The notes under the pieces: model-generated
What the model saw: the letters and a program-made list of their open reading frames with translations, nothing else
The model's database searches: none
Told to the model about the DNA's origin: nothing
NCBI RefSeq assembly: GCF_001748285.1
Contig: NZ_BDGT01000003.1
Coordinates: 62,001 to 126,000 of the forward strand
Length of the DNA: 64,000 bases
Direction of reading: 5' to 3'
Origin: Thermogemmatispora onikobensis
GTDB taxonomy: Bacteria; Chloroflexota; Ktedonobacteria; Ktedonobacterales; Ktedonobacteraceae
Position numbers and translations under genes: made by a program
In this document: positions 1 to 64,000 of the stretch, in pieces
Numbering within the stretch: position 1 is the first letter of the stretch
Layout of the letters: each line of letters begins with the position of its first letter

Positions 1-252
1 GCACATCTGTCAAGTCTTGACTCTCTATGCCCTCTTCTGCCCGCATATGACCCCGGCTGCCAGGCACTTGACGCCCCGCTCTCTGGCTGGCATCCTTTTT
101 CTGCGTGGAGCAGGGAGATGGTCCAGGCGACAATCGCCAGCGGCGGCCTCTCCGGGACCGCGTCGCCAGGCTGCGGCTTCGCTCCGTGATCCGCAAGTCT
201 GGTCATGACTGCTCGTGCTTGCTCCAGTCTGGTTAGCAAGGAAGGGTTCTTG

Positions 253-1515
253 ATGCACTTTTTCTCATTTGAAACACGACGCAGTGCACCCTGGCGTATT
301 TTTGCAGCCTGTCTGACGCTGCTGATTCTGACAGTGCAATACACGAATTATAGCCCGCTGATCCCCGAGCTGCGAGCCACGCTACAGATCAGCGCCGGTG
401 AGGTCGGCCTCTTCTCAACCCTCCTCTTCCTGGGTCTTTCCCTGGCCTATTTGCCTGCAGGCGTGCTGATCGATCGCTACGGCGCTCGTCCGGTGCTGCT
501 GGCCTCGACGCTGCTGGCCACCGGCGGGGCTTTGTTGTTTCCCTTGATTCCACACTTCGGCTGGTTGTTGGCGATGCGGCTCGTGACGGGGTTGGGAATC
601 GGTGGGGCTTTCGTGGCGGGCGCCAGCGTGGCGGCAGGCACTGGTCGCCTGGCGGCCCTGGGCCAGGGTCTCTACGGCGGCTCAACTCAGGTCGGGGCGG
701 GCCTGGGCCTGCTCCTGAGTCCTTATCTTGCACGGCTGTTCGGCTGGCGCGGTGCTTTCTTTTGCTGGGGCTTGCCGGGCCTGCTCGGCGCGGTGATCTG
801 GCTGCTGGTGGACGTTGAGGAGCAGCGCCCGCTGCGCCAGGGAGGACTCAGAGACGGGCTACGTTCGAGAGCGGTTTGGAGTCTGGGACTGGCCCACATG
901 GGGACCTTCGGTTTGGGGAACGCCATCGCTACCTGGCTCGCACTCTACCTGGTGCAGTTGGATCACCTGCCGCTGACGCTCGCAGCGACCTGTGGCTCGC
1001 TGGCCTTGCTGAGCGGCATGCTCTTCCGTCCGTTAGGGGGCCTGGTCCTTGGGCGGCACTGGCTGGGAAGTATCACCCTCCTGCGTCTGATGGCCTTGCT
1101 CTGCTCGGGAGGTGTCATCTGCCTGGCACTGCCCTGGCATAGCACCCTGCTGAGCGGAATCGGCATCACTTTGACAGCGATTGGCTCTAGCGCTCCCTAC
1201 GCGGCCATCTTCAATGAGGCCGCTTCGCTGCGCAGCGTTGGCAAAGGCGTGGCCCAAAGCCTGGTGAGCGTGATCTCTTCGCCTACGCTGATCATGGGTC
1301 CACCCCTGATCGGTTTCTTGCTCGACCAGACGGCCAGTTACAGCGACGCTTTCGGGACAATGCTCCTCTTTAGCGCCGTGGCCATTGTTGCCGCACTGGT
1401 CGCTGGACCAGCTACCGCCCGCGAGCAGTGGAGCGCCTCCTATCCTGCGATTGACCCTATTCAAGGCGCAGCGACTACCTCGGATGACCCTTTGCCCTCC
1501 ACTCGCAGCGAATGA
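253..1515 (+). CDS. MFS transporter, unknown substrate
   Basis: A 420-residue integral membrane protein of the major facilitator superfamily, expected to move a small solute across the cytoplasmic membrane. About twelve hydrophobic segments are visible. The loop after the second segment carries the family's motif A core D-R-Y-G-A-R-P at residues 74-80, and a long Gly/Ala-rich helix follows (GLGIGGAFVAGAS). The start at 253 is chosen because GGAAGGG lies six bases upstream; an in-frame ATG at 205 has no such site. The C-terminal 30 residues are polar and probably cytoplasmic. It is transcribed alone and is followed by the tRNA-Glu units. The general fold resembles nitrate/cyanate-type carriers, but no residue fixes the substrate. 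Confidence 0.85.
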   Translation: MHFFSFETRRSAPWRIFAACLTLLILTVQYTNYSPLIPELRATLQISAGEVGLFSTLLFLGLSLAYLPAGVLIDRYGARPVLLASTLLATGGALLFPLIPHFGWLLAMRLVTGLGIGGAFVAGASVAAGTGRLAALGQGLYGGSTQVGAGLGLLLSPYLARLFGWRGAFFCWGLPGLLGAVIWLLVDVEEQRPLRQGGLRDGLRSRAVWSLGLAHMGTFGLGNAIATWLALYLVQLDHLPLTLAATCGSLALLSGMLFRPLGGLVLGRHWLGSITLLRLMALLCSGGVICLALPWHSTLLSGIGITLTAIGSSAPYAAIFNEAASLRSVGKGVAQSLVSVISSPTLIMGPPLIGFLLDQTASYSDAFGTMLLFSAVAIVAALVAGPATAREQWSASYPAIDPIQGAATTSDDPLPSTRSE

Positions 1516-1590
1516 CTGGCAGCAAACCTGCAGCCAGCTGGCCTCGATTTTAGCCAGCACGCGCGATGGTGGTCCCTGTGAGAAAAGTAC

Positions 1591-1619
1591 TTGACAAATG
1601 GCAAAGGGTAGGATATGAT
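1591..1619 (+). promoter_or_regulatory. Sigma-70-type promoter of first tRNA-Glu
   Basis: TTGACA at 1591-1596 and TATGAT at 1614-1619 are separated by exactly 17 bases. The tRNA begins 30 bases downstream of the -10 box. This is a near-consensus housekeeping promoter. Confidence 0.85.
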
Positions 1620-1649
1620 ACTTGCCGTCAGCAAGTGAGTCGCTCATGT

Positions 1650-1723
1650 GGCGCATTCGTCTAGCGGTCTAGGACACCGCCCTCTCAAGGCGGAGATCAC
1701 GGGTTCAAATCCCGTATGCGCTA
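1650..1723 (+). tRNA. tRNA-Glu (anticodon CTC), copy 1
   Basis: The sequence folds into a standard cloverleaf. The acceptor arm is GGCGCAT with ATGCGCT (a G-T first pair), then T8, C9 and a D arm GTCTAG. The anticodon stem CCGCC/GGCGG closes the loop CTCTCAA, whose bases 34-36 are CTC, reading GAG codons (Glu). The T arm is CGGG-TTCAAAT-CCCG. The discriminator base is A and CCA is not encoded. It has its own promoter and terminator and is identical to the second copy at 2017. Confidence 0.95.
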
Positions 1724-1732
1724 CCCCTTCCT

Positions 1733-1760
1733 GCCCGAGGCGTGCGCCTCGGGCCTTTTA
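1733..1760 (+). terminator. Rho-independent terminator of tRNA-Glu copy 1
   Basis: A perfect 9-bp stem GCCCGAGGC / GCCTCGGGC with loop GTGC is followed by CTTTTA. It starts ten bases after the tRNA. Confidence 0.85.
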
Positions 1761-1937
1761 CTGTTGCGTGCTCCTTTCTCCTTCTCTACCGCACCACCGT
1801 CTTAGCAATCAAGCCATACGCTCGTCTGTATCCATCCCCCTCCCCTCCGATCCGCTGCTTTCGCAGGAGAGTACTCCAGGGCTTCGGCCCAGGCGGCCTT
1901 CAACCACCTCACTGCCGGGCTTTTTCACCGGAAACCC

Positions 1938-1966
1938 TTGACAGATGGCCACGAATAAGGTATGAT
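1938..1966 (+). promoter_or_regulatory. Sigma-70-type promoter of second tRNA-Glu
   Basis: TTGACA at 1938-1943 and TATGAT at 1961-1966 have a 17-base spacer, as for copy 1. The leader between promoter and tRNA carries a perfect hairpin CAGCAGGT-GAGC-ACCTGCTG (1976-1995) that copy 1 lacks. Both leaders share a GTGA-TCGCTCA stretch directly before the tRNA. Confidence 0.85.
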
Positions 1967-2016
1967 AACCGCTGCCAGCAGGTGAGCACCTGCTGACGCA
2001 AGTGAATCGCTCACGT

Positions 2017-2090
2017 GGCGCATTCGTCTAGCGGTCTAGGACACCGCCCTCTCAAGGCGGAGATCACGGGTTCAAATCCCGTATGCGCTA
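2017..2090 (+). tRNA. tRNA-Glu (anticodon CTC), copy 2
   Basis: This is base-for-base the same cloverleaf as the copy at 1650, including the non-encoded CCA and the G-T first acceptor pair. The flanking promoter, leader end and terminator stem are also conserved, but the roughly 180 bases between the two units are not. This looks like an old duplication of a whole transcription unit with the functional parts kept. Confidence 0.95.
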
Positions 2091-2098
2091 CCCTTCCT

Positions 2099-2137
2099 GC
2101 CCGAGGCTCACTGGTCGGCTACGCCTCGGGCCTTTTA
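2099..2137 (+). terminator. Rho-independent terminator of tRNA-Glu copy 2
   Basis: The same 9-bp stem GCCCGAGGC / GCCTCGGGC as after copy 1, here with a 15-base loop, followed by CTTTTACTTTT. Confidence 0.8.
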
Positions 2138-2385
2138 CTTTTGCTTGCGCGGCAGCTCCAGCGCACGACCTTACGCAAGGAGAGGTCCTTTTCTCTTCTC
2201 GCCACCGCTGGCTTTTGCTATAGTTATTAACAGGGCACCGCACCCGTTCATGCAGCGGGCACTGCACTACCTACCTGGCCAGTGACGCTGGCTCCCGGAT
2301 CAGCTGGCCCGTGCCAGGCTGATGACAGCAGGATCTCGCTCGCCTGCCCCTTGCTATCTCTCCATGACGAAAGGGATGTCTTTCT

Positions 2386-2781
2386 ATGTATAAAAAGGTT
2401 GTTACGGGTCTGGTACTTCTGGGACTCCTCACACTGGTTCTGGCAGCCTGCGGTATTCGCGATACCGCCGCGGGTGCTGCAAACACTGGTCCGACGGTGA
2501 AGATGAGTTCAACAGCGTTCGAGGTAACGCAGATCACCATCAAGAAGGGCCAGGCGCTTACTCTGGTGGACGATGTGGCCGTTCCTCATGTGATTAAAAA
2601 CGGTGTCTGGAAAGGCTCTAACCCCGCAGTGGAGAAGGAGGGTGGCGCCCCCACAGTGGATCTGAACTTCAATGGAGTTCAGGGCGAAAGCGCCAGTACT
2701 CCGCCTTTCACCACCGCTGGCACCTATCATCTGCTCTGTACCATCCATCCCAATATGCAGCTTACTGTGATCGTCCAGTAG
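2386..2781 (+). CDS. Cupredoxin-like (blue copper) lipoprotein
   Basis: A 131-residue exported lipoprotein with a plastocyanin-like copper domain, probably an electron carrier or copper-binding protein anchored outside the membrane. A signal peptide with positive start and hydrophobic core ends in the lipobox L19-A-A-C22, where lipidation is expected. The mature part shows the type-1 copper ligand set: His68 (in VPHVIKNG) and the C-terminal loop C118-T-I-H121-P-N-M124. The domain is short, as in single-domain plastocyanins. The gene is monocistronic, downstream of the tRNA-Glu units, and no respiratory gene adjoins it, so its redox partner cannot be named from context. The other copper protein in the window, the multicopper oxidase at 43.6-45.7 kb, is far away. 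Confidence 0.88.
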   Translation: MYKKVVTGLVLLGLLTLVLAACGIRDTAAGAANTGPTVKMSSTAFEVTQITIKKGQALTLVDDVAVPHVIKNGVWKGSNPAVEKEGGAPTVDLNFNGVQGESASTPPFTTAGTYHLLCTIHPNMQLTVIVQ

Positions 2782-3232
2782 CAGGACCAGCGAGGCCGTT
2801 CCCAGACTAGCCAGAAACCGCACGGTTTGTGCATGAGCAGGAGGCCGCTGAAGGCGCCCCTTTGATGTGGAACAGCGGCCCACCGCATAGAAGCGAGAGG
2901 GCCGGGTCGCCGGAGATCGCTCTTTCCTGCCACTGAGGACAGGAAGCCCTCTGGTCCGCCGGCCCTCGCATTGAGGTCTTCTTCCCCCCAGGTCTCCCTT
3001 GCCATCGGATGCCGTTGCTTCCTCCCCCGAGCTATCTCCCCAGGCGAGCAGCAGCCGCTACTGCGGGTCCTACTTACCCGCTAGTACTTTTTGTCACAAG
3101 CAGCCGCTGATCTGTGGCTGGACAGGGCCAGTATGCTATACTCAAGTCAGCCTAAGCAGCGGCCCCTCCTCCGGCAGCCTGAAATGCTGGCTGAATAGAA
3201 AGCAGTTGCTGCTATCTTGTAGATGATGACTG
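2782..3232 (+). other. Intergenic region with weak promoter-like sequence
   Basis: No convincing gene. A TATACT at 3137-3142, about 90 bases before the next start, could be a -10 box, but no good -35 box sits at the right distance. Confidence 0.4.
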
Positions 3233-3919
3233 ATGAAGAGGACACCTTTTCCTTCTTCCATTTATAAAAGTGTATTGAAGTTTAGCTCTCTGGGTCTGTT
3301 TTTAGCTTTTTGCGCAGTAATTGCAGCCTGCGGCAATAATAGCTCGCAAGCGAACCTGGAGAGTCCGAGCGCAACGGCTACCATTGTCTTTGGCACGAAC
3401 GATTCTCCCACACCGTCCCTGCCAGACTATCTCTGTGGCGCGTGGGCAACCGATACAACACCGCGTCTCAGCCAGACTAAGATGATCATGGTTTATGCGA
3501 AGTTTGTGCACACCGTCGATGGGAACCCTGTGGGAGTGGGAGATGCAACTGCGACAGCCACAGTGCGCTGGTGGGATGGCAGCAAGACGACGCAAACAGC
3601 GCAAACAACCAGCGACGGCCTGGCCGTATTTTCAGTCCCACCCCGAGCGGACTCGATCGGTAAGCTGACGCTGGTGAATGTGACCTTCAGTAAAGCAGGG
3701 ACGCCAGGCTGCACTGTGCCTCAGCCCGCCTATTTCACAATTAGTGAGGGCGCGGCACCCACAGTGACCAGGACGGCTAGCCCGCAGGCAACCGGCAGCC
3801 CGACGCAGGGGACGCCAACGGCTACGGCTACTGCCTCTCCCTCGCCGTCCCCAAGCGTGACGGTCACCGTGACACCTCCTCCTGGCTCACCCCGGGGAAC
3901 GGTCACACCTCGTCCGTGA
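3233..3919 (+). CDS. Lipoprotein with low-complexity Thr/Pro/Ser tail
   Basis: A 228-residue predicted lipoprotein of unknown role. The N-terminus has a signal peptide ending in the lipobox V-I-A-A-C33. The middle (about residues 75-165) is rich in beta-strand-like segments (for example TATATVRWWDGSKTTQ and GLAVFSVP) and resembles the Ig-like or carboxypeptidase-regulatory-like folds of surface proteins, but no motif settles the family. The last 55 residues are almost only Thr, Pro, Ser, Ala and Gly (repeats such as TATATASPSPSPSVTVTVTPPP), typical of a flexible, possibly glycosylated spacer. Having the spacer at the C-terminus and the lipid anchor at the N-terminus is unusual. Transcription probably ends at the strong terminator just downstream. 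Confidence 0.75.
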   Translation: MKRTPFPSSIYKSVLKFSSLGLFLAFCAVIAACGNNSSQANLESPSATATIVFGTNDSPTPSLPDYLCGAWATDTTPRLSQTKMIMVYAKFVHTVDGNPVGVGDATATATVRWWDGSKTTQTAQTTSDGLAVFSVPPRADSIGKLTLVNVTFSKAGTPGCTVPQPAYFTISEGAAPTVTRTASPQATGSPTQGTPTATATASPSPSPSVTVTVTPPPGSPRGTVTPRP

Positions 3920-3960
3920 GATCTTTCTCTGGCTCGCTTGCCAGGTAGCGAGTTGAGGAG

Positions 3961-4031
3961 CGACCCGGCCCAGCGCTCGAAGGCACGCAGGCATAAGATG
4001 CCAGGAGCGTCTGAGGCCGGGCCGCTTTTTT
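3961..4031 (+). terminator. Terminator of the Thr/Pro-tailed lipoprotein gene
   Basis: CGACCCGGCC (3961-3970) pairs with GGCCGGGCCG (4015-4024), with one mismatch. An inner hairpin GGCAT-AAG-ATGCC lies between the arms. The outer stem is followed directly by C and six T residues. Confidence 0.7.
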
Positions 4032-4199
4032 GCCTGCACTTCTCTTCTCTCAGGAGCGTTTCCCGCCACTGTCCCGGACGACACAAGGCTAGATCCCTTG
4101 AAACCTCTCTTAATTCGAGGCATAATTGCTGTAGAGAGAACTGTACCGGCGTGATATGCTTCTACCTCGCTGCTCCTTCAAGCAGGTTAAGAAGCGTGC

Positions 4200-4217
4200 T
4201 ATACTATCATGTGATAG
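4200..4217 (+). promoter_or_regulatory. Possible -10 box overlapping a small palindrome
   Basis: TATACT (4200-4205) is fused to the palindrome CTATCA-TG-TGATAG (4204-4217). It lies about 75 bases before the coiled-coil protein gene. The arrangement would suit a repressor covering the -10 region, but the -35 box is poor (TTCAAG). Confidence 0.35.
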
Positions 4218-4292
4218 ATAGTGTTTGCTGATATCTCTCCATTGTTCAAGACGAAGGCTGTTTCAGGCGTATTTAGATATAGGAAAAGTACC

Positions 4293-5267
4293 ATGACACG
4301 CTCTTCAGAGGAGAGACCACCCGAGCGACGTATTCCAACCCCCGACGAGAGTCAGCACTCAGCCAACGAGTATGAGGCCGCCTCCGCCAGCACGCTCAAG
4401 TCGTGGTCAAGCGGTCAGAACCGCGAGATCGGCCTGGCCCAGGCCCGTAACCTTCAACGCCAGCTTGTCATACTGCGCGAGGAGAATAAGCGCCTGCGCG
4501 GTGAGCTGGCCGAGCAGCGCGCCGAGCTGGAACGCCTGGTCACCGCTTATAACGCCCAACAGGCCAGCTTCGATGAGGAACTGGCCGCCCTGAAAGAGGG
4601 ACACCAGCAACAGATCGAACAGTATCAAGCCCACCTCCGCGATATGTTGGCTGAGAATCGCCAACTCCAGGCGGAGAAGCAACGCATTCAAGAGCAGTAT
4701 AAAGATCTTCAGAGGAGTTTTCAGCAGTCAGTCGAGGAAGAAGCCCACAAAATGATTGCTGAGGCGGCCAATACGATCATCATGCGCCCTGAGCATGTTC
4801 CTTCCCTGCTTCAGGATGTTAAAAAGACAATTGAGTTGCAGATACGCCAGGAAGAAGATAAACAGGCCGCCGCCACCCTCTATCTGATCCGCAATGCCCA
4901 GCTCCGGGCCCGCGAGCTTGAAGAGGAGCTGGCCCGCGAACGCCAGCAAATCGCCAGCGAGCGCCAGCAGCTTTTGCAGATGCAGCAGAGTATTCGCGAG
5001 CAGGCCGAGCTCCGCTACAAGACCCTGACCTCCCACCTTGGCGGACGCTGGTCGTTGGCTGTGACCCTCTCGGTTCTCTTGCTCATCGTACCTCTTCCAG
5101 TGCTTCAGTCGCTCTTCTACTTCGTCTTACACTTCTCAACAGCTGTTTCCTTCTACGTCCCAATTCTGATCTGCCTGGGACTGGTCGCCATCTTCGCCCG
5201 CCTCCGCGTCGCAATGGCAACATACTACGCCAGCGCTCCTAGAAAATCTTCTACTTCTAAAACTTGA
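4293..5267 (+). CDS. Long coiled-coil protein with two C-terminal membrane segments
   Basis: A 324-residue protein with no recognised enzyme domain. Residues about 50-150 and 185-240 are rich in Glu, Gln, Arg and Leu with heptad-like spacing (for example LREENKRLRGELAEQRAEL), indicating a long coiled coil. A less charged linker at about 160-180 interrupts it. Two hydrophobic stretches near residues 253-275 and 284-303 would form a membrane hairpin, leaving both ends in the cytoplasm. This is a tail-anchored cytoplasmic stalk, as in scaffold, septation or membrane-organising proteins. The start at 4293 is preceded by AGGAAAAG; the upstream in-frame ATG at 4221 has no good ribosome site. The function is unknown. 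Confidence 0.7.
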   Translation: MTRSSEERPPERRIPTPDESQHSANEYEAASASTLKSWSSGQNREIGLAQARNLQRQLVILREENKRLRGELAEQRAELERLVTAYNAQQASFDEELAALKEGHQQQIEQYQAHLRDMLAENRQLQAEKQRIQEQYKDLQRSFQQSVEEEAHKMIAEAANTIIMRPEHVPSLLQDVKKTIELQIRQEEDKQAAATLYLIRNAQLRARELEEELARERQQIASERQQLLQMQQSIREQAELRYKTLTSHLGGRWSLAVTLSVLLLIVPLPVLQSLFYFVLHFSTAVSFYVPILICLGLVAIFARLRVAMATYYASAPRKSSTSKT

Positions 5268-5329
5268 TATACTGCAAGCATAGGAGATGTGGCTCATAGC
5301 AACTCCCTTCTTGCCCTTCTCTCCCCTAT

Positions 5330-5350
5330 TTTTCTTGTATAACAAGAAAA
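5330..5350. repeat. Perfect AT-rich palindrome
   Basis: TTTTCTTGT (5330-5338) and ACAAGAAAA (5342-5350) are perfect inverted arms around three bases. It lies 63 bases after the coiled-coil gene and about 120 bases before the next start. It could be an operator or a weak bidirectional terminator; the low GC of the stem favours a protein-binding site. Confidence 0.5.
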
Positions 5351-5472
5351 CCTGAATTACTCTAGACAAATCTTTGTCTTTCATGTACCCTATTCAGAGG
5401 GAGAGTAACAACTCCCTAGTCTACGGTCGCTGCCCCCGTTCGTGGCAAGGAAGGAACGGAAAGGGGAAGGTT

Positions 5473-5922
5473 ATGTCGAATCAGTTGCAACTGGAACAGG
5501 CCACTGAACAGGACGAGATCATCAATGAGGTCTGCGACTTAGCCAGCAAGCTGGCCAGTGTCTTCCATGAGCCTCCCTGCTACTGGACCGCCGCCATGCT
5601 CCGCAAGTGCTATCAGCAATCATACCTGGCTTTCTCCGAGGCGCTACGCTCGCCCAGGGAGCAGCGTCGGCACTGGTGGGTCATTCACTATGCAGACATG
5701 GCGCTCTATGCGCTCTGTTGCCGCGCTGAAGGAAGCTTTGAGGAACTGGAGGACTTTCAGGATGTCACCCAGGCCCTCAATCGCACCTATGGGTATCGCA
5801 TCACCCTCCGGCAGGCCGCGAATGCCGCTATTGCTCGCCATTCGCTCTACCTGCGCGGCTCCCTGCCCTCGCGCGAAGAGACTCGGCGCGCCGTGTTGGA
5901 GGCTCTTCACATTGAAGCCTGA
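5473..5922 (+). CDS. Hypothetical protein, all-helical
   Basis: A 149-residue protein not recognised as a known family. It appears soluble and largely helical, has clustered aromatic and Cys residues (EPPCYWTAAMLRKCYQQSY, HYADMALYALCC), and has no signal peptide or membrane segment. The start at 5473 is supported by AAGGGGAAGG just upstream; the longer frame from 5374 has no ribosome site. It sits alone between the coiled-coil protein gene and zwf with large spacers on both sides. Codon use matches its neighbours, so it is probably a real gene. Confidence 0.6.
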   Translation: MSNQLQLEQATEQDEIINEVCDLASKLASVFHEPPCYWTAAMLRKCYQQSYLAFSEALRSPREQRRHWWVIHYADMALYALCCRAEGSFEELEDFQDVTQALNRTYGYRITLRQAANAAIARHSLYLRGSLPSREETRRAVLEALHIEA

Positions 5923-6454
5923 CGCCTGTCCCTGGCCCGGCTTCTTCTCTCCCTCTCGTGGTCCAGTCCAAGCATGCCGTCAGCTCACTTGGTGTCTGGC
6001 TTTCGCCTGCGCCGCGCCGCACCGCTTTTCCTCGCCGCTCGGCAGACACAGGCGAGAGCTGACGGCACCCCGGTCGTAACCTAGGCCAAGACGCTGAAGC
6101 TTCGCCGCCTTTCTGTGAGTGTATTACTTGGGGCCAGGCCAGGGCGGGACTGCGAGCCTTGCTTACACAGCCTGCTCGTTTCTTTTCCGCCATCGCCTGG
6201 TCCTCCTACTTACTGATCTCTGCCGTCGATCGTTCCGTTGGGCACGCGCCTGATAGCCTGCCCGTCTTCGCCGGCAGAGCGCTGATTGAGATGTTTCTGG
6301 CCAGATAGCAAGATAGCAGCTGGCCAGCCTCTCTGCTACAATGAGGGTAGGGAACACAGAAGACCGCTGGCCGGCCCTTTTCCTTATCCGCAACGTGCCC
6401 CTGATCTGATTTAAAAAGACCGGTCCAGACGCCAAGGAAGCAGGAGAGACCTCG
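5923..6454. other. Intergenic region before zwf with a long inverted repeat
   Basis: About 530 bases without a supported gene. It contains the inverted repeat at 5976-6066, listed separately. A TACAAT at 6337-6342 might be the -10 box for zwf, but its -35 position reads TAGCAG and is weak. Confidence 0.5.
5976..6066. repeat. Long interrupted inverted repeat (possible structured RNA)
   Basis: GCCGTCAGCTC (5976-5986) and GAGCTGACGGC (6056-6066) are perfect 11-base inverted arms. Inside, GTGTCTG (5992-5998) pairs with CAGACAC (6043-6049). The whole can fold into a branched stem of about 91 bases. There is no T-run, so it is not a simple terminator, and it starts 53 bases after the preceding stop codon. 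Confidence 0.55.
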
Positions 6455-8032
6455 ATGGCAAATGGTACACAGGTAGAACCCTCCCTTCAGCCTCACGTTA
6501 TCTGGCAGGATGGTATTCATCCTGAGCCTTGCATTGTGGTCATTTTTGGAGCTACAGGCGATCTGACCCGACGCAAGTTACTCCCAACCCTGGCCCACCT
6601 GATGCATGCCCACCCGCAGCCAGAGGGCTTTATGGTGGTCGCTTTCGCCCGTCGCCCTTTCACACAGGAGCAGTGGCGCCAGTTTGTTGTACAGGCTCTC
6701 GCTGAGAATAGTCCACCCGAGTTGGGCCTGGATGAGGAGGCCAGACAGTCCTTCGCTCAACGCACTTTCTATTGCCAGGCGAGCTTGAACGAGTCTGCAG
6801 GTTATCAGAAACTTGCTCAGCTACTTGAACAGTTGGATCAGCAGTATCAGACCCGCGGCAATCGCATCTTCTATCTGGCTATCCCCCCCGATCTCTACGC
6901 CCCAGTGGTGCACCAGCTTGGCGAAAGCGGCCTCGTCCATCGCCCCCACGGCGGTCACCGCCCCAACCATCATGGACCCTGGAGCCGCGTGATCATCGAA
7001 AAGCCGTTTGGGCACGATCTCCCTTCTGCTCAGCGACTCAACCGCGAAATTGCCCGCATTTTGCACGAGGATCAGATATACCGGATCGACCACTATATGG
7101 GAAAGGAGACAGTGCAGAATATTCTGGCGATGCGCTTCTCAAATGGCGTCTTTGAGCCGCTCTGGAATCAGAAGTATATCGATCACGTGCAGATCCTGGT
7201 TGCAGAAGATATCGGTACCGGCGGGCGGGCCGAGTACTATGATAAGGCCGGAGCCATTCGTGATATGGTACAAAATCATATCTTCCAGGTGCTCTGCTTG
7301 ACGGCAATGGAGCCTCCCGTCGCCTTTGAGGCTGACGCCATTCGCGACGAAAAGGTGAAGCTGCTGCGCGCTATTCCTCCTCTGACGCCCGAGGAGGTGG
7401 CGCATCAGGTGGTGCGCGGCCAGTATACGCGCGGAACGATCAACGGTCAGGAGATCCCCGGCTACCGTGAGGAAGAAGGGATTCCTGCCGATTCGTCAAC
7501 CGAGACCTTTGTGGCGCTCAAGCTCTTTATCGAAAATTGGCGCTGGGCCGATGTACCTTTCTATATTCGTACGGGAAAACGCCTTCCGAAGCGCTGCACT
7601 GAGGTGACTATTCAGTTTAAGCGCGTGCCCCATCTGCTCTACAAGCCGAGCGAGGCCCGCGAGCTGGTTCCTAACCGCCTGACGGTACGCATCCAGCCCG
7701 AAGAGGGGATCACGTTGAAGTTTGGGGCCAAGGTGCCCGGCGCTGCTCAGCGACTTAAGTCGGTTGATATGACCTTCTCTTATGCGTCAGCTTTCCAGAT
7801 GGAGCCGCCCGATGCCTACGAGCGTCTGATCGCTGATTGTATGCTTGGGGATTCGACGCTGTTTATCCGCCGCGATGAGATTGAGACCGCCTGGCGCATC
7901 ATTGACTCTATTACGGCGGCCTGGCAGCAGATGCCGGCGGAGAGCGTGCGTCCCTATGCCGCCGGGACCTGGGGACCAGCCGAGGCGGATGAGCTGATCC
8001 AGCGCGATGGTCGCGAGTGGGATACCCCTTGA
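6455..8032 (+). CDS. zwf: Glucose-6-phosphate 1-dehydrogenase
   Basis: A 525-residue cytoplasmic enzyme that oxidises glucose 6-phosphate to 6-phosphogluconolactone, the first step of the oxidative pentose phosphate pathway and a source of NADPH. The nucleotide-binding loop G-A-T-G-D-L-T-R-R-K is near residues 31-40. The substrate-site signature R-I-D-H-Y-M-G-K-E-T is near residues 209-218, with the catalytic His in place. The length is slightly above the usual 490-510 because of an N-terminal extension of about 25 residues. The start has AGGAGAG upstream. The other genes of the pathway (pgl, gnd, tal) are not adjacent, so it is transcribed alone. A GC-rich hairpin follows 45 bases after the stop. 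Confidence 0.97.
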   Translation: MANGTQVEPSLQPHVIWQDGIHPEPCIVVIFGATGDLTRRKLLPTLAHLMHAHPQPEGFMVVAFARRPFTQEQWRQFVVQALAENSPPELGLDEEARQSFAQRTFYCQASLNESAGYQKLAQLLEQLDQQYQTRGNRIFYLAIPPDLYAPVVHQLGESGLVHRPHGGHRPNHHGPWSRVIIEKPFGHDLPSAQRLNREIARILHEDQIYRIDHYMGKETVQNILAMRFSNGVFEPLWNQKYIDHVQILVAEDIGTGGRAEYYDKAGAIRDMVQNHIFQVLCLTAMEPPVAFEADAIRDEKVKLLRAIPPLTPEEVAHQVVRGQYTRGTINGQEIPGYREEEGIPADSSTETFVALKLFIENWRWADVPFYIRTGKRLPKRCTEVTIQFKRVPHLLYKPSEARELVPNRLTVRIQPEEGITLKFGAKVPGAAQRLKSVDMTFSYASAFQMEPPDAYERLIADCMLGDSTLFIRRDEIETAWRIIDSITAAWQQMPAESVRPYAAGTWGPAEADELIQRDGREWDTP

Positions 8033-8076
8033 CGGCAGAGCGGCTATGCTGGCTGTTCCGCCCATAGGCTCAGTTC

Positions 8077-8103
8077 GGGGCCTGGTTCGCTCGACCAGGC
8101 CCC
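8077..8103 (+). terminator. Terminator-like hairpin after zwf
   Basis: GGGGCCTGGT / ACCAGGCCCC is a perfect 10-bp stem around TCGCTCG, 45 bases after the zwf stop. It is followed by pyrimidine-rich TCTCCTCTCC rather than a pure T-run. Confidence 0.6.
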
Positions 8104-8159
8104 TCTCCTCTCCCTGGTTCCAGGGAGGGCGCTAGCCTGGCCAGGGTCCTGCCGTCACC

Positions 8160-8423
8160 TCACCAGTCGCCATACCCTTCATCGGAGAACTCCGTCACGG
8201 AAACAGGACGAGCCACCTTCTCTAGCGATTGCCGCTCTGCATCAACCCCATAAACCATTTCGATCCCTCCGGCAGCCGCCATGACTACAGCCCCCAGCAG
8301 GTAGCCGAAGAAGACATTGATGGCTTCGCCAGACTGGATCAGTAGACCAAACCAGCGGCTTGATAATATGCGGGCATCTGGCAACCAATACGTCGATTCT
8401 CTCAGCCCCGGTTTCAGCCCCCG
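8160..8423 (-). pseudogene. C-terminal remnant of an MFS-type transporter
   Basis: A minus-strand frame of 74 residues reads like the end of a membrane transporter: a hydrophobic helix (AINVFFGYLLGAVVMAAAGGIEMVYG) followed by DAERQSLEKVARP, the kind of short cytoplasmic tail seen in sugar-porter-like MFS proteins. It has no ATG start; the frame is open upstream only to about 8423, where a TAG closes it. The rest of a transporter is absent upstream. I read it as a decayed or truncated copy. Alternatively it is a small one-helix membrane protein started by TTG at 8384. The family link rests on recognition of the tail only. Confidence 0.4.
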
Positions 8424-8621
8424 CTATTGCTCTCGGACAGGCTCGTGAGCGTCTTTTCGGCACCAGCCGGGGTTTATCTATCTACTGCTTTCGTCTGTAG
8501 TCTGTGCAGTCTGCCTGCAATTTTATGGTATCATGTATACAAACAGACACGCTCGCCTCGCTCGTATGCAGGCCGGCTATTTCAGTCAGCCCACTGAAGG
8601 GCAAGGAGAAGAGACGCGCAT

Positions 8622-9068
8622 ATGAGCCACTCTCAAGGGGGAGATCAGCTTCCTGAGCTGAAGCTGAGCCAGGAGCAGCTGGCGGAGCTTCGCCAGCGCT
8701 ATGCCGAGCTGATTGGTTTTGTTCCCCCGCGTGTTCAAGCCCGAACCGATCTGCTAGCCCGCCTCGATCCCGACTTCCTTCTGCTCCAGGAAGAGATCCG
8801 CCGGCGCGCTATGTACCCCTCCTGCTTCGATACGAAGACAGCTCAGCTGATGCTCTTTGGCATGCTGCTGGTGCTGCTCTCCGATGCGGCTCATCTGCAT
8901 GCCCGCGCCGCCCGGCGCGCTGGCGCCACCTGGGAAGAACTCAACGCGGTGGTCAATCTGGCTTTTCTCTTCCGCGGGTTGCCCGCCGGCAACCTCGGCG
9001 CTCAAATTCTTCAGCAACTGGTCGCGGATGAGGACCAGCACGGTTCAAAGGAGTCGGAACCACGCTGA
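8622..9068 (+). CDS. Carboxymuconolactone decarboxylase / AhpD-like family protein
   Basis: A 148-residue small helical protein of the CMD family, whose members are decarboxylases of aromatic degradation or thiol-dependent peroxidases. The core (about residues 60-125) shows the family helices: D-x-K-T-A-Q-L, then A-A-H-L-H-A-R-A-A-R-R-A-G-A-T-W-E-E. The His-containing helix and the Gly-Ala-Thr turn are kept, but the C-x-x-C of AhpD is absent, which argues against a peroxidase role. AAGGAGAAG precedes the start. It lies about 170 bases before an extradiol dioxygenase gene on the same strand and may belong with it in degradation of an aromatic compound. Confidence 0.8.
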   Translation: MSHSQGGDQLPELKLSQEQLAELRQRYAELIGFVPPRVQARTDLLARLDPDFLLLQEEIRRRAMYPSCFDTKTAQLMLFGMLLVLLSDAAHLHARAARRAGATWEELNAVVNLAFLFRGLPAGNLGAQILQQLVADEDQHGSKESEPR

Positions 9069-9236
9069 TGCGACGCGAGACGGCAGAGCAGGAGATGAGC
9101 CTTGTCGGCCACAGGCACCGGTCTCTATTCCGCGCTGTGCTCAGCGACTGGGGCCTATCGCAGCCGCAGGCAAGGCCCGGGCCTGTTCTCCGCCGCGCTG
9201 CGCTGCAATGCCGCAACCAAGAGAGGAGATGGCCCC

Positions 9237-10250
9237 ATGACGGATTTTCAGGAGCCAATCAGGGACGTTGCCCACTTGGGCCATGTCGAGCTGCTTACCC
9301 CTCGACCTGCCGAGAGCCTCTGGTTCTTCACGGAGGTGCTCGGGATGACGGTGACCGACCGCCAGGGCCAGTCGGTCTACCTCCGCGCTTACGGCGATTA
9401 CGAGCACTGTACCCTCAAGTTGACTGAGGCCCCGCATGCCGGCCTCGGCCATGTCGGATGGCGCACAGTGAGCCCCCAGGCGCTGGAGCGACGCGCTCAG
9501 GCGCTGTCTTCTCAGGGCTACGGCCAGGGCTGGATCGATGGCGATGTCGGCCACGGACGCGCCTACCGCTTTACTGATCCCGATGGGCATGTCATGGAAC
9601 TGTACTATGAGGCCAAAAAATATCTGGCCTCGGCAGAGCTGCGCTCTCGCCTCTATAATCAGCCCCAGAAGTTCACCGGCCACGGTGTGGGCGTGAAGCG
9701 CATCGATCATGTGAACCTGATGTGCCACGATATCACTCCTAATCGCCTCTTCTTGCAGGAGCAGCTTGGGTTCCGCCTGCGCGAGCTGCTGCAGCCAGAG
9801 GAGAACGGCGTTGAGGAAGGGGCCTGGCTCAGTGTGACGCCGCTGACCCATGACATTGCTTACATGCGCGATTTCAGCGGCGCGCATGGGCGCCTGCATC
9901 ACCTCGCTTATTGGCTCGATAGTCGAGAGGAGGTGCTGCGCGCCGCCGATATTCTTGCTGAGCATGATATCTTTATTGAGGCCGGGCCTGCTCGCCATAA
10001 TGTCTCTCAGGCGTTCTTCCTCTATCTGTACGAGCCTGGCGGCAATCGGATCGAAGTCTACTCGGGCGGCTACCTCGCCTTTGCTCCCGATTGGGAGCCG
10101 ATCGTCTGGCGCCGCGAGCAGCGCGGGCGCGGCGTCTATTGGGGCGGCGCTTTGCCCGAGAGCTTTAAGACCTACGGGACGCCGGTCATCGAGCCTGTGC
10201 AGGCCGGCCAGGGTGAACAAACACCAGCTCCTGTCTTCGATCCGCTCTGA
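9237..10250 (+). CDS. Extradiol ring-cleavage dioxygenase (catechol 2,3-dioxygenase-like)
   Basis: A 337-residue two-domain vicinal-oxygen-chelate enzyme, expected to open a catechol ring next to the hydroxyl pair using Fe(II) and O2. Two betaalphabetabetabeta modules are visible, starting with HLGHVELLTPR and VKRIDHVNLMCHD. The C-terminal module carries the metal triad typical of type I extradiol enzymes: His158, one of His221/His222 (R-L-H-H-L-A-Y-W) and Glu273 (N-R-I-E-V-Y-S-G-G). Length and spacing match catechol 2,3-dioxygenases. The start at 9237 has GGAGAT seven bases upstream; the frame extends to 9102 without support. It lies between a CMD-family gene and a MetE-like methyltransferase, which could form an aromatic-ring or methoxyaromatic degradation set. 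Confidence 0.9.
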   Translation: MTDFQEPIRDVAHLGHVELLTPRPAESLWFFTEVLGMTVTDRQGQSVYLRAYGDYEHCTLKLTEAPHAGLGHVGWRTVSPQALERRAQALSSQGYGQGWIDGDVGHGRAYRFTDPDGHVMELYYEAKKYLASAELRSRLYNQPQKFTGHGVGVKRIDHVNLMCHDITPNRLFLQEQLGFRLRELLQPEENGVEEGAWLSVTPLTHDIAYMRDFSGAHGRLHHLAYWLDSREEVLRAADILAEHDIFIEAGPARHNVSQAFFLYLYEPGGNRIEVYSGGYLAFAPDWEPIVWRREQRGRGVYWGGALPESFKTYGTPVIEPVQAGQGEQTPAPVFDPL

Positions 10251-10256
10251 CCTGCG

Positions 10257-10277
10257 GCGAGAGTATCCTGCTCTCGC
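10257..10277 (+). terminator. Hairpin directly after the dioxygenase gene
   Basis: GCGAGAG-TATCCTG-CTCTCGC, a perfect 7-bp stem, begins seven bases after the stop codon. It lacks a T-run, so the terminator role is tentative. Confidence 0.45.
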
Positions 10278-10676
10278 TTCGCCACGCCCGGCCCAGCCGG
10301 CGGCCATGTCACTGATCTCCATCGGTTCCTGCCTGGAGCGCCCGCGCCAACCAATGACTGGGCGTGCTACTTGCTCCAGGACCGCACCGTCTCTCAATCG
10401 GGCCTCACAAGACAGGACCTGATGCGACGGTTGCTCCCCCGCCGCTCAGGTCAGGTCGAGATGTTGTTTGTTGGCTGTTCGCCTTTTCGCGTTCGCCAGC
10501 CAGGCCCCAGCCCAGAGGACCAGCAGACCAGCAGCAGGTATGAGAGAGCCACAGCCCCCGCCAGGGTGTAGCCTGGCCAAGATAGCTGGCAAACCCCGCC
10601 CTCTTGATCACGGCTGCCCGCCAGAGGGAGAGGAACCAGCCAGGCGATGCGAAGTGCATGAAGAAGGAGATGCGCA
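10278..10676 (+). other. Intergenic region, nothing recognised
   Basis: About 400 bases between the dioxygenase and the methyltransferase genes. I looked for SAM, cobalamin and T-box leader features and saw none. No promoter of good quality was found. Confidence 0.4.
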
Positions 10677-11759
10677 ATGGCCTACCATAGCGAAGTTATC
10701 GGCAGCTTGCTACGTCCCCCCTATCTCCATCAGGCACGTCAACAGCTAGAGGAGGGAGCGATCAGCGCCGCTGAATTTAAGACGATTGAGGACCGGGCCG
10801 TCGATGAGGCGATCGCGCTGCAGGAGGAGGCCGGCATCGAGGTGATTACCGATGGAGAGCAGCGGCGCTATGCCTTCTTCGGCCATCTCATCGAGGCCCT
10901 CGATGGCTTTGATAAGTATGGCGGCTGGGCTATTCCTTTCCGCGATGAGAGCGGTGAGGAGTTAGTTATGCGCCGTCCGGTGGTGGTGGATCGCTTGCGC
11001 TGGCGTCGCAATATGTGCAGCGAAGAATGGGTCTATCTGCGTGCGCACAAGAAGCACGCGGGTAAGGTGACCATGATTAGCGCCCAGCAGGCGGCAGCCT
11101 ACTACGATCCCGAGAAATCAAAGGGCGCTTACCCTACGCTCGATGCGTATCTCGCCGATATCGTGGATATCTCGCGCCGCGAAGTCGAGGAGCTGATCCG
11201 CCTGGGTTGTACTTATATCCAGATCGATGCCCCTCAGTACGCCGCTTTGCTCGATCCGCAGATCCGCGAGGGCTATCGTCAGCGTGGCAACGATCCTGAG
11301 AAGCTGATCGATCGCTGCATCGAGCTGGATAACGCTATCATCGACGGCCACCCGGGGATTACCTTCGGTATCCATATCTGCCGCGGCAACAATCAAAGCA
11401 AGTTTTATGCCAGCGGCGACTATGGACCGATCGCACGCATTTTCCAGAAGACGCATTTCCAGCGGTTCTTGCTGGAGTATGACGATGAGCGCTCGGGCGG
11501 CTTTGAGCCACTGCGCCACATGCCAGAGGACCGCTTCGTGGTCTTGGGCCTGGTGACAACCAAGAAGCCGCAGCTGGAGAGTCGCGATGAGCTGCGTCGG
11601 CGCATCGAGGAGGCGGCGCGCTATATCCCGTTGGAGCGCCTGGCACTTAGCCCACAGTGCGGCTTCGCTTCTACGATCGAGGGAAATCGTCTCTCATTGG
11701 AAGACCAGCGCCAGAAGCTGGAATTGGTGGCGAGCGTGGCCCGCGAGGTCTGGGGCTAA
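10677..11759 (+). CDS. MetE C-terminal-domain methyltransferase
   Basis: A 360-residue protein equal to the catalytic C-terminal half of cobalamin-independent methionine synthase. It lacks the N-terminal half of a full MetE (about 750 residues). The barrel begins with YHSEVIGSLLRP, then E-x-x-x-G-I-E-V-I-T-D-G-E. The zinc-site motifs are present: H-I-C-R-G-N near residue 239 and S-P-Q-C-G-F-A-S near residue 325. The family moves methyl groups to thiols. Stand-alone members can take the methyl from corrinoid proteins or other donors, so methionine synthesis is not certain. AGGAGATG precedes the start. The neighbouring ring-cleavage dioxygenase suggests a possible link to O-demethylation of aromatics. 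Confidence 0.85.
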   Translation: MAYHSEVIGSLLRPPYLHQARQQLEEGAISAAEFKTIEDRAVDEAIALQEEAGIEVITDGEQRRYAFFGHLIEALDGFDKYGGWAIPFRDESGEELVMRRPVVVDRLRWRRNMCSEEWVYLRAHKKHAGKVTMISAQQAAAYYDPEKSKGAYPTLDAYLADIVDISRREVEELIRLGCTYIQIDAPQYAALLDPQIREGYRQRGNDPEKLIDRCIELDNAIIDGHPGITFGIHICRGNNQSKFYASGDYGPIARIFQKTHFQRFLLEYDDERSGGFEPLRHMPEDRFVVLGLVTTKKPQLESRDELRRRIEEAARYIPLERLALSPQCGFASTIEGNRLSLEDQRQKLELVASVAREVWG

Positions 11760-12193
11760 GCCACCAGGCAGGTAAAGATCGCTGCGGACGTTTCGCACTG
11801 CTCTTCTTCCTCTCCCAGCCAGGCGACGACGGGCCAGGAGCCGGAAAGAAGGATGGCCTATATCCCTCCTGACCCGTCGTTGCTGCCCTGCCCGTTCTTG
11901 ATGACCTGCCTAGCCCAGGCGTGAGAGTAGCTCCTCCGCCGAAGCTCAACTCCTCTTCCTCCTTCATCACGAGCAGCCTTCCCTCTGACTCCACCTGCCA
12001 GAGCTGGCGCACAGGTGAGACAGGCCCATTCTTTGAGAGAATCCTGAGACACACCCCCGAGCCCCTGCCTCTTTTTTGACCGTTCTCAGGCTATACTGGT
12101 CTTTGTCGAGGATAGGTAATGGCATGGCAGCAGTGGAGAGAGCAGTGGTTTCGCCTGCCTCTGCTGCCTTGCCACGGCGGGAGGCGCTATATC
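11760..12193. other. Intergenic region before the kdp locus, with a strong inverted repeat
   Basis: About 430 bases. ACGACGGGCCAGGAG (11826-11840) and CTCCTGACCCGTCGT (11866-11880) form a 15-bp stem with one G-T pair and a 25-base loop, probably the 3' end structure of the methyltransferase transcript. TATACT at 12092-12097 lies about 100 bases before kdpE and could be a -10 box, but TTGACC upstream is only ten bases away, too close for a standard promoter. Confidence 0.5.
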
Positions 12194-12919
12194 ATGGCGA
12201 GCTTTGGGGCCACTATTCTGGTGGTCGAGGATGAGCCGGAACTGGCCGGCGCTCTGGAGCGCAGCCTGGTTGCTCACGGCTACCAGGTTCTGAGTACCGG
12301 CAGCGGTGAGGAAGCGCTGGCGCTGTTCGCTCGCATTCATCCTGACCTCGTGCTGCTCGATTTGCTGTTGCCCGACGTGAGTGGCCTGGAGGTCTGTCGA
12401 CGTATCAGAGTCGTTTCGGCGACGCCGATTATCGTGCTCTCGGTGAAAAATAGCGAGCACGACAAGGTGGAGGCCCTGGATTTGGGAGCCGACGACTATG
12501 TGGCCAAGCCCTTCGGAATCGCTGAGGTGCTGGCCCGTATCCGCGTGGCTTTGCGCCGGGTGGAGCGACAACACGGAGACGCCACGGAGGGACAGGTACG
12601 TATCGGGCCTCTGGTGGTCGACCTGGGAAGTCATCGTGTTCTGCTCAATGGGCACGATATAGCCCTGACCCCTACCGAGTATGAGCTATTGAGGATCTTT
12701 GTGACACATCGTGGTAAGCTGCTGACCCGCCAGATGCTCCTGCAAATGCTCTGGGGTGCCGCCTCGCATGATCGTATGCACAGCCTCCATGTCTATGTGG
12801 CACAGCTCCGCCAGAAGATCGAGCCTCGTCCCAATGAGCCACGCTTGATCCTGACTATTCCTGGGGTGGGCTACCGCTTCAGCGACGAGGTCGAGGCTGC
12901 TCGCGAGCTTGATTCTTGA
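12194..12919 (+). CDS. kdpE: Response regulator of the Kdp system (OmpR family)
   Basis: A 241-residue two-component response regulator, expected to control transcription of the kdp genes. The receiver domain (residues 7-120) has the acidic pocket V-E-D-E-P at 11-15, the phosphate-accepting Asp56 (LLDLLLPDVSG) and Lys105 (YVAKPF). The C-terminal winged helix (about 140-235) contains LTPTEYELL and GVGYRF, as in OmpR/KdpE. The start at 12194 follows GGGAGG; the frame is open from 12119 without support. The name rests on its place before kdpFABC. No histidine kinase is encoded nearby, so how it is phosphorylated is not explained by the locus. Confidence 0.88.
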   Translation: MASFGATILVVEDEPELAGALERSLVAHGYQVLSTGSGEEALALFARIHPDLVLLDLLLPDVSGLEVCRRIRVVSATPIIVLSVKNSEHDKVEALDLGADDYVAKPFGIAEVLARIRVALRRVERQHGDATEGQVRIGPLVVDLGSHRVLLNGHDIALTPTEYELLRIFVTHRGKLLTRQMLLQMLWGAASHDRMHSLHVYVAQLRQKIEPRPNEPRLILTIPGVGYRFSDEVEAARELDS

Positions 12920-13110
12920 AAGCCTTGAGTTTGTCTTGAGGCATTGCCCCGCTCTCTGGAGAAAAGTTTGAGCAAAGTGAGCCAAACTCGGAACGCATCC
13001 TGAGCGTTCTTGCTCTACACTGTGGCTGAGAGCAAGTCGAAGTAGTGCTGTGCCAGGACTTCGCTATCGTCGGCGATGGCGAGGCCGAAGAAGGGAAGGA
13101 ACAGATCAAG

Positions 13111-13611
13111 ATGACTCGACGCTGGCTCCTCCCTTTTAGCTGGGAGGTCAATGTAGAGGCAATCGATGCCATCGTGCGTCTCGCCGCGCTGGAGGGCGCA
13201 AGCTTGATCGCGCTCTCTTTGCTGCCAGGCACGATGATACACTCACCCCAGCGCCTGCGCGCTGAGTATTGGCAGCAATCGCAGGATTTTCTGGAGGTGG
13301 TGCGCTGGAAGCGCCAGCGCTACGGGGTCCAGGGCGAAGCCTACGAGCTAGTGAGTGAGGACCCCGGACAAAGCATTGTGAGCTTTGCTTACGAGTTCGC
13401 CTGTGATCGGGTGCTTGTCATTCGCCGCCGGTATGGCGATGCGTTGTTGCCCGCTTCACAGGTCCAGCGACTTTTGCGCGAGCGCCTGGTGCCCCTGATG
13501 CTTTTGTATTGGCCGGAGCAGTCCGCCGATCTCTCGCTTGTGCAACGGCTCCGCTCCTGGCTGCAAACCCACAGGCCCAAACCGCTGGCGCGCCTTGGTA
13601 GCGCTCGTTGA
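13111..13611 (+). CDS. Usp-like protein of the kdp locus
   Basis: A 166-residue protein with the look of a universal-stress-protein fold. It begins with a strand followed by AIDAIVRLAALEGASLIALSLLPG, close to the first strand-helix-strand of Usp domains, and later has ITVLVI-like strand FACDRVLVIRRRYGD and ERLVPLMLLYWP. The Usp ATP motif G-2x-G-9x-G-(S/T) is not evident, so nucleotide binding is doubtful. Full-length KdpD has a Usp domain in the middle, and the KdpD of this locus also keeps one, so this may be a second sensor part for the same system. GGGAAGGAAC precedes the start. The family call is moderate. Confidence 0.55.
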   Translation: MTRRWLLPFSWEVNVEAIDAIVRLAALEGASLIALSLLPGTMIHSPQRLRAEYWQQSQDFLEVVRWKRQRYGVQGEAYELVSEDPGQSIVSFAYEFACDRVLVIRRRYGDALLPASQVQRLLRERLVPLMLLYWPEQSADLSLVQRLRSWLQTHRPKPLARLGSAR

Positions 13612-13677
13612 AGAACAGAGCCGCCCATGACTCGTCAACTCCGTTACGCTCGATAGAGTAGAGGGGTATATCCAGCG

Positions 13678-14160
13678 ATGAAATCAGGGAATATCGTGAT
13701 TGCGACAGGTGATGCATTCCTCGGCCCGCTGTTGCAGCGGGCGCTGCAGGCTCAGGGCTATGAGACCGTACTGTGCACTCGCGCGGCGGCAGCTCTGGCT
13801 CTGCTGGCTGCACGAAGGCCCGTTTTGCTGATTGTCGATCAGGCTTTGAGCGACGATACTGGCTGGGGTCTGCTCCGTCAAGCCCGCGCGCATGACCTGC
13901 TCGCTCCACACCTTACGGATCAGGGCGACTCCTGTCTCCCTGTCATCCTGTTGTCTGCTAATCCTCTCCAGACGCGGCCTAGCCCCGAGTTGCGTCCGTT
14001 CGCTTGCCTGCCCCGTATCTGCCCACTCGGCGCCGTGCTGCGGCTGGTAGCACAGGCTTATGGCCTGAAAAAGCAGGAAAGGGGAGAGGAGGGACAGGCC
14101 GGCCAGAGTGCCCCAACTCACGAGGTAAGGCTTCCAGGAGAGGAGAAGCTCTATGCTTGA
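13678..14160 (+). CDS. Stand-alone receiver-like protein of the kdp locus
   Basis: A 160-residue protein with a receiver-type fold and no output domain. It has IVIATGDAFLGPLLQRALQAQGYETVLC, then LLIVDQALSDDTGWGLLRQAR with a candidate acceptor Asp54, then PVILLSANP in place of the usual strand with Ser/Thr. The first acidic pair is reduced (G-D at 11-12) and the conserved Lys is not seen (LPRICPLG in its place), so it may be a degenerate receiver that binds without phosphotransfer. The C-terminal 30 residues are charged. Its stop codon overlaps the start of the next small gene by eight bases, which indicates translational coupling to the kdp structural genes. Confidence 0.65.
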   Translation: MKSGNIVIATGDAFLGPLLQRALQAQGYETVLCTRAAAALALLAARRPVLLIVDQALSDDTGWGLLRQARAHDLLAPHLTDQGDSCLPVILLSANPLQTRPSPELRPFACLPRICPLGAVLRLVAQAYGLKKQERGEEGQAGQSAPTHEVRLPGEEKLYA

Positions 14161-14236
14161 TGTCGTGATTGTTCTGGTGACGCTGTGCATGTTCTTGCTT
14201 TTCGTCGGCTTCACAGTAGCCTGCGAGCGCTTGTGA
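14153..14236 (+). CDS. 27-residue membrane microprotein upstream of kdpF
   Basis: An open frame of 27 codons starting with ATG 14153 and preceded by AGGAGAGGAGAAG, a very strong ribosome site. The product is one hydrophobic helix (VVIVLVTLCMFLLFVGFTVA) ending in the polar tail C-E-R-L. It overlaps the preceding receiver-like gene by eight bases and lies 36 bases before kdpF, so it is certainly inside the transcript. It is not KdpF, which follows with its own typical sequence. From memory, similar tiny frames ending in C-E-R-L or C-D-R-like tails precede kdpF in other bacteria, but I cannot verify this here. A role in the KdpFABC complex is inference. Confidence 0.65.
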   Translation: MLDVVIVLVTLCMFLLFVGFTVACERL

Positions 14237-14272
14237 ACAGGTTTCCATGATCTACCTAAAAGGAGCGTCTCG

Positions 14273-14368
14273 ATGAATACACCTCTGGAATACCTGCTGA
14301 CTGGTTTGAGTGCCCTGCTGCTGTTGATCTACCTGGTCATCGCTCTACTGAAGCCGGAACGCTTCTAA
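14273..14368 (+). CDS. kdpF: K+-transporting ATPase subunit KdpF
   Basis: A 31-residue single-helix membrane peptide, the small stabilising subunit of the high-affinity K+ pump KdpFABC. The helix LTGLSALLLLIYLVIALL is followed by the family's terminal signature K-P-E-R-F (K-P-E-x-F in most members). AAAAGGAG lies six bases before the ATG. It is followed 34 bases later by kdpA. It is often missed in annotation because of its size. Confidence 0.9.
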   Translation: MNTPLEYLLTGLSALLLLIYLVIALLKPERF

Positions 14369-14402
14369 GCAGCTCACTCATCTATAGAGGATGGCATTTG
14401 CG

Positions 14403-16139
14403 ATGTCCATTACGCTCAATAGCCTTCTACAGATTGCTCTCTTTGTAGCACTTGTTTTGGCGCTCACGAAGCCGCTTGGCCTCTATATGACTAGGGTCTT
14501 CAACGGTGAGCGCACCTGGCTGTCGCCGGTCTTTGCTCCGTTAGAGCGCTTCATCTACCGCGCCAGCGGTATTGATCCCCAGCGGGAGCAACGCTGGACC
14601 GGCTATGTGATCGCCATGCTGGCCTTTAATCTGGCTGGCATGCTCCTGCTCTATGGGCTGGAGCGCACGCAACAATGGCTGCCGCTCAATCCGGCGCATC
14701 TGGGGCCGGTGGAGCCGCAGCTGGCGTTCAATACAGCTGCCAGCTTTACGACCAACACAAACTGGCAGAATTACGCCGGCGAGCAGACCATGAGTTACCT
14801 GACTCAGATGGCTGGCCTGGCTTACCATAACTTTGTCTCGGCGGCCACTGGCATGGCTTTGGCTGTGGCCCTGGTGCGTAGCCTGGCACGCCGCAGCGCC
14901 GAGCAGCTTGGCAATTTCTGGGTCGATCTGACGCGTGCTACCCTCTATATCCTGCTGCCGATCTGCCTGGTCGGGGCCCTGGTATTGGTTTCGCAGGGCG
15001 TGGTCCAGAATTTCAATGCTTACACGGTCGTCCATACCCTCGATGGCGGCCTGCAGGTCATTGCTCAGGGACCGGTCGCTTCCCAGGAGATCATCAAGGA
15101 GCTGGGCACGAACGGGGGCGGTTTCTTCAACGCTAATTCTGCCCACCCTTATGAGAATCCAACCGCTCTGACTAACCTGATCGAGATGCTGGCCATCATT
15201 GGCATCGGCGCCGGCATGTTTTACATGTTCGGGCGCATGGTCGGCGACACCCGGCAAGGCTGGGCTTTGTGGGCGGCTTCGGCCATCATCTTCATTCTGG
15301 CCCTGGCCGTAGCCCTACCCGCCGAGCAGGGCGGCAACCCTCTGCTAGCGCATCTGGGGGTCAACCAGCAGGCTTCCGCTCTGCAGCCCGGCGGCAACAT
15401 GGAGGGCAAGGAGGTGCGCTTCGGCATTACAGACTCCGTGCTCTTTACGGTAACGACGACGGCTACTTCCTGCGGCGCGGTCAATAGCTTTCTCGATAGC
15501 TATACGCCACTCGGCGGCATGATCCCGCTGGCCAATATCGCCCTGGGCGAGGTGATCTTCGGCGGCGTCGGCTCCGGTCTCTATGGCATGCTGATGTTTG
15601 CCATTCTGACGGTCTTCATCGCCGGGCTGATGGTGGGACGCACACCCGAGTATCTCGGCAAGAAGATCGAGCGTAAGGAGGTCATGATGGCTGCCCTGGC
15701 GCTGCTGATTGGCCCGGCTACGATTCTGGGCTTCGCCGCTCTGGCCAGTGTCTTGCCCCAGGGCCTGGCATCGCTGACGACTAATGCCGGTCCGCACGGC
15801 CTCTCGGAAATCCTCTATCTGTATACCTCTTCGAATGGCAACAACGGGTCGGCCTTCGCCGGCCTGGCTGGCAATACGCCTTTCTACAATTGGACCGGGG
15901 CTTTTGCTATGCTGATCGGGCGTTTCGCCTTCTTGATCCCTGTTCTGGCCTTTGGCGGCTCGCTTGTCGGGAAGCGCGTGGTGCCCGCTGGACCAGGAAC
16001 CTTCCCAACGACGGGACCGCTCTTTGTCTCGCTGCTGGTAGGGGTCATCCTGATCGTGGGTGCCTTAACCTACTTCCCGGCCTATGCCCTCGGACCCATT
16101 GTTGAACACTTGCTGATGCTGGCAGGAAGGACCTTCTGA
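14403..16139 (+). CDS. kdpA: K+-transporting ATPase subunit KdpA
   Basis: A 578-residue membrane protein that forms the K+ selectivity pathway of the Kdp pump. About ten hydrophobic segments are present. The four pore-loop regions related to K+ channel filters are visible: [41 protein letters not shown] and [14 protein letters not shown] chose ATG 14403 because AGAGGAT lies ten bases upstream; ATG 14391, four codons earlier, abuts that site and is less likely. The length is slightly above the usual 555-565. It is followed three bases later by kdpB, so the two are translated from one message. Confidence 0.97.
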
Positions 16140-16142
16140 AGA

Positions 16143-18371
16143 ATGAGCAGCCACACACTGGAAGTGCGACCGTGGAAGACACGGCGCAAAGGCGCGGTGT
16201 CTTCCTTTGATCCGCAGATCGTGCGTCGCGCCTTATTGGAGGCATTCCGCAAGCTTGATCCGCGCTGGCAGATCAAGAATCCGGTGATGTTTGTAGTAGA
16301 GGTCGGCAGCCTGATCACGACGATTGAGTTTGTGCGTCTGCTATTGACCACTCCCGGGCCGGCCTTCCCTGCCGAACGCCTGCATAACGAGACGCTTTTT
16401 GTGCTGGCCGTCAGCCTCTGGCTCTGGTTTACGGTGCTCTTCGCCAACTTTGCTGAGGCGATGGCCGAAGGACGGGGCAAGGCTCAGGCCGAGACGCTAC
16501 GTCGCGCGCGTACGACGACGACGGCCAAGCGCCTGCGTCGTCCCGAGCGCTCAGCCCCTTGGGAGGAGGTGCCCGCGCCTGCGCTGCGCAAGGGCGATTA
16601 TGTGCTGGTGGAGGCCGGCGATGTCATTCCCGGCGATGGCGAGGTCGTCGAGGGGGTGGCAGCGGTCGATGAGTCGGCGATCACCGGCGAGTCCGCCCCG
16701 GTTATCCGCGAGAGCGGCGGCGACCGCAGCGCCGTGACCGGCGGGACGCGCGTGCTCTCGGACTGGATCGTCGTGCGTATCGGGGCCAACCCCGGCGAGA
16801 CCTTCCTCGATCGGATGATCACCCTGGTCGAAGGGGCCCAGCGCCAGAAGACGCCTAATGAGATCGCTCTTAATATTCTGCTCGCCAGCCTGACGATCAT
16901 CTTTCTGCTGGTCGTGGTCTCGCTGGAGCCGTTCGCCATCTACTCGGGGAGTCCGGTCTCGATTGCGACCTTGATCGCCTTGCTGGTCTGCTTGATCCCC
17001 ACGACAATCGGTGGTTTGCTCTCCGCCATCGGGATCGCCGGCATGGATCGCCTGGTTCAGCGCAATGTGCTGGCTATGAGCGGGCGCGCCGTGGAGGCCG
17101 CCGGCGATGTCGACGTGCTCCTGCTCGATAAGACAGGGACTATTACCCTGGGTAATCGCCAGGCGACGCGCTTTCTGCCTATGCCCGGCGTCGACGAGCA
17201 GACCCTGGCCCGCGCCGCCTTGCTGGCCAGTCTGGCCGACGAGACACCCGAGGGCCGCTCGATTGTGACCCTGGCCCGCGAGCGCTTCGGAGTCGAGGAG
17301 GATAATAGCCTCCAGCAGCATCAGACCAGCCGCTTTGTGCCTTTCTCGGCCACGACACGCATGAGCGGCCTCGACTTGCTGGCCGATGCCTATGCGAGAG
17401 TGGTGGGGACAGCCAGCATCACCAGCGCAGATAAGGAGGCAGATCCTCCGCAGCGCACGATCCGTAAGGGCGCCGCCGATGCTATTCTGGCCTATGTGCA
17501 GGCACACGGCGGCGATGACGGGCATAGTGAGCTGCTGCAGCGCACGGTCGATGAGGTCGCCCGCGCCGGCAGCACCCCGCTGGTGGTCGCTGAGACCTGG
17601 CGCACTGGCCAGGATCACCAGGAGCAGGCTCGCGTGCTGGGCGTGATCGAGCTGAAGGATATTGTCAAGGGCGGGATGCGCGAGCGCTTCGAGCAACTGC
17701 GCCGCATGGGCATTCGCACGATTATGATCACGGGCGATAACCCCCTGACCGCGGCAGCAATCGCTCGTGAGGCTGGCGTCGATGACTTTCTGGCCCAGGC
17801 TACCCCTGAGACGAAGCTGAAGTTGATCCGCGAGCAGCAGGCCGGCGGACGCATGGTCGCGATGACCGGCGATGGAACGAACGATGCCCCAGCTCTGGCT
17901 CAGGCTGATGTCGGCGTCGCCATGAACAGTGGTACCCAGGCCGCCAAAGAGGCCGCCAATATGGTCGATCTGGATTCGAATCCGACCAAGCTGATCGAGA
18001 TCGTGGAGATCGGTAAGCAGCTGCTGATCACACGCGGGGCCCTGACAACCTTTAGCATCGCCAACGATGTGGCGAAGTACTTCGCCATTATCCCGGCGGC
18101 CTTCTCGGCCACCTACCCAGAGCTGAATGCCCTCAACATCATGGGTCTGGCCACCCCACACAGCGCGGTGCTCTCAGCAGTCATCTTTAATGCTTTGATC
18201 ATTATCGCGCTGATCCCTCTGGCTCTGCGCGGCGTGAAATATCGTCCGATCGGAGCCGGGCCTCTGCTACGGCGTAATCTCTTGATCTATGGTCTGGGCG
18301 GCATCGTGGCCCCTTTCGTGGGTATCAAGCTCATCGATCTGCTGCTCTCACTGCTGCATCTGACACTCTAG
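16143..18371 (+). CDS. kdpB: K+-transporting P-type ATPase subunit KdpB
   Basis: A 742-residue P-type ATPase that hydrolyses ATP to drive K+ import through KdpA. Signatures seen: the actuator loop T-G-E-S near residue 181, the phosphorylation motif D-K-T-G-T-I-T near 329 with the acceptor Asp, and the hinge G-D-G-T-N-D-A-P-A near 576. Membrane segments flank these in the order usual for KdpB. The protein is about 60 residues longer than the 680-residue norm. Extra material lies in the nucleotide-binding domain, where [14 protein letters not shown] and a polar stretch ([12 protein letters not shown]) stand before RKGAADAI. It begins four bases after kdpA ends. Confidence 0.97.
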
Positions 18372-18398
18372 ACCGTCTTGTTCAAGGGGATGAGCACT

Positions 18399-19019
18399 AT
18401 GCATCTCTCATGGAAGTTTCTTGCGCGTGAGTATCTCCGCCCGGCACTGATGCTGACGCTGCTCTTGACGATTCTGCTGGGCCTGCTCTATCCCGGGGTG
18501 GTCACCGCCCTGGCCCAGCTGCTCTTTCCTGATCAGGCCAACGGAAGCCTGCGCTACTCCAATGGCCGCCTGGTCGGCTCGGAGCTGATCGGACAGTACT
18601 GGACCTCGCCCCGCTACTTCCACGGACGCCCCTCGGCTACGCTCAGCGATGACGGCAGCAAGACCCAGCCCTATAACGCCGAGAATTCCGGCGCCTCTAA
18701 CCTCGGGCCGACCAACAAGGCCCTGGCGCAGACCGTGCAGCAGCGTATCGCTGAGCTGAAACGTGAGAACCCCGATGCGCCACCGGGACCGGTGCCTGCC
18801 GACCTGGTGACAGCCTCCGGCTCGGGCCTGGACCCCGACATTTCGGTAGCCGCCGCTCTCTACCAGGTGCCGCGCGTGGCCAAGGCTCGCGGGCTGAGCC
18901 AGGAGACGGTGCGCCAGCTCGTGCTGAACCATGTGCAGGGGCGCTTTCTGGGTATCTTCGGCGAGCCACATGTGAATGTGCTCGACCTGAATCTGGCACT
19001 CGATGCCCTTCAGCATTAA
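18399..19019 (+). CDS. kdpC: K+-transporting ATPase subunit KdpC
   Basis: A 206-residue subunit with one N-terminal membrane helix (LMLTLLLTILLGLLYPGVVTALAQ) and a soluble outer domain. It stabilises the Kdp complex and is thought to raise ATP affinity. Conserved stretches are LVGSELIGQYWTSPRYFHGRPSAT, the SGASNLGPTNKAL segment, and the C-terminal DPDISVAAALYQVPRVAKARG and VNVLDLNLALD. The start at 18399 has AAGGGG nine bases upstream; TTG 18378 and ATG 18390 in the same frame are possible but fit worse. It follows kdpB by 27 bases and is followed after 63 bases by kdpD. Confidence 0.96.
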   Translation: MHLSWKFLAREYLRPALMLTLLLTILLGLLYPGVVTALAQLLFPDQANGSLRYSNGRLVGSELIGQYWTSPRYFHGRPSATLSDDGSKTQPYNAENSGASNLGPTNKALAQTVQQRIAELKRENPDAPPGPVPADLVTASGSGLDPDISVAAALYQVPRVAKARGLSQETVRQLVLNHVQGRFLGIFGEPHVNVLDLNLALDALQH

Positions 19020-19082
19020 CGTTGTCCAGGCCCTGAGCCTCCCAATGAGGAGGCCCAGGGTGTACCAGGGAGGAGCCTGTCA

Positions 19083-20441
19083 ATGATGAGCAAGCAGAGA
19101 GCCAGGCGCGAGACCAACGATGGGCGCCCTTCTCCCGAGGAACTGCTGCAGTGCTACGGCCTGCGCGACGAGGATCTGGCCGGGCAGCAGGAATCTCAGC
19201 AGGGAAACAGGGTAGCTGGCGGCGACCAGACCCCGACACCGGCACTAGCAGCGCGCTCTCCACGCCCCTCTTCGAGCCGTCGCGGGCGGCTGCGCATCTA
19301 TCTGGCCGCCGCCCCAGGAGCGGGCAAAACGTACGCAATGCTCAATGAGGGCCACCGACGCAAGAGTCGCGGGACCGACGTGGTCATCGGCTATGTCGAG
19401 ACCCACGGTCGCCCACGCACTGCCGAGCAGATTGGCAATTTGGAGATCATCCCTCGCAAGAAGCTCGTCTACCGCAGCCTGACCTTTGAAGAGATGGACC
19501 TGGAGGCTATCCTGGCCCGTCGCCCCCAGGTGGTGCTGGTCGACGAGCTGGCCCATACCAACGTCCCTGGCTCCAGGCATGAGAAGCGTTATCAGGACGT
19601 GTTAGAGCTGTTGGAGGCCGGTATCGATGTGGTGACCACCCTCAATATCCAGCACCTGGAGAGCCTCAACGATATCGTGGCCAACATCACTGGCGTACAG
19701 GTGCGCGAGACGCTGCCCGACTGGCTTCTTGACCAGGCCGACGAGGTCGAGTTGATCGATATCTCGCCCCACGCCCTGCGTCAGCGCATGAAACATGGTA
19801 ATATCTACCCTCGTGAACGCATCGACGCCGCCCTCAATCACTTTTTCCGCGAGGGCAACCTCACGGCCCTGCGCGAGCTGGCGCTCCGGCGCACCGCCGA
19901 GAAGACCGAGGCCCAGCTGCAGCAATACATGGCCTCGCATAAGATCAACAAGCTCTGGCCCGCTTGCGAGCGCATCCTGGTCGGCTTCGATCACCGCCCT
20001 CACAGCCGCCAGGTCATCCGCGATGCCTGGCGCCTGGCCCACAGCCTTCAGGCCCAGCTGATTGCCGTCTCCGTTGAGCCAACCGGCTTCGCCGCTCTAA
20101 CGGCGCGCCTGGTGCGCCTGCTCAAACATGGCCGCCGCTTGCGCGCCGAAGAGGAGGCCGCACGGCGCCGTCTTGAAGAGCACGCCCAGCTGGCCGAGGA
20201 TCTCGGAGCCGAGGTGCTCCATGTGCGCAGCCGTGACATCGCCCAGGCGCTCGCTACTCTCGCCCACGAGCGCCGCATCACCCTGATCGTCCTGGGCCTC
20301 CCGGCACGCCGCCGCTGGGAGGAGCTGCTGCGCGGCTCGCTGGTTAATCGTCTGCTCCGCCTCAGTAGCAACATCGATATTCACCTCGTCCCGCGCCGCC
20401 CCGACAGCGAAGCGGAGGACTCCCCCCTATCCTATGTATAA
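19083..20441 (+). CDS. kdpD: Short KdpD: N-terminal sensor and Usp domains only, no kinase
   Basis: A 452-residue cytoplasmic protein equal to the N-terminal half of KdpD. A 65-residue polar extension precedes the KdpD domain, which starts with RIYLAAAPGAGKTYAMLNEG, a Walker A loop at about residues 76-84, and contains VDELAHTNVPGSRHEKRYQDV. A Usp domain follows from about residue 290 (ERILVGFDHRPHSRQVI to LIVLGLP and SSNIDIHLVPRR). The four membrane helices, GAF and histidine-kinase domains of full KdpD (about 900 residues) are absent, and the stop is clean with no kinase remnant after it. Short KdpD forms are known from some cyanobacteria and other phyla. It probably senses or modulates but cannot phosphorylate KdpE. 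AGGGAGGAG precedes the start. Confidence 0.92.
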   Translation: MMSKQRARRETNDGRPSPEELLQCYGLRDEDLAGQQESQQGNRVAGGDQTPTPALAARSPRPSSSRRGRLRIYLAAAPGAGKTYAMLNEGHRRKSRGTDVVIGYVETHGRPRTAEQIGNLEIIPRKKLVYRSLTFEEMDLEAILARRPQVVLVDELAHTNVPGSRHEKRYQDVLELLEAGIDVVTTLNIQHLESLNDIVANITGVQVRETLPDWLLDQADEVELIDISPHALRQRMKHGNIYPRERIDAALNHFFREGNLTALRELALRRTAEKTEAQLQQYMASHKINKLWPACERILVGFDHRPHSRQVIRDAWRLAHSLQAQLIAVSVEPTGFAALTARLVRLLKHGRRLRAEEEAARRRLEEHAQLAEDLGAEVLHVRSRDIAQALATLAHERRITLIVLGLPARRRWEELLRGSLVNRLLRLSSNIDIHLVPRRPDSEAEDSPLSYV

Positions 20442-20539
20442 GCAGCAGTACCAGCTTAGCTGGTGAGCAGGCCAACGCAGCGGTTCGCATGGTGCGACAG
20501 GCCGGCGCGCAACCCACAGCCACAGCTCGTCACCAGGAC

Positions 20540-20569
20540 TTGACAGCCTCACACCCAGGCTGCTATACA
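20540..20569 (+). promoter_or_regulatory. Promoter before murD
   Basis: TTGACA (20540-20545) and TATACA (20564-20569) with an 18-base spacer, about 63 bases before the murD start. A second -10-like TATATACT lies at 20576-20583. Confidence 0.6.
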
Positions 20570-20632
20570 ACCTCCTATATACTGCTGATGAGACTTCCCC
20601 CTACCTGAGCGGAGAAGAGGAGCTGTTGACGG

Positions 20633-22012
20633 ATGGAGCTACGCGGGAAACGTGTTTTGGTCATGGGACTGGGCTTGCAGGGCTCAGGCGTCGCCGCAGC
20701 CCGCTATGCCGCGGAGCAGGGCGCCATTGTGCGTGTCACCGATAAGAAGCCGGCAGAAGTACTGGCCCCCAGCATTCGCGCGCTGGAGGGTCTCCCTATT
20801 GAGTTTATCCTCGGCGAACATCGCGAAGAAGACTTCCGCTGGGCCGAGATCGTGATTCGCAATCCAGGTATTCCACGCAATTCTCCCTACCTGCAGATTG
20901 CTCAGGCCCACGGCGCCCAGATCGAGATGGAGCTGGCGCTCTTCATGCTCGCCTGCCCGGGACAGACCATCGGTGTCACCGGCACACGCGGCAAGACCAC
21001 CACTACCACCCTCATTTACGAGATCCTGCGCGCCGCCGGTAAGCCCGTGATCATCGGCGGCAACGTCGCCGGGGTCGAAACACTCTCGCTGCTACCCCAG
21101 GTCACACCCGAAACCCTGGTGGTTCTGGAAATGTCAAGCTGGCAATTGGAGGGCTTCGAGCAACACCACATCAGTCCCTCCGTGGCCGTCATGACGAATC
21201 TCTACCCCGATCACCTCGACACGTATGCCAGTATGGAAGAATACGGCGCGGCTAAAGCCAACATTTTCCGCCACCAGCGCCCCACAGACCTGGCCGTCTT
21301 CAACTACGATAATCCCTGGACACGCCGCTTCGGCGAGGAGGCGCCAGGTCGTACCTGGTTCACTAGCCTGGAACGCGGCGGCAGCTTTCCCCGTGGCTCC
21401 GACGAGCTGCGGCCTTTTACCTTCCGCGATACCCCCCTGCCAGGGCGGCATAACCTGGAAAATGTGCTCCTGGCTACCACCGTCGCCCACCTGCTAGAGA
21501 TTCCCGATGAGATCATCGCCAGCACCGTGCGCCAGTTTCGCGGCGTCGAGCACCGCCTGCAAGAGGTGGCCATCATCGATGGCGTACGCTATATCAACGA
21601 TACGACCAGCACGACGCCCGTAGCCGGGCGGATGGCTCTGACAGCCTTCAATGAGCCACTGATCCTGATCGCCGGAGGCAATAGCAAACACCTGCCTCTG
21701 GAAGACTGGCCGGCCCAGATTGTGGCCCGCTGCCGCGCAGTGCTCTTGCTGCAGGGCAGCGGCACCGAGGAGCTGCTGCCCGCCCTGCGCGCAGAGGTCG
21801 CCAGGCAGGGACGCCCCGACCCGGTTCAGGGAATCTTCGACCGCTTCGAGGAGGCGCTCGATGCCGCTGTGGCTTTGGCCCACCCCGGCGACGTCGTCCT
21901 GCTCTCTCCAGGCTTCACCAGCTTCGGCATGTTTCAAAATGAGTTCGAGCGCGGTCGCCGCTTCATCGCCTACGTGCGCGCTTTGCAGGAGCGCAAAGGG
22001 CAGCAGCAATAG
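20633..22012 (+). CDS. murD: UDP-N-acetylmuramoyl-L-alanine--D-glutamate ligase
   Basis: A 459-residue cytoplasmic Mur ligase that adds D-glutamate to UDP-MurNAc-L-Ala in peptidoglycan synthesis, using ATP. The N-terminal Rossmann-like domain (LVMGLGLQGSGVAAARYAAEQG) binds the UDP part. The ATP loop G-V-T-G-T-R-G-K-T-T-T-T lies at about residues 114-125. The central signature SSWQLEGFEQHHISPSVAVMTN with DHLDTY follows, and the C-terminal ligase domain has YINDTTSTTP and the strand ILIAGGNSK. The length is normal for MurD. It is not in a dcw-type cluster here but alone, with its own promoter and convergent to pckA. Confidence 0.95.
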   Translation: MELRGKRVLVMGLGLQGSGVAAARYAAEQGAIVRVTDKKPAEVLAPSIRALEGLPIEFILGEHREEDFRWAEIVIRNPGIPRNSPYLQIAQAHGAQIEMELALFMLACPGQTIGVTGTRGKTTTTTLIYEILRAAGKPVIIGGNVAGVETLSLLPQVTPETLVVLEMSSWQLEGFEQHHISPSVAVMTNLYPDHLDTYASMEEYGAAKANIFRHQRPTDLAVFNYDNPWTRRFGEEAPGRTWFTSLERGGSFPRGSDELRPFTFRDTPLPGRHNLENVLLATTVAHLLEIPDEIIASTVRQFRGVEHRLQEVAIIDGVRYINDTTSTTPVAGRMALTAFNEPLILIAGGNSKHLPLEDWPAQIVARCRAVLLLQGSGTEELLPALRAEVARQGRPDPVQGIFDRFEEALDAAVALAHPGDVVLLSPGFTSFGMFQNEFERGRRFIAYVRALQERKGQQQ

Positions 22013-22088
22013 CCAGAGCATCCCTACTAACAAGGGGAGGCTGAGCCCCCACTGCCGGCCAATACCTCCCTGAAACCATGAAAACATG

Positions 22089-22132
22089 AAAAAAGGAGGG
22101 CACACTGACAAGAGTCTGCAGTGCAGCCCTCC
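22089..22132 (-). terminator. Terminator of pckA (minus strand)
   Basis: On the minus strand GGAGGGC (22132-22126) and CAGTG-type inner pairs close on GCCCTCC (22101-22095), followed directly by TTTTTT. It lies about 50 bases after the pckA stop. It may also stop murD readthrough, although on the plus strand no T-run follows. Confidence 0.8.
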
Positions 22133-22178
22133 CTTCTCTACCTGGCCGGGGCGCCCTCCTCACCAGTAGGATAGCAGC

Positions 22179-23762
22179 TCAGCGTGGCCCGGCAGCGCGC
22201 ACTTCCTCGCCCGGCAGCGTAAACTGCTTGAAATTCTCCTTGAAACGCGCCGCCAGCTCGCTGGCCTGGCGATCGTAGGCTTCAGGGTCAGGCCAGGTGC
22301 TGCGAGGATTGAGCAGCTCCGCTGGCACACCAGGGCAGGCTACGGGGACATGCAGCCCGAAGACGGGGTCGGTGATCGTCTCCACGCTCTCTAGCTCGCC
22401 GCTGATCGCCGCTCGCACCATCGCCCGCGTATAGTTGATGTTGATGCGTCGTCCCACTCCATAGGGGCCACCGGTCCAGCCCGTATTGACCAGGTAGCAC
22501 CGCACCTGGTGAGCCACAATGCGCTCGCGTAGCAGATTGGCATACTCTCCGGGCCGCAACGGCAGGAAAGGCGCCCCAAAGCACGGACTGAACGTCGCCT
22601 GCGGTGTTGTCACTCCCGACTCCGTCCCCGCCAGCTTACTGGTGTAACCGGAGAGGAAATAGTACATCGCTTGCTCGGTAGTCAGGCGCGAAACCGGCGG
22701 AAGCACCCCAAAGGAATCCGCCGAGAGGAAGATGATGGCCTGGGGATGACCAGCATGCCCCTCCAACACCACATTGTCGATGAAGTCGACCGGATAGGCC
22801 GCGCGCGTATTCTCGGTAATTGAGGCATCCTCATAGCGGGGCTCGCGCGTCTTCTCATCGAGGACGACATTCTCATAGATGGCACCGAAACGCATGGCAT
22901 TCCAAATCTGCGGCTCATGCTCGCGCGAGAGATTGATACATTTCGCATAGCAGCCGCCCTCGAAGTTAAAGATACCCGTGTCGCCCCAGCCATGTTCGTC
23001 GTCGCCGATCAGACGCCGCGTCGGATCAGCTGACAGGCTTGTCTTGCCGGTACCAGAGAGGCCGAAAAAGAGCGCCACATCGCCTTTCTCTCCCACATTG
23101 GCCGAGCAATGCATCGGCAGGACTCCCTGGGCTGGGAGCATAAAATTGAGCACAGTGAAGACCGCCTTTTTCATTTCGCCGGCGTAGTGAGTTCCAGCGA
23201 TCAAAATCAGGCGCTCCTCAAAGTCGATAATGATGGCCGTCTCCGAGCGCGTGCCGTGGGTCCGCGGGTCGGTATGGAAATTGGGCACACAGAGAATCGT
23301 GAAGCCCGGGCGCTCGCTGGCCAGATCCTCGTCCTTTACACGCAGGAAGAGCTGGCGTGCGAATAAATTGTGCCAGGCCAGTTCCGTAATAACCTGCAGC
23401 GGTATGCGGTAAGCCGGATCAGCCCCGGCTGCGGCATCCAGCACATAGACGTCGCGCCCCTGCAGATAGGCAGCCAGGCTACGACGCACCATTTCGAAAT
23501 GCTCCGGCGCCATCGGGTGGTTATTCTCCCCCCACCAGATGCGTGACGCCGACTCCTCGTTCGAGACAATGTATTTATCCTTGGGAGAGCGCCCCGTATG
23601 TGGGGCGGTCTTGGTGGCAAGCGCGCCATTCGAGGCCAGCATTCCCTCGCCGCGCGCTAGAGCATGCTCAACCAGGATGGCCGGGGCAAGATTCCAGTGG
23701 ATCTTGCCCAGGTTCATCAGCCCATATTCTTCCAGGGCCTTCCGGCTCATCATCATTGTCAT
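22179..23762 (-). CDS. pckA: Phosphoenolpyruvate carboxykinase (ATP)
   Basis: A 527-residue cytoplasmic enzyme that turns oxaloacetate and ATP into phosphoenolpyruvate, CO2 and ADP at the start of gluconeogenesis. The nucleotide loop [11 protein letters not shown] lies near residues 232-242. The metal-site motif G-D-D-E-H-G-W follows soon after, then [14 protein letters not shown], which marks the ATP-using family. N-terminal HTGRSPKDK is also typical. The start at 23762 follows AGGAGAAC; the frame runs further to 23981 but without a ribosome site, and the length then exceeds the usual 520-540. It is transcribed alone, with a clear terminator, and converges on murD. Confidence 0.97.
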
Positions 23763-24558
23763 AGAGTGTTCTCCTTTTAGGGCACGTTGGCAACGGCTCT
23801 GTCCTGCCGCCGTATGCTCAGCCGCCCAGGCTCCCGAGCGGAGACCGAGAAAAAACGAACGCCATAGCCCGATAAATATCCCCAACAAGCGCAATGAATA
23901 AAGAGAAGTGAGGCGCTCAGGCAAGCCCGGCGCTCGGCATACCAGCGTGTGCGTATCCGTCTTTGAGTGTCCGCACAGCAACGTTGATGCCCCTACCGGT
24001 CGTTAGTTTATCAAACTTGACCGGGACAAAGCAACCCATTGAGTTGCGGGCCTGATCCCCTTCTCCCAGCCCCTCCAGCCGCCAGACAACGGAATGGATC
24101 GGGCTACAGTGAGCTGCGCAGGTGGTGTTAACCTAACGGTTGCTTATCCATTGGCAAAAAAATTTGAATAGGTTGCTGGCACTCACCAGCCCTTCTACAC
24201 GCCGAGACAGGAGTGGCAGGCTCCAGCAGCATCTCCTGCCCGGCAGGCAGGCGGACAGACAGACAGACAGACAGACACGCACCCTGTTCTTCCACCACCC
24301 GCTCTCTCCCCTCAGCGACAGATCTCTGCGACTTCGAGCCTATTTATTCGTTTTTCTCTATAGAGAGACAGCCGGGTATCCACATGTCTTCAGGACAGCC
24401 TATTGCTCCCGCTACCTCTTACTCCTTTCTTCGTGGAAACAGGTGCCTGGTCACGCTCGCCTGCCATCCCTCAACCCAGGGACGCGGGAGCCACCGCCAA
24501 CCGTCACGCCAGAATGTGGATCACCTGCTGTCTAGCACCGCACCGGGAAGGAAAGAAC
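23763..24558. other. Divergent intergenic region pckA / ABC operon
   Basis: About 800 bases holding the promoters of pckA (leftward) and of the ABC operon (rightward), neither of which I can place with confidence. It contains the (GACA)6 tract at 24254-24277 and a perfect 12-base palindrome TCTCTATAGAGA at 24355-24366, either of which could be regulatory. No gene with a ribosome site was found. Confidence 0.5.
24254..24277. repeat. (GACA)6 tetranucleotide tract
   Basis: Six uninterrupted copies of GACA (24 bases), preceded by two GGCA-like units (GGCAGGCAGGC). It lies about 280 bases upstream of the ABC permease start. Such tracts mutate by slippage. Confidence 0.95.
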
Positions 24559-27500
24559 ATGGCTCGCTTTCTACCCGCTTTTCGTTCCGCCAGTCCGTCC
24601 CCTACCGTTAACAACGGCGGGGAGGTTGCTTCGCACTCGTTTGTCAGGCTGGCGTTCTGGCGCCTACGCCGCACCTGGGGCCTGCTTTCGTTGACAGCTC
24701 TCGGACTGCTGGCAGCGGTCACCATTCTCTGCACTGTGCCTCTCTACTCTGCCTTGACACTCTCCCTCGGCCTGCAAGACGCTTTTCGCTCTCAGCCCCA
24801 AAGCGCCGATATTGTGGTAGAGAGCAACGCAGAGCAGCTCTCCGCCTCTGGACTCAGCCACGCTTCTGCTCTGCTCGATCAGGAGTTTCGACGCTTGCTC
24901 GGAAGCTATCTGAGCGATGCCAATCTCTCCATCGCCACGCCCCTTGTACCGCTGGTGAATGCAGACACTCAGACGATTAGCGGCAGCGAGGTCCAGCTGG
25001 TCACCGAACCGGCAGCCAACCTGACCGCTCACGCTTCCTTGCTGGCAGGCCGCTTTCCCCAGGCAACGCTACCTTCCTCTTCAACGGATATCCTGGAGAT
25101 CGCTCTCTCTTCGCAGGAAGCCAGCCAGCTGAAGGCCCGGCCCGGCTCGACCTTTATCGCACAGTTTGCTTACGTGCAGATTCCTACCCAGCGCGTCGTC
25201 TACAATGTGACTTTGCGCGTGGTGGGGGTCTTCTCTCCCCACCCCGACCCGTCGTTCTGGCAGGGCGCCACCTTTACGACTTCCCCCCGGGGAGTGAGCA
25301 ACGGCCAACAACTGGGCCAGCAATCGACGTTTCTGACAACGACTGAGAGTCTGCTGGCCCTCTTCGACCGCTTCGGGCAACAGACGCATGGCCTCGTTTT
25401 GGAGGAGCCTTTCACACTCTCCTGGCTCTACCGCATCGATCCTCAGAAGATCAGCATCGGTGATCTCCGATTGCTTTTCACCAATATCGATCAAGTTGAA
25501 AGTAATATCATCAACAACCCAGGCTTGAATACCCCGCCTCTGATAGAGCATCTGCAGGTGAATCTGCCCAGCGATGCTTTGCAGAAGTTCTATGATCAGA
25601 TGAGCACGCTCACGATCCCTCTTTTCTCTCTAGTAGCGCTGGTAATGGGCCTGGTGCTCTTCTTTGTCGCGACTATAACCGATCTGCTGATCGATCGCCA
25701 AAGCGAGGCCGTGGCGATCTTACGCAGCCGGGGCGCCAGCCGCCTGCAGGTCGCTGGCATGTTCCTGGTTCAGGCACTACTGCTGACGCTTCTGGCCCTG
25801 GTTGGTGGTCCACTGCTGGCCCTTGGCCTGGCACTCAGTCTGGCGCATGTGCTTTTGCCAGGCAACGAGCAGCTTTTGCAGCTGTTACTGATCAGCCAGC
25901 CGCTGGAGACACTCTTTTCGCTCAGCGGCTATGCGCTGGCTGCCGCATTGGTGGGCCTGCTGACAATGGCCATCACGATCGGACGCGCGACACGCTCCGA
26001 TGTGCTGGCCCTGCGCCGTGAAGCCGCCCGCACCAGCCAGATTCCGCTTTGGCAGCGCCTCCATCTTGATGTGGTGGCTGCGCTGCTGATGATCCCCGGC
26101 TATGGGATGGCGCTCTATCTGACAAATTCACAGGCGCTCGATGGCCACACCCGCCTGATCCTGCTGACCCCGCTCACTCTGCTGGGAGCACTCTTGTTGA
26201 TTCTCGCCTCATTGCTGCTCCTCCTGCGCCTTTTCCCACTCATTCTTACTGCAGGTGCGCGCCTGGCAGCAGCTCGCCGGGGCCTGGCTCCTCTCCTGGC
26301 TCTGGTCCAAATGGCGCGCGCTCCCCGCCAGTCCCTGCGCATGACCCTCCTTCTGGCCCTGGCAATCGCCTGCCTGCTTTTCACTCAGGTGCTGTTGGCC
26401 TCGCAGGTTCAGCGTAGCGACGATAGCAGCTCCTTTCAGGTGGGTGCCGATCTCAGCGGTCGGCTCACACAGCCTCACACCCCCAGGGAGCTGGCAACCT
26501 TGACAGCGGCCTATCGGCGCTTACCAGGAGTGCTCTCGGCCTCGCCAGGTCTGGCGACGACCCTCTCAGGGGGCGGAACCCAGGATGTATCGATCGCCCT
26601 TCGCGCTGTTGATGCTGCAACGTTCACTCAGACAGCCCAGTGGAGGCGAGCAAACTCGACTGTGCCTCTGTCAACGCTGATGCAGTCGCTGGTCAGCGCA
26701 GGGAGGGACGCGGTCATGACTCACGTCGTGCCTGCTATTGTCGATGCCAATGCCGCACGCTCGTTGCAGCTTGAGCCACACAAGACCTTTACACTGAGCA
26801 GCAGCGATGGTCAACTCTCGCTTGCCTTCCTCGACGTGGCCACGGTCGATGCTATTCCAACCATCGTCTCCTCATCGTCGCCGAGTGGCTCGCCGGGTGA
26901 TGACGTCCCTGATGGCGGCGTGCTCGTCGACTACGGTACCTACGTGAGGGTGCTGCAGAATCAGTTTCAGCAGGAGTTTGTCGCCCAAGAGGCCCCGCTG
27001 AATTATGTCTGGCTGAGAACCGTGGACGATGGAAACCAGCTAGCCGCGTTGCGTCAACAACTCAGCCAGACAGGAGCGCTGGCGCTCTCACCGCTGCTCG
27101 ATCGGCGCGCGCTCCGCGACCAGCTGCTGCGTGCTCCACTCTATCTGGACCTGGTCGGGGTGCTGACGATTGGGGCCAGCAGCGCACTGCTCCTGGCCCT
27201 TTTTGGAAGCCTGACGGCTTCCTGGCTGAGTGTGCGCCGCCGCCTGACGGCTTTTGCTGTGCTGCGGGCCTTGGGGGGCAGTCCTGGACAACTGGCCGCA
27301 ACGCTGGCCTGGGAGCAGCTCCTGATCTATGCCTTCGCCCTGTTGCTCGGCATCGGGTTTGGAGCCTTGTTCTCCTGGCTGACTGTGCCGGCCCTGGTTT
27401 TTACTGCCACTAGCGGCAATGCGCCAGCGGCAACTTCGTCCGGCGCCTTCTATGTGGCGCAGAGCATGCCGCCTGTGCAACTCGCTATTCCCGCCTGGCT

Positions 27501-27612
27501 CCCTGCCATTCCTGTGCTTCTGCTGGTCCTCTTCGTGCTCGCCTTAGCCCTGATGACGCGCACCGTCTCGCACCCGGCAGTGAGCTACGTGCTCCGTGTC
27601 AGCGAGGATTAG
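24559..27612 (+). CDS. ABC transporter permease, large FtsX-type (first)
   Basis: A 1,017-residue membrane protein of the FtsX/MacB-permease class. One helix near residues 35-55 is followed by a large outside domain of about 300 residues, then a group of three helices beginning LVALVMGLVLFFVATITDLLIDRQSEAVAILRSRGAS, which is the FtsX core. A second block of helices, a second outside domain (about residues 600-840) and a final three-helix FtsX core with LTAFAVLRALGGSPGQL complete it. Two FtsX cores in one chain make it a fused-dimer type permease. GGAAGGAAAG lies upstream of ATG 24559. It heads a four-gene operon, and its partner permease at 29385 has the same layout. It more likely moves lipoproteins, lipids or peptides than small solutes. 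Confidence 0.88.
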   Translation: MARFLPAFRSASPSPTVNNGGEVASHSFVRLAFWRLRRTWGLLSLTALGLLAAVTILCTVPLYSALTLSLGLQDAFRSQPQSADIVVESNAEQLSASGLSHASALLDQEFRRLLGSYLSDANLSIATPLVPLVNADTQTISGSEVQLVTEPAANLTAHASLLAGRFPQATLPSSSTDILEIALSSQEASQLKARPGSTFIAQFAYVQIPTQRVVYNVTLRVVGVFSPHPDPSFWQGATFTTSPRGVSNGQQLGQQSTFLTTTESLLALFDRFGQQTHGLVLEEPFTLSWLYRIDPQKISIGDLRLLFTNIDQVESNIINNPGLNTPPLIEHLQVNLPSDALQKFYDQMSTLTIPLFSLVALVMGLVLFFVATITDLLIDRQSEAVAILRSRGASRLQVAGMFLVQALLLTLLALVGGPLLALGLALSLAHVLLPGNEQLLQLLLISQPLETLFSLSGYALAAALVGLLTMAITIGRATRSDVLALRREAARTSQIPLWQRLHLDVVAALLMIPGYGMALYLTNSQALDGHTRLILLTPLTLLGALLLILASLLLLLRLFPLILTAGARLAAARRGLAPLLALVQMARAPRQSLRMTLLLALAIACLLFTQVLLASQVQRSDDSSSFQVGADLSGRLTQPHTPRELATLTAAYRRLPGVLSASPGLATTLSGGGTQDVSIALRAVDAATFTQTAQWRRANSTVPLSTLMQSLVSAGRDAVMTHVVPAIVDANAARSLQLEPHKTFTLSSSDGQLSLAFLDVATVDAIPTIVSSSSPSGSPGDDVPDGGVLVDYGTYVRVLQNQFQQEFVAQEAPLNYVWLRTVDDGNQLAALRQQLSQTGALALSPLLDRRALRDQLLRAPLYLDLVGVLTIGASSALLLALFGSLTASWLSVRRRLTAFAVLRALGGSPGQLAATLAWEQLLIYAFALLLGIGFGALFSWLTVPALVFTATSGNAPAATSSGAFYVAQSMPPVQLAIPAWLPAIPVLLLVLFVLALALMTRTVSHPAVSYVLRVSED

Positions 27613-27643
27613 GGAGAGTAGGTCGTACTGGTAAGGAGTTTGT

Positions 27644-28609
27644 ATGACGTCAGCGGTCATTGTTTGTGATAATCTGGTCAAGATTTACAAGGTGGCTGAT
27701 CTGGAAGTGGTGGCCTTACAGGGGCTGGATCTGGAGGTCCAGCCCGGTGAGATGCTGGCCCTGGTGGGGGTTTCTGGCTCGGGCAAAACCACCTTGCTGA
27801 ATATTCTGGGCGGCCTCGATAGTCCCAGTGCCGGGCGCTGTCTGGTGGCAGGCTATGATCTGGCTCGTCTCAACGAGCGACAGCGCCTCTTCTACCGACG
27901 CTTTGTGGTCGGTCACGTCTGGCAACAGAGCGGGCGCAATTTGCTGCCTGAGCTGAGCTTGCAGGAGAACATCGAGCTGCCGCAGCTTTTAAGCGGGGTT
28001 GGGCGCCGCGAGCGCCTCCGACGAGCGCGTGAGCTGCTCCACTTGATCGGTCTAGAAGCGGCAGCCCAACGCTTGCCAGCCCAGATTTCGGGCGGAGAGC
28101 AGCAGCGGGTGGCCATTGCAGTGGCTCTTGCCAATCAGCCTCAGATCCTGCTGGCCGACGAGCCGACGGGGGAGCTAGATACCCAGACGGCGGGGGAGAT
28201 TCTCCAACTGCTGCGCCGCCTAAATCGGGAGCTGGGCCTGACCATCGTCCTGGTGACCCACGATCCGGCCCTGGCCGCTAATGTGGATCGGGTGATCGCT
28301 ATCCGCGATGGGCGCACGAGCACAGAGACGGTGCGCCGCGAGGCGCCCCTGGCCAGCGTTCCCCCTCATCTGACCACCGCCAGCGCGGTGATCGCCTTGC
28401 CCAGCGAGACCCACCGTGAGTCGGTGCTGATCGATCGCGTGGGACGGCTCCAGCTTCCCAAAGAGGCCCTGGAGCGCATTCCTTTTCACGGGCGCGCTGA
28501 GGTGGTGATTGCCAGCGACCACGTGGAACTCTGGCCCGTTGGCAGCCTGCTCAACGGGAAACCTGCCGTTGGCCCGAACGGCAGTGAGTCAAGGGAGGAG
28601 CAACGGTGA
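27644..28609 (+). CDS. ABC transporter ATPase with AbrB-like C-terminal tail
   Basis: A 321-residue nucleotide-binding subunit of the LolD/MacB class. It carries Walker A G-V-S-G-S-G-K-T-T-L (about 43-52), a Q-loop region VWQQSGRNL, the signature I-S-G-G-E-Q-Q-R-V and Walker B ILLADEPTGELD. About 95 residues follow the ATPase core, with no match in standard ATPases. Within them LIDRVGRLQLPKEALERI and VIASDHVELWP resemble an AbrB/SpoVT swapped-hairpin motif, as appended to some ABC ATPases of Actinobacteria and Chloroflexi. The stop overlaps the start of the next ATPase gene by one base. Confidence 0.9.
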   Translation: MTSAVIVCDNLVKIYKVADLEVVALQGLDLEVQPGEMLALVGVSGSGKTTLLNILGGLDSPSAGRCLVAGYDLARLNERQRLFYRRFVVGHVWQQSGRNLLPELSLQENIELPQLLSGVGRRERLRRARELLHLIGLEAAAQRLPAQISGGEQQRVAIAVALANQPQILLADEPTGELDTQTAGEILQLLRRLNRELGLTIVLVTHDPALAANVDRVIAIRDGRTSTETVRREAPLASVPPHLTTASAVIALPSETHRESVLIDRVGRLQLPKEALERIPFHGRAEVVIASDHVELWPVGSLLNGKPAVGPNGSESREEQR

Positions 28610-29343
28610 TGGAAGAGCAGCTTGGCTTTGATCAGCGCCCTCTGTACGGCGAACGAGCTTTTCAGCCTCCGGCACCAGCGGTAGTGGAAGCCTACAACGT
28701 CTGGCGCGAGTTTCGCAGTGGGCACAGTGTCGTGTACGCGCTGCGCGGCGTGACACTGCGTATCGAGCCGGGGGAGTTTGTGGTCCTGCGCGGACGCTCC
28801 GGCTCAGGCAAGACGACCTTGCTCAATATTTTGGTCGGTCTCGACGACCCCACCGAAGGGGAGGTGATCCTGCTTGGACAGCGCTTGCGCCGCCTGAATG
28901 AGCAGGCTCGCGCTCGCTTGCGTCGGGAGGCCATTGGAATGGTTTTCCAAAACGCCCATCTCTTCCCATCGTTGACGGCTCAGGAGAATGTCGAGGTGCC
29001 GCTGCGATTGGTGCACCTGGAGCCCAGGGAGCGCCGTCAGCGGGCCCAGGCGGCCCTGGAGCGCGTGGGATTGGCCCACCGGCTGCACCATCGCGGTCTT
29101 GAGCTATCCGGCGGAGAACAGCAGCGGGTGGCCCTGGCTCGGGCTTTGGTGCATGAGCCACGCCTGCTTGTAGCAGATGAGCCAACAGGCAATCTGGATA
29201 CGACCACGGCTCGCGCGATGATGCAGTTACTGCGCGAGCTAGCCCATGAACGCGGCATCGGTCTGCTGATGGCTACCCACGATCCCGAGGCCGTGACCCT
29301 GGCCGACCGCGTCCTTGAGATCTCAGACGGTACCCTCCGCTAG
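28609..29343 (+). CDS. ABC transporter ATPase, LolD/MacB type
   Basis: A 244-residue second nucleotide-binding subunit. It has Walker A G-R-S-G-S-G-K-T-T-L, a Q-loop VFQNAHLFPSLT, the signature L-S-G-G-E-Q-Q-R-V-A-L-A-R-A and Walker B LLVADEPTGNLD followed by the H-loop THDPE. It has only the ATPase core and none of the tail found in its upstream partner. ATG 28609 overlaps the last base of the previous stop codon (TGATG), so the two ATPases are translationally coupled; GTG 28606 is an alternative start. Two different ATPases beside two permeases suggest a heterodimeric motor. Confidence 0.92.
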   Translation: MEEQLGFDQRPLYGERAFQPPAPAVVEAYNVWREFRSGHSVVYALRGVTLRIEPGEFVVLRGRSGSGKTTLLNILVGLDDPTEGEVILLGQRLRRLNEQARARLRREAIGMVFQNAHLFPSLTAQENVEVPLRLVHLEPRERRQRAQAALERVGLAHRLHHRGLELSGGEQQRVALARALVHEPRLLVADEPTGNLDTTTARAMMQLLRELAHERGIGLLMATHDPEAVTLADRVLEISDGTLR

Positions 29344-29384
29344 CCGGGGTGATAGCTAGAGCATAGGAGAGGAGGTAGAAGCCG

Positions 29385-32300
29385 ATGGCCACCACCGAGA
29401 GCAGCTCGCCTGTACAGAGACCCTCGCCTCAACCAGCAGGACCACCCCGACGCGGCAGGCTCGTCCCCGCCCCTTCTGTCTTTCGTCTGGCCTGGTGGCG
29501 TGCACGGAGTAGCCGCGGCCTGTGGCTGGTCGCAGGGTTGGGCATATTGGCCGCGGTCATCCTCGCAGCCTCCGGGCCACTCTACTCGACGCTGGCTATG
29601 ACGGCGGGCCTGCGGGCGGTCCTGCTGGCCAGCCCTCAAAATCGGACGGTGATCGTGCAGGCGACCACCCAGCAGATCAATGCCGCTGTACTTACTCCTA
29701 TCAGCAGCTCCATTGACCAGGATGTCCATCAATATCTTGGTCCCTTTGTCGGGCCATTGCATCTCTCGCTCGATGTTCCCTGGCAGAAGGTGATCGCACG
29801 CGATGGCCAGCGCCTGAATCCTGCAGTCGATGACCTGGCCCTTGTTACACAGCCTATCAGTCAGGCCGCTCAGCATCTGACCCTCGTCTCTGGCCACCTG
29901 CCCCCGGCGCTGACAGCGGATCAGGCACGGCATCAGGTGACAACCACTGGGGCCAGTCTGGCGATCGCCCTCAGCCAGCAGGAAGCCCAGCGCTGGCAGG
30001 TCCACGTCGGCGAAACAGTGGCTATTCAGCTGGTCTACAATCTCCCAGGACTGACGACTGGCGTGGACCCCTTCAACTTGCGCCGCGTCCGCACGCTGAC
30101 GCTCCACATCACGGGCATCTTCTCGAACCAGCACCACGGGACCAGCCTGGACGAAGATCCTTTCTGGCATCAGGAGACTTTCCTCAGCGCCGACCACCAG
30201 GGCGTGGGCCTCAATGGCGAGGGGGCAGATTATACGGCATTGGCCGATACCACGACACTGCTGGCGGTGCTCGATAGTTTCTATCAGCAACTGCAACATG
30301 AGCAGAATCCTGCGACGCTTACAACTCAGCCCGTGCTCAGCTGGCTCTATGAGCTGCAGCCAGCTCAGATCACGATAGATCAGCTCTCGGCCATCACCTC
30401 CGGTGTGCATAGCCTGCAGCTCGATGTGGCCAATCGCAGCGCTGAGGATAGCCCGGACGCCCTGACGCAGGAACCGTTTGTCATGGGAACAACCGTGCTT
30501 CTTCCTTCCAATACACTCCTGCAATATCAGGATCAAATTGGATTGGTAAACATTCCGGCCACGGCAGTGCTGGTGCTCATCGTGGCGCTGCTGCTCTTCT
30601 TTGTGAGCATGATCGCCGATTTGCTGGTCGACCGCCAGAGTGAGGCCATCGCCGTGCTGCGCAGCCGTGGCCTGAGCCGCAGCCAGGTTTTCGCCCTTTT
30701 TGCCTGGCAGGGTCTGCTGTTGAGCATACTCGCGCTGCTCGTGGGCCTCGGCGGTGCCGGGCTGCTGGTGCAGTTGCTGGCTGTTTGTCTGCTGCCTGCA
30801 GATGGCCCGAGCGTGCTCAGCCTGGTAGCCCAGGATTGGCCGGCGCTCCTCTCATCTCTGGGCTGGCCTGTAGGGCTGACCGCCCTGGCCGCCCTGGGGG
30901 CTTTGCTCACAGCACTCTGGCGCCCTCTCCGCACGAATATCGTCAGTCTGCGCCGCGAAATGGCACGCTCTACGCATCGTCCGCTCTGGCGCCGCTTTCA
31001 TCTGGACATCGTCTTTTTACTTCTGATGCTGGCAGGCTACGGTCTCTCGCTCTATTTTGTGAACAGCAACGTGCTCGATGCCCGCTTGCGCCTGCTCTTG
31101 CTCTCCCCGCTTTCACTCCTCGGTGGGGTCTGTCTGCTCCTGGCAGCTATTCTGATATTTTTACGTCTTTTACCGCAGTTGTTGGCCCTGGCCAGCAGGT
31201 TGGCAGCCAGACGGCGCGGGGCTGCTCCACTCCTGGCAGTGGCCCAACTGGCGCGCTCGCCGCGCCAGCCAGTGCGTATGACCCTCTTGCTGGCCCTGGC
31301 CACAGCCTTTGCCATCTTCAGTCTCGTTTTTCTCAGCTCGCAGACGCAGCGCGCCATCGATGTCTCAACCTACACAGTGGGGGCCGACTTCAGCGGTCCT
31401 CTGACTTTCCCCGGTCGGCTCGATGATCTGGCCGATTTGACCGCCACCTATCGGCACCTGCCCGGGGTAGAGGCTTCCTCCCTTGGTTTTGTCACAACCG
31501 CCAGCGCTGGTGGTTCTCTGCAGCTCCCCATTGGCCTGCGTGCCGTTGATAGCGCAACGTTTCCCCGGGCTGCGCTCTGGCCGCGCCAAGGCTCCGGTCC
31601 CGCCCTGCCCACGCTGATCGCGCTCTTGCAGGCTCGCCGCAGCTGGGGCGAAGCCCATCACCTGGTACCTGCGATCATCGATGAAGCCGCGGCCCAGTCG
31701 TTGCACCTCTCCATTGGCTCAACCCTGGTGCTCACAGTCACGGCGACGCCGGGTTCGCCGCCCATCGAGACCTCTTTTCTGGTGGTTGCGCAGGTGCAGG
31801 CGATTCCTACTGTGCTCTCCAGCCCCCAGGGCAATGTCGCCAACGGCATTCCCGCCGGCGGCGTCCTGGTCGACTACCAGACCTACGCCGATATCTTTGA
31901 GGGGCCAGCCCTGGCCGCTGGCAGCGATTTGCTCCCGCTCAATTATGTCTGGCTGCGCACTTCCGAGAAAGCCTCTGATCTGCAGCATCTCCGCCTGCTG
32001 CTGGCCAACAGCGATCTAGAGCTGACACAAGTGTATGATCGACGCATGTTGTTAGAAGAGCTTCGCTACGAGCCGCTCTATCTCGATCTCCTCGGCCTGT
32101 TGACGCTCGGGGTAACCGCAGCGCTCGTGCTGGCTCTCGTAGGGAATCTGCTGGCATCGTGGCAAAGCGCTCGTAGCCGCCTGCTGCAGTTCGCCGTGCT
32201 CCGCGCTTTGGGAAGCAGCACCCGCCAGCTGGCAGCCACACTGGCCTGGGAACAAGGGCTGATCTACGTGATGGCAATCGCCTTGGGAACTGTCTTCGGC

Positions 32301-32552
32301 TTCGTACTTGCCTGGCTGGTGGTGCCAGCGCTGCTCTTTACTGGCGCTCCGAGCGGTGGCTCCGGTAGCAGTTCCGGTAGTACCGCCCTCTATGTTTCGC
32401 AGCGCGTCCCTACCGTTCAGCTCATTTTTCCACCGGCCCTGTTCGCCCTCCTGGCAGCTTTGGTGCTCATCTGCGTCCTGGCGCTGATCTTGCTTGTCAA
32501 CCTGGTGACACGCCTGACCGTAGCTCGTACACTGCGCCTGAACGAGGATTAG
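29385..32552 (+). CDS. ABC transporter permease, large FtsX-type (second)
   Basis: A 1,055-residue paralogue of the permease at 24559, with the same order: polar N-terminus, one helix, large outside domain, FtsX core LVLIVALLLFFVSMIADLLVDRQSEAIAVLRSRGLS, middle helices, second outside domain, and a final FtsX core with LQFAVLRALGSSTRQL. Both end in the same short tail, L-R-x-x-E-D. A Gly/Ser-rich loop (SGGSGSSSGS) sits between the last helices. The start has GGAGAGGAGG upstream, 41 bases after the second ATPase. The two permeases probably form one complex with both ATPases. A bidirectional terminator follows. Confidence 0.88.
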   Translation: MATTESSSPVQRPSPQPAGPPRRGRLVPAPSVFRLAWWRARSSRGLWLVAGLGILAAVILAASGPLYSTLAMTAGLRAVLLASPQNRTVIVQATTQQINAAVLTPISSSIDQDVHQYLGPFVGPLHLSLDVPWQKVIARDGQRLNPAVDDLALVTQPISQAAQHLTLVSGHLPPALTADQARHQVTTTGASLAIALSQQEAQRWQVHVGETVAIQLVYNLPGLTTGVDPFNLRRVRTLTLHITGIFSNQHHGTSLDEDPFWHQETFLSADHQGVGLNGEGADYTALADTTTLLAVLDSFYQQLQHEQNPATLTTQPVLSWLYELQPAQITIDQLSAITSGVHSLQLDVANRSAEDSPDALTQEPFVMGTTVLLPSNTLLQYQDQIGLVNIPATAVLVLIVALLLFFVSMIADLLVDRQSEAIAVLRSRGLSRSQVFALFAWQGLLLSILALLVGLGGAGLLVQLLAVCLLPADGPSVLSLVAQDWPALLSSLGWPVGLTALAALGALLTALWRPLRTNIVSLRREMARSTHRPLWRRFHLDIVFLLLMLAGYGLSLYFVNSNVLDARLRLLLLSPLSLLGGVCLLLAAILIFLRLLPQLLALASRLAARRRGAAPLLAVAQLARSPRQPVRMTLLLALATAFAIFSLVFLSSQTQRAIDVSTYTVGADFSGPLTFPGRLDDLADLTATYRHLPGVEASSLGFVTTASAGGSLQLPIGLRAVDSATFPRAALWPRQGSGPALPTLIALLQARRSWGEAHHLVPAIIDEAAAQSLHLSIGSTLVLTVTATPGSPPIETSFLVVAQVQAIPTVLSSPQGNVANGIPAGGVLVDYQTYADIFEGPALAAGSDLLPLNYVWLRTSEKASDLQHLRLLLANSDLELTQVYDRRMLLEELRYEPLYLDLLGLLTLGVTAALVLALVGNLLASWQSARSRLLQFAVLRALGSSTRQLAATLAWEQGLIYVMAIALGTVFGFVLAWLVVPALLFTGAPSGGSGSSSGSTALYVSQRVPTVQLIFPPALFALLAALVLICVLALILLVNLVTRLTVARTLRLNED

Positions 32553-32600
32553 TGACCAGCGATACGCAGATAAACCTCCCGGACGCCGTCAAAACGAAAA

Positions 32601-32635
32601 GCGAGCGCGGACGATGGCAATCGTCTCGCGCTCGC
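32601..32635. terminator. Bidirectional terminator
   Basis: GCGAGCGCG-GACGAT / ATCGTC-T-CGCGCTCGC with loop GGCA, a 15-bp stem with one bulge. On the minus strand TTTTCGTTTT follows, so it ends the MFS gene. On the plus strand it lies 48 bases after the ABC operon. Confidence 0.8.
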
Positions 32636-32658
32636 AGTCGTTCTTGACGAAGACCTCT

Positions 32659-34440
32659 CTACTTGTCGGTTCCCCGCCCACCGGAAGGAGCGACTGGCTG
32701 GGTCTCGCTGACCAGCGCACCGGCCTCAACTTCATGAATATAACGCCGGCCACGCAGCAGCGAGGCCACCGCAGCCAGCAGGCAGAGGACGAGCGAGAGG
32801 TAGAAGACTGCCCGCAGACCGACCATGAACGGCGAGGCAATGAGGTTGGGGAAGAACATCTTACCGAGCAAGTGGGCACGCTGCGCCGGCGCAATATGCT
32901 GCAGGACTGCAGCCGGCAAGAGCGTGGCCATCGGGTTGTAGCCCAGGAACGCCGCAAAGAGGGCCGAGGTAGGCGGCAGATGGGCAATCGTATCTGCCAC
33001 AGCCGCAGGCACCCCGGCAGCCGTCAGGCCCGAGGAAAGCGCTGGCGGGAGAGCCGTGGCCAGACCAATGGTCACTACACTAAAGAAGATGCCAATGCTC
33101 ATGACCGTGGCTGAATTCTGGAAGGTCGAACGCATACCAGAAGCAACGCCACGCCTGTCCGCCGGCACACTATTCATAATGGCCGTTGTATTCGGAGCTG
33201 CAAACATTCCTTGCCCAATCCCCATGAGCAGCAGAATGAGCGCAAACCAGAGGTAGTTGAAGTTCGCCGGCAGGAACGTCAGGAGCAGGAAACCCAGGGC
33301 CTGGATGACCATGCCCAGGGTCGAGAAGAGACGCGCCCCAAAGCGATCAGATAACCAGCCACTCAGCGGCCCGAAAGCGATGAAGCCGATCATGAGGGGC
33401 AGCATGTAGATGCCAGCCCACAGTGGCGTCTCCTCAAAGCTGTAACCGTGAAGGGGTAGCCAGATTCCCTGCAGCCAGATGATCAGCATGAACTGCAGGC
33501 CGCCACGCGCAATGCTGGCGAGCAGACTACTCAGGTTGCCCGCAGTGAACATGCGGATCTTGAAGAGGTCCAGGCGAAACATGGGATCGCTGATGTGCAG
33601 CTCGACGAAGACGAAGGCTACCAACAGAATGATCCCGACCACAATCGCCAGAATGACCAGAGGATTGGTCCAACCCATCGGCTGATTGCCATATGGTTCA
33701 AGACCGTAGGTGATGCCAATCAGCAAGATGGTCAGCCCCAGCGCAAAGGTAATGTTGCCCAGCCAGTCAATCTTCTGGTGGCCGCGAATGGTCGCTGTCT
33801 CGCGCAGCATCCAGTAGGCCCAGACGGTTCCGAAGAGGCCAAAGGGCACACTGACCAGGAAGACTACCCGCCAGTTGATGGTCGCCAGAATACCGCCCAG
33901 GATCAGACCTATGATGGAGCCAAGGATCGAGGCAATCTGGTTGATACCCATCGCCATGCCCCGCTGATGCGGCGGGAAGGCATCAGTCAGAATGGCAGTG
34001 CTATTGGCAAAGAGAAAACCACCACCCACACCCTGGATGAGACGGAAGATGATCAGCTCCAGGGCCGCTGTGTTACCTTTGCCTGGCGTCAAGAAGAGGA
34101 GAATGCTCCCCAGGGTGAAGATGGCAAACCCCAGGTTGTACATGCGGACACGCCCGAACATGTCGGAGATGCGCCCAAGGGTCACCAGGAGCGTGGCCGT
34201 GACAACCATATAGCCCAGTAGCAACCAGAGGAAATAGTTGGTCTCCCCAGGCGCTAGCGGATTGATGCCGATGCCGGTGAAAATCGCTGGGAGGGCAATC
34301 AGCAAGATGCTGGAGTTGATGGTGGCCATCAACATGCCGAGCGTGGTGTTCGATAGCGCAATCCACTTGTAATGGGGACTAAGCTGAGGTCGCTCTCCAC
34401 TTACCTGGACCTGTTGCTGTAATGCCTCACTTCGTGCCAT
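32659..34440 (-). CDS. MFS multidrug exporter, DHA2 (EmrB/QacA) type
   Basis: A 593-residue transporter with about fourteen hydrophobic segments, expected to export drugs or other toxic compounds by proton antiport. After a polar start, the first helix reads [26 protein letters not shown], typical of the DHA2 family (motif with N-S-S at the cytoplasmic end). Motif [12 protein letters not shown] lies near residue 90, and motif C-like glycines occur in helix 5. A polar 25-residue tail ends the protein. ATG 34440 is preferred over GTG 34455 for its spacing to GAAGGTGAG. No TetR or MarR regulator adjoins it. It may be co-transcribed from the kinase-like gene upstream, but a hairpin separates them. 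Confidence 0.9.
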
Positions 34441-34571
34441 ACCGCTCTCGCTCACCTTCTTCCTGCTCTACTTACTCTTCACACAATACATTTCACTTTA
34501 TGAATACAATGACCAGAGAAAAAGGCCGCCAGTGTCGGGTCGGGGACAGCTCCAGGCCACGGACGGTGAGC

Positions 34572-34617
34572 GCGCCAGCCCGGCCCGCTCTCTCTGGCCC
34601 TGGCGCCGGGCTGGCGC
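34572..34617. terminator. GC-rich hairpin between kinase-like and MFS genes
   Basis: GCGCCAGCCCGGC (34572-34584) and GCCGGGCTGGCGC (34605-34617) are perfect 13-base arms with a 20-base loop. It lies between the end of the cytidylate-kinase-like gene and the MFS gene. Neither strand has a T-run, so it may act as a stem-loop or attenuator rather than a full terminator. Confidence 0.5.
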
Positions 34618-34668
34618 CACTCTGCGCCGTTGTCATTTCCCTCTGGCCGCCTGCTGACAGAGCGCCCT

Positions 34669-35442
34669 CTAGGCTTTGTCCGAGGCTCGCTCGTAAGGAG
34701 GACGCAAATCGCCGGGGCGCCCACTGTAAGGAGCCAGGCCCGCACCTGGGCCAAGCTCCTGCTCCGGTAGGTGCAGACGACGCGCTTTGCGCTCCAGGGC
34801 CAGCAGGATCAGATCGACGACGCTATCCAGATCGAGCACATCCGTGTTGACTACCAGGTCATAGAGATGGGCATCGGCGGGATGCCGCCGATATTCAGTC
34901 TGCAGATAGCGCTCTCGATCATGGTCCTTGCTCTGGATACGCGAGCGGGCTGCATGCTCATCCAGGCCCTCGCGGCGCATCACATAGGGCACACGCCTCT
35001 CCAGCGAGGCCACAATGCGCACATGCAGGACATCCCGCCGTTCTCCCAGCACCACCTGAGCCCCGCGCCCGACAATGACGACGTGCCCGACGGCAAAGGC
35101 CCCCCTGATGACCCGATTGACGGCTTCGCGATATTCTTCAGGGTTGGTAAAGAGGGCCACTGGTGTGCTCTCATCATAGATGGCAGGATAAACCGCCGGC
35201 GCAATTCCCTGCATGCTGGTCAGGATACGTGAGAGGAGACCCTCGACATGCTCATCACGCGCTGCTGCCTCCTCCTCACTGACTCCCAGCTCCCGCGCCA
35301 CCTGTACCACCACTTCGTGATCCACTAGATGCCAACCCAGCCGCTCAGCCAGCCTTCTGGCAATCTCCCCTCCACCACTACCATATTCACGTGAGATGGT
35401 CACAGCTCTCATCTGGTCGATGCTACCAGACTCTCCGCTCAT
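34669..35442 (-). CDS. Cytidylate-kinase-like protein
   Basis: A 257-residue P-loop protein of the cytidylate-kinase-like family, distinct from housekeeping Cmk. The N-terminus reads AVTISREYGSGGGEIARRLAERLGW, where the phosphate loop is the S-R-E-x-G-S-G-G-G type used by this family instead of the usual G-x-x-x-x-G-K. Later HVVIVGRGAQVVLG is followed by HVRIVASLERRVPYVMRREGL, with the arginines of a lid region. The C-terminal 35 residues are charged and Pro/Gly-rich. The start at 35442 follows AAGGAGGGAGGG. Substrates of these proteins are mostly unproven. A perfect 19-base palindrome lies 72 bases upstream, so the gene is probably repressed or activated by a dimeric regulator. Confidence 0.82.
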   Translation of the reverse strand: MSGESGSIDQMRAVTISREYGSGGGEIARRLAERLGWHLVDHEVVVQVARELGVSEEEAAARDEHVEGLLSRILTSMQGIAPAVYPAIYDESTPVALFTNPEEYREAVNRVIRGAFAVGHVVIVGRGAQVVLGERRDVLHVRIVASLERRVPYVMRREGLDEHAARSRIQSKDHDRERYLQTEYRRHPADAHLYDLVVNTDVLDLDSVVDLILLALERKARRLHLPEQELGPGAGLAPYSGRPGDLRPPYERASDKA

Positions 35443-35513
35443 TACCCTCCCTCCTTTGCCTGGCCGCCGCGCCAACGCTCCCCGCGCGCCAGCATGCGAA
35501 AGCGACCAGCCTT

Positions 35514-35532
35514 TAATTTGATATTCAAATTA
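35514..35532. promoter_or_regulatory. Perfect palindrome, operator candidate
   Basis: TAATTTGA-TAT-TCAAATTA is perfectly symmetric over 19 bases and stands out from GC-rich surroundings. It lies 72 bases upstream of the cytidylate-kinase-like gene in an AT-rich promoter-like stretch. It has the look of a MarR- or ArsR-type operator, but no such regulator gene is in the window. Confidence 0.55.
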
Positions 35533-35717
35533 TCTCACTTACCAACTATACTACATTCAAACTAAATGATCAAGGTCAGCGGGACAGCGATTCCTGCAGT
35601 TGAAGAGCGGGAAGGCAGAGAGCGGATGCAAGGCGCAGGGGAAGCCGGGCCGGTATGGCTGGGGCGGATAACAGTCCTGGCGAGGAGAGGCAAGTACTAG
35701 GGCGCGACGCGGCTCTC

Positions 35718-38700
35718 TCACTGGGTTGTTGGACTATATTCGTAGGCGCCAATATCGCAAGCGCCCTGCTGGGGTCGTTGCAGGCCGCGCTGATCGGTCT
35801 TCACATCGCAGTCGGCGGCGGGAATGCGGTTGATCGCAGGACTACCTGCCAGCAAGGCATGGGTCTGCGTAGGCCCTCCGTTGGCGCGTAGCTGTGGATC
35901 AATGGCAAGCGGTGTTGAGCCTGTATCCACAAGATCAAGATGGTGGCGTTTAGAGGGATCAAGAAAGGTGGCTCCCGCGGCCCGCTGAATGAGGTTATAG
36001 CCCCCGCTCGTCACCTGGCCCACCAGATCGGGATCTTGATCGGCTGTATTAGCGGCCACCAGCGAGTTCAAGAGGGTCACCTGCCTACTGTGTCCGCTCT
36101 CTGTGACGACAGTCAGGCCGCCGCCGGCAGAGGCATGGTTGTCATAGATCGTGCAGAAGTCGAGACGGGCACTGCTCCCGTCGACGAGCAAGCCACCCCC
36201 CAGGCTCCCCCGTTTTCCCTGCGCACTATTCTCGGAAAGTGTGGAATTGACCAGCGAGAGCTTCGTCTCTTGCAGTCCTACCCCAGAAGTTGGGGACAGA
36301 GCTAAGATCCCTCCTCCCTCAGCATCGCTGGCAAGAGACTGGGCCTGGTTATTCGCCACGGTGCTGTCCGTCATCACCAGGTTGCCCATAATAGCGAGGC
36401 CACCGCCGCTGGCAGATCCGGAGGATGTCGTTGAGACAGCGACGTTCTGACTGATGGTGCTGTTGTTGATCACCAGTATCCCCTCGGCAAGCACACCTCC
36501 CCCCACAGCCAGGTCATCCTGAGTGCTGACGCGGTTGCCAGTCACGGTGCTCCCTATAAGGGTGAGCTTTCCACTCGCTCCCCCTGACAAGACGAGACCA
36601 CCCCCAATCGCAAAGTGAGCTTTTACACTGTTGCCTGCGACCAGGGTATTCTTCAGGGTCACCTGGCTTCCCGAGGCCTGCAGCCCCGCACCCGCCCCCT
36701 GCAGGGCTGCGATGATGCTGTTGTTCACCAGTCGCGTGTTAGTGATCTGAACGGTGCTATTGAGGGCAAAAATTCCACCGCCATAGGCATTTTCCAGGCT
36801 GTTGACTTGATTGCCAGAGACCACGCTATCAGTCAGGGTCAGAGTGCCTTTGAGACTCACGATGACCCCTCCCGCGGCATCGTTCCCACCACGACCGGTG
36901 TCATTGACGCTATTATCTGTGATCTGGCTGGCGCTGACGGTCGCCTTCCCCCCATTGTTGAGAATGGCGGCGGCATGGGCAGCCTGCCCACTAGCCTGGA
37001 TATGAGTAATGATGCTCTGCTGTAGCGTCAGTTCCCCTTGCTGGCCATTGTCAATGGCACTGCCTCCAGCCAGATCTGAGTTGCCGGAGTTGCCGCTGTC
37101 ACTGAGCGGCGGGATGGTAATCTGCGCAATGCGGCAGCGCTGTAAGGTTAGCTTCCCCTGATTGAGAAAGAAATCGCCTGGACTCGGCTGTCTCTCGCTG
37201 AAGCTAAGGTCGCTGAAAGTAACGCTGGTCCGAGCCAGAATACGAATGGCATAGCTGGCCTCAAGGCCAGGCTGGCCGCTGATGGTGAGCCTGGCAGCCC
37301 CCGGGCCACGAATCGTGAGGTTTTTACCAATGTCAAGATTGTGCGTGAGAGAGAGAACGCCGGTCAGTCCGGGCTGCACGCTGATGGTCTGGCCAGGCTT
37401 CGCCTCGGCAATGACCTGCCGTAGCGAACCCGGCCCATCATCCTGGAGCGAGGTCACCTGCAAGGGGGCTACCTGTTGATAGAGTAGCCAGCCAGCCGGA
37501 ATGAGGAGCCCCAAAATGAGGAGGACAACCAGCGCCAGCCTGACCAGCGCCAGCGTGCGGGCCCGCTGACTGGCTCGGAGGAAAGCCGCCTCTCGGGCAC
37601 TGACAGGGGTACGTTCCTGCCAGCGCAAAGCCTCCTTGAGCTGCGTGCCCCGATAGAGACGGTCCCGTGGCTTGCCACGCCGCCACCATTCCTGCACATC
37701 AGCACTGACCCTCTGTTGGAGAGGAAGATCTTCTCCAGCCTGACGCACCCAGTCAACCAGTCGCGGCCATTCCTGCAGCAGGGCCTCATGGCTGACCTCT
37801 AACGTCACTTCTCCTGCGCGACGCTCAATCGTCAGCAAGCGTGCCGCTACAAAGGCATCACACGTCTCTTGCATCAGACGGGTCTGCTGCTCGTCTATCA
37901 GGGCAAATTCACTTTGGCGAGCCTGACGACGCAGAGGCGCCTGGCCCTCGCGCCCTGGCTGAATCAAGCGCAGGAAGAGCTGACGCGCCAGGAAGCGATG
38001 CTGATCGCTGGGAAGCGCGGCATAGGTGGCCTCGGCATGGCGTGCCAGGGCCCCGCGTACCCCTCCAATGGCCTCATAGGCACGCCGCGTGAGACGGTTC
38101 CCACGCCGCTGCTGAAAGAGCTGGTCAAGGGTGAATTCAAGCAGAGGCAGAGCGCCTGGCTGCTCGCGAATATCCAGCAGCAAATCAGCTACCAGGTCCT
38201 CATCGAAGACTAGCTGGACGTCGGGCAGCAGAGCTGGCTGCTCGATGACGGCCCGCAGCTCGTCGAGAGTCATGGGGCCTATCGGGCAATGCGCTGGTCC
38301 CTGCAAGAGCTGCGCCAGGGCAGGATAGGCCAAAGGACGATCGTAACAATCGGCTCGCAGGGTGAGGAGGAGGATCAGCTTGCCGTAAGGGACAGAGACC
38401 GCTGCGGCGATCAGCTCAATGAAGCGCCGCCGCTCAGTTTCGGTGACTTCGGGGGCGAATAATTCTTCAAACTGGTCAATCACCAGAACAACGTAGGGAT
38501 GATCAGGGGCCAGGGTCAGGGCCAGACGGTGTAGGGCAGTACTATCTCCCTGGACAAGGGCGGTGTGAATCGCCTCCTTCTCTTGCTGGCTTCCGCCGGC
38601 GGCCAGCACTTCGGCCAGCGCCTCTAATGGCCGATAGGCTGGCCTGAAAACGGCCAGATAGCGCCAGTTTTGACTGCCTGGCAGCGCCCCCGCTTGCAGC

Positions 38701-40253
38701 CGGGGAAGCAGACCGGCCATGAGGAGGCTCGATTTGCCGACCCCAACACCACCGATGAGCGCCAGCAGACGGGCAGCAGAGGACTGAGACGGTTCCCTGC
38801 CCAGCAGAGTAATGAGCCGCGACAGCAGCTCCTGGATAAGCCGTTCACGTCCAAAGAAATCGCCTTGATCGTCTTGGGTAAAGGCCCGCAGTCCTTTGTA
38901 AGGATTGCGCGTCTCTATCCTTTCAATAGAAATTGTCTCTTTTTGCTGACTTTGTCTTCCCCACTGCTCGCCTTCAATCTGGCGAATAATCTCATCCAGA
39001 GCTTGCCGATAGCGGAGGCCGCTCCCATCGCTGAAGAGGGCTGGAGGCACAGCCTCGGCCAGCTGCCAGGTGCTCCCAGTTGAGGGTGCCGCTCCCACGA
39101 GGAGATAGCGTACTGGACGTCGATACAGATGGGCCATTTGCAGAAGCTGCTCGGACACAGGCAGTGTCTGATCCTGAGTGGTAAGTCCCACCAGCAAGAG
39201 CTGAGCCGCTCGCATCGCCTGTCTGAGTGCCAGCTCGCCACCTTGCTCGCAGCTTCGCGCCATGATCACAGTCAGGCCACGCTCGTGCAGCGCTTGCTGC
39301 AGGTGCTGGCTGGCAGGAGATTGCTCGTCCCCAATAGCGAGAATCACGCGCCAGTTGCGCTCACTGTCGACAGGCCGCACAACAGGATATTCCTCGTCTG
39401 GGTGCAAGGTCAGGCTGCGCTCGGTCACCGAATCCGGCAGGGCCTCACTGGCAGCCCTGCCCAGGGCGCGCGCGAAGAGGATGATGGCCGGATAGCGCTC
39501 CTCCACCTTCTTGGCAAGGGCGCGACGAATCACGCGGTCGACTGACTCTGGCAGTGAAGGATCGTGCTTGCGCAGCGGCGGTGGCTCTTGAGAGAGGTGC
39601 TGGCCGATCAGCTCAGGGCCTCGGCCCTGGAAAGGTCGCACACCACATAATAGCTCATAGGCGATGATAGCCAGGGCATACTGATCGCTGGCAAAAGTTG
39701 GTTGACCACGGCATTGCTCGGGGGCCATATAGGGCAATGTGCCAACCAGAGCAGACTCTCCAGCCGGCATGCCATCCTTCCCTAATAGCGGTAGGGCAAT
39801 CCCGAAATCGCTTAAGAGCAGCCCTTCTCTCCCAAGGAGGATATTGGCCGGCTTGACGTCTCGATGGACAATATTGCGATCGTGGGCATATTGCAGAGCA
39901 CCTGCCAGCTGGTAAACATAGCTGACGACTGTAGCAAGAGAGAGATGCGAACCGCGCGGATGCCTGTCGAGGAGGGTCCCCCCCGGCAGATAGTCCATGA
40001 CCAGATAGGGCTGACCACGCTCGATGGCAAACTCATGTACGGGTACAATGTGTTGGTGGCGCAGGCTAGCCAGAATCTGGGCTTCCTTCAAAAAAGCCTG
40101 CTCATCCTCTTCTCTCAGGAGCTGGGTAAGAACCTTGATAGCAACCTGGGTTCTCAAGTAGAGGTGCTCAGCCAGGAAGACTGCCCCATATGATCCGCTG
40201 CCTAGCAGACGTATCAGACGGTAATTGCCAAGTCGCTGGCCCTGGCGTATCAT
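35718..40253 (-). CDS. Ser/Thr kinase - TIR-like - nSTAND1 NTPase - beta-helix membrane protein
   Basis: A 1,511-residue multidomain protein. Residues 12-270 are a eukaryotic-type Ser/Thr kinase with all key residues: G-S-G-S-Y-G (18-23), Lys40, HRD (130-132), DFG (149-151) and APE (177-179). Residues about 300-390 form a TIR-like Rossmann domain (WRVILAIGDEQ through VRYLLVGAAP), without an obvious catalytic Glu. NPYKGLRAF (450-458) and FFGRE (466-470) open an nSTAND1 NTPase with Walker A G-G-V-G-V-G-K-S-S (501-509) and Walker B VLVIDQFEELF (589-599). A membrane helix (about 901-925) leads to an outside domain with the S-L-R-Q-V-I motif, many short beta-helix repeats (G-G-G-x-x-x, N-S-T-x-S-x-N) and a choice-of-anchor end (IDPQLRANGG). 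AGGGAGGAG precedes the start. It resembles a signalling or defence switch; its output is unknown. Confidence 0.9.
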   Translation of the reverse strand: MIRQGQRLGNYRLIRLLGSGSYGAVFLAEHLYLRTQVAIKVLTQLLREEDEQAFLKEAQILASLRHQHIVPVHEFAIERGQPYLVMDYLPGGTLLDRHPRGSHLSLATVVSYVYQLAGALQYAHDRNIVHRDVKPANILLGREGLLLSDFGIALPLLGKDGMPAGESALVGTLPYMAPEQCRGQPTFASDQYALAIIAYELLCGVRPFQGRGPELIGQHLSQEPPPLRKHDPSLPESVDRVIRRALAKKVEERYPAIILFARALGRAASEALPDSVTERSLTLHPDEEYPVVRPVDSERNWRVILAIGDEQSPASQHLQQALHERGLTVIMARSCEQGGELALRQAMRAAQLLLVGLTTQDQTLPVSEQLLQMAHLYRRPVRYLLVGAAPSTGSTWQLAEAVPPALFSDGSGLRYRQALDEIIRQIEGEQWGRQSQQKETISIERIETRNPYKGLRAFTQDDQGDFFGRERLIQELLSRLITLLGREPSQSSAARLLALIGGVGVGKSSLLMAGLLPRLQAGALPGSQNWRYLAVFRPAYRPLEALAEVLAAGGSQQEKEAIHTALVQGDSTALHRLALTLAPDHPYVVLVIDQFEELFAPEVTETERRRFIELIAAAVSVPYGKLILLLTLRADCYDRPLAYPALAQLLQGPAHCPIGPMTLDELRAVIEQPALLPDVQLVFDEDLVADLLLDIREQPGALPLLEFTLDQLFQQRRGNRLTRRAYEAIGGVRGALARHAEATYAALPSDQHRFLARQLFLRLIQPGREGQAPLRRQARQSEFALIDEQQTRLMQETCDAFVAARLLTIERRAGEVTLEVSHEALLQEWPRLVDWVRQAGEDLPLQQRVSADVQEWWRRGKPRDRLYRGTQLKEALRWQERTPVSAREAAFLRASQRARTLALVRLALVVLLILGLLIPAGWLLYQQVAPLQVTSLQDDGPGSLRQVIAEAKPGQTISVQPGLTGVLSLTHNLDIGKNLTIRGPGAARLTISGQPGLEASYAIRILARTSVTFSDLSFSERQPSPGDFFLNQGKLTLQRCRIAQITIPPLSDSGNSGNSDLAGGSAIDNGQQGELTLQQSIITHIQASGQAAHAAAILNNGGKATVSASQITDNSVNDTGRGGNDAAGGVIVSLKGTLTLTDSVVSGNQVNSLENAYGGGIFALNSTVQITNTRLVNNSIIAALQGAGAGLQASGSQVTLKNTLVAGNSVKAHFAIGGGLVLSGGASGKLTLIGSTVTGNRVSTQDDLAVGGGVLAEGILVINNSTISQNVAVSTTSSGSASGGGLAIMGNLVMTDSTVANNQAQSLASDAEGGGILALSPTSGVGLQETKLSLVNSTLSENSAQGKRGSLGGGLLVDGSSARLDFCTIYDNHASAGGGLTVVTESGHSRQVTLLNSLVAANTADQDPDLVGQVTSGGYNLIQRAAGATFLDPSKRHHLDLVDTGSTPLAIDPQLRANGGPTQTHALLAGSPAINRIPAADCDVKTDQRGLQRPQQGACDIGAYEYSPTTQ

Positions 40254-40673
40254 TGCCAGGCTCCTCCCTTGTTGGGCCAGATAGGCCTCGCTGGTCCAGA
40301 ACGAAAGGTACTCCCGGTACGCTCATTATGCCTTACTTGCCCGGCATGCGAACCTGCAAGATAAGGTTACTCCTCCTGCTTGTTACTGTCAAGTGATTCA
40401 GTTCACAGAAGACGAGCGCCTCGAGAAGGTCTCCCGTGGTTGGCTCTTTCAAGCCTCTCTCACGACTTGTGCGGGTCTCTCCCGTGTCGATGTGTGTCAC
40501 ACAGAAATCTGGCATGGTTATTGCACTAATGGAAGAGTGTAAGCCAGGGCAGCAAAAGAGTGCCTGCCCTCGCTCCAGGTCACAGGACGGACCTAGCAGC
40601 GGCTTATCTGATCGACCTGAGTCGCCGACGACCCTTCAACCGACCAGTCAAAGCCGAACAAAGGAGAGACTTC
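40254..40673. other. Divergent intergenic region kinase / glucoamylase
   Basis: About 420 bases. TGTGTG-T-CACACA (40491-40503) is a perfect odd palindrome, an operator candidate for the glucoamylase gene or the divergent kinase gene. No clear -35/-10 pair was found, and no gene. Confidence 0.45.
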
Positions 40674-43277
40674 ATGGGCAGCAACACGCATGATGCAGCA
40701 CCACCCGACTCTGTGCACTGGCATGCTGCCTGTGCCAGGTTTTCGCGCCTCGGGCGCTCTGGCCTGCTGGCGCTCCTGCTTGTCTGTGCGCTGCTTCTTG
40801 TCAGCGGCCTCCCCCAGGCGAGAGCAGCCGGCACAGCTCCCAACGGGCCGGGCTACGCCTCTACCTGGTCGCCCTCGAACAAGGCTTTCCTTGGCACCGC
40901 AGCCAACACCACCAGCGATGTCTGGTTCACCGGCTTCAACGGGATTATCAGCGAGGTCTTTTTCCCTACTGCCGATACGGCCAACACCACCGATCTACAG
41001 TTCCTGATTGGCGACAGCGGCCATACCTGGGTCGATGAGGAGAAGGTCGCCACAACCTCTACTGTCCAGCTCTACAATGCCCACTCTCTTGCCTGGCAGG
41101 TGACAAATACGGCCAGGAGCGGGCGCTACCGGATCACGAAGATCATCTACACCGATCCCAGCCGCAATTCACTGATTCAACAGGTGACATTCACTGCTCT
41201 CAGCGGCACCCTCTCCAATTACTCGCTCTATGTCCTCTATAACCCGGCCATTCACAACGCCGGCAACAATAATACCAGTTCAACCCAGACCTATAATGGC
41301 CGCACCATGCTGGTGACAACCGATAGCACCGGCAACTATGCCAGCGCCCTGGCCGCCTCGATCCCCTATGTCTCCGGCATGACCAGCTCAGGCTTTGTCG
41401 GGGTCAATGATGGCTGGACTGACCTGAAAGCCTCCAGTAACTGTGGCAGCAGCCCTTGCCCAGACTATACGATGAATTATACGTATAGCCTGGCCAGCAA
41501 TGGCAATACGGCCCAGACGGGCCTGCTCGATCTCTCAAACGGCGGCAGCGTCAATACGACTACCGCCACTTCGATCACCTTTAACCTCGTCCTCTCTTTC
41601 GGCCAGACCAGCGGCAGTACCTCCGCCTCCACCGTCGCCGAGCAGACACTCAATGCCACGCTGAGCGATCCTTCGAATATGCTGGCGACCTATGTAGCAC
41701 AGTGGAACAGCTTCGACAACAGTCTCACTAGCCCACCAGCGATTGGCGGCACAACGGCGATCCAGCAGGCGCGCCAGCAGGAGTACTACCTGGCCGCGAA
41801 CGTGCTGAAGGCCTCTCAGGATAAGCAGACAGGAGCCTTTGTAGCCGGTCTGGGCGCCCCTTGGGGCGACAGCAATGGCGATAGCGACGCCGGCTATCAC
41901 CTGGTCTGGGAGCGCGATATGTACAAGATCGCCAGCGCTCTGATCGTGGCCGGTGATAGCGCAGATGCCCTGCGCGCCGTGCAATGGGCCTTTAATACTC
42001 AGCAGCAGGCCGATGGGCACTTCCCCCAGAATAGCTATGTCAATGGGACACCCTACTGGAATGGCATCCAGATGGATGAGCAGGCTTTCCCGATCATCCT
42101 GGCCTGGAAGCTCGGAGTGACTGATAACAGCACCTTTGTGAACCACATCAAGAAGGCCGCCGACTATATCGTCAATAATGGCCCGCGCACCGGTCAAGAA
42201 CGCTGGGAGGAGAACAGCGGCTATAGCCCGTCAACGATTGCGGCAGAGATCGCCGGCCTGCTCTGCGCCGCCGATATTGCCCGGATCAATGGTGATACGA
42301 GCGATCAAACGCGCTATACCAATGCCGCCGACTATTATCAGGGCATGGTCCAAAACTGGACCTTCACAACCACTGGCCCGCTGAGCGGCGGCTACTACTT
42401 CGAGCGCATCGACGGCAATGGCAACCCCAACGATGGAGCCTCCTTGACGATCGCTAATGGCGGGGGCACCTACGACGAGCGGACTATTGTGGACGCCGGC
42501 TTCCTGGAGCTGGTTCGCCTGGGAGTGATGCCGGCCAACTCTCCCTATATTACGCTCTCTTTGCCTGTGGTCGATGCCACCATCAAGGAGACGATTAATG
42601 GCTATCCTTACTGGTTCCGCTACAACCATGATGGCTACGGTGAGCATAGCGATGGCTCGAACTACAATGGTACGGGCATCGGACGCCTGTGGCCAGTCTT
42701 GACGGCTGAGCGCGGGATCTATACGGTCGCTGCCGGCGGCGACGCCGATCTCTACCTGAGCGCACTCATGGCCGCGGCCAATTCCTCGGGCATGATTCCC
42801 GAGCAGATTTGGGATGTGGCCGCCCCCAGCGGCTATACAGCCGGGACCCCGACAAAGTCGATGAACCCGCTCAACTGGGCAATGGGCGAGTATATCGTCT
42901 TGCTCTTCTCCCAGGCCAATCACCGCGTGGTGGATCTGCCTTCGATCACCTACAGTCGCTACGTGACCAACGCTTACCAGCCCCATAGCGGCTGGGTGGT
43001 CGACTACGACCCCAATCAGCTCCATCGCGGCAAGGCCCTAACGATTTACTATAACGGCTGGCTGGCCTCACATACTCATGTCTATATCCGCTGGGGAGAG
43101 AACGGCTGGCAGAATATTCCTCCCGATGCAGCCCTGGTAAAGCGCAGCGACGGCTTCTGGCAGGTCACTATCAGCGTGCCGACCGATGCTACGCAGATCA
43201 ATTTCGCCTTCCATGACGACGCGAATAACTGGGACAACAATGGCGGCGGGAACTGGAATGTTCCAATCACAGCCTGA
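40674..43277 (+). CDS. Secreted glucoamylase-type GH15 glycosidase with starch-binding tail
   Basis: An 867-residue secreted enzyme expected to release glucose from starch or related alpha-glucans. A signal peptide (positive start, hydrophobic LLALLLVCALLLVSG, then A-R-A-A) is followed by a beta-rich N-terminal domain as in bacterial GH15 glucoamylases and glucodextranases (GYASTWSPSNKAFLGTAA). The (alpha/alpha)6 catalytic domain spans about residues 340-750. The general acid is expected in R-W-E-E-N-S-G-Y near 512, and the base in L-T-A-E-R-G-I-Y near 678. The last 100 residues (LTIYYNGWL, HVYIRWGENGWQ, NWDNNGGGNW) look like a CBM25-type starch-binding module. The start follows AAGGAGAG. It is transcribed alone. 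Confidence 0.92.
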   Translation: MGSNTHDAAPPDSVHWHAACARFSRLGRSGLLALLLVCALLLVSGLPQARAAGTAPNGPGYASTWSPSNKAFLGTAANTTSDVWFTGFNGIISEVFFPTADTANTTDLQFLIGDSGHTWVDEEKVATTSTVQLYNAHSLAWQVTNTARSGRYRITKIIYTDPSRNSLIQQVTFTALSGTLSNYSLYVLYNPAIHNAGNNNTSSTQTYNGRTMLVTTDSTGNYASALAASIPYVSGMTSSGFVGVNDGWTDLKASSNCGSSPCPDYTMNYTYSLASNGNTAQTGLLDLSNGGSVNTTTATSITFNLVLSFGQTSGSTSASTVAEQTLNATLSDPSNMLATYVAQWNSFDNSLTSPPAIGGTTAIQQARQQEYYLAANVLKASQDKQTGAFVAGLGAPWGDSNGDSDAGYHLVWERDMYKIASALIVAGDSADALRAVQWAFNTQQQADGHFPQNSYVNGTPYWNGIQMDEQAFPIILAWKLGVTDNSTFVNHIKKAADYIVNNGPRTGQERWEENSGYSPSTIAAEIAGLLCAADIARINGDTSDQTRYTNAADYYQGMVQNWTFTTTGPLSGGYYFERIDGNGNPNDGASLTIANGGGTYDERTIVDAGFLELVRLGVMPANSPYITLSLPVVDATIKETINGYPYWFRYNHDGYGEHSDGSNYNGTGIGRLWPVLTAERGIYTVAAGGDADLYLSALMAAANSSGMIPEQIWDVAAPSGYTAGTPTKSMNPLNWAMGEYIVLLFSQANHRVVDLPSITYSRYVTNAYQPHSGWVVDYDPNQLHRGKALTIYYNGWLASHTHVYIRWGENGWQNIPPDAALVKRSDGFWQVTISVPTDATQINFAFHDDANNWDNNGGGNWNVPITA

Positions 43278-43557
43278 GCATGCTGACATCGGCCTGTGAG
43301 CAGGCCCAGACCAGGACGCCCCTGCTCGTTGACAACGCTTGCTAGACATTCTCCCTTTCCCCAACGAGCACAGTTGGCCCTGGTAGGGAAGGAGCGAGGG
43401 TATTGCGCCCACTTCCTCCGTGAATTGCTCTCGTTCCTTCCCTCTCTTCTTCTTGATACAGCCCAAGAGGGTGAATCAGCTCAGGCCCTTGCCCAGCCTC
43501 TCACCCAGAAAGGAGAGCTCGGGCCTGAGAGCGCTAGCGAGAGAGCAGCAGCCACCT

Positions 43558-45744
43558 CTAGGGCACTGGCAGATAGGGACGCATCATCTCGTTATCTTCG
43601 TGATCGAGAATGTGGCAGTGCCAGACATAACCCGGCCCTGTGGTTGGATCAAAGGGATAGAGATTCTGGCCCGGACGCACCCCATTGACCGGCGTGGCGA
43701 TCGGCGCCCAGCGCACAACCAGGCGCGTGACCTGGCCAGGATACATCTTGATCGTGTCTTTCCAACCCTCCTCACCAGGATCAGGAGGCAGCAGCGGGCC
43801 ACATAGATAGGGAGTGAGATCGGGATTGCCCCCCAGCGCGCCATCGGCATTCGGCTGACTGTAGGGCAAAGGCGGCCCATAGCCCGGAATAAAGACGCCC
43901 TCCGGATAGTGGACCGGCCCCCAGGAACCATCAGGACGAAGACCGTTATAGGTTCCCCCAGGGAAGAGTGAGTCGTAGCGCGCACGATAACCTTCAACAT
44001 CCAAGGCCTGGCGATTGAGCAACTGGAACTGGACAAGATGAATGTGAATGGGATGAGCGTCCTCAGTGAGATTCGCGATCTCCCAGAGTTCGGTCGCCCC
44101 TACACGCGGCAGCTCAGTCAGATACACCCCCTGTCCCTGCCTATCAAGCTGGGCCCCCAGCACTGGCTCGTTGCTCCCTTCGCGTACTCCCCCCCACTTG
44201 GTGTTATTAACCAGCACCTCAACAGGTCCCCTCGGCCCTTCCACCTCAACAAGCACCAGCTGCCGCCTGACCGCCAGCCTCACACCAGCCGCCAGGACAC
44301 CCCTTTGCGGATCGGTCAGGCGCACGATAGCTGATGGCCGCTTGAACCTCCCCCGAAGCGGCAAACCACTGGCCGGATTATAGGTCGTGTCAGGTTTCAC
44401 CAGCGGCCACGAGACGCGAATCTGCATGATCCGCCCAGTAGTGGCAGGATCAGGCGGGTCACCATCAGGGAAAGGAGCCGGGGCGCTATTGACCAGGAGC
44501 AGGGTGCGACCGGCATAGGGAGCAAAGTCAATGATGACGTCGGCACGCTCTCCTGGCGCCAGGAAGAGCCTCGGAGCTGCTGGATCACCAGGATCATTGA
44601 GCTTGACCGGCCTGTCAAGTAGACCACCATCCGTGCCAATCTGCCAGAAGATCGGCCCCGGCTCCCGAGTCTGGGCATCGACCAACCGCATCTGGAAGAA
44701 GCGAGCGTTGGCCGCATTCACAAAGCGAAAGCGATAGCGCCGCGGCTGGACATTCAGATAGGGCCAGGCTTTACCATTGACGACAATGACATCGCCGAAG
44801 AACTCGGGAATCCAGTAAGGATGAATAGAGGGATTGGGAGGCGTCCCATTGAGGCCAGTGGGATTGTTGGGCGGCGTCCCATCGGGAAAGAGCAACTGCC
44901 CATGCGTGTCAAACTGCCGATCCTGGATCATCAGCTCAATCTCCTGGGCACCAGCCGGCAGACCGAGCGGATTGTCTGGCCGCCCGGTATCGTGAGCATC
45001 GCGGATCAGATAAAAGGCCTCCAGCCCCGCGAAGAGGGTCAAACGGGTCACGCCCAGCGTGTGATCGTGGAACCAGAGCGTCGTCGCTGGCTGCCTGTTG
45101 GGATACCAATAGACCGCGGCATTCGGTGCCGTCGGCCTAGCAGTGCAGTAACCTTTGCCATGCCGCCCGTCGGGAGTAAACCAGGCCTCGGGCGCCCCAT
45201 CAAAGGCGGAAGGAACTTCGCCACCATGCAAATGGACCACCGTCGGAAAAGCCCCTACAAAAGGCACGGTCGAACCCATTTGCCCCAATGGATCAGCCCA
45301 GTGAATGGTCTGGTCAACAGTAAGGAGTGGCAAAAGCTTCGATTGATGCGCTAACGGTAGAGCATTGACATAGGTCACCATCGTGGGTATCCCTTGCCGG
45401 GCCTCAACCGTATAGCCAGGGTAATGCGGCGAACGCCCGTCTACCTGATACCCCCAGACATAGGTGCCGGCATTGAAGGGAGGGCGAAGACGGGCATAGA
45501 GACAAGCCGGCAGAACGCGCTGCTGAAATTCGACCATGTGCACCCGAAAATACGGGCCGCTGACTCGCGCACCAGCAAAGGTGGGTAGCGGCTCGACAAA
45601 CTGCGGGATCTCAGCCCCCGGCAAGGGTGTCTGGGCAACACGTAGCGAGGCAGAGACACGCGAAGCCCTAGGCAGCGAGAGGGGAAGTAGACCTCCAAAA
45701 CCCAGGGCAGCACCAATTTTGAGTAGCTGCCTGCGAGTCGGCAT
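43558..45744 (-). CDS. Multicopper oxidase (laccase-like), Tat-exported
   Basis: A 728-residue exported copper enzyme that oxidises phenolic or metal substrates while reducing O2 to water. The N-terminus carries a twin-arginine signal (T-R-R-Q-L-L-K-I-G) and a hydrophobic core, so it is exported folded. Copper motifs: H-L-H-G-G-E and W-F-H-D-H-T-L in the first cupredoxin domain, H-P-I-H-I-H-L in the last, and W-H-C-H-I-L-D-H-E-D-N-E-M with Cys-His and the type-1 Met ligand near the end. It is larger than CotA (513 residues), with extra loops rich in Pro and Gly between the domains. AAGGAG precedes the start. It is convergent with the glucoamylase gene. Confidence 0.92.
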   Translation of the reverse strand: MPTRRQLLKIGAALGFGGLLPLSLPRASRVSASLRVAQTPLPGAEIPQFVEPLPTFAGARVSGPYFRVHMVEFQQRVLPACLYARLRPPFNAGTYVWGYQVDGRSPHYPGYTVEARQGIPTMVTYVNALPLAHQSKLLPLLTVDQTIHWADPLGQMGSTVPFVGAFPTVVHLHGGEVPSAFDGAPEAWFTPDGRHGKGYCTARPTAPNAAVYWYPNRQPATTLWFHDHTLGVTRLTLFAGLEAFYLIRDAHDTGRPDNPLGLPAGAQEIELMIQDRQFDTHGQLLFPDGTPPNNPTGLNGTPPNPSIHPYWIPEFFGDVIVVNGKAWPYLNVQPRRYRFRFVNAANARFFQMRLVDAQTREPGPIFWQIGTDGGLLDRPVKLNDPGDPAAPRLFLAPGERADVIIDFAPYAGRTLLLVNSAPAPFPDGDPPDPATTGRIMQIRVSWPLVKPDTTYNPASGLPLRGRFKRPSAIVRLTDPQRGVLAAGVRLAVRRQLVLVEVEGPRGPVEVLVNNTKWGGVREGSNEPVLGAQLDRQGQGVYLTELPRVGATELWEIANLTEDAHPIHIHLVQFQLLNRQALDVEGYRARYDSLFPGGTYNGLRPDGSWGPVHYPEGVFIPGYGPPLPYSQPNADGALGGNPDLTPYLCGPLLPPDPGEEGWKDTIKMYPGQVTRLVVRWAPIATPVNGVRPGQNLYPFDPTTGPGYVWHCHILDHEDNEMMRPYLPVP

Positions 45745-46511
45745 ATGCTGATGCTCCTTTCCAAGGACGTTTCGATAAAGCGAGTACTCCTTGCAAGCTG
45801 CATTACAGGGAACTGTCTTATGAAATAAAAGGAGCAACAAACTCTGGTGTAGCCGGCTTCCTGCTGAACAAGAGGGACAAAAAGAAGAATCAGAGGAGTA
45901 ACGAGAGACCGGTCAGACCAGGGATCATTGTAGAGAACAAGCGAGTATGCAGCGTCTCGGGCTCCCTTGCCAGGCCAGTCGCTCGCGGCAAGCCATGTCA
46001 CAGGAAGCGAGGAACTCGTGTTGCGCTTGGCTCTTCCTCTGTTCTTTGGGGGATAGTCTCGCGAGGTCCTTTCCGCTGGGAGGGGCGATGAATGAAGGAT
46101 TACACAATGGCTATGTTTTCGATCCATTGTGTATATATACAAGCAACTGAGACCTTTGAGAGTAGAGCCGTGAGGAAGGCTCGTCCCTGTTGTCCCTCAC
46201 TGGCCCTGGCACGGTGAGAGAGTAGCAGACTCCCTCTTGAGAGGGTAAAAAAGACCGTCACGTATTGTCAAGAGGCATTGCTTATGAAATATTTTTCAGC
46301 AAAAGCTCTGCTAGCATGCCATGCCTTTTTCGTAGGTGATACAGCAGTCGAGGACCTGGCGATCTCAGGTTCTCAGCTATAGTTGAGGCCAGGGCGCCTC
46401 TCCTCACGACAGAAGAGTTATTCATCTTTCCCATGCCCTTGGGGTCATAGGGACATGGTGGGTCCTTGCCTTCTCCTTTGTAGAGAAGCCCGGCGCCGGC
46501 AACCGAGAAAG
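45745..46511. other. Intergenic region upstream of the multicopper oxidase
   Basis: About 770 bases with no gene supported by a ribosome site. It contains the inverted repeat at 46101-46133. Parts are AT-richer than the neighbourhood (TATATATAC at 46132-46140; AAATATTTTTC near 46288). It also holds the 3' end of the agmatinase-family transcript. Confidence 0.5.
46101..46133. repeat. 10-bp inverted repeat with 13-base spacer
   Basis: TACACAATGG (46101-46110) and CCATTGTGTA (46124-46133) are perfect inverted arms. The right arm runs into TATATATAC, possibly a -10 region. It may be a tandem half-site operator or a small hairpin. Confidence 0.6.
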
Positions 46512-47699
46512 CTAGCGGTCCTGCGGCAGGCCGTCTGGTTTGGGCCAGCGTCCCAGTTTACCCTGGGCGACCAAAGCCCCCAGGACCTCCATGATAATTC
46601 GTCCAGCCAGCAGGGCCGTCAGATCGGCCACATCATAGGGAGGGGCCACCTCCACCAGCTCCATGCCCTGTAGACCCTCGCGCGCCGCCAGACGGACCAT
46701 CCTGAAGACCTCACGCGGCTGCAGTCCCCCTGGTTCGGGTGTTCCTGTCCCCGGGGCAAAGGCCGGGTCCACCACATCAATATCAAAGGAGAGCCAGACC
46801 GCACTCGCTCCTTTCCAGGCAACTTCTAGCGCGTACTCCATGACACGCTCGATACCATAGCGATCGATGTCGTCGAGCGTGATCACGGTTGCCTGCCGCT
46901 CATGGGCCAGGCGCATGCCTTTCTTGGAGCCAGTCCAGCCACCGATACCGATCTGCACCAGGTTGGTGGGGGGCACATTCGGCAGGGTGGTGGCATGAAA
47001 GAAAGGCGAGGCATGCATGCGCTCGTCGTAGGTCCGCTCGCTCAGGTCGCTGTGCCGGTCAAAGTGGATCACGCCCAGCTTGCCCTCAACATGTGGTGCG
47101 ACTCCACGCAGAGTGGCGTAGCCGATGGAGTGATCGCCGCCAAGGACGACGGGAAAGGCACCCCGTCCGACGATGTAGCTGAGAGCGCTTGTGATCTGAT
47201 CGAAACTTTTCTCGATGTGAGAGGGAATGACCTGAATATCGCCGACATCAACCATGACCAGAGCTGCATGCAGATCAATGCCGCGCTCAGGATTGTAGCC
47301 GTAGCTTAGCGCGGAGGCCCGGCGAATGGCCGCCGGCCCAAAGCGTGCCCCTGGGCGGCAGGTGGTACCGCTGTCCAGGGGCACGCCGACAATGACTACA
47401 TCCTGCCCTCTTAGCTGCTGCATATCATGGAGAAAAGGCACCTGCAGAAAGGTAGCCTCCCCCGTTCCTCCTCCCAATGTCCAGGGTTCGCGCCGAAAAA
47501 GGGTAAGGGAGCGATCCTCGATGCTAGCGGCTGCCTCCAACCCATAGCGCCGGGCCTGCTCCCGTCGCGTCCTGGCCTCCTCCCCCTCCGGCTGCTGAGC
47601 CTGCCAGTGCATGGCCCACGTTCCTCGCAGGTCCTCGCGCCGCAGCTGCCAACCGTCCTTTTGCACTTCTTCGCCATGACTGCGCGCGCTGTCCACCAT
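46512..47699 (-). CDS. Agmatinase/arginase-family ureohydrolase
   Basis: A 395-residue binuclear-metal hydrolase that releases urea from a guanidino compound. Metal ligands are present in order: G-G-D-H-S (about residue 187), F-D-R-H-S-D-L (about 213) and S-F-D-I-D-V-V-D-P (about 301), followed by G-T-G-T-P-E-P-G-G. It is about 80 residues longer at the N-terminus than ordinary agmatinases (about 310), with a charged region before EPWTLGGG. Cyanobacterial guanidine hydrolase has a comparable length, so guanidinase is an alternative to agmatinase. No guanidine riboswitch or HypA/HypB-like maturation gene was seen nearby. The start at 47699 is preceded by AAAGGATGG. Confidence 0.85.
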   Translation of the reverse strand: MVDSARSHGEEVQKDGWQLRREDLRGTWAMHWQAQQPEGEEARTRREQARRYGLEAAASIEDRSLTLFRREPWTLGGGTGEATFLQVPFLHDMQQLRGQDVVIVGVPLDSGTTCRPGARFGPAAIRRASALSYGYNPERGIDLHAALVMVDVGDIQVIPSHIEKSFDQITSALSYIVGRGAFPVVLGGDHSIGYATLRGVAPHVEGKLGVIHFDRHSDLSERTYDERMHASPFFHATTLPNVPPTNLVQIGIGGWTGSKKGMRLAHERQATVITLDDIDRYGIERVMEYALEVAWKGASAVWLSFDIDVVDPAFAPGTGTPEPGGLQPREVFRMVRLAAREGLQGMELVEVAPPYDVADLTALLAGRIIMEVLGALVAQGKLGRWPKPDGLPQDR

Positions 47700-47956
47700 G
47701 ATAAGACCATCCTTTCTTTCCGTTTTCTCCACAACGCGAAAGAGTGTTTTCTCCCCGTGTGAGTTGCAATGAGCATCTTGAGGGAAGATCATAGCTCTGG
47801 GAAGCCCAGAGTAGCCGCTGCTTCAACGCCGGGTAGGCCACGCCGCGATGGCCGGAGCCGCCTTGAATGGAGTCGAGACCGAACCGGGCCATACCCTCTG
47901 GTCTGGTCGGCCCGCCGTGTCGCTCGCTGGCAGGAGGCACGGCGGGCTACAAGCGT

Positions 47957-48598
47957 TTATGAGGCAGCACGCCAGGCCAGAGCCCGTACAGGGGAACCAT
48001 CAAGGCCACGCAGCGGCAAGGGCAGGAAGGAGTACTGATAAACGACGCCGCTAACCAGCCGATCCAGTCGCGCCAGATTCTCGACAATGAGCACATCATT
48101 GCCAAGCAAAGTAGCATGAGCATGCTGGGTACCCTGTACGCTGGAGTCGACGCTGAGGGCATCGATGCCTACCAGCGAAGCCCCAGCTTCGACCAGCAGC
48201 TGCGCCGCCTCTGGGGAGAGATAAGGATGGCGTAAGTAGCGCTCGCTCTTCCAATAGAGATCCCAGCCGGTACGCAGCAGCACCGCGCCACCCGCCGGCA
48301 GCGCCTCCAACTGAGACCGCAGCGCCTCCGCCGTGATCGGCGCGTCCTCCCCAGATCCCTCCAGGGGCACCACAATGCCAGTCAGCAGAAAGCGCTCAGG
48401 GGGATACTGCGTAATGGTCTTTCCTTCCGGCACCAGATGAGAAGCGGCGTCAATATGAGTGCCGGTATGCGTCCCCAACACCAGGCGCGACACCTGCCAG
48501 GGGGGTTCAGTCTCTACCACCTCAATGCATGGCTCTGGATCACCGGGGAAGACCGTCATTCCCTGCTCGATTGCATGAGAAAGGTCGATGAATTGCAT
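47957..48598 (-). CDS. Cyclase family protein (metal-dependent, kynurenine-formamidase-like)
   Basis: A 213-residue member of the cyclase family, which includes kynurenine formamidase and isatin hydrolase. The start FIDLSHAIEQGMTVFPGDPEP and the metal motif G-T-H-T-G-T-H-I-D-A-A-S-H (about residues 43-55) are typical. LPAGGAVLLRTGWD and LVGIDALSVDS follow as in the family. These enzymes hydrolyse cyclic or acyl amides using a divalent metal. The start at 48598 follows AAAGGAGGGAAAGG; the frame is open to 48739 but without a ribosome site. It is 100 bases downstream of the GNAT gene and probably the last gene of the VOC-GNAT-cyclase operon. Confidence 0.85.
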   Translation of the reverse strand: MQFIDLSHAIEQGMTVFPGDPEPCIEVVETEPPWQVSRLVLGTHTGTHIDAASHLVPEGKTITQYPPERFLLTGIVVPLEGSGEDAPITAEALRSQLEALPAGGAVLLRTGWDLYWKSERYLRHPYLSPEAAQLLVEAGASLVGIDALSVDSSVQGTQHAHATLLGNDVLIVENLARLDRLVSGVVYQYSFLPLPLRGLDGSPVRALAWRAAS

Positions 48599-48698
48599 CA
48601 GATTGACCTTTCCCTCCTTTCGCATGCCAGTTGCTTTTTCGCGTCCCTCACTGGTTGAGTGCCTTCGTTTTCCCCTCTCAGCCTTGCCTGCTCCCTGA

Positions 48699-49352
48699 TC
48701 ACGCCGACTGGCTTTCATCTTGCGGCGCAACCAGCTCAACCTTGGGCAAGAGGGACTGACTCAGATCCTGTAGCCACTCCTCTGGCGCTCCAGGCCAGGG
48801 GCGTAGCAGATAGCGCGTCTTTAGTTCAGCGCCGGCGATGCGCGTCACGTCGGCTACTGCCTGGAAACCGGCCACTTCGATGCCTCGCCGCGAGGCATAA
48901 TTGCTGGCATCAGCCCCTATCCAGAGACGGCGCAGACCCTGCTCTTGTAATACTCTGGCCATAGCGATGAGCAGAGCAGGATAGAGCCGCCGGCCACGGT
49001 ACGGCGGCAAGGTGGCACAATCCCAGATGTAAGCCCTCCCTGGCCGAAGACGGATCGTGAGTCCCAGCTCACCAATTTCTTCATGATTGAAGGAGATCCA
49101 GCCATAGGAGGCCAGGACCTTTCCCTCCTCCAGATAAGCTACATAACAGTGACATCCCCGCGCGAAGCGCTCCACTACTACGGCAGAACTGGCCACCTTC
49201 ATCGCCGCTGCCAACTCCTCAGCCCGCTCCGGACCCACTCGCAGGAAGGCAGCCGGTAGCCGCGCCGGCGAGTTGGCCATGATCGGACGGTCAAGATCGA
49301 GGGCCCAGAAGGTTCCCGTGTGTTGCATCACAGAAGCAGCCACATAACTCAT
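48699..49352 (-). CDS. GNAT-family N-acetyltransferase
   Basis: A 217-residue protein with a GNAT fold, expected to transfer an acyl group from acyl-CoA to an amine. The core is visible: CHCYVAYLEEGKVLASYGWISF, then AYIWDCATLPPYRGRRLYPALLIAMARVL, where P-x-Y-R-G-R-R-L-Y is the CoA-binding loop, and RLWIGADASNYASRRGIEVAGFQAV. The first 30 residues and the last 35 lie outside the core. Its ATG overlaps the stop codon of the VOC gene (ATGA), so it is translated with it. The substrate is unknown. Confidence 0.8.
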   Translation of the reverse strand: MSYVAASVMQHTGTFWALDLDRPIMANSPARLPAAFLRVGPERAEELAAAMKVASSAVVVERFARGCHCYVAYLEEGKVLASYGWISFNHEEIGELGLTIRLRPGRAYIWDCATLPPYRGRRLYPALLIAMARVLQEQGLRRLWIGADASNYASRRGIEVAGFQAVADVTRIAGAELKTRYLLRPWPGAPEEWLQDLSQSLLPKVELVAPQDESQSA

Positions 49353-49930
49353 CGGGTGCGTGCCTCCGCTCCCTCTTCTACCGTCGCAGGCGCGCGTCGC
49401 TGACTGAGTTCGGCAATTGCTTCAGCTAGATGCTCCTCTTGAATATTGTACGCCCCCGCCGCTACACGCACCTTGTGAGCCATCGCCAGGACATCGGCAA
49501 TCGTGTAGCCCTGCGGCGGTTCAAACTTGTAGCAGGCCATCTCTAACAGCTGCCCGTTCGGATCACGAAAGTAGATCGAGTCCATAAAGCCGCGGTCAAT
49601 GTTGCCTGTGTTCCAGATGCCACGCTCGTTGAGTCGACGGGCAACCTGGGTATAGGTGGCACGCGAGACCGTGAAGGCCAGATGATGCAGGTTTCCAATG
49701 CCTTCGGGGTTGGGCGTCGGATCATTAGTCCGGTCAGCTCGCACAAAGAAGGTGATCAGGCGCCCATCTCCAGCATCAAAATAGAGATGGGTCTCCTCCG
49801 GTACATCAAGATTGGGCTGCTCCATGATGAGAGGCATGCCGAGGAAGTCTCGGTAGAATTCGATGATCGCTTCGCGATTGGAGCCAACAAAGGTAATATG
49901 GTGAACTCCTTGGACCTGAAGTTTTGCCAT
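49349..49930 (-). CDS. VOC-family (glyoxalase/dioxygenase-like) protein
   Basis: A 193-residue vicinal-oxygen-chelate protein of one paired-motif type. Metal-binding residues seen: His in V-H-H-I-T-F near the start, His in N-L-H-H-L-A-F-T-V in the middle, and Glu in G-Q-L-L-E-M-A near residue 125. This set fits a glyoxalase or ring-cleavage dioxygenase. A polar tail of about 55 residues follows. It heads an operon with the GNAT gene (overlapping by four bases) and the cyclase gene. The start at 49930 has AGGGAAAGAG upstream; the frame is open to 49954. A TATAAT on the minus strand at 49983-49978 is a likely -10 box. Confidence 0.82.
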   Translation of the reverse strand: MAKLQVQGVHHITFVGSNREAIIEFYRDFLGMPLIMEQPNLDVPEETHLYFDAGDGRLITFFVRADRTNDPTPNPEGIGNLHHLAFTVSRATYTQVARRLNERGIWNTGNIDRGFMDSIYFRDPNGQLLEMACYKFEPPQGYTIADVLAMAHKVRVAAGAYNIQEEHLAEAIAELSQRRAPATVEEGAEARTR

Positions 49931-50467
49931 TGCTCTCTTTCCCTGACAATGCAATCTCGTGTTTACCAGCTTGCTATATTATATTCTCAAAAAAGATGAC
50001 CTGCGAAATCAACTATCTGCAGACCAGGAGAGCGCCCCTTTTCCAAGGAAAAGCGAGCGCTGGGCGGCCTTCGACAGACCCGCGTCAGACCGCCTCTCGT
50101 CCCGAGTCTGCCCTGCCAGACAGAGCTGCAATCGGTGAATGGGATGAAACAAGATAACAAAGCCAATCGAAGCTAACAATGGCTGTATGAGGACCTTGGT
50201 GGTAATTAGCAGGCTTCTCTTCTAGAGAGGGGTCCGCAACTTCCTTCGCTCCTCTTCCCTGGGGGAACCAGCCAGCGACCCGCCCGCAATGGCCGCTGGC
50301 GTTCTGGCCTTGCTCGAAGCAGAGCACTGGAGCGCGCGCGGAGAGCCACGACGATCTCGCTCGGGCCAACACGAGGATCTGCCAGTCGCTCTCCACGCGC
50401 GTTTGGCAAGCTGCCACTACTTAGCATAAGCGGTGGCTGTCAACGCAGCGTCATTGCCTGGCCCGGC
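49931..50467 (-). other. Intergenic region between BTAD regulator and VOC operon
   Basis: About 540 bases. TATAAT on the minus strand (49983-49978) probably belongs to the VOC promoter, but no -35 box at the usual distance is clear. A 7-bp hairpin GCCAGCG/CGCTGGC lies at 50271-50300. No gene was found. Confidence 0.5.
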
Positions 50468-53400
50468 TTACAATGTCGCGACCAGCGGCAGCTGAGCCAG
50501 GTCGCCGCGCGCCTGGTACCTTTCCAGCATGCCCTGCGCCTCTTGTAAAAGCACAACCGCTTTCGCGCGCAGAGCAGCCGATCCCGCTTGCAGCGCCGCC
50601 TGAGCCTGGAGGACCTGGATGCGGGCTTGCTCCAGCGGCAGATCCAGCTCTTCAGCCAGCCTGGCAGCCTCGCGGAAATGGCGCTCGGCCTCCTCCCAGG
50701 TCCCACACATTGCCCGATACCAGGCCCATAAAGTCGCAGCTCGCATTGCCAGCAACCGGCGCTGCTGCTGCTGAGCCGTGGCCAGGGCTGTCTCTAGATA
50801 AGGAGCAGCCTCGGCAGGTTGAGCACGTAGCAGCCAGATCTCAGCCAGCCACAGCTGAAGACGTGTGCGCAGATGGTGATAACCATAGTCATCGATGAGC
50901 GCCAGGGCTTCCTCCAGCAGAGCCGTCGCCTCCTCCAGACGCCCTTGACTGCGCGCACAGAGGGCCAGGCCCCCACGATAGCCTGCCTGCCGTTCAAGAT
51001 TGCCCAGCTCTTCAGCCAGCGCCAGCCCTTGACTCAGGACCTCGGTCGCGGCGCGCCACTCCCCCACATAGAGATGCAGCTCCCCCTGCGTACTCGAGAG
51101 ATGAAGCAAGGCTCCCAACAGCTCGTAGGTCTCAGCGATTCTTCGCCCCTCAGCTAAAGCGGCCTTGGCCGCCTCCAGCTCCCCTAGCAGGAGATGATGA
51201 TAGGCAGCATTATTGTAGGAGAGCGCCAGAAAATAATAGTTATGAGTCGCCCGAGCAGCTTCAGCCGCCTCTCCATAGAAACGCAGCGCCTGACGCAGCT
51301 GGCCATATTGAGCCGCAATATTGCCTAACTCAAAGAGAGTCGCGCAGAGGTCGCCCAGATTGCCACACTGACGGAGCGCATACGCCGCCTCTTGGAGATG
51401 AGCCTCGGCGACCACCAGATCGCTGCCCTCCATCGCCAGCGCCGCACCCAGCAGGCGCTGACCAGCGGCAAATAGCGTCTGCCGCTCGTCTTCCCGGGGC
51501 GAATCAGGCACTGCCAACCCGGCTTCAGCGCATGCAATGGCTTCGCGATAATCGTTCATCATCAGGGCCAACTCCCCCAGCTCGAAATAGGCGCTCTTGC
51601 AGGCCGCCCGATCATTCAGCTGGCGGGCCAGCGTCAAGTAGCGCCGGTACCAGTCAGCCGCCTGCTGGAGCTGTCCCAAGGCGCGGTAGACCTGCCCCAG
51701 CGCCATCGTCAGGCGCAGCTCCTCCTCCAGGGCTGCTGCAGGTGCTACCAGGTCGTAGAGCTGTTGTAAGAAGAGAGCCACCTCCGTGCTGACGTTTTCG
51801 CGCGCCAGCTCATCCAGAATCTGCAATCCATAGCGCCGGGCTCGCTCGCTGTCGCCCCCCATCACCGCATGCAGAGCAATTTGCCGCCGCGGAACATCCT
51901 GCTGCAGCGCCGGACATCGCTCCAGCATGGCCGCCAACTCGCGGTGAATCTGCTGCACCCGCACCTGGCTCAGGCGATGCATGACCGCCTCACGCAAGAG
52001 AGCATGCGAGAGACCATAGCAGCCTGAAGCCGTCTCCCTAAGCAAACCACGCCAGAGTAGCTGATCCACGATAGACATGAGAGGCAAATTATGCATTTCT
52101 GGCATCTCTTGCAAAAGAGCCAGCGGCAGGGGTTGATTGGCAATTGCCAGAATTTCCAGCAGCAGGCGGACCTCAGTATCGAGATCGATCAGGCGCCAGA
52201 GCACTAAATCATAGGCGGTCTCTGGGAGCGCATGCATAACTCGCCAGCGCAGCCAGCGCCGCACGTCTAGCCGCCTTTCCCCAGCACTTTCGCTCAGGAC
52301 CCCATCGGCCTGCAGCTGACGCAGCAGCTCCAGCAAGATAAACGGGCTGCCCCCCGAGCGCTCGTATAACCATGCCGGGAAGGTGGAGGCCCCCGGCAAA
52401 GTCACAATGCGCAGAGCTTCCACCAGGGCGGTCACCACCTCCGGAGTCAAAGGCGCCAGCGAGAGCACCTGGACATACCCATGCCGTCGTCCGAGTGTCA
52501 GCAATCGTTGCAAAGCTGGAACCAGCTCAACCGAAGCGCTCGTTCCAATGAGTAGGATAGGAAGCTGGTGAGCACGCAGGGCCAGAAAGCCAAAAAGCTG
52601 GAGCGTCGAGCTATTGGCCCAATGGAGATCGTCGATCGCCAGAAGCAAGGGAGCCGTGCGCGCCAGGGTCCGTAGCGTCTGCCAGAGCGACCACATCAAG
52701 CGACCCTGCTCCTCCGGCAGAGCGCTCCCAAGGGAGGGAGAGGCCGACACCAGCGTCTCAGCGAGAGGATCTAAGCCGAGTCCTTGCAAAGCTTCCCAAA
52801 AAGGGCCGTAAGCCAGCAATTCATCAAACGGCGAACAGGTCCCTCGCAGCATGATCCAATCCACTGAGAGCGATTCGAGCCGCGCCATCAGCTCATCCAA
52901 TAGCCGGGTCTTGCCGCTGCCATCCTCGCCCTGAATCAAGACCGTTGCTCCCTGACCCGTTCTCGCCACCTGCGCAGCCAGCTGCAGTAGATGGTCAAGC
53001 GGCTCCTCTCGCCCAACAAAAGGCAGCATCTGCCCGCCAGGCCCATTGGAGCCAGAGCATCTTCCCCCGGCTCGACCACCGTCACAGGCAGCAGCAGCCC
53101 GGCGGTTTGTCAAAGCCTCTCTCATGCGCTCCTGCAGATCAGCCGGTGGCGAAAGACCGAGTTCCTGCTGCAAAAATCTCTCGTATTGCGTATATTGCAG
53201 CCAGGCCCGCCCGAGAGAGCCACAGCGCAGAGACAACTCAATCAGCCGGCGTTGATCAGCCTCGGAGAAGGGATCTTCGCGAACCAGACGCTGCAGGTAT
53301 TCAATGGCCTCCTCCCAGCGCCCTGCTTGCTCAGCATAAGCTGCCAGGCGGCTCAACGCCGTCAGATAGGCCCGGCTCAGAGCCGCCTCTTCCATCTGCA

Positions 53401-53842
53401 ACCACTCATCGAAGAGCGGGGCTCCATTGAGCGTAAAGCCCTGCAAGAGTCGCCCGCGGTACAGCTGTACTGCCTCCACCAGAGCCTGTCTGCTGCCCTC
53501 CAGCAAGAGCTGCCGGAAACGCCGCACGTCACAGACCAGCAGTGGCTCGGCCAGAGAGACATAAGGGCCATCAACCACCAGCGCCCCGGCCATGCCATAC
53601 GATTGGAGGGTCCGACGAATGACATACAGATTGGAGCGCAGCGAATGGCGGGCATTATCTTCGGGCACCTCGCTCCATAACAAGGCTGCCAGGTGCTCGC
53701 GCGGCTGAGGGCCTTCAGAGGCCGCCAGATAGTAGAGGAGCGCCTGCGCCTTCTGATGATGCAACACCAACGGTAGACCGGCGATACGTACCTCGGGAAC
53801 ACCCAAAAGACGGAACACCAGCCGCTCGGAAGACATGCTCAT
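50468..53842 (-). CDS. BTAD (SARP-type) regulator with AAA ATPase and TPR domains
   Basis: A 1,124-residue large transcription regulator, related in layout to AfsR and the MalT/STAND class. Residues about 1-100 form a winged-helix-like DNA-binding domain (FRLLGVPEVRIAGLPLVL, ALLYYLAASEG). The BTAD dimerisation domain follows (about 100-245, FRQLLLEG through RFLQQELGLSPP). A P-loop ATPase begins with F-V-G-R-E-E, with Walker A G-E-D-G-S-G-K-T-R (305-313) and Walker B LLLAIDDLHWANS near 400. Residues from about 690 to the end are tetratricopeptide-like helices. Such proteins sense nucleotides and small ligands and control nearby genes. The targets here are not evident. No LuxR domain is seen at the end. 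Confidence 0.9.
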   Translation of the reverse strand: MSMSSERLVFRLLGVPEVRIAGLPLVLHHQKAQALLYYLAASEGPQPREHLAALLWSEVPEDNARHSLRSNLYVIRRTLQSYGMAGALVVDGPYVSLAEPLLVCDVRRFRQLLLEGSRQALVEAVQLYRGRLLQGFTLNGAPLFDEWLQMEEAALSRAYLTALSRLAAYAEQAGRWEEAIEYLQRLVREDPFSEADQRRLIELSLRCGSLGRAWLQYTQYERFLQQELGLSPPADLQERMREALTNRRAAAACDGGRAGGRCSGSNGPGGQMLPFVGREEPLDHLLQLAAQVARTGQGATVLIQGEDGSGKTRLLDELMARLESLSVDWIMLRGTCSPFDELLAYGPFWEALQGLGLDPLAETLVSASPSLGSALPEEQGRLMWSLWQTLRTLARTAPLLLAIDDLHWANSSTLQLFGFLALRAHQLPILLIGTSASVELVPALQRLLTLGRRHGYVQVLSLAPLTPEVVTALVEALRIVTLPGASTFPAWLYERSGGSPFILLELLRQLQADGVLSESAGERRLDVRRWLRWRVMHALPETAYDLVLWRLIDLDTEVRLLLEILAIANQPLPLALLQEMPEMHNLPLMSIVDQLLWRGLLRETASGCYGLSHALLREAVMHRLSQVRVQQIHRELAAMLERCPALQQDVPRRQIALHAVMGGDSERARRYGLQILDELARENVSTEVALFLQQLYDLVAPAAALEEELRLTMALGQVYRALGQLQQAADWYRRYLTLARQLNDRAACKSAYFELGELALMMNDYREAIACAEAGLAVPDSPREDERQTLFAAGQRLLGAALAMEGSDLVVAEAHLQEAAYALRQCGNLGDLCATLFELGNIAAQYGQLRQALRFYGEAAEAARATHNYYFLALSYNNAAYHHLLLGELEAAKAALAEGRRIAETYELLGALLHLSSTQGELHLYVGEWRAATEVLSQGLALAEELGNLERQAGYRGGLALCARSQGRLEEATALLEEALALIDDYGYHHLRTRLQLWLAEIWLLRAQPAEAAPYLETALATAQQQQRRLLAMRAATLWAWYRAMCGTWEEAERHFREAARLAEELDLPLEQARIQVLQAQAALQAGSAALRAKAVVLLQEAQGMLERYQARGDLAQLPLVATL

Positions 53843-54346
53843 AGCTGTGCACTGCTGCTTTTGGCTTGCAATGATCCCCTCGCAGCGTTGAGGAAAGTGA
53901 TTATTTTTTTACTCTATCCCCATCCCCTCGCATTTGCAAGAGCATTCTTACGGTCCCTGCCTTCCTCCCTCCAGGTCCCGCAAGTACTTCTTCGTCTCCA
54001 GCTCAGCCGCTGTTCATCCTCACCAGCCCTGCTCCCTGTCACCTCCGAAACAACGGAGTCTTTACACAACTGGAAGAGACAACACCATATCTTTTTCCAA
54101 ATCAACATCTCATCAGCACAACAGCAAACTACACTTGGAGTGAAAATGCAGGAACTCGCTACCGCGTTCGTCGTTTACCGAGAAGCTTCGTAACAGGATG
54201 CCTCTGGCATGTATAGCCCAGCCGCCAGGCATAATCAGCATAGCCACACAAGTCGGGAGGAGGTCACGCAGCAGAGACAAGAGGAGCACATAGCCAGGCA
54301 ATCGGCTAGCGACACTCCATTATGCGAAAAAGAGAGCGTTGCCAGC
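53843..54346. other. Divergent intergenic region BTAD regulator / MshEN-like gene
   Basis: About 500 bases holding both start regions. An AT-rich run (TATTTTTTTACTC) at about 53900-53912 is near the regulator promoter. No operator-like palindrome was found. Confidence 0.4.
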
Positions 54347-54727
54347 ATGGGGACACTGAAAGAGATGGCCTATCTCGTTCGCCAGGGACCTCTCCCACGC
54401 CTCTCTTCGCTGAGGTATATCCCTCTGCGCTACCGCGGCTGGCTGCCCCTGCCAGTGGCCAGACGCTACCAGTGTCTGGTGATCGGCCTCGCTCAGGGCG
54501 TGGTCACCGTGGCCCTGGCTCGCCCGGGCGATGCCGCTTTTTATGCCCTGCTCGAGGAGATCACCTCTTGTACCGTCTTCCCAGTGCTTGTTCCTCCTTC
54601 CTCACTGCGCCTGGCGATCAGGCGCCTTGAGCGCGATCAACGACGCCCGAGCCTTTCGCTACATCCCGCTTATTTTCTCCATCCTCGTCAGTTCAGCACT
54701 TTGTCGCTCCTTCCACTTCACTTTTAA
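54347..54727 (+). CDS. Stand-alone MshEN (GspE N-terminal)-like domain protein
   Basis: A 126-residue protein that looks like one MshEN domain, the cyclic-di-GMP-binding N-terminal part of GspE/PilB-type ATPases. Residues LPVARRYQCLVIGLAQGVVTVALARPGD follow the family pattern (L-P, A-R-R-Y, strand, V-A-x-x-x-P-x-D), then TSCTVFPVLVPPSSLRLAIRRLER. The ATPase domain is absent. I prefer ATG 54347 (GAGAG upstream); the frame is open from 54209. A polar tail follows the domain. It is about 200 bases before the sugar aminotransferase gene, at the head of the glycan region, where c-di-GMP control would fit. The family call rests on motif pattern only. Confidence 0.5.
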   Translation: MGTLKEMAYLVRQGPLPRLSSLRYIPLRYRGWLPLPVARRYQCLVIGLAQGVVTVALARPGDAAFYALLEEITSCTVFPVLVPPSSLRLAIRRLERDQRRPSLSLHPAYFLHPRQFSTLSLLPLHF

Positions 54728-54926
54728 CGCCAGGCGATAGCCGGTGCGGCCTCTCGGCATCACCGCATTTCAACCCGCATAAGCATCAGGCAAAAACCGG
54801 TGGGTGCTATTGTGCTTCTTGAAAAGAGCTGGGCAGCCACCTCTCCTGGCGGCGGCAAGCACCCCACTTTTCAGCGCGCTCGCTATGGTAGCTGCCACCA
54901 CGGCTCTTGCAGGAGGCTGGCTTTCT

Positions 54927-56051
54927 ATGCGCATACCACTCGTGGACCTGCAGGCACAGTATCAGACAATCAAAGAGGAGGTCCGGGCTGCTCTGGATGA
55001 GGTCCTGGCCGACATGGAGCTATTCATTGGGCCGCGTACTCGCGCCTTCGAGGAGGCTTTTGCCGCTTACTGCGGCTGCCGCTATGGCATCGGCGTCTCA
55101 TCGGGCACTGATGCCTTGACGCTGGCTCTGCGCGCCTGTGGCATTGGCCCCGGTGATGAGGTGATCACTGTGGCCAATACGTTTATCGCTACCATCGAGG
55201 CGATCGCACAGGTCGGGGCCAGGCCGGTCTTTGTGGACATCGACCCCCAAACGTACACGCTCGATCCCGCGCAGGTCAGTGCTGCGTTGACGCCTCGCAC
55301 GCGCGCGCTGCTGCCCGTGCACCTCTATGGTCATCCCGCTGAAATGGAGCCGCTGCTGGCTATCGCGCGCCGCGCCGGGCTGCGAGTCATCGAGGATGCT
55401 TCACAGGCCCACGGGGCAACTTACCAGGGTCGCCGCGTCGGCAGCCTGGGCGATATTGGCTGTTTCAGTCTCTACTACAGTAAAAACCTGGGCGCCTATG
55501 GCGAGGCCGGTATCTGTGTCACCAACGACGCCGCACTGGCGGAGCGCCTGCGCATGCTGCGCGATCACGGCTCGCGCGTTCGCTATCACCATGAACTGGT
55601 GGGCTGGAATGCCCGCCTCGATGAGCTGCAGGCCGCCGTGCTGCTCACCAAGCTGCGCTATCTGGAACGTTGGAACGCAGCTCGCCAGTCTCACGCTCGC
55701 TTCTACAGCGAGCAGCTGCGCATGGCAGCGGCAGTCTTGCCGGTGACGAGGGCTTGGGCTACCCATGTCTATTGCTACTATGTGATCCAGGTTGAACAGC
55801 GCGATCAATTCCGTCACCTGCTGGAGCAGGCTGGCATCAGTACCGGCATCCACTATCCGATTCCTTTGCATCTGCAGCCGGCCTGCGCCTATCTCGGCTA
55901 TCAACGTGGGGCCCTCCCCCAAACCGAGGCCTGCGCTGCTCGTATTGTCTCGCTGCCAATGTATCCCGAGCTCACGGAACAGCAGCTGACTTATGTGGTG
56001 GAGACAATCAACAAAAGCCTGACGCTGTGCACGCCTGTATCTGACCGCTAG
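54927..56051 (+). CDS. Sugar aminotransferase, DegT/DnrJ/EryC1 family
   Basis: A 374-residue PLP-dependent transferase that puts an amino group on a keto sugar nucleotide. IPLVDLQAQYQTIKEEVRAALDEV is the standard beginning. The PLP site includes E-D-A-S-Q-A-H-G and the Lys in F-S-L-Y-Y-S-K-N-L-G-A-Y-G (about residue 187). The end, SLPMYPELTEQQL, is also typical. The start at 54927 follows AGGAGG; the longer frame from 54804 lacks such a site. The Gfo/Idh/MocA gene 300 bases downstream recalls the WbpB/WbpE or WlbA pairs that make amino sugars for surface glycans, but the exact sugar is unknown. Confidence 0.92.
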   Translation: MRIPLVDLQAQYQTIKEEVRAALDEVLADMELFIGPRTRAFEEAFAAYCGCRYGIGVSSGTDALTLALRACGIGPGDEVITVANTFIATIEAIAQVGARPVFVDIDPQTYTLDPAQVSAALTPRTRALLPVHLYGHPAEMEPLLAIARRAGLRVIEDASQAHGATYQGRRVGSLGDIGCFSLYYSKNLGAYGEAGICVTNDAALAERLRMLRDHGSRVRYHHELVGWNARLDELQAAVLLTKLRYLERWNAARQSHARFYSEQLRMAAAVLPVTRAWATHVYCYYVIQVEQRDQFRHLLEQAGISTGIHYPIPLHLQPACAYLGYQRGALPQTEACAARIVSLPMYPELTEQQLTYVVETINKSLTLCTPVSDR

Positions 56052-56215
56052 GCACTAGGCTGTTTGGGCGGCCCCTGGCTAGGCTCAGAGGCGGTGAGCA
56101 GGTCAACCGCCCTCGGTCGGTCGCTCTGCCGGCCTCTGCCGGGCCTCCCTGCTATGTGGTGACCCAGGACGTTATGGGCCGCCAGATCGGGGAGTCAGAC
56201 CGTTGCTTATCTGGG

Positions 56216-56246
56216 CCGCGAGCTGGTCCAGGCTGCCAGCTCGCGG
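56216..56246 (+). terminator. Perfect 11-bp hairpin between glycan genes
   Basis: CCGCGAGCTGG (56216-56226), loop TCCAGGCTG, CCAGCTCGCGG (56236-56246). It sits in the 300-base gap between the aminotransferase and oxidoreductase genes. No T-run follows, so it may be an RNA-stability or attenuation structure. Confidence 0.5.
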
Positions 56247-56351
56247 ACAGTCTCACCATCGTGCTGGCAAAGGTAATCCTGCCTGGCCCACCTGTCGACT
56301 GATCGTCATTGGCCAGAGCTATGGCTTATGGAATGGAAGAGGTAGACTGTT

Positions 56352-57371
56352 ATGGAAACACTGCGCTTCGCCATCATCGGCTGGGGCTATTGGGGTCCCA
56401 GGCTGGCACGCAACCTTGAATCGCTTCCGTACGCAAGCGTTACCTTGATTGCCGATAGCAATCCCGCGTGCCAGTTCTCGCCCGCTCTGCGCCATCACCC
56501 TCGGGCCCGTTTTACCACCTCCGTTGAGGAGATCTATCGTTCCGACGTGGACGCCGTCGTCGTTGCTACTCCGGTGAGCACCCACTACGCTTTTGCCCGC
56601 GCCGCCCTCCAACACGACAAACATGTGCTGGTCGAGAAGCCGCTGACCGCGAGCGTGGCCGAGGCCGAGGAGCTGGTCAACCTGGCCCGGGAGCGACAGC
56701 GCATCTTGATGGTCGGCCATACCTTTGAGTACAGCCCAGCAGTCAACGAGCTGCGCAAGCTGATCCGCAATAATGACCTGGGTAGGATCTATTGCTTCGA
56801 GGCGATCCGTGTGAATCTGGGCCTCTTCCGCCAGGATACAAACGTCATCTGGGATCTCGCTCCTCACGATATCTCTATTTTGCTCTACCTGCTCAGTGAG
56901 AAGCCGGCGGAGGTGCGTGTGCAAGCCCATGCCCATATCCAACCGCGTATTCCAGATATTGCTCACCTCGATCTGACTTTCGCCAGCGGCATGACGGCCC
57001 ATATTCATGTGAGCTGGCTCCATCCCTGCAAGATCCGCCGGGTCACTGTCATCGGCGACCAGCGCATGGCAGTCTATGACGATACAAACCCCGCTGAGAT
57101 GCTGAAGATCTATAACAAAGGGGCCGATGTACACGCCGATCCAATCGTTTCCTACCGCAATGGCGAAATTACCATCCCTCACATCGACTGGGTCGAGCCG
57201 CTGCGCCTGGAGTGCGAGGACTTCGCCGAGGCAATCCGCACAGGGAAGCAACCGCGAGCGAATGGCCAGGTCGGACTAGAGGTCGTTCGCATTCTGGCAG
57301 CAGCTCAGCAGGAACTGGAACGCGAACACCAAACGCACCAGCCCCTGACAGCGGTCAGCCCGGCCAGCTAG
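56352..57371 (+). CDS. Gfo/Idh/MocA-family sugar (nucleotide) oxidoreductase
   Basis: A 339-residue NAD(P)-dependent oxidoreductase. The Rossmann loop is FAIIGWGYWGPRLARNL (G-W-G-Y-W-G, about residues 10-15). E-K-P-L-T near residue 95 holds the catalytic Lys, and V-A-T-P-V-S-T-H-Y precedes it. The C-terminal half is the usual open-faced sheet with DLAPHDISILLYLL. Members of the family act on sugars, inositols or UDP-sugars. With the aminotransferase just upstream, oxidation at C3 of a UDP-sugar before amination is the likeliest role. The start is ATG 56352; AGAGGTAG lies upstream. It is followed after 78 bases by the deacetylase-like gene. Confidence 0.9.
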   Translation: METLRFAIIGWGYWGPRLARNLESLPYASVTLIADSNPACQFSPALRHHPRARFTTSVEEIYRSDVDAVVVATPVSTHYAFARAALQHDKHVLVEKPLTASVAEAEELVNLARERQRILMVGHTFEYSPAVNELRKLIRNNDLGRIYCFEAIRVNLGLFRQDTNVIWDLAPHDISILLYLLSEKPAEVRVQAHAHIQPRIPDIAHLDLTFASGMTAHIHVSWLHPCKIRRVTVIGDQRMAVYDDTNPAEMLKIYNKGADVHADPIVSYRNGEITIPHIDWVEPLRLECEDFAEAIRTGKQPRANGQVGLEVVRILAAAQQELEREHQTHQPLTAVSPAS

Positions 57372-57449
57372 GTCAGAGCAGTAGGGCAGAGCACTTGCCA
57401 GACTCTTTTGAACCAAGCGCACTGAATCAGGGAAGGAAGCACAGCTGCC

Positions 57450-58811
57450 ATGAATCTGGTCGCCTTTTCTCTGCGCACGAAGGGCCCGCATAATTTTTTG
57501 CGCCGCCTATGGACGGTCTTCGCTCGCTTTGGCCTGACAGAACAGCGCACCGCCCACGCCTTGCAAGCCCTGGTGGCAACCCTGCGTCTGTACGGGGCGT
57601 ATCCTACCTTCTTTATCCCTGCTGTGGTGCTGCGTCGCCACGTTCCCTTGCTGCGTCGGATCGCCGCCAGTGGCGCCGAAATCGGGATTCACGGCTACGT
57701 TCACAACGATTATCGCACCTTGACCCGCCAGGAGCAGGAGCGTCAGACCCAGCTGGCCATCACCATCTTCAGCCATAGCCAGATCTCCTTTGCCGGCTTT
57801 CGCAACCCTTACCTTGGCTGGACAGAAGAGGCACTGGAGATCTTCGCCTCGCTGGGCTTCACCTATGAAAGCAACGAGGCGGTCATTCACGATGTCATCG
57901 ACCTGAAAACCCTCTCGCCCCTGCTGCGCAGTGGCTACGAGAAATCTCTGCACTTGTTTCAGGCCGTGCCCCCGAGCATCTATGACCTGCGCCCACACTG
58001 CGAGGGTGCACTGGTGCGCCTGCCCACCAGTATCCCCGATGATGAAATGCTCTTCGACCGCCTGCGCATCACTGATCCACAACGCATCGCCGCTCTCTGG
58101 TCCGAGATCATGGCACGCATCTACGCCCTGGGTGGTCTGTACGTACTCAATCTTCACCCAGAGCGTGGTTTGCTCTGCCAGGCCGCGCTCCGTGGCCTGC
58201 TCGACTACGCCACCAGCCAGCCGGAACCAGTCTGGATCGCCCGCCTGGAGGAGATTGCTCGCTGGTGGCGCGAGCGCTGCCACTTCCGCTTTGACTTCAA
58301 TGCCGCCGGCCCCCAACGCTGGCAGGTCCGCCTGCTCAGTTCTCCACGTGCCCATGTCAAGACCCGGCAGCTCACAGTGCTCGCTCGCTCCAGCGCAGAC
58401 ACCAGCGAGCAACGGACCCCAGGAGGACTACAACAACAAGAGTGGCTTGTTGAGGCCGAACGCTGCCCCGCCATCGCCCTCTCGCCAGTGACTCCACCAG
58501 CGGTCATGGCCTTTCTCCAGGAGCAAGGCTACGCTGTGACTCGCGCCAGCCCCGAGGAGGGCACCAACTACAGCCTTTTTCTGGATTTGCCCGCCGGCCT
58601 GGGTGCATCCCCCAGGGAGCAGCGGGAGCAGCGCCGCCAGCTCGTCGCCCAGATCGAAGGGCTGTCGGCCCCTTTGCTCTCTTTTGCTCCCTGGCCCGCC
58701 CACTATCGCGCCGCCCTGGCCATCAGCAGCGATATCGATTCGGTTACAATCCAGGACTTCTTCCTCCGCATCGTCGAGGTCGCCCGCGCCAGCCGTCTCT
58801 CGCCAAATTAG
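57450..58811 (+). CDS. Polysaccharide-deacetylase-like protein with atypical motifs
   Basis: A 453-residue protein. Residues about 30-230 follow the NodB/polysaccharide-deacetylase pattern: AYPTFFIPAVVL, I-G-I-H-G-Y-V-H with the two metal His (H-x3-H), and F-R-N-P-Y in place of R-x-P-Y. The first motif (T-F-D-D) is absent from the N-terminus, where VAFSLRTKG stands instead. Residues about 250-400 are a separate region of unclear fold. The C-terminus reads YRAALAISSDIDSVTIQDFF, which itself resembles the first motif (D-x-D) of a second deacetylase domain, but the chain ends 15-20 residues later. The gene may be truncated, or the residue order rearranged. It sits in the glycan gene group. An 11-bp terminator follows. 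Confidence 0.6.
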   Translation: MNLVAFSLRTKGPHNFLRRLWTVFARFGLTEQRTAHALQALVATLRLYGAYPTFFIPAVVLRRHVPLLRRIAASGAEIGIHGYVHNDYRTLTRQEQERQTQLAITIFSHSQISFAGFRNPYLGWTEEALEIFASLGFTYESNEAVIHDVIDLKTLSPLLRSGYEKSLHLFQAVPPSIYDLRPHCEGALVRLPTSIPDDEMLFDRLRITDPQRIAALWSEIMARIYALGGLYVLNLHPERGLLCQAALRGLLDYATSQPEPVWIARLEEIARWWRERCHFRFDFNAAGPQRWQVRLLSSPRAHVKTRQLTVLARSSADTSEQRTPGGLQQQEWLVEAERCPAIALSPVTPPAVMAFLQEQGYAVTRASPEEGTNYSLFLDLPAGLGASPREQREQRRQLVAQIEGLSAPLLSFAPWPAHYRAALAISSDIDSVTIQDFFLRIVEVARASRLSPN

Positions 58812-58925
58812 GCCCGAGGCCCAGCCCACACCACAGGATAGCGCTGTGAAGGCCCCTGAAGCAGATTGAAGCAAAGGAGAAAGGGAGGAGAGAACAGAAG
58901 AGAACCAGGACCAGCGAGTCCGTTC

Positions 58926-58958
58926 AAAGACGCGCCAGAGCACAACAGGCGCGTCTTT
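58926..58958 (+). terminator. Terminator after the deacetylase-like gene
   Basis: AAAGACGCGCC (58926-58936), loop of 11 bases, GGCGCGTCTTT (58948-58958): perfect 11-bp stem ending in TCTTT. It closes the 54-59 kb gene group. Confidence 0.75.
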
Positions 58959-59170
58959 CCTGGCCAGCGTTTCAGATGATCATTTGCCTAAACCCCCAGC
59001 CAACACTTTAGAAAGTGCTACATGCTGGTATCATCTGGTACTTCCGGTTCTTAAGTCAGCAAGAGTACTCACTAGCTACTTCATCTGTAAAAAATTTCGA
59101 TCTACTACGTCCATACTTAGGGGGTTAACGAAATGGCACAAGCTAGAGCCACGAGGAAAAGGATGAGCGT
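58959..59170 (+). other. Leader region of the NarL-type regulator with small palindrome
   Basis: CACTTT-AG-AAAGTG at 59004-59017 is a symmetric 14-base site about 155 bases before the regulator start. The following 100 bases are AT-richer than the surroundings and probably hold the promoter, which I cannot place exactly. Confidence 0.4.
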
Positions 59171-59977
59171 ATGCCGTCTCAAGATAGACAGCAGTTGCCT
59201 GCTTACAGGAGGACTCAGCGCGTAGTCATCGCTCATGAAGCTGATATCTTCTGCCGCGGGCTACACAGCCTGCTGGCAACCAGCGAGGGGTTCGAAGTGC
59301 TGGCGGAGGTGAATTCTTGCGCCGCTCTGCTAGCAACAGTAGCGACGACCGCCGTGGATACGGTTCTCATCGATTGCACGTTGGCCGATGGCGATTGCAT
59401 CGAACTGACACGCCGCCTGAATGAAATGCCTTCCCCCCCTCATGTGGTTTTGCTCGCCTCCAACATCAACGAAGAATTGCTCCTGCGCGCCTTGCTCAAC
59501 GGTGCCAGTGGCTACCTGACCAAGGATACCCCGGGCCACCAGGTGCTCGCCTGCCTGGAAGGACTGCGCAAGGGAGAGCTGGCCCTGGCCCCCCAGGTAG
59601 CTAGCGCGGCTATCCGCCTGCTGGTCTGGGAGTGCTACCGCCTGGCCGCTACCCTGTCTACGACAACCACCTCCACAGGCCCAGCCCTCACCTCAGAGCA
59701 GACTCAGGCCGACCAGCCTCATGGCCGCTTCGAGCAAGCTTCCACAGAATTCCACAGGCCAGCAGCCCGGCCTCATCTCACCGAGCAGGAGCAGAAGATT
59801 CTCCGCCTCCTGCGACTCGGCCTGAGCAATAAGCAGATCGCTGCCCGCCTCTCGATCTCTCCTTACACAGTAGGGAAGCATGTCCAGCATATTCTGCGGA
59901 AGCTTGGAGCCAGCAATCGCACTCAGGCTGCCTCTCATACTTCATTTGAGGGACCTCAAGTAAGGGATGAGCAGTAA
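59171..59977 (+). CDS. Response regulator, NarL/LuxR family
   Basis: A 268-residue two-component regulator. A receiver domain (about 16-135) has VVIAHEADIFCRGLHSLL, an acceptor Asp68 in V-L-I-D-C-T-L and the Lys in G-Y-L-T-K-D-T-P. A polar linker of about 70 residues rich in Thr, Ser and Gln is longer than usual. The C-terminal LuxR helix-turn-helix (about 205-262) reads LTEQEQKILRLLRLGLSNKQIAARLSISPYTVGKHVQHILRKLG. AAAAGG lies eight bases before ATG 59171. No kinase is adjacent. Position between glycan genes suggests it controls surface polysaccharide synthesis. Confidence 0.9.
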   Translation: MPSQDRQQLPAYRRTQRVVIAHEADIFCRGLHSLLATSEGFEVLAEVNSCAALLATVATTAVDTVLIDCTLADGDCIELTRRLNEMPSPPHVVLLASNINEELLLRALLNGASGYLTKDTPGHQVLACLEGLRKGELALAPQVASAAIRLLVWECYRLAATLSTTTTSTGPALTSEQTQADQPHGRFEQASTEFHRPAARPHLTEQEQKILRLLRLGLSNKQIAARLSISPYTVGKHVQHILRKLGASNRTQAASHTSFEGPQVRDEQ

Positions 59978-59980
59978 TTA

Positions 59981-60008
59981 TTGACAAGTTCATGCTTTTC
60001 AGAATACT
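59981..60008 (+). promoter_or_regulatory. Promoter of the OmpR-type regulator
   Basis: TTGACA (59981-59986) and AATACT (60003-60008), spacer 16 bases, just after the stop of the NarL-type gene. It would give a leader of about 120 bases that is AT-rich. Confidence 0.6.
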
Positions 60009-60137
60009 TCAATTGAGGAGTTGTAAACCTGCAGGTCATTGTGTTTTAATACTAGAGAGTTGAGCGTTCCCGAGAAGGCAAAATCTTCTACTATACGAAA
60101 TCCGGTAGAGTATCGGCAGCTATGAGAATGGGGTATT

Positions 60138-60881
60138 TTGATGAAATTGCTTATTGTTGATGAAGACCGTGATCTTGTTGAAATGTTGACAGGCTGGTTA
60201 AAGACACTGGGGCATGAGGTGCGACGCGCGTACTCCGGTGAGCAGGCGCGTCGTGAGTGGGAAGAGCACAAACCAGACCTGGTGATTCTGGATACGGCAC
60301 TCAAAGACACCGATGCTCTCGCCATGTGCCGCGAGATGCGTACGCGGCACGATGCCCTTGTGCTAGTCATCTCTCAAGAGCGGGACGTACACGATGAGGT
60401 TCAGTGTTTGGAGGGAGGTGCGGATGATTATCTGCGCAAGCCTTTCTTCCCGGCCCAGCTGCTGGCGCGCATCCGAGCTGTCAGTCGGCGAGGGCGTTCA
60501 ACGCTACTCTTACGTCCTCCTGCTGTCATCACCGTTGGCCCTCTCTCCATCGACTCTCTCCACAACGAAGCCCGCATCTTTGGCAAAACGGTGCATCTCA
60601 CACCCACCGAGAGTAAGCTACTGCATCTGCTAGGAGTCAATGCCAATAACGTCTGTACAGCGGGCCAGATTGTGGCCCATATCTGGGGTTTTGGGAACGA
60701 CGGCGATGCCAGCCTGATCAAGGCCCATATCCACCATCTCCGGCAGAAAATCGAACCGGACCCGGCTAATCCGCGCTACATACTCACCGTACCGGGGGTG
60801 GGCTATACGCTGGTACGCCACCCTGAGAAGGCCGAGGCCACGGCTAGCACATCAGAGCATGCCCAGCGAGCCTCTGGCTGA
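60138..60881 (+). CDS. Response regulator, OmpR family
   Basis: A 247-residue two-component regulator. The receiver (1-120) has the acidic triplet V-D-E-D at 6-9, acceptor Asp51 (L-V-I-L-D-T-A) and Lys in Y-L-R-K-P-F. The winged-helix output domain (about 135-230) has LTPTESKLLHLLG and GVGYTLVRH as in OmpR/PhoB. No histidine kinase lies nearby. Its own promoter after the NarL-type gene suggests separate control. The start ATG 60138 has a weak ribosome site (GGGGTATTTTG). Confidence 0.92.
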   Translation: MMKLLIVDEDRDLVEMLTGWLKTLGHEVRRAYSGEQARREWEEHKPDLVILDTALKDTDALAMCREMRTRHDALVLVISQERDVHDEVQCLEGGADDYLRKPFFPAQLLARIRAVSRRGRSTLLLRPPAVITVGPLSIDSLHNEARIFGKTVHLTPTESKLLHLLGVNANNVCTAGQIVAHIWGFGNDGDASLIKAHIHHLRQKIEPDPANPRYILTVPGVGYTLVRHPEKAEATASTSEHAQRASG

Positions 60882-61236
60882 GTGCCAGGCTCGTCTGACA
60901 TGGGATGCTCGTCACTGCTGCCTCGCCCCGCCTTTCTTCCGGTCTCTCACCAGGCGGTCGAGCGTGCGATGACCCTCTGGGCCAACGAGCTCCGCGGCTC
61001 GTCGATCACAAACGCCGGGAGAGCACTCGCGTCATGACCACAAAGCCAGTCGGGAACGCTCAACACTAGTCGGGCAAATAGAGGAGCAGGACGGCGCAAT
61101 GCCTCGCTCAATCTGTCTCCTGGCACCTCTGTTTGCCCTTCCCACCTGTCTTCACTTAGATCGCGGGTGACCGGCGCGCTGCGCCGCCGATGGATCAGCC
61201 TGCACTGAGTTGGCTATTGCGTCGCTTCCTGCTCGC
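60882..61236. other. Convergent intergenic region
   Basis: About 355 bases between the OmpR-type regulator and the FemAB-like gene. A hairpin CGGCGC-GCT-GCGCCG lies at 61172-61186. No gene was seen. Confidence 0.45.
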
Positions 61237-62289
61237 CTATCCCAGATAACGATAGAGCAGCCCTCCGAGGGGACCGCTCACCTGGAGAGGCAGTAATCGC
61301 CAGCAGCTTGTCACGAGACGATAGCCACGGCTCTCCTCGGAGGTGCTGACCGGACCGGCCCGGTGCGGATAATAATAATAGGGCAGCGGCACTTTCTCCG
61401 CTCCCCAGCGGCGCTTAAACTCCATCAAACCCTGATTCGCACAGGCCGTGCGCCCAAGATCCAAGACCCTGAAGCCCTCTTTGCATGCCTGCTCAATCGC
61501 CTGCCACATCAACAGGTTATTGGGTGCCAGCTGCAGGTAGCGTTCGTGTGAAGCTCCATAGGCATAGCGCAGCGTTCCACTCGCCGCCAGGAAGATCATC
61601 CCAGCGATCGGCTGCCCCTCATACTCCGCCAACCATAGCTGTAACCGTCCGCTGGGCGCGAAAGTCTCCCACAGCTCCAGAAAGAAGCGTCGTGGCTGAG
61701 CGGGCAACCCGTGTTTCTTACAGCGTGTGCGCAGATGGAGCTGATAATAGCTCAGCATCTCGTCGCGGCGCTCTGCCAGCCGTACCTGGACTCCTAACTG
61801 GGCCGCTTTGCGCACTTGCCGCTGTACTGGCTTCCGCAACTGGGTCCACATCATTTGAGCATCCTGCGCGAGCGGGAGTAGCCAGCGCACGTAGAGATCG
61901 CTGGCCACAAAGCGGCTATCCGCCTGCAGCAACTCATTGGGGCCACAGCGCAGCTCCAGGCAGTCTGCTTTCTGCTCCGCGGCCAGCGCCAGAGCCTGAT
62001 CGAGCAGGATCTGAGCATGCTCAGCACTGTCAGCCAGCAGCGGGCAGTAATCCGAAAAAGGGAAGGCCACTAACCGCCGACTCCCTGGACGGTTCTGCAC
62101 GAGACAGAGTGGCAAAAAGCCGCAGAGTTGGCCAGCCTCATTGCGCAGTCCCAGCGGCAGCAGTTTATAACCATAGAGACGGCTGATCAACTCTAACCAC
62201 TCTGGCATGAGATAGAAGGTCTCGCTGGCTTCCTGCGCCAGGGCTGGCGACCACGTCTGCGAAAGAGAGAGCGTTGCCTGCGTCATCAT
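61237..62289 (-). CDS. FemAB-like / GNAT-fold acyltransferase
   Basis: A 350-residue protein of the FemAB-like, two-GNAT-lobe type. Motifs seen are GFLPLCLVQNRPGSRRLVAFPFSDYCPLL in the first lobe, and in the second lobe GMIFLAASGTLRYAYGASHERYLQLAPNNLLMWQAIEQACKEGFRVLDLGRT, close to the pattern of peptidoglycan-bridge and exopolysaccharide-linked transferases (Y-x-x-G-A-S, N-x-L, D-x-G-R). The family transfers amino acids or acyl groups to cell-wall or polysaccharide acceptors. Starts GTG 62292, ATG 62289 and ATG 62286 are in a row after AGGAG; I take ATG 62289. It is followed by the GT4 gene upstream on the same strand. Confidence 0.8.
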   Translation of the reverse strand: MMTQATLSLSQTWSPALAQEASETFYLMPEWLELISRLYGYKLLPLGLRNEAGQLCGFLPLCLVQNRPGSRRLVAFPFSDYCPLLADSAEHAQILLDQALALAAEQKADCLELRCGPNELLQADSRFVASDLYVRWLLPLAQDAQMMWTQLRKPVQRQVRKAAQLGVQVRLAERRDEMLSYYQLHLRTRCKKHGLPAQPRRFFLELWETFAPSGRLQLWLAEYEGQPIAGMIFLAASGTLRYAYGASHERYLQLAPNNLLMWQAIEQACKEGFRVLDLGRTACANQGLMEFKRRWGAEKVPLPYYYYPHRAGPVSTSEESRGYRLVTSCWRLLPLQVSGPLGGLLYRYLG

Positions 62290-62445
62290 CACTGCTCCTA
62301 GCCCGTGCTAGCCTGGTAGCTATCTTTACCACCGCCCCTACTGCCACCAGTCAGTAAGAGGGCGAGCGTCCTGGCGCCAAGCATCCAGCCAGCAGCAGCA
62401 AGCCTGCGCGATGTATGAAGGTCATCGCCAGGCCTTGCTATCTGG

Positions 62446-63678
62446 CTAGAGACAGGAGCCAGGGGAGAGCGGCGTCCTTCCCAGAAGCTCCTCCTCGGAG
62501 AGGAGGGCCGCCAGACGCTCTTGGCAGCTCTCCCACGAATAGGCTTGCTCCACCAAGCACCTACCAGCCTCAGCCAGGGCCCGCCGGCGCCTGGTATCCT
62601 CGAAGAGCAAGACGACAGCGCTTACGAAGTCTTCAGGGGTGTCAGCGAGCAACAAATGGCGACCAGAGGCCACAGCCAGGCCCTCAGCTCCTAACGTCGT
62701 TGAGACGACTGCCTTACGCATTGCCAGCGCTTCTAGAATTTTGAGGCGCGTCCCGCTCCCGATGAGCAAGGGAACCACCACAACGCTGGCCCTGGCCAGA
62801 TAAGGGCGTACATCGGGCACTGTACCAGTGACCGTTACCCCGGGCAGTCTGGCCAGGCGCTGTACCGAGCGAGGCGGATTGCGCCCTACAATCCACCACT
62901 CAGCCCCTGGCACTCGCTCGCGGATGAGCGGCCAACACTGGCGCGCAAAGGAGAGCACAGCCTGCTCATTGGGATAATAGTCCAGCGAGCCGGTGAAGAC
63001 GATCCGTCGCCCTTCCTCCTCCTCACCCATACGGGCAGGGGCAAAGAACGAGAGATCCACGCCATTGGGGACAACTCCAACACGAGCCTGTGGGAGCAGC
63101 TCCTGTAAGAGCTGGCGCTCGCGCTCGCTCGCCACTAAGACAGTAGCCGCCCGCTTACAGCACGCCAGCTCGCGCGGTTTGACCAGGCGATACTCACGCC
63201 TGTTATACCACCTGCGCAACCAGCCCTTCTCAGCGAGATAGGTGCGATAGAGCAGCTCGTACTCAAGGTTGTGCTGCAGAATAAGCAGAGGCAGAGAGAC
63301 AGGAAGATGCAGACCAGCAGCAGTAAGGGCGCCATCGACATAGATCGCCTGATAGTTATCCTTGGCCAGAGCGCGATCAAGCGCGGCCTGCAAACCAGGC
63401 GGGCAACGCTCAGCGATGGCGCTTGACTCTCCCCGCACCACGTTAAGCGCCTGCCTCCAGCGTCTCCAGCGTGAGGCCGGGGAGGGGACCAGGTCGACGC
63501 TCCACAACCGCTCTAATAGCGGCCCCAGGCTTGCCGCCTCTGGCGACTCCTCTCCACGGCTCAGCGCGATCAGCGAAACAGAATACTTGCTCGCCAGAGC
63601 CTCTAAGACATAGAAACTGCGCGCTCCCCCCCCCCAGGTTGGAGCGGGCATGTAAGGGATCACCGCCAATAGCTTCAT
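62446..63678 (-). CDS. Glycosyltransferase, GT4 family
   Basis: A 410-residue GT-B-fold glycosyltransferase. The N-terminal acceptor domain begins LLAVIPYMPAPTWGGGARSFYVLEALA. The C-terminal donor domain has VPNGVDLSFFAP, IVFTGSLDYYPNEQAVLSF, V-P-L-L-I-G-S-G-T-R-L-K-I-L-E-A-L-A-M-R-K, where the E-x7-E-like nucleotide-sugar motif is expected, and V-S-T-T-L-G-A-E-G-L. It moves a sugar to a polysaccharide or lipid carrier in the cytoplasm. ATG 63678 is preceded by GAGAGGTG; TTG 63681 is an in-frame alternative. It lies upstream of the FemAB-like gene, and the two are probably in one transcript. Confidence 0.9.
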   Translation of the reverse strand: MKLLAVIPYMPAPTWGGGARSFYVLEALASKYSVSLIALSRGEESPEAASLGPLLERLWSVDLVPSPASRWRRWRQALNVVRGESSAIAERCPPGLQAALDRALAKDNYQAIYVDGALTAAGLHLPVSLPLLILQHNLEYELLYRTYLAEKGWLRRWYNRREYRLVKPRELACCKRAATVLVASERERQLLQELLPQARVGVVPNGVDLSFFAPARMGEEEEGRRIVFTGSLDYYPNEQAVLSFARQCWPLIRERVPGAEWWIVGRNPPRSVQRLARLPGVTVTGTVPDVRPYLARASVVVVPLLIGSGTRLKILEALAMRKAVVSTTLGAEGLAVASGRHLLLADTPEDFVSAVVLLFEDTRRRRALAEAGRCLVEQAYSWESCQERLAALLSEEELLGRTPLSPGSCL

Positions 63679-64000
63679 CAAGGCACCTCTCTCGCTCGGC
63701 GTCGTCTACCAGCCCCATGGACAGAGACACTAGCTCCTCCGAGCAGATACTTCCTCCGGCCCGGTCGCCATTGCAGCCAAACGTCCGGAGAGCAGGCGCT
63801 CTGCATAGGACTCTCCGCAACCCCTTCATTGTTGTTGCTGCTTCACTAAAGGACCTGCCCAGTCAGTAAGCATAGCGCTTGCTGATCGCGGAACGGTTGA
63901 CCTTCAGGTCAAGAATGTGTTCCTGTAGAGGCCAGCCAGTGCATATTCGCAATCGGGAGAGGGCCAGTGGCGACCTCTACCAATTCGCATAACCCTCCCC
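63679..64000. other. Right-edge intergenic region
   Basis: About 320 bases before the window ends. TTGACC-TTCA-GGTCAA (63897-63912) is a symmetric 16-base site. No gene with a ribosome site and no partial gene entering from the edge was recognised. Confidence 0.45.

Follow-up and report, generated by a model that had tools for sequence, protein, structure and literature searches.

The window analysed here is a 64,000-nucleotide stretch of Thermogemmatispora onikobensis DNA (contig NZ_BDGT01000003.1, from a 5.56-Mb genome), and on its minus strand an uninterrupted open reading frame (35718..40253) encodes a protein of 1511 amino acids in which a Ser/Thr protein kinase, a TIR-like domain, an nSTAND1 NTPase, a membrane helix and a beta-helix follow one another. 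The original prediction regarded this chain as a surface-sensing switch with both phosphorylation and TIR-type output and suggested a role in defence. The locus raises the question of whether such a five-part architecture is real and, if so, which of its domains gives the output and what the receptor serves for.

Domain architecture of the 1511-residue protein

The five-part architecture is real. The proposed parts and their order were borne out by Pfam, NCBIfam, hydropathy and AlphaFold2, the kinase, nSTAND1 and choice-of-anchor Q domains scoring far over their cut-offs in the profile searches. T. carboxidivorans, T. tikiterensis and T. aurantia each have an orthologue over the full length (L012–L014), and this conservation in three named species rules out a chance architecture; a fourth Thermogemmatispora genome (G040) also matches the protein, and absence in G041 was not counted, since G041 lacks the neighbouring gene as well.

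The kinase domain (residues 11–254; 39492..40223, minus strand) is a Ser/Thr protein kinase by its Pfam PF00069 match (E 3.5e-44; 151.6 bits versus a cut-off of 31.7) and is catalytically intact, as had been claimed, with K40, E57, HRD (D132), DFG (D149) and APE (177) all in place. The nSTAND1 NTPase with its winged helix (residues 451–863; 37665..38903, minus strand) matches PF20703 with E 1.3e-107 (361 bits versus 27.1) and carries both a Walker A motif (GGVGVGKSS, residues 501–509; 38727..38753, minus strand) and a Walker B motif (VVLVIDQFEELF, residues 588–599; 38457..38492, minus strand), so that its assignment to the nSTAND1 group of STAND proteins holds.

A single hydropathy peak (2.83) marks the predicted membrane helix (residues about 897–926; 37476..37565, minus strand), which is flanked by basic residues on the N-terminal side and, by hydropathy, has one counterpart at the equivalent position in every beta-helix relative; this agrees with the earlier claim of one helix predicted to put the sensor outside the cell. 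Behind it lie a right-handed beta-helix (residues about 931–1450; 35904..37463, minus strand) and a choice-of-anchor Q domain (residues 1455–1506; 35736..35891, minus strand; NCBIfam choice_anch_Q NF041518, E 5.8e-22, 77.7 bits versus 25). The AlphaFold2 model of residues 880–1511 has a mean pLDDT of 80.8 with most rungs above 90, and the C-terminal beta-helix is thus predicted as originally described; together with the NF041518 match these rungs place the protein among the beta-helix/choice-of-anchor Q proteins.

Comparison of the Thermogemmatispora orthologues gave omega values of 0.07–0.15 for kinase and nSTAND1, both of which are judged to be under purifying selection, and of 0.17–0.34 for the middle of the beta-helix. 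Identity to one orthologue (L013) was 92% in nSTAND1, 87% in the kinase, 77% in the TIR-like part and 68% in the beta-helix middle, the latter diverging faster than nSTAND1, as is expected of a recognition surface. In the linker between kinase and TIR-like domain (residues 266–296; window 39366–39458) identity was 81% to L014 but 32% to L013; elsewhere these two are sisters, and the mismatch suggests recombination between species.

The placement of a sensor outside the cell had been considered unusual, and this is doubtful. In the nSTAND1 proteins examined here, as in the window protein, a membrane helix often stands between nSTAND1 and the sensor: a hydrophobic segment was seen behind the winged helix in 15 of 18 other nSTAND1 proteins, a sample biased towards such a segment by a query that held the helix, and one further protein (L082) has the order kinase, nSTAND1, membrane helix, WD40. 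A membrane helix behind nSTAND1 followed by a sensor, usually WD40, looks common, so that the novelty lies in the beta-helix tail and the dead-TIR pattern and not in the outside sensor itself.

Degenerate TIR-like domain

The TIR-like segment (residues 300–432; 38958..39356, minus strand) was not matched directly by the Pfam TIR profiles, TIR and TIR_2 included, in the window protein's own sequence. Its best Pfam match was a B12-binding domain (E 0.0019, under the cut-off), which was read as a shared Rossmann-like fold, and the lone PDB sequence match of its alignment (A1), allantoin racemase with E 0.11, was not credible. Evidence of homology came from relatives and from the predicted fold. 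The corresponding domain of P0002 (brp13) scored E 7.1e-6 and 27.0 bits against TIR_2, just under the curated cut-off of 28, and hhalign of four Thermogemmatispora rows against the domains of seven relatives, four of which have the catalytic glutamate, gave 97.6% and E 3.5e-12. The PDB structures that best matched the predicted fold (mean pLDDT 75.7) were plant TIR domains, with E 2.6e-4 and a modest TM-score of about 0.5, a weak match in itself. On the profile comparison and on its position in relatives, the domain is considered homologous to true TIR domains. The proposed TIR-like Rossmann domain is thereby real but degenerate, its catalytic glutamate being replaced.

In the alignment with glutamate-bearing relatives the catalytic position is occupied by Leu370 (codon 39144..39146, minus strand); leucine fills this column in all four Thermogemmatispora rows and histidine in P0002, and the domain is accordingly read as a pseudo-TIR. 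A TIR enzyme that has lost this glutamate is not expected to have NADase activity. The TIR-type output claimed earlier appears unlikely because the residue is leucine in the window protein and its three aligned orthologues, and the loop ahead of the glutamate position is shortened as well. That the domain would nevertheless act as a NADase or cyclic-nucleotide maker could be argued from its homology to true TIR domains and from Glu368, which lies only two residues off the lost position and through which some residual catalysis is conceivable; against the kept leucine and the shortened loop, however, an active enzyme is very improbable. The kinase is, by these comparisons, the likelier output. 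Inactive enzyme domains have been described in systems related to STAND conflict proteins (PMC7159879).

Relatives and exchange of front ends

The distribution of the core was searched with one query (E-value limits 1e-6, 1e-15 and 1e-12) in about 1,130 genomes of three phyla, namely Chloroflexota and the phyla of L034 (an actinomycete) and L028 (a myxococcal MAG). The order winged helix, membrane helix, beta-helix was matched within the same family only, both among the 47 genomes of the class and among the 400 sampled from the phylum; in these samples, the architecture search proposed for Chloroflexota places the nSTAND1–membrane helix–beta-helix core in Ktedonobacteraceae alone. No beta-helix-tailed nSTAND1 protein was found outside the family in 400 Chloroflexota genomes or in 397 and 331 genomes of the two other phyla, where matches run no further than the membrane helix or its vicinity and the tails that were read are WD40; the family restriction is a statement on the sampled genomes of these three phyla.

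In the unrooted nSTAND1-domain tree a single set of 13 rows with 100/100 support takes in the beta-helix proteins, with mostly unresolved relations inside it; two members of the set are of other kinds, L097 with a WD40-like tail and L076 with a TIR front and an FGE-like tail start. The front ends vary widely. Four Ktedonobacteraceae proteins (L089, L092, L094 and L095), which are uncharacterised, have the same nSTAND1, membrane helix and beta-helix order as the window protein and fall in one set with it (100/100), but start with an intact, glutamate-bearing TIR, as read from their reading frames, whereas the window protein starts with a kinase and a dead TIR. Read by eye, L090 has a helix-turn-helix ahead of a pseudo-TIR and L091 a trypsin-like front end; L096 has a pseudo-TIR alone. 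The inside output module thus appears to be swapped among relatives and the outside sensor design to be kept. A further beta-helix relative, L093:965–3169, is 40% identical and lacks the front half of the protein; it holds the 3' part of the gene alone (residues 797–1507 matched), which would fit either a remnant or a break in the assembly, and it was excluded from the architecture comparison.

Since most other members of the clade have an active-looking TIR and not a kinase, the output at the origin of the clade was probably not the kinase. A kinase-bearing relative, P0002 (brp13, L016:7983–11273), joins a kinase, a pseudo-TIR, a membrane helix and a beta-helix in a single chain and gives no nSTAND1 match; it may be taken as a natural NTPase-less version, in which what has been retained is the link between kinase and beta-helix. 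The kinases of Thermogemmatispora and brp13 grouped in no bootstrap tree, yet a single clade was not rejected (AU p 0.51), so that the kinase may have been captured once or twice.

Loss of the glutamate was compared with fusion of another domain in front. The residue is kept in none of seven TIR-like domains with such a fusion (the window protein, P0002, L090, L123, L126, L127 and L099) and in 6 of 10 without one (Fisher p 0.035, uncorrected for shared ancestry and with a grouping made after seeing the sequences); alignment at this column is uncertain in L086, L050 and L099, and L124 was left out of the count because its front end was not seen. The pattern is a lead, not a result. It allows the tentative and rather doubtful proposal that in ktedonobacterial STAND receptors the TIR effector was demoted to a structural adaptor once a kinase or helix-turn-helix was fused ahead; if true, phosphorylation or gene control would have taken the place of NAD cleavage as the output of one and the same outside sensor and switch.

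Several of these proteins differ from the window protein behind the front end. L123:5989–9222, L126:4262–7651 and L127:1285–2289 from Ktedonobacteraceae have a helix-turn-helix and a pseudo-TIR by eye, and L124:603–3599 of the same group has a pseudo-TIR; in L123, L124 and L126, again by eye, an NTPase, repeats and a LuxR-like end come after the pseudo-TIR. Read in the same way, L099:4463–7720 combines helix-turn-helix, nucleotide-cyclase-like, TIR-like, nSTAND1, membrane helix and WD40 parts in one chain.

Proposed receptor kinase model and genomic context

The reading that we favour, with somewhat better than even confidence, is a single-pass membrane receptor kinase, with the outside beta-helix as sensor, nSTAND1 as the switch that clusters the chains, the kinase as signal output and the pseudo-TIR as packing element or adaptor; its topology, ligand, ATP switch, clustering and kinase output are inferred from the observed domains. 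The beta-helix would bind a ligand outside the cell, which is probably a surface glycan or else the surface of an adjacent cell, and the membrane helix would relay this binding to the winged helix of nSTAND1. The NTPase would then exchange ADP for ATP and the chains would cluster, so that the N-terminal kinases meet and phosphorylate one another and, after that, targets downstream; the degenerate TIR, no longer a NAD-cleaving enzyme, would serve in the cluster as a packing surface or an adaptor. P0002 counts against this reading, since it shows that at least one kinase relative can do without the NTPase.

The beta-helix could alternatively be mainly a scaffold that holds the kinase at the cell wall or on an adjacent cell, the signal then reporting the state of the wall and not a specific ligand. 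The best PDB matches of the beta-helix model are, with low TM-scores, beta-helix polysaccharide lyases and phage tailspikes, and the divergently transcribed neighbour of the gene encodes a GH15 enzyme with starch-binding modules; however, the TM-scores to the lyases are low and no recurring carbohydrate gene was seen by eye in the ORF lists around distant relatives, which makes such a scaffold improbable.

A slightly more plausible, still unlikely, alternative is an immune (conflict) receptor: phage or a competitor would be detected at the surface, and the kinase would be the effector that poisons the cell or arrests its growth. A role in conflict has been predicted for STAND NTPases that carry TIR, kinase or trypsin-like effectors (PMC8195603), and relatives of the window protein bear an intact TIR or a trypsin-like domain at the same position. 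The genomic context argues against it, and against the defence role suggested earlier: the neighbours are metabolic and transport genes with no defence island, and within the genus the gene keeps its syntenic position instead of occurring patchily. The flanking DNA aligns with the three named Thermogemmatispora species across nearly all 20 kb at 82–90% identity, and the adjoining cytidylate-kinase gene is kept in four genomes. PADLOC identified no known anti-phage system, its top 25 matches all lying on the kinase part, and the matches to PD-T4-6 and Mad6 were set aside as generic kinase similarity.

The receptor kinase model has parallels in described proteins. The nSTAND1 conflict proteins (PMC8195603, PMC10907252) have, like the window protein, an nSTAND1 core with an interchangeable effector ahead and a sensor behind; their sensor is WD40 or C-lectin (FGE), unlike the beta-helix found here, and proteins of the WD40 and C-lectin types lie outside the window protein's clade except L097 and L076. 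In Planctomycetota, single-span Ser/Thr kinases with WD40/TPR sensor repeats predicted beyond the membrane (PMC11032199) share with the window protein a cytoplasmic kinase, a single membrane helix and a far-side repeat sensor, but the accessible part of that paper makes no mention of a STAND NTPase or TIR-like domain. In the open-access literature searched, nSTAND1 is named in two papers and the combination of STAND, beta-helix and TIR in none, which is weak evidence of novelty as most subscription journals lie outside it.

With these proteins the beta-helix joins the known STAND sensor types, and one sensor-and-switch core with varied front ends (TIR, kinase, DNA-binding, trypsin-like) forms a natural series, through which the rewiring of STAND receptors between killing and signalling becomes directly testable. 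Elsewhere in the window (50468–53842) a large BTAD-AAA-TPR regulator gene encodes, according to Pfam, a second STAND-like protein.

Follow-up and report, generated by a model that had tools for sequence, protein, structure and literature searches.

In Vibrio cholerae MshE, c-di-GMP is held by two 24-residue RLGxx...Q motifs carried by the four-helix MshEN_N subdomain (residues 1-64), and the structural account of the protein names D108 as the sole residue that the following MshEN_C subdomain (65-145) gives to the ligand (PMC5013675). An MshEN domain also occurs in Escherichia coli NfrB, described as a c-di-GMP-activated glycosyltransferase in which L490, G491 and L537 were tested by mutation as c-di-GMP residues (PMC8669469). 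A GSPII domain can be complete and yet be without c-di-GMP binding, as reported for GSPII-A of PilF (PMC12002112). The C-terminal subdomain, or ND1, has been described as a docking surface, with PilZ on one of its faces in X. citri PilB and EpsL/GspL docking on another in the type II ATPases (PMC8389850).

We analysed a 64,000-nucleotide stretch of the Thermogemmatispora onikobensis genome (hereafter the window; the assembly has 5.56 Mb in 112 contigs), in which an open reading frame on the forward strand starts with an ATG at 54347 and stops at 54727, giving a 126-aa product. The start peptide (MGTLKEMA) is conserved in all six genus members, similar peptides stand in G008 (MGTMKEIA) and G015 (MGEMKNMA), and the counterpart in T. 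carboxidivorans PM5 is 94% identical. Over the 126 codons, dN/dS was 0.08-0.19 (15/15 pairs from six genus genomes), showing purifying selection, and the product is a real, conserved small protein. A short protein that lacks most of a presumed parent might be suspected of being a decaying remnant without function; given this constraint in every pair and a recurring setting in 17 of the 29 family genomes (see below), such decay is extremely improbable. The frame is already open from 54209, and likewise open in 6/6 genus members, which mildly favours a longer protein. This was set aside on dN/dS: because the values for the in-frame stretch 54209..54346 (+) are much higher (0.26-0.84 in 10/10 pairs from five genomes; G004, whose stretch is apparently unrelated, was excluded), and with the start at 54347 conserved, this stretch is probably a leader rather than coding and 54347 the likely start. 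A scan of 53840 to 54960 for promoter-like and terminator-like sites came up empty, and a repeat scan gave nothing useful. The leader region contains a palindrome (ATGCC..GGCAT, 54198-54210) that may be an operator; it is kept in 4/5 genus members compared by eye, the G004 leader being unrelated.

The domain search gave a clear assignment. Pfam MshEN (PF05157) matched the protein at 43.3 bits (E 3.7e-11, curated cut-off 23.1), with residues 16-100 aligned to positions 5-89 of the 90-position profile, and was the only domain over cut-off in the 126 aa; neither a T2SSE ATPase domain of the GspE/PilB kind nor an N-terminal GGDEF-like domain is present, and an NCBIfam search returned no match at E<=1. 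The earlier note had read 54347-54727 as a protein of little more than an MshEN-like domain and had proposed a T2SSE_N/MshEN profile match as a check; both the exact coordinates and the match were borne out. The best AF2 model had a mean pLDDT of 80.9 and a pTM of 0.73, with blocks of residues 1-100 at 82-94 and a low-confidence tail from 106 under 50 (the remaining four models ranged from 76.8 to 60.2), and its fold core spans about residues 13-98. It aligned with MshE (5htl) over 61-145 (Z 10.0, rmsd 2.2, 82 residues; Foldseek E 3.6e-5), and further with X. citri PilB 66-157, XpsE 62-149 and PilF GSPII-B 221-301 (Z 8.5-10.0 including MshE), more weakly with EpsE 15-81 (Z 5.7, under Z 8); Foldseek / VIA-align rows under Z 5, ribosomal proteins among them, were treated as background. 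At the sequence level, a profile built from 15 relatives matched PilB 92-154 at 3.8e-4, and the alignment with MshE 56-133 was weak (E 0.49). The predicted model has the alpha/beta fold of MshE 65-145. From PF05157, the model, the fold match and dN/dS, 54347..54727 (+) encodes a stand-alone protein: an MshEN_C (ND1) subdomain on its own, which in type IV pilus and type II secretion ATPases is the alpha/beta docking half of the N-terminal domain. It carries neither an ATPase nor the four-helix half that binds c-di-GMP.

This identity bears directly on the proposal of the earlier note that the lone domain acts as a c-di-GMP sensor. In a control with E. coli NfrB, the PF05157 match was confined to residues 542-628 and so starts past the mutated residues L490, G491 and L537, from which it follows that PF05157 is the MshEN_C half. 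Because the Pfam model covers this C-terminal subdomain only, a profile match is uninformative on c-di-GMP; the name MshEN is misleading as a sign of binding, and annotators should not take the label alone to imply it. In the protein itself, the model aligns with MshE only from residue 61 on, and neither MshEN_N nor its two motifs are present. A pattern search with a relaxed version of the 24-residue motif, which picks up one of the two binding motifs of NfrB and is thus not fully sensitive, found it in 0/24 open frames from the family, a set that contains the window's frame, and in none of the six frames of the window; the possibility of an out-of-frame MshEN_N half upstream was tried by pattern in three frames of 53700-54727 and rejected. 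The one ligand residue of the MshE C-half, D108, pairs in the weak alignment with R59, a position that is Arg in 6/6 genus rows and Asp in 7/9 rows from other genera. Profile searches of the host genome gave no PilZ, no EAL and, over cut-off, no T2SSE ATPase; of the two GGDEF matches that do pass cut-off, one reads GGDDF (after a receiver domain) and the other is degenerate. In 14 of the 17 gene-bearing genomes GGDEF is represented by one weak match (about 1e-10 to 1e-13), and strong matches occur in G012, G015 and G017. These searches covered GGDEF, EAL and PilZ, and c-di-GMP signalling may yet occur in these bacteria.

These observations indicate that the protein is probably not a c-di-GMP sensor. 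A lone receptor switching a glycan enzyme, as if NfrB had been divided into two proteins, would fit the Pfam name, the glycan neighbours and the precedent described for NfrB (PMC8669469); with the binding subdomain and motifs missing, the tested NfrB residues outside PF05157, no EAL or PilZ in the host and one weak GGDEF match in most carriers, it is very improbable. The earlier note had tied refutation to two findings, of which the first, a lack of c-di-GMP-binding residues, was observed, and the second, no match to the profile, was not. A pilus or secretion setting was rejected on a T2SSE survey in which at most the 46 best candidates were scored per genome and gene-bearing assemblies were 76-98% complete: a T2SSE match at E<=1e-5 passed cut-off in at least 4/29 genomes of the family, and of the 17 gene carriers G015 alone had one, with none at E<=1e-5 in the other 16 among the candidates scored. 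Another small ligand might be bound through the MshEN_C fold at a site marked by a conserved Gln-Cys pair, as C43 and E95 are invariant in 15/15 rows and Q42 and R93 nearly so. This we consider decidedly unlikely, since the C-half of MshE is described as giving only D108 to its ligand (PMC5013675) and the cysteine, also present in most long relatives, may be structural.

We then turn to the setting of the gene. Its divergent upstream neighbour (50468..53842, -) is a SARP-like BTAD/AAA/TPR regulator (PF03704, PF13191, TPR). Downstream on the + strand lie a DegT/DnrJ/EryC1 aminotransferase (54804..56051; PF01041, E 1.9e-122), whose real start, judged by eye, may be an ATG at about 54927, and a Gfo/Idh/MocA sugar-nucleotide dehydrogenase (56352..57371; PF01408), for which the best NCBIfam relative, UDP-GlcNAc 3-dehydrogenase NF040723, stays under cut-off (E 1.1e-47, 163 bits vs 450). 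With these two enzymes following it, the gene does stand at the head of a glycan gene group, as had been proposed. Next come a polysaccharide deacetylase-domain protein (57450..58811, +; PF01522, E 3.4e-12), a LuxR/NarL-type response regulator (59171..59977, +; PF00072 and PF00196) and an OmpR-type response regulator (60138..60881, +; PF00072, 6.6e-23, and PF00486, 1.7e-22) of the D regulator clade described below, these two regulator genes lying side by side within the glycan cluster. On the minus strand follow a GNAT/FemAB-like acyltransferase of the cluster (61237..62292; PF13480, 9e-26) and a glycosyltransferase of group 1 / family 4 type (62446..63681; PF13692, 1.3e-26). No kinase was found among the eight window neighbours tested with profiles. 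The polysaccharide cluster runs past the window end (L143, G000:C3:124000-143000), where chain-length/kinase-like, polymerase-like, glycosyltransferase-like and two chitinase-like genes were labelled by eye.

Four MshEN_C clades, A-D, were delimited by eye and come out separately in the MshEN_C tree; the short gene is clade D, and it occurs in 17/29 family genomes and in 0/18 other genomes of the class search. In a sample of the phylum, with the best 14 candidates scored per genome, at least 25/301 genomes matched at 1e-6, 24 of them belonging to this class and the one left having a 473-aa frame; no further short gene was among the matches listed. In loci outside the genus, the genes usually run from the regulator through MshEN_C and a sugar-phosphate transferase on the opposite strand to DegT and Gfo/Idh. 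The OmpR-type regulator gene is upstream on the same strand in 11/11 of these loci, a count that includes G020, where a contig end leaves a 101-aa fragment, and G017, where a small opposite-strand frame call lies in between, and the gap from its end to the MshEN_C frame is about 120-430 bp, without overlap. The transferase gene adjoins in all 11, DegT is present in 10/11 and Gfo/Idh in 9/11 (G020 lacks both; the G016 contig ends). Within the genus, DegT and Gfo/Idh follow the MshEN_C gene in 6/6, and the regulator is 5.7-5.8 kb downstream in 5/6 (the sixth contig ends), four genes lying between in a different order. No sugar-phosphate transferase was found in the genus neighbourhood stretches examined; in the window's genome, one with 58% identity is encoded about 25 kb downstream, within the large polysaccharide cluster. 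G015 has a LuxR-type regulator ahead of the OmpR-type one, as in the window, and the genus therefore looks rearranged rather than different. Over all loci, DegT is present in 16/17 (as two overlapping frames in G008) and Gfo/Idh in 15/17, so that the search proposed earlier, for the same gene beside glycan genes in relatives, found it recurring across genera. The regulator itself consists of REC and Trans_reg_C domains, and its putative phospho-acceptor Asp52 is present in 31/31 rows.

PopA and PelD are enzymatically degenerate GGDEF proteins that keep the RxxD inhibitory-site motif. Long-form relatives of the 126-aa protein, two of which are encoded in the host genome, have comparable features ahead of MshEN_C. 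None of 41 long open frames, all with 150 aa or more preceding MshEN_C, has a GGDEF-type signature; RxxD was found by pattern in 40 of them (a raw count, with no chance control), the remaining one, L140, reading RATD by eye, and the Arg and Asp of the motif are invariant in both long-form alignments. For clade B, 12/12 N-terminal stretches given (of 14 loci) matched PF00990 at E<=1, the best over cut-off (1e-6, 29.1 bits), and a profile of the clade found GGDEF proteins among solved structures (best 0.0037). For clade A, 5/13 stretches given (of 15 loci) matched weakly (best 0.0048) with no solved structure at E<=1, and because of this the clade is called GGDEF-like on its resemblance to clade B. 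Clade A genes (L107-L142 loci; L050 in the window's own genome) mostly follow a protein of cluster K3 (14 members), to which no function is assigned, and are often near epimerase-like and myo-inositol-1-phosphate synthase-like genes (labelled by eye). Clade C contains a second set of short MshEN_C forms (L130, L134, L135), beside sigma-70-like and glycosyltransferase-like genes (again by eye). L110 (G044) is perhaps a further one, but may instead be a broken long form, because a second frame of the same family immediately precedes it.

One long clade has a parallel linkage. A clade B gene follows a paralogous regulator gene at 14/14 loci, which is the case for 0/15 clade A and 0/7 clade C genes (0/22 together), and clade B regulators are 50-54% identical to the nearest D regulator tested. 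In the tree of regulators, from which the G020 fragment was omitted, a single branch (100/100) divides the 15 rows of D from the 14 of B; in the MshEN_C tree, built on few columns and with 22/57 inner branches open, the fork between D and the other rows has 93/84. With D and B cleanly split in the first and D splitting off in the second, regulator and MshEN_C appear to have been duplicated together. In G026, from another family, a long form comes after a regulator and is followed by a sugar-phosphate transferase, an arrangement from which loss of a GGDEF-like part by the short gene may be supposed. We leave this loss as an inference because in the trees the G026 long form does not join clade D and the regulator of this locus groups with the B regulators (81/81), and because a 391-aa frame stands between the two genes.

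From this linkage we propose, as a tentative reading that falls somewhat short of an even chance, that the window protein is a stripped-down MshEN_C adaptor that partners the OmpR-type regulator in exopolysaccharide control. The likely ancestor would be a two-part protein, a signature-less GGDEF-like domain followed by MshEN_C, paired with an OmpR-type regulator; the pair would have been duplicated at an exopolysaccharide locus, where the GGDEF-like part was lost. The remaining adaptor would bind the regulator encoded at 60138-60881, or hold it to another protein, and thereby adjust expression of the exopolysaccharide cluster, an effect suggested by gene position. The parallel linkage of D (11/11 outside the genus) and B (14/14) with paralogous regulators argues for this reading; against it, the two frames are 120-430 bp apart and within the genus are separated by four genes, and common residence at a glycan locus could account for the linkage with no protein contact. 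By analogy with ND1 on EpsL/GspL, the protein might instead be an adaptor to the exopolysaccharide machinery, for example to the initiating sugar-phosphate transferase, whose gene adjoins at every locus outside the genus and in G026 comes after the long form; in type II secretion, ND1 is described as docking on a protein of the membrane platform (PMC8389850). We hold this to be rather unlikely, as clade B keeps its regulator in a different setting and the transferase of the window's genome is so distant. The short form might also compete with long MshEN_C paralogues for a partner surface and dampen their signal, since short and long forms coexist within the same genomes and short forms are found in clade C too. 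This is quite unlikely: in G000 and G003, the genus genomes examined, the long forms are one of clade A and one of clade C, with clade B missing, and an epimerase family is the only cluster that the called neighbours of these two clades have in common with the window locus.

Extending the regulator-adaptor reading to the family, these Ktedonobacteria may, with rather less confidence, carry a signalling pair of an OmpR-type regulator and an MshEN_C partner dedicated to it and taken over from pilus-ATPase regulation, in a putative sensor form (GGDEF-like, RxxD) and a sensor-less form at the exopolysaccharide locus. In our searches of the literature on MshEN, Thermogemmatispora, Ktedonobacter, c-di-GMP and degenerate GGDEF, we did not find such a pair, nor a paper joining Thermogemmatispora with c-di-GMP or MshEN with Ktedonobacter. 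The interest of the finding lies in the co-inherited regulator pair: it names a testable partner, the OmpR-type regulator, and suggests that pilus-ATPase N-domains have had their docking half put to new use, as a free adaptor, in bacteria where such ATPases were mostly not found.

Compared with known systems, the window protein shares with MshE, PilB, XpsE, EpsE and PilF the ND1 fold of about 80 residues, but it is free-standing, with no MshEN_N and no ATPase, in a host without a T2SSE match over cut-off. Like NfrB, it ties an MshEN-type domain to exopolysaccharide synthesis; in NfrB, however, c-di-GMP motifs lie upstream of the PF05157 match and the domain is fused to its own glycosyltransferase. 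Its long-form relatives resemble PopA and PelD in lacking the GGDEF signature and keeping RxxD, and differ in being fused to MshEN_C; the window protein has no GGDEF-like part at all. A further parallel is with PilB-PilZ and EpsE-EpsL, in which ND1 is a protein-docking surface; there the partners are PilZ and EpsL/GspL, whereas here the linked gene encodes an OmpR-type regulator and the docking is putative.
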